Shown: one piece after another, positions 1 through 10,698 of the stretch
How positions within the stretch are numbered: the first letter of the stretch is position 1
How the letters are laid out: each line of letters starts with the position of its first letter
DNA from: Candidatus Latescibacterota bacterium
GTDB lineage: Bacteria; Latescibacterota; MVCY01
NCBI GenBank assembly: GCA_030640765.1
Contig: DAOWIT010000120.1
Span: 1 to 10,698, forward strand
Direction: 5' to 3'
DNA: 10,698 nucleotides
Program-made: the position numbers and the translations under genes
The notes under the pieces: model-generated
Seen by the model: only the letters and a program-made list of their open reading frames with translations
What the model was told of the DNA's origin: nothing
Databases searched by the model: none

Positions 1-941
1 ATTACATAAAGAACATGATCACCGGGGCCGCTCAGATGGATGGTGCCATTTTGGTGGTTTCGGCCGCTGATGGACCTATGCCACAAACTAGGGAACACAT
101 ATTGTTAGCCCGGCAAGTGGCAGTTCCGGCTATCGTAGTTTTCCTGAACAAGACCGATCAGGTAGACGACCCAGAGTTATTAGACCTGGTGGAGTTGGAA
201 GTCAGGGAACTGCTCAGTGAGTACGATTTCCCAGGTGACGAGGTGCCAGTGCTGAAAGGCTCGGCTACTGAAATCCTGGCCTGTGGGTGTGGCAAGGAAG
301 ATTGTCCGAAGTGTGGGATAATCCATGAACTGATGGAGGCTGTGGATACCTACATACCCACCCCCATGCGGGATGTAGATAAGCCATTCCTTATGCCTGT
401 AGAGGATGTGTTCAGTATTACAGGCAGAGGGACCGTTGGAACCGGCAGGGTCGAGAGAGGAAGAATAAAAGTTGGGGATGATGTGGAAGTAGTTGGGGTT
501 AAACCGACCAGGAAGACAGTCGTTACCGGAGTGGAGATGTTCCGTAAGCTGTTGGATGAGGCTCAGGCCGGCGATAATGTGGGTTTATTGTTGCGGGGAG
601 TAGAGAAAGAGGAACTAGAGCGAGGGATGGTAGTAGCCAAACCGGGCAGCATCACGCCACACAAGAGATTCAAAGCGGAGGTTTACGTGCTGACCAAAGA
701 GGAAGGTGGACGACATACCCCCTTCTTCAACGGCTATCGCCCTCAGTTTTACTTCCGAACTACCGATGTGACCGGAGAGGTTCGTCTGCCCGAAGGAGTG
801 GAGATGGTTATGCCTGGTGACCATGTGAAGATGGATGTGACCCTGATTACATCGATAGCAATGGAGAAAGAGCTTAGATTCGCCATACGAGAGGGAGGTA
901 GCACTGTCGGAGCTGGTGTCGTAGGTGAGGTGACAGAGTAA
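1..941 (+). CDS. tuf: Elongation factor Tu, 5'-truncated by window edge
   Basis: EF-Tu delivers aminoacyl-tRNA to the ribosomal A site as a GTP complex. The open frame is entered at base 3 and encodes 312 residues. It begins [15 protein letters not shown], just after the G3 (DxxGH) box, near E. coli residue 88, so P-loop and switch regions lie upstream of the window. The G4 box reads NKTD (usually NKCD or NKVD) and the G5 region GSATEIL where SAL is usual. Domain 2 ([13 protein letters not shown]) and domain 3 ([24 protein letters not shown], then the C-terminal VGAGVV) are intact. A cysteine cluster, [11 protein letters not shown], sits just after G5, where E. coli has an acidic/alanine segment. 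The stop TAA at 939-941 directly abuts the rpmG ATG, implying co-translation. The identification is secure; the ATG at base 15 is internal and not the gene start. Confidence 0.98.
927..933 (+). promoter_or_regulatory. Ribosome binding site of rpmG
   Basis: GAGGTGA, a seven-base match to the anti-Shine-Dalgarno complement, lies inside the last codons of tuf and ends 8 nt before the rpmG ATG. It supports the start of this short gene directly against the tuf stop codon. Confidence 0.8.
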
Positions 942-1091
942 ATGAGAGAATTGGTAACCTTGGCCTGCGGAGAATGTAAGAGACGAAATTATACTACCAC
1001 TAAAAACCGTCAACTTCATCCTGACAGGATTCAGCAGAAGAAATATTGCCCTTCTTGTAGAAAACACACCTTACATAAAGAGACCAGGTAA
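942..1091 (+). CDS. rpmG: 50S ribosomal protein bL33
   Basis: This 49-residue protein begins [20 protein letters not shown] and ends HKETR. It carries two CxxC pairs (C9/C12 and C36/C39), the zinc-ribbon form of bL33, a small protein of the large subunit near the E site. Length is normal for the family. The start is fixed by GAGGTGA 8 nt upstream, and the ATG follows the tuf TAA with zero spacing. The position between tuf and secE is a common bacterial arrangement. Retention of all four cysteines suggests the zinc-dependent version; a cysteine-free paralogue elsewhere in the genome is possible but cannot be seen here. Confidence 0.96.
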
Positions 1092-1098
1092 AATGCAC

Positions 1099-1175
1099 AG
1101 GCCTGTAGCTCTAACGGATAGAGCATCGGACTCCAAATCCGAGGGTTGGGGGTTCGAATCCCTCCAGGCCTGCCA
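1099..1175 (+). tRNA. trnW: tRNA-Trp (anticodon CCA)
   Basis: A full cloverleaf can be drawn by hand. The acceptor stem AGGCCTG/CAGGCCT is 7 perfect pairs. The D-stem is GCTC/GAGC. The anticodon stem TCGGA/TCCGA encloses the loop CTCCAAA with anticodon CCA at 1133-1135. The variable loop is 5 nt, and the T-arm GGGGG-TTCGAAT-CCCTC contains one G-T wobble. The discriminator is G, and CCA is encoded at 1173-1175. The anticodon reads UGG. All Trp codons in the neighbouring genes are TGG, and nothing in this tRNA suggests UGA decoding. It lies 7 nt after rpmG and 21 nt before secE, so it is probably processed out of the same transcript. Confidence 0.97.
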
Positions 1176-1196
1176 TTATTATCTAAGGGTATAGAA

Positions 1197-1382
1197 ATGT
1201 TAAAAAAAACCATTACCTTCCTAAAAGAGGTAAGATTAGAAATGGGGAAGGTGAATTGGCCTACAAGGGATGAACTGTTCGCCTCAACTTGGGTAGTACT
1301 GCTCTTTTCTGTGATAGTTGCCCTGGGAGTTTGGGCATTTGATTTATTCTTCTCGAGAGTCCTGAGAATTATATTAGGATAG
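1197..1382 (+). CDS. secE: Preprotein translocase subunit SecE
   Basis: SecE is the small clamp subunit that stabilises SecY in the SecYEG membrane channel. The 61-residue product is the minimal single-span form. A short amphipathic N-terminal helix (FLKEVRLEMGKV) is followed by the family signature NWPTRDEL near residues 20-27. One transmembrane segment then runs over about residues 31-53 (STWVVLLFSVIVALGVWAFD). The ATG at 1197 is chosen because AAGGGT (1185-1190) lies 6 nt upstream. The longer open frame from 1146 starts inside the tRNA gene and is not credible. The stop TAG is 12 nt before the nusG ATG. The secE-nusG pairing is almost universal in bacteria and confirms both calls. Confidence 0.96.
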   Translation: MLKKTITFLKEVRLEMGKVNWPTRDELFASTWVVLLFSVIVALGVWAFDLFFSRVLRIILG

Positions 1383-1394
1383 GTGAGATACCGT

Positions 1395-1937
1395 ATGGCA
1401 AAACACTGGTACGTGGTCCACACTTTTTCCGGACACGAAAACAAGGTCAAGAAATATTTAGACAATTTGGTGGATAGCTCCGGGCTAAAAGATAAAGTTA
1501 GCAGAGTCATTGTGCCCACAGAAAAAATCGCCAGTATGAAAGATGGCAAGAGGATTATCGCAGAGAAACGATTTCTCCCCAGTTATGTGCTGGTAGAGAT
1601 GGAGATGGATAAAGAAACTTGGTATGTGGTAAGAAATACTCCTGGAGTGACTGGTTTTGTAGGAGCAGGTAAGAGACCGCAGCCACTGAGGGAACAGGAG
1701 ATCAAACGCATATTTCAACGGTTGGATGAGGGTAAGGGAGAACATCCTCAAGCCATCAGCTTAAAGCCAACAGACTCTGTTAAGGTGATAGATGGGCCAT
1801 TCGAGGATCTCTATGGTGTAGTGGAGGAAATCAATCCCGAAAGAAGGAAAGTCAAAGTAATGGTGAGTATTTTTAGCAGATCGACACCGGTCGAATTAGA
1901 TGTCTTACAGGTAGAGAAAGTCCAGGTGAAGGAATAA
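1395..1937 (+). CDS. nusG: Transcription termination/antitermination factor NusG
   Basis: NusG binds the beta' clamp helices during elongation and links RNA polymerase to ribosomes or Rho. The 180-residue product matches the usual length (E. coli 181). The NGN domain begins KHWYVVHTFSGHENKVKKYL and includes LPSYVLVEMEMD and TPGVTGFVG. The C-terminal KOW domain spans about residues 126-160, with VKVIDGPFEDLYGVVEEI. A GTG at 1383 would add four residues. The ATG at 1395 is preferred because AGGTGA (1381-1386) is 8 nt upstream and MAKHWYVVHT is the normal family N-terminus. The TAA at 1935-1937 is followed immediately by a palindromic repeat. Confidence 0.97.
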   Translation: MAKHWYVVHTFSGHENKVKKYLDNLVDSSGLKDKVSRVIVPTEKIASMKDGKRIIAEKRFLPSYVLVEMEMDKETWYVVRNTPGVTGFVGAGKRPQPLREQEIKRIFQRLDEGKGEHPQAISLKPTDSVKVIDGPFEDLYGVVEEINPERRKVKVMVSIFSRSTPVELDVLQVEKVQVKE

Positions 1938-1974
1938 GTAGGGACAGAACAATGTTCTGTCCCTACAGTGCCCA
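1938..1974 (+). repeat. Palindromic intergenic repeat, copy 1 (nusG-rplK)
   Basis: Two 14-nt arms, GTAGGGACAGAACA (1938-1951) and TGTTCTGTCCCTAC (1953-1966), are perfect reverse complements separated by one A. They are followed by the non-palindromic tail AGTGCCCA (1967-1974). The same arms and identical tail recur at the rpoB-rpoC junction. There is no U-tract after the stem, so it does not look like an intrinsic terminator. A REP- or MITE-like dispersed element, transcribed as a strong hairpin between nusG and rplK, is the best reading. A role in RNA processing or stability is only inferred. The element occupies most of the 58-nt nusG-rplK gap. Confidence 0.88.
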
Positions 1975-1995
1975 ATTAGGTAAAGGAATATCGAT

Positions 1996-2421
1996 ATGGC
2001 AAAGAGAGAGATTGGCAAGATAAAACTACATATATCAGCTGGCAGTGCCAACCCTGCTCCGCCGGTTGGACCGGCGCTGGGGCAATATGGTGTAAATATT
2101 ATGGAGTTTTGCAAGCAGTTCAACACCAAGACCCAATCTCAGAGTGGATTTGTTATACCAGTGGTAATAAGTGTTTATGCAGATCGTAGTTTCTCCTTTA
2201 TCACCAAAACCCCTCCAGCCTCAGAGTTGTTAAAGAAAGCCGCCGGCTTAGAAAAAGGCTCTGGTGAGCCCAATCGAGATAAAGTTGCAAAACTCAAGGC
2301 CGAAGAGATAAAGAAAGTAGCCGAGACAAAAATGGTCGATCTCAATGCCTCCGATATTGACTCGGCAATGCGAATAATTATGGGAACTGCCCGGAGCATG
2401 GGGATTGAAGTGGAAGGCTGA
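1996..2421 (+). CDS. rplK: 50S ribosomal protein uL11
   Basis: L11 binds the GTPase-associated region of 23S rRNA at the base of the L7/L12 stalk. The 141-residue protein has the normal length. The N-terminal domain shows the proline-rich hinge [20 protein letters not shown] (about residues 19-38), and [14 protein letters not shown] (about 72-85) lies at the domain junction. The C-terminal rRNA-binding domain ends [17 protein letters not shown]. The ATG is supported by TAAAGGAA about 7 nt upstream. The TGA stop at 2419-2421 is at the family-typical C-terminus, which shows that TGA is a real stop in this organism. rplA follows after 6 nt. Confidence 0.98.
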
Positions 2422-2427
2422 GTACTT

Positions 2428-3132
2428 ATGAAAAGAAGTAAAAGATATAACCAAGGTATAGCTGCTTTTGATAGAATGGCCTATTATGAACCGATCAAAG
2501 CTATTGAGTTCTTAGAGCAGGTGCCTAAAGCTAAATTCGACGAAACGGTAGAGGTAGCCTTCAACCTTGGAGTTGACCCCAGGCATGCTGACCAGATGGT
2601 TCGGGGAACAGTGGTGCTGCCTCAAGGCACTGGCAGAAAGACTACGGTCCTGGTGTTTGCCAAGGGAGAAACTGAGAAACAGGCTAAGGAAGCAGGGGCA
2701 GATTATGTGGGAGCCGATGAGTATATTCAAAAAATCTCTGAGCAAGGGTGGACCGAGTTTGATGTAGCCATAGCTACCCCGGATATGATGAGTAAGGTAG
2801 GGAGATTGGGGAAAATCCTTGGTCCTCGAGGCCTGATGCCAAATCCCAAAAGCGGCACAGTCACTTTCGATGTTGCCAAGGCGGTAAAGGAGGCCAAGGC
2901 AGGAAGAATCGAGTTCAGAGTGGACAAAACCGCTAACTTGCATGTTTCTATCGGGAAAATATCCTTTAACTCCAAACAACTCCTGGAGAACTTACATGCT
3001 CTTCTGGATGCTGTGGTGCGTGCAAGACCCTCGGCCGTTAAGGGGCAATATATTAAATCTATAACTTTGTCCACCACTATGGGCCCAGGAGTCCGCTTAG
3101 ACAAACAGGCGGCACTGGATATGTTAAAGTAG
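2428..3132 (+). CDS. rplA: 50S ribosomal protein uL1
   Basis: L1 forms the mobile stalk near the E site and in many bacteria represses translation of its own rplKA message. The 234-residue product has the usual length. Diagnostic segments are [20 protein letters not shown] (about residues 127-146), the [18 protein letters not shown] strand pair and the C-terminal signature [12 protein letters not shown]. Spacing of 6 nt to rplK and 8 nt to rplJ indicates one translationally coupled message. A purine-rich GGAAGG in the end of rplK lies about 10 nt before the ATG. I did not find a clear L1-binding mimic in the mRNA. Confidence 0.98.
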
Positions 3133-3140
3133 AGCTTCAA

Positions 3141-3665
3141 ATGACAAGAGAAGAGAAACAAAAAGAGGTTGCTTACTTATCGGAGCTGTTTTCCTCTTCT
3201 AAGGGAATATATCTGACTGACTTTACTGGTTTAAATGTAGAGTTACTTACCAGTTTAAGGCGCAAGCTCAGGGACTGTTCTATTTCATACCGTGTAGTTA
3301 AGAACACCTTGGCGGCTCAGGCGGCTAAACAAGCAGGCCTGGATGAGTTGATGGAATTCATAGAAGGCCCTACGGCGTTAGCTTACACCGATGGTGATCC
3401 AGTGATGCCGGCAAGGGTTATCTCTGAATTTCTGGAAGAGGGGCAGCGTCCGCGTTTTAGGAGTGCCTCAATAGAGGGTCAACTATATACTGCAGAACAA
3501 GTGGCCACACTTGCTACCCTACCCTCTAAGGAGGAGTTGCTGAGTGAAATTTTCTGGGGAATTAGTTCACCTATTGGTGGTTTAGTAACATCTCTTCAGT
3601 CGATTCTACGAACCTTGGTAACTACCCTTGATGTAATAGCTAAGCAGAGAGAACAAGAGACTTAA
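3141..3665 (+). CDS. rplJ: 50S ribosomal protein uL10
   Basis: L10 anchors L7/L12 dimers to the ribosome. The 174-residue protein has the rRNA-binding N-terminal domain ([20 protein letters not shown], then [20 protein letters not shown]) and [14 protein letters not shown] in the middle. It ends in a long helix from about residue 135 ([20 protein letters not shown]) that should bind L12 dimers. The ATG at 3141 has only a weak AGAG upstream, so translation probably depends on coupling to rplA, whose stop is 8 nt before. An L10 leader of the type found upstream of rplJ in E. coli cannot fit in that gap; the long untranslated stretch here lies after rplJ instead. Confidence 0.97.
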
Positions 3666-3759
3666 ATCTGGTAATCTTCTCTGGCAAGAGTGAGCAGTCC
3701 TCAATGAAGTAGCGGGTTGAAGTTCTGTAATTAGCGCCTATTTCGTCAACCAATTGTGC

Positions 3760-3813
3760 TGATGCATCGTTTTTTGGACCGTTGTCTTTGAGCGATGCAT
3801 TACTTTCTCAAAG
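3760..3813 (+). promoter_or_regulatory. Overlapping alternative hairpins in rplJ-rplL gap
   Basis: The 256-nt rplJ-rplL gap (3666-3921) has no supportable gene. Two stems can form, but they exclude each other or would knot. Stem A pairs ATGCATCG (3762-3769) with CGATGCAT (3793-3800), extended by a G-U and a U-A pair. Its 23-nt loop begins with six T and may hold a small inner GGAC/GTCT stem. Stem B pairs CTTTGAG (3786-3792) with CTCAAAG (3807-3813). Stem B uses the loop of A and encloses A's 3' arm, an arrangement resembling attenuators, riboswitches or an H-type pseudoknot. A further weak stem, CACTGT/ACGGTG, lies near 3847-3870. Function is inferred only; I see no convincing promoter in the gap. 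Confidence 0.4.
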
Positions 3814-3907
3814 CCGCATGGTTTTATAGAAGCGAGGGAGAAACTTCACTGTGGCATTTATGAAACGGTGAGGGGACAATAAATCTTTGGATATCTTAAG
3901 GTAATTC

Positions 3908-3915
3908 AAAGGAGG
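3908..3915 (+). promoter_or_regulatory. Strong ribosome binding site of rplL
   Basis: AAAGGAGG, followed by a second GAGG, ends 6 nt before the rplL ATG. It is the strongest Shine-Dalgarno in the window, in contrast to the weak one of rplJ. This fits the need to make several L12 copies per L10. Confidence 0.88.
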
Positions 3916-3921
3916 AGGATA

Positions 3922-4320
3922 ATGCCAGTAAAAAAAGGAACTAATGTGAAAACGATTGTGGACTCAATAAGCAAACTGACAGTCCTGGAGCTTGCAGAGT
4001 TAGTTGACGTGTTGCGGGAGAAGTTTGGAGTCCAAGCAGTTGCCCCGGTAGCGCAAACAGCAGCCCCTACCGCTGAGGCAGCAGAAGCTGCCCCTAAGGC
4101 GGAAGAGAAGACGGAATTTGATGTAATCTTGACCGGGATTGGGGACAAGAAAATTCAAGTGATCAAAGTGGCTAGAGCACTTACTTCTCTTGGATTAAAG
4201 GAAGCAAAGGCCCTGGTAGATTCTGCCCCTAAACCATTAAAAGAAGGGGTATCTAAGACAGAAGCTGAAGAGGCGAAGGCAAAACTGGAGGAAGTAGGGG
4301 CAACAGTAGAAATCAAATGA
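3922..4320 (+). CDS. rplL: 50S ribosomal protein bL12 (L7/L12)
   Basis: L12 is the multicopy stalk protein that recruits and stimulates translational GTPases. The 132-residue product has the three expected parts. The N-terminal dimerisation/L10-binding helices contain [20 protein letters not shown] (about residues 16-35). A flexible Ala/Pro/Glu hinge covers about 38-61. The C-terminal factor-binding domain starts [20 protein letters not shown] and contains [20 protein letters not shown]. It is somewhat longer than E. coli L12 (about 120). The TGA stop at 4318-4320 overlaps the rpoB ATG, so L12 and beta translation are probably coupled. Confidence 0.98.
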
Positions 4321-7300
4321 GGAGTGTGAGAGTCTTGAGCGAAGCAGGTTTTAGTCAACGTTATTATTACGGAAAGCTACCCACGGTTGTTGATATACCA
4401 GATCTGCTTGAAGTCCAGATTAATTCCTTTCGAGATTTCCTTCAGGGGGATGTTCCACCAGGGAAAAGGGCTCGACAGGGTATACAGGCTGTGTTTATGG
4501 ATATTTTCCCTATTACCGATGTGCATAATCTTTTTTCTCTGGAATTTTTGGGATATTCTATAGGCAAACCAAAATACAATATATTCGAATGCCAGGAGAG
4601 AAATCTGACCTATGCGGCTTCCTTAAAGGCCAGACTCAGATTAGACATCAGAGAACGGGGACAGATGCAGTTTAAGGAAGGGATCGAACAGACCGTTTTT
4701 CTAGGAGAACTGCCTCTGATGACGGATAAGGGTAGCTTCGTCATAAACGGCGCTGAGAGGGTTATCGTTGCTCAGCTTCATCGCTCCCCGGGGGTGTTCT
4801 TTGACGAAATCACCCACCCCAGCGGCAGAAGACTTTACTCTGCTCGTATTATTCCTTATCGAGGTTCATGGGTCTCTTTGAAGACAGATATCAACGATAT
4901 TCTCTATGTCTATATAGACCAGACAAAAAAAGTATATGTGACAGTGCTGCTTCGAGCGCTTGGATTTCTGGATGATGAGCAGATTCTGAATCTGTTTCGG
5001 GACAAAAAAGGGGTGGAACTGATCGAGAATACACTAAGCAAAGATCCCATCGACAACCAGGAAGAAGCCTGGTATGCCATATACAGCCTTATGCGCCCCG
5101 GCGAACCGCCGAATGTGCAGACAGCTCAAGAGTTCTTTAACAACCTGTTTTTCGACCCCAAACGCTACAATCTGGGTAAGGTGGGTAGATATAGAATCAA
5201 TCAACGTTTAGGGACAGATGTTCCTTCTGACACCACGGTGCTCACTCCTGAGGATTTTGTGAAGATTACAGAATATATGCTGGCCCTATACGAAGGGGAG
5301 GGCTACATTGACGATATTGATCACCTGGGAAATCGAAGGGTAAGGTTGGTAGAAGAATTGCTCAGTGAACAGCTTAATATAGCTTTTTCTCGGATGGCCA
5401 GGGTAATCCGGGAGAAGATAAATCTGCGTGGATCCGATTCCATAATCCCTCAAGAACTGGTCAATGCTCGTATTATATCCGCAGTAGTAGATTCTTTCTT
5501 TGGTTCCAGCCAGCTATCCCAGTTTATGGACCAGATGAACCCTCTGGCAGAACTGGATCACAAAAGGAGGCTCAGTGCCCTTGGGCCAGGAGGGCTTACC
5601 AGAAAAAGCGCTGGGTTCGAGGTAAGGGATGTTCATCATACTCATTATGGCAGAGTATGTCCCATCGAAACTCCTGAGGGACAAAATATCGGACTTATGG
5701 TCCGTCTGGCTACTTATGCTCGGGTTAACTCCTTTGGGTTTATTGAAACACCTTACCGGAGAGTTAAGAACGGTCGAGTAACTACTAAAATAGAGTATCT
5801 TACGGCCGACGAAGAGGATAGATACACTATTGCTCAAGCTAACGCTCCTTTGACTGAGGATGGGAGTTTTATTCTTGAGTTAGTCAGGTGCCGTAGACGA
5901 GGCGAATTTTCTCTTGTCCCTCCTTCTGAGATCGATTATATGGATGTTTCGCCTAAGCAAATGGTGGGAGGATCGGCTTCACTAATTCCATTTCTGGAAC
6001 ACGATGACGCCAGCCGTGCCCTGATGGGTTCCAACATGCAGCGTCAAGCAGTACCGTTATTGAAGACCGAATCTCCATTGGTGGGAACCGGAATGGAGCA
6101 CAAAATAGCTATTGACTCCAGAGCGGTAGTATTAGCACAACAGGCAGGCAAGGTAATCAGTGTTGATGCCGACAGAATTGTCATAAATCCCAAACAACCA
6201 ACCAACGAGCCTATCCGACTGTTGGGGATATCTAATTACCACACATATGATTTGATTAAATTCAAACGCTCTAACTCCGACAGTTGTGTTAACCAACGCC
6301 CTTTGGTAAAAGTGGGCGACAGGGTGAAGGCGGGGCAACTTATTGCTGACGGGCAGGCCACCAGTCAAGGCGAGCTTGCTCTGGGTGCTAATCTCCTGGT
6401 TGCCTTTATGCCTTGGGAGGGTTACAATTTCGAAGATGCTATTGTGGTGAATGAAAGGTTGGTTAAGGAGGACGTATTTACTTCTATTCATATTGTAGAA
6501 TTTGAGGTCCAGGTGCGGAGAACTAGACTGGGGCCAGAAGAGATAACCAGGGATATCCCTAATGTTGGCGAAGATATGGTGAAAGATTTGGACGAGAGAG
6601 GGATAATTCGAATTGGAGCGGAGGTAAAAGCTGGGGATATCTTGGTGGGAAAAGTGACACCCAAAGGTGAAACCGAGCTTTCTGCGGAGGAGAGATTGCT
6701 GAGAACCATCTTCGGCGAGAAAGCAGGAGAAGTACGCGACACCTCCCTGAAGGCCCCTCCGGGAATGGAAGGGGTGGTTGTGGATGCGAAGTTGTTTTCT
6801 CGTAAACACAGAGATGACAAGACGGGGAAAGAAGACAGGGAAAAAATCGCCTCCTTAAGAAACGATGACCAAAAGAGAATTGCAGAGATCAAAGCAGCAC
6901 GAGATAGAGAGGTGAAGCATCTTCTCCAGGGACAATGTTCAGGTCTTCTTCGAAATACTGAAGACGGCTCCGTAGTCTGTAAATCCGGAGAGATTCTGGG
7001 TGAAGCTGCTTTGGATCAGATTGACTTAGATGTTGTCCATCCAGATGATAAATGGGTTGAGGATAAGAACAACAATAGTAAGATTGAAAGCTTAATGAAA
7101 GCCAGTCAAGAACTAATCAGCTCTGTGGAAGACGAACTAAATCAGCAGATCGACACGGTAATCAGGGGAGAAGAGCTGCCGACAGGTATACTTCAACTGG
7201 TGAAGGTTTATGTAGCACAGAAGAGGAAATTAACCGTGGGAGACAAAATGTCAGGGCGTCACGGGAACAAAGGAGTGGTATCAAAGGTTGTTCCTGAAGG

Positions 7301-7928
7301 AGATATGCCTTATTTGCCAGATGGTACCCCGGTGGATATTATCCTCAATCCATTAGGAGTGCCTTCACGGATGAATCTGGGGCAGATCTTGGAGACCCAT
7401 CTGGGTTGGGCAGCGAAGCGCCTGGGTATCCATGTCTCTACGCCTGTTTTTGATGGGGCCTCTCTGGAAGAGATCGAACAGGCTTTGATCAAAGCTGTGC
7501 TTCCTAAAAATGGAAAAACGGTGTTGTATGATGGTAAAGCAGGGAAAAGGTTCAGTGAAGAGGTGACTGTGGGTTACATCTACATGATGAAACTTTCCCA
7601 TTTAGCGGAGGATAAAATCCATGCCCGATCAATTGGCCCGTATTCTTTGGTCACCCAGCAACCGCTTGGAGGGAAGGCCCAGTTCGGTGGACAACGCTTT
7701 GGAGAAATGGAGGTGTGGGCATTAGAGGCCTACGGAGCAGCTCATCTTCTTCAAGAAATGCTTACCGTTAAATCCGACGATGTGGAAGGAAGATCTCACA
7801 CTTACGAAGCGATTGTTAAAGGAGAGAATCTGCCTGACCCCAATATCCCCGAATCTTTTAGGGTATTAGTTAAAGAATTGCAGAGCCTTGCTCTCGACAT
7901 TCAATTTGAGAACGGGAAGAAGAAGTAG
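4317..7928 (+). CDS. rpoB: DNA-directed RNA polymerase subunit beta
   Basis: Beta forms one pincer of RNA polymerase and half of the active site. The 1203-residue frame is complete. The N-terminal protrusion and lobe show [23 protein letters not shown] sequence (here [10 protein letters not shown]) and [10 protein letters not shown]. The rifampicin-pocket segment starts at residue 396 ([11 protein letters not shown]) and leads to [17 protein letters not shown] and [22 protein letters not shown] contains E706/D707. [18 protein letters not shown] contains K969 and K977, equivalent to E. coli K1065 and K1073. A charged, probably helical insertion lies at about residues 829-960, at the place of E. 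coli insertion SI2. The C-terminus closes normally ([21 protein letters not shown]). ATG 4317 overlaps the rplL stop, but TTG 4335 is an alternative start. The TAG stop is the second to fourth base of a palindromic repeat. Confidence 0.98.
4319..4324 (+). promoter_or_regulatory. Shine-Dalgarno-like site near alternative rpoB starts
   Basis: GAGGAG begins inside the overlapping ATGA and sits 10 nt before an in-frame TTG at 4335 and 1 nt before an in-frame GTG at 4326. It does not serve the ATG at 4317. It leaves open that beta translation starts at TTG 4335, six codons later than annotated. Confidence 0.4.
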
Positions 7929-7963
7929 GGACAGAACATTGTTCTGTGTCCCTACAGTGCCCA
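7925..7963 (+). repeat. Palindromic intergenic repeat, copy 2 (rpoB-rpoC)
   Basis: This 39-nt copy matches copy 1 at 1938. The left arm GTAGGGACAGAACA is identical. The right arm is TGTTC-TG-TGTCCCTAC, in which two extra bases make a 2-nt bulge in an otherwise complete stem. The tail AGTGCCCA is identical. Orientation relative to the genes is the same as copy 1. The TAG stop codon of rpoB lies inside the left arm. There is no U-tract, so it is unlikely to be an intrinsic terminator, and the downstream rpoC needs read-through transcription. Conservation of the tail outside the stem argues for a copied element rather than two independent hairpins. Confidence 0.88.
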
Positions 7964-7967
7964 AAGT

Positions 7968-7975
7968 GAGGTGAT
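7968..7975 (+). promoter_or_regulatory. Ribosome binding site of rpoC
   Basis: GAGGTGAT is an eight-base match to the anti-Shine-Dalgarno complement and ends 6 nt before the TTG at 7982. It decides the rpoC start in favour of TTG over the ATG at 8006, which has no comparable site upstream. It follows the palindromic repeat by 4 nt. Confidence 0.85.
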
Positions 7976-7981
7976 TGGAAA

Positions 7982-9850
7982 TTGAGTCCTACCGGGTTAA
8001 AGACAATGGATTTTGATGCCATCAAAGTGAAGATTGCTTCCCCGGATGCTATTCGTAGCTGGTCTCATGGCGAGATTACCCGGCCGGAGACTATCAATTA
8101 TCGTTCCTTTAAACCAGAGCGGGATGGGCTTTTCTGTGAGCGGATTTTTGGACCTGAAAAAGATTGGGAATGCCATTGTGGCAAATATAAACGCAGACGC
8201 TATGAAGGCGTAATCTGTGACAAATGTGGAGTGGAAGTGACACGCTCCAAAATACGCCGAGAGCGAATGGGCCATATTGAACTGGCGGTATCTGCAGCAC
8301 ATATATGGTTTGTCAAATCCATTCCCTCAAAGATTGGCTATTTGTTAGATATGTCTGTTCCCGAACTGGGAAAAATCATATATTATGATTCTTATGTAGT
8401 TATAGATCCTGGGGATGCTCCCGTGGAGAAAGGGAATTTACTCTCTGAGGATGAGGTGTTAGATCTGAGAGAAAAAGGATACACTTTCGACGCTGAAATA
8501 GGGGCCAATGCTCTGAACAGATTATTAGAGGAGATAAATATTGAGGACCTCTCAGCAGAACTTAGAACCCAGGTGAAGATAGAGACTTCTGCTCAAAGGA
8601 AGCAAGATTTGTTGAAAAGGTTGAGGGTTGTCGAGGGTTTTCGCCAGTCAGGAAATAGGCCTGAGTGGATGATCCTGAAGGTACTGCCAGTTCTGCCTCC
8701 CGACCTTAGACCGTTAATCCCTTTAGAGGGAGGCAGATTTGCCACTTCTGATTTGAATGATCTTTACCGGAGAGTGATAAACCGGAATAACCGATTGAAA
8801 AAGTTGATGCAAATTGGTGCTCCAGAGATAATTCTACGCAATGAGAAGAGAATGCTCCAGGAGGCAGTAGATGCCCTTTTGGATAATAGCCGTCGTTCCG
8901 CCACTACCCGGGCGGAGAGTAGAAGGGAGCTTAAGTCTCTCAGCGAGCTTATCAGGGGTAAACAAGGTAGATTCCGCCAAAATCTGCTGGGGAAGCGAGT
9001 CGACTATTCAGGCAGAGCAGTTATTGTAGTTGGTCCAGAGTTAAAGCTCTACCAGTGTGGTTTGCCCAAGGAGATGGCTTTGGAGCTATTTAAACCCTTT
9101 GTTATTAGACTATTGGTAAAAAGGGGCGTAGCACAGACGGTGAAGAGCGCCAAAAGGCTAATTGAGCGCAAAAGATCGGAGATCTGGGGCGCTCTGGAAG
9201 AAGTTATTCAGGACTGCTGTGTACTTCTCAATCGGGCTCCTACATTACACCGCCTTGGCATTCAGGCCTTCGAACCTGTGTTAGTGGAGGAAAAGGCGAT
9301 AAGGATTCATCCTTTGGTCTGCGCCGCTTTCAATGCCGATTTCGATGGTGATCAGATGGCAGTACATATTCCCTTGTCTATTGAGGCCCAGATTGAGGCT
9401 AGGGTGCTGATGCTTTCCTCTAAGAATGTCCTTTTGCCTGCTAATGGCAAGCCTGTCATTATTGATAAGCCTCAGGATATTGCTCTGGGATGCTACTATC
9501 TTACCAAGATAAAACCTGGCAGCCACGGAGAAGGAAAGATATTCTCCAATCCCAGAGAGCTTTTGTTTGCTCACGAACACGATAGGGTTGGACTCCATGC
9601 CAAAATCAAGGTCAGGATCGATGGTACCCTGATCGAAACAACCGCGGGCAGGATCATCTTCAATCAAATACTTCCCCAGGGGTTTGGTTTTGTGAACAAG
9701 CTGTTGGAGAAAAATCAACTCCAAGAGATAGCGACTTCTATCCATCAAAAGCTGGGAGCAACTCAGACGGTAGAATTCGTTGATAAACTGAAGGATTTAG
9801 GGTTCCATTATGCCACCCAAGCAGGTGCGACTTTTGGAATAGATGATTGA
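7982..9850 (+). CDS. rpoC: RNA polymerase beta' subunit, N-terminal part (ends at in-frame TGA)
   Basis: Beta' carries the catalytic magnesium site and the clamp. The 622-residue frame covers the N-terminal half. The zinc finger is C64-x-C66-x12-C79-xx-C82, in the context [20 protein letters not shown]. Clamp helices and a rudder/lid region follow, with [20 protein letters not shown] and [20 protein letters not shown]. The catalytic loop [12 protein letters not shown] has D453, D455 and D457. The frame then enters the rim-helix region and stops at TGA after [11 protein letters not shown] normal beta' continues here with a hydrophobic residue and VIPP/IIPP, and the DNA does exactly that in the same frame. 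So this is not a natural C-terminus for a single-chain beta'. The TTG start is supported by GAGGTGAT 6 nt upstream. Sequence quality up to the stop is unblemished. Confidence 0.95.
9848..9850 (+). other. In-frame TGA interrupting rpoC
   Basis: The codons read gat-gat-TGA-atc-att-ccc, giving GIDD-stop-IIPPEK. Homologues carry Met or Leu at the stop position (E. coli GIDDMVIP). No frame change occurs, so an indel is excluded. A one-base substitution from TTA (Leu) would be enough to create it. I find no good bacterial SECIS hairpin just downstream, and TGA ends rplK and rplL normally. Error, mutation, or a true subunit split cannot be separated from sequence alone. Confidence 0.9.

Positions 9851-10698
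<848 letters not shown>

Follow-up and report, generated by a model that had tools for sequence, protein, structure and literature searches.

The closest described systems to the locus treated here are the single-chain bacterial RpoC (family TIGR02386) and the RpoC1-RpoC2 pair of cyanobacteria and plastids, where the beta' subunit of RNA polymerase is carried by two consecutive open frames; the cyanobacterial subunit is described as naturally split (PMC10802570; profiles TIGR02387 and TIGR02388). Additionally, many pseudogenes with internal stops have been reported to arise at assembly, in a manner that depends on coverage (Cooley and Wright 2024, PMC11017572). The case that we describe, which is judged by sequence comparison, resembles those assembly-error "pseudogenes", in that a conserved gene of a draft genome contains a single internal stop that is lacking in near relatives.

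The window, that is, the whole stretch of DNA that was analysed (10,698 nucleotides), is an entire contig (C63) of a Latescibacterota draft genome (G000), whose assembly comprises 786,136 bases in 154 contigs and is 67.4% complete with 0.09% contamination. In a protein search, the nearest named relatives were Candidatus Latescibacteria (P0003 and P0004). A tRNA-Trp was found on the window, and the putative gene order, with most names assigned after the usual arrangement, is tuf (partial), rpmG, tRNA-Trp, secE, nusG, rplK, rplA, rplJ, rplL, rpoB and rpoC. The rpoC frame is closed by an in-frame TGA at codon 623, between the motifs GIDD and IIPPEK, and the same phase then stays open up to the end of the contig, about 850 bases further on. 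The features needed below are as follows.

4317 to 7928, forward strand: rpoB, an open frame of 1203 amino acids, with no insertion or deletion relative to the congeneric genome G004
7982 to 9850, forward strand: rpoC, N-terminal part of beta' including the TGA; 622 codons from a TTG start; Rpb1 domains 1 to 3; TIGR02386 positions 1 to 619
9848 to 9850, forward strand: the in-frame TGA, codon 623; aligned with Met644 of E. coli beta'; leucine in five congeneric copies
9851 to 10698, forward strand: rpoC, continuing without change of phase as far as the contig end; 282 codons; Rpb1 domains 4 and 5 (5 partial); TIGR02386 positions 622 to 896
9890 to 9892, forward strand: ATG, the first in-frame ATG, GTG or TTG past the stop, as read from the sequence; 13 codons lie between

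The pieces on either side of the TGA are both recognised as beta' by Pfam and NCBIfam. In the profile search, the N-terminal piece alone reaches 977.2 bits against TIGR02386 (cut-off, 963.5), and the C-terminal piece resumes where the first leaves off, which agrees with a sequence-only reading of this DNA, according to which the beta' frame hits a TGA between GIDD and IIPPEK and resumes in phase. In its domain order, its place after rpoB and its matches across the sequenced part, the gene is like any single-chain RpoC, from which it differs by a TGA found in this assembly only. The stop does not derive from a frame shift: neither rpoB nor rpoC of the window has an insertion or deletion relative to G004, and the 1100 bases around the TGA align without gaps with G003 (94% identity), G004 (93%) and G002 (84%), while the alignment with contig C124 of G001 (93%) has a single gap located away from the stop. 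Since these alignments have no gap at the stop, no insertion or deletion in the window brings the TGA into frame.

The rpoC frame is also broken by the end of the contig. Another contig of the same assembly (C137) carries a stop-free match to residues 922-1381 of the G004 protein (P0002), and the gap between the two contigs, judged against G004, amounts to 46 bases. A DNA query over the region of the TGA had a single match in the G000 assembly, and no second rpoC copy was found in this 67% complete assembly.

The stop is not shared with any of the relatives examined. A query of 366 residues spanning the TGA matched 60 of the 64 genomes of the phylum, G000 included, and the match covered codon 623 in 59 of them (G030 matches only beyond the codon). 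Stops inside these matches were observed in two genomes, G000 (TGA) and G001 (TAA, on C124), the latter being an out-of-frame reading beside a one-base deletion elsewhere in the gene; thus, among the 59 genomes covering the codon, a stop at codon 623 is found in G000 only. In a set of 111 other loci, which takes in E. coli and, for one genome, some duplicates, the equivalent of the codon is valine in 51, leucine in 37, methionine in 15, isoleucine in six, and alanine and phenylalanine in one each, but never a stop. The stop is absent from all four congeneric genomes; their five copies (two in G001, one each in G002, G003 and G004) all have leucine, including that of the closest congener, G003, with 96% protein identity across the 366-residue query. 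The sister genomes thus answer what the sequence-only reading had left to be looked up. Its guess at the original codon (TTA changed to TGA) fared less uniformly, as it fits the one congeneric copy that differs from TGA at a single base, while the other four differ at two.

A search with the 622-amino-acid piece, in a protein database clustered at 90% (the P0002 cluster holds 11 sequences), returned no close relative consisting of the N-terminal part only among the best 120 of 8000 scored sequences, the best match being 73% identical. One Latescibacterota beta' of 609 amino acids (P0160), labelled partial and lying on a contig of 3.8 Mb, ends in GVDDL, one residue past the equivalent of the TGA. 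Literature searches found nothing on an rpoC stop codon in Latescibacteria, and those on rpoC nonsense mutation and read-through returned nothing on the subject.

Purifying selection on rpoC downstream of the TGA is similar to that upstream. For the stretches that precede and follow the TGA, respectively, dN/dS comes to 0.018/0.182 (583 codons) and 0.023/0.241 (280 codons) against G004, 0.025/0.229 (219 codons) and 0.013/0.188 (280 codons) against G003, and 0.057/0.924 (583 codons) and 0.055/0.727 (280 codons) against G002. Additionally, the C-terminal part has no further stop, insertion or deletion, and judged by sequence the downstream part is not decaying. At the 185 positions that are at least 95% conserved in outgroup loci (residues 370-905), the window deviates at six, five of which also occur in two or more congeneric copies. 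The remaining deviation is private and falls on the final complete codon of the contig (10694-10696, residue 905), which reads methionine where the 110 other loci all have leucine; it is likely an error of the contig end, and it gives a hint, but no more than that, on the quality of this end.

Taken with the relatives, these observations indicate that the TGA is most likely not a feature of the beta' gene of the organism, and on present evidence rpoC should be annotated here neither as split nor as a pseudogene. We consider it probable that the TGA is an error of sequencing, amplification or assembly. A wrong base, or a local error of two bases, would have entered at one of these steps in a draft of low completeness, and the rpoC of the organism would be one unbroken gene for an ordinary single-chain beta'. 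The stop itself, its absence from the relatives examined and the similar selection on both sides are observed, whereas its technical rather than biological origin is what we infer. Three of the five assemblies of the genus have a broken rpoB or rpoC, and the sites and kinds of the breaks are all different. For instance, rpoC of G001 (C124, locus L164) is broken by a one-base deletion in a run of A at the equivalent of window position 9715, and rpoB of G002 (C28, locus L162) by a net deletion of 53 bases at the equivalent of 6604-6660. Different breaks at different places are the pattern that technical noise gives. By contrast, the two-base distance of four of the five congeneric copies speaks against the simplest form of such an error, because a single miscall would suffice only if a synonymous difference, such as the fifth copy shows, had come first. 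Adjacent pairs of mismatches relative to G003 are not strongly enriched (eight seen and 5.0 expected over 1509 bases). Furthermore, inspection by eye of the approximately 31.4 kb of G000 that relatives cover revealed no second broken coding frame, and thus the assembly is not visibly error-ridden; the lack of a further stop or indel in the C-terminal part also counts against an error. All in all, the earlier view that an error is the simplest explanation is supported, and the uninterrupted relatives leave an error or a private mutation.

A second contig with rpoC is present in G001 (C9, locus L165), which is 91% identical to the window over 909 amino acids and 81% over the last 366, and whose rpoC end lacks the residues specific to the genus. 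The two rpoC contigs of G001 perhaps represent two strains or a chimera.

A private mutation would mean that the TGA is a real nonsense allele, either of the sequenced cell or of a minor strain that contributed its allele to the consensus, and that the cells carrying it were dead, dying or provided with a second copy outside the bin. One mutation would be enough, as one congeneric copy is a single base away, and the undecayed downstream frame fits a very recent event. Nevertheless, rpoC is an essential gene, and because of this a lethal nonsense allele should not dominate the consensus; an unsuppressed allele is not expected to reach such a frequency, and the second copy that might rescue it is the one that was not found in the assembly. 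We therefore regard a private allele as unlikely.

It has also to be considered whether the TGA is real and translated, by leaky read-through or by a suppressor tRNA, giving a full-length beta'. UGA is generally the leakiest of the bacterial stops, and the downstream frame is kept under normal constraint. Moreover, the internal stop of prfB, the gene for RF2, is TAA instead of TGA in G000, which might alter the supply of RF2. However, TGA is an ordinary working stop in this genome: rplK and rplL, in the same window, end in TGA, and RF2 is present, with 513.9 bits for a cut-off of 370. None of the 11 tRNA genes found has the anticodon TCA, which is weak evidence in an assembly that is 67% complete. 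The folds of three stretches around the stop give no clear recoding structure (z of -1.67, a value equalled by 16 of 200 shuffles, and z of -0.25 and -0.41), G001 has the same TAA in prfB yet no TGA at codon 623 of rpoC, and the stop is common to none of the relatives examined. With so little in its favour, we judge read-through or suppression decidedly unlikely. The same TGA-terminated genes and the prfB score speak against a code in which TGA is reassigned and RF2 lost, and a TAG in the prfB match of G000 does not indicate loss of RF2 either, as it sits in another frame, upstream of the +1 frameshift site, where prfB is intact.

At this +1 frameshift site, the internal stop is TAA in G000 (C144, positions 341-1390, reverse strand; locus L130) and in G001 (C180; locus L132), and TGA in G003 and G004. 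The standard site has UGA (PMC13245932). RF1 could also terminate at TAA, and the autoregulation specific to RF2 would then be weaker.

More doubtful still and, in our opinion, highly improbable is a newly divided beta', made as two polypeptides of which the second would be restarted at ATG 9890. The natural split in cyanobacteria does indicate that a break at no great distance is compatible with a working enzyme, and the window has in common with RpoC1-RpoC2 that beta' lies in two consecutive open frames. Nevertheless, the alignments with the rpoC1 profiles run only as far as residues 552-554 and those with the rpoC2 profiles set in at 569-570, so that the TGA at 623 lies 53-71 residues downstream of the cyanobacterial break, in keeping with a previous estimate of about 55 residues. 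In addition, the junction lacks a start codon, and a restart at the first in-frame start would lose the IIPPEK segment. None of the 111 other loci has a stop here, and its absence from all relatives examined is a further difference from RpoC1-RpoC2.

A reading of codon 623 as selenocysteine, for which the TGA within an otherwise open frame is the sole suggestion, has a negligible probability and is ruled out as far as drafts allow, as searches of the five genomes of the genus (drafts, 57-90% complete) found no SelA, no SelB over the cut-off (best, 199.6 for 242.25 bits) and no tRNA-Sec over the cut-off (best, 46.7 for 47 bits). Hydrophobic residues occupy the position in the 111 loci. Eight of the 32 near-misses for tRNA-Sec were fetched and correspond to tRNA-Leu, tRNA-Trp and tRNA-Tyr, and the three of G000 are tRNA-Trp, tRNA-Leu and tRNA-Lys. 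Among 14 control genomes, one, two and five exceeded the cut-offs for SelA, SelB and tRNA-Sec, respectively.

Were the TGA real in the species, the function of an essential gene would hinge either on read-through or on the largest subunit of RNA polymerase being broken at a new point. That beta' consists here of two chains, with the break close to the rim helices, or is made by efficient read-through of UGA, is very unlikely; in that event the split point would be one that cyanobacteria do not use, and the read-through would possibly be tied to an altered control of RF2 through the TAA of prfB. The case also illustrates how a lone internal stop in a conserved gene may be judged when the genome is fragmentary, namely by its relatives, by selection on both sides, by the recoding machinery and by its position in the contig.

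A scan for further in-frame stops was made in 20 of the 154 contigs (106 kb) and in the window. Counting the TGA of rpoC, 28 stops had at least 80 open codons on both sides, and Pfam searches with the pieces around five of these 28 revealed no family cut by the stop, a weak result, as at least one side matched no family each time. The comparison with relatives was made with 39.8 kb of G000 sequence (four contigs, of which C144 was not covered). When open reading frames of the relatives were compared by tblastn, 40 matches had internal stops in the G000 sequence, and 42 did so in the reverse direction. By eye, the matches outside rpoC and the break in rpoC of G001 were antisense or off-frame shadows, or lay before start codons. 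An apparent change of frame on C137 proved on checking to be a shadow frame, which runs across an insertion in the intergenic space of two ribosomal-protein genes, both of them open.

Some minor observations concern repeats and the insertion just mentioned. The TGA is centred in a short palindrome (positions 9843-9855, ATGATTGAATCAT); short inverted repeats are able to promote local errors. A self-complementary repeat (GTAGGGACAGAACAATGTTCTGTCCCTAC and a near copy) is found at positions 1938-1966, in the gap between nusG and rplK, and at 7925-7947, in that between rpoB and rpoC; it is possibly a small mobile or regulatory palindrome. Finally, the insertion on C137 (locus L166, approximately 3573-3762) amounts to roughly 170-180 extra bases relative to G004 and separates two genes for ribosomal proteins downstream of rpoC, presumably rpsL and rpsG, the frames of both being open.
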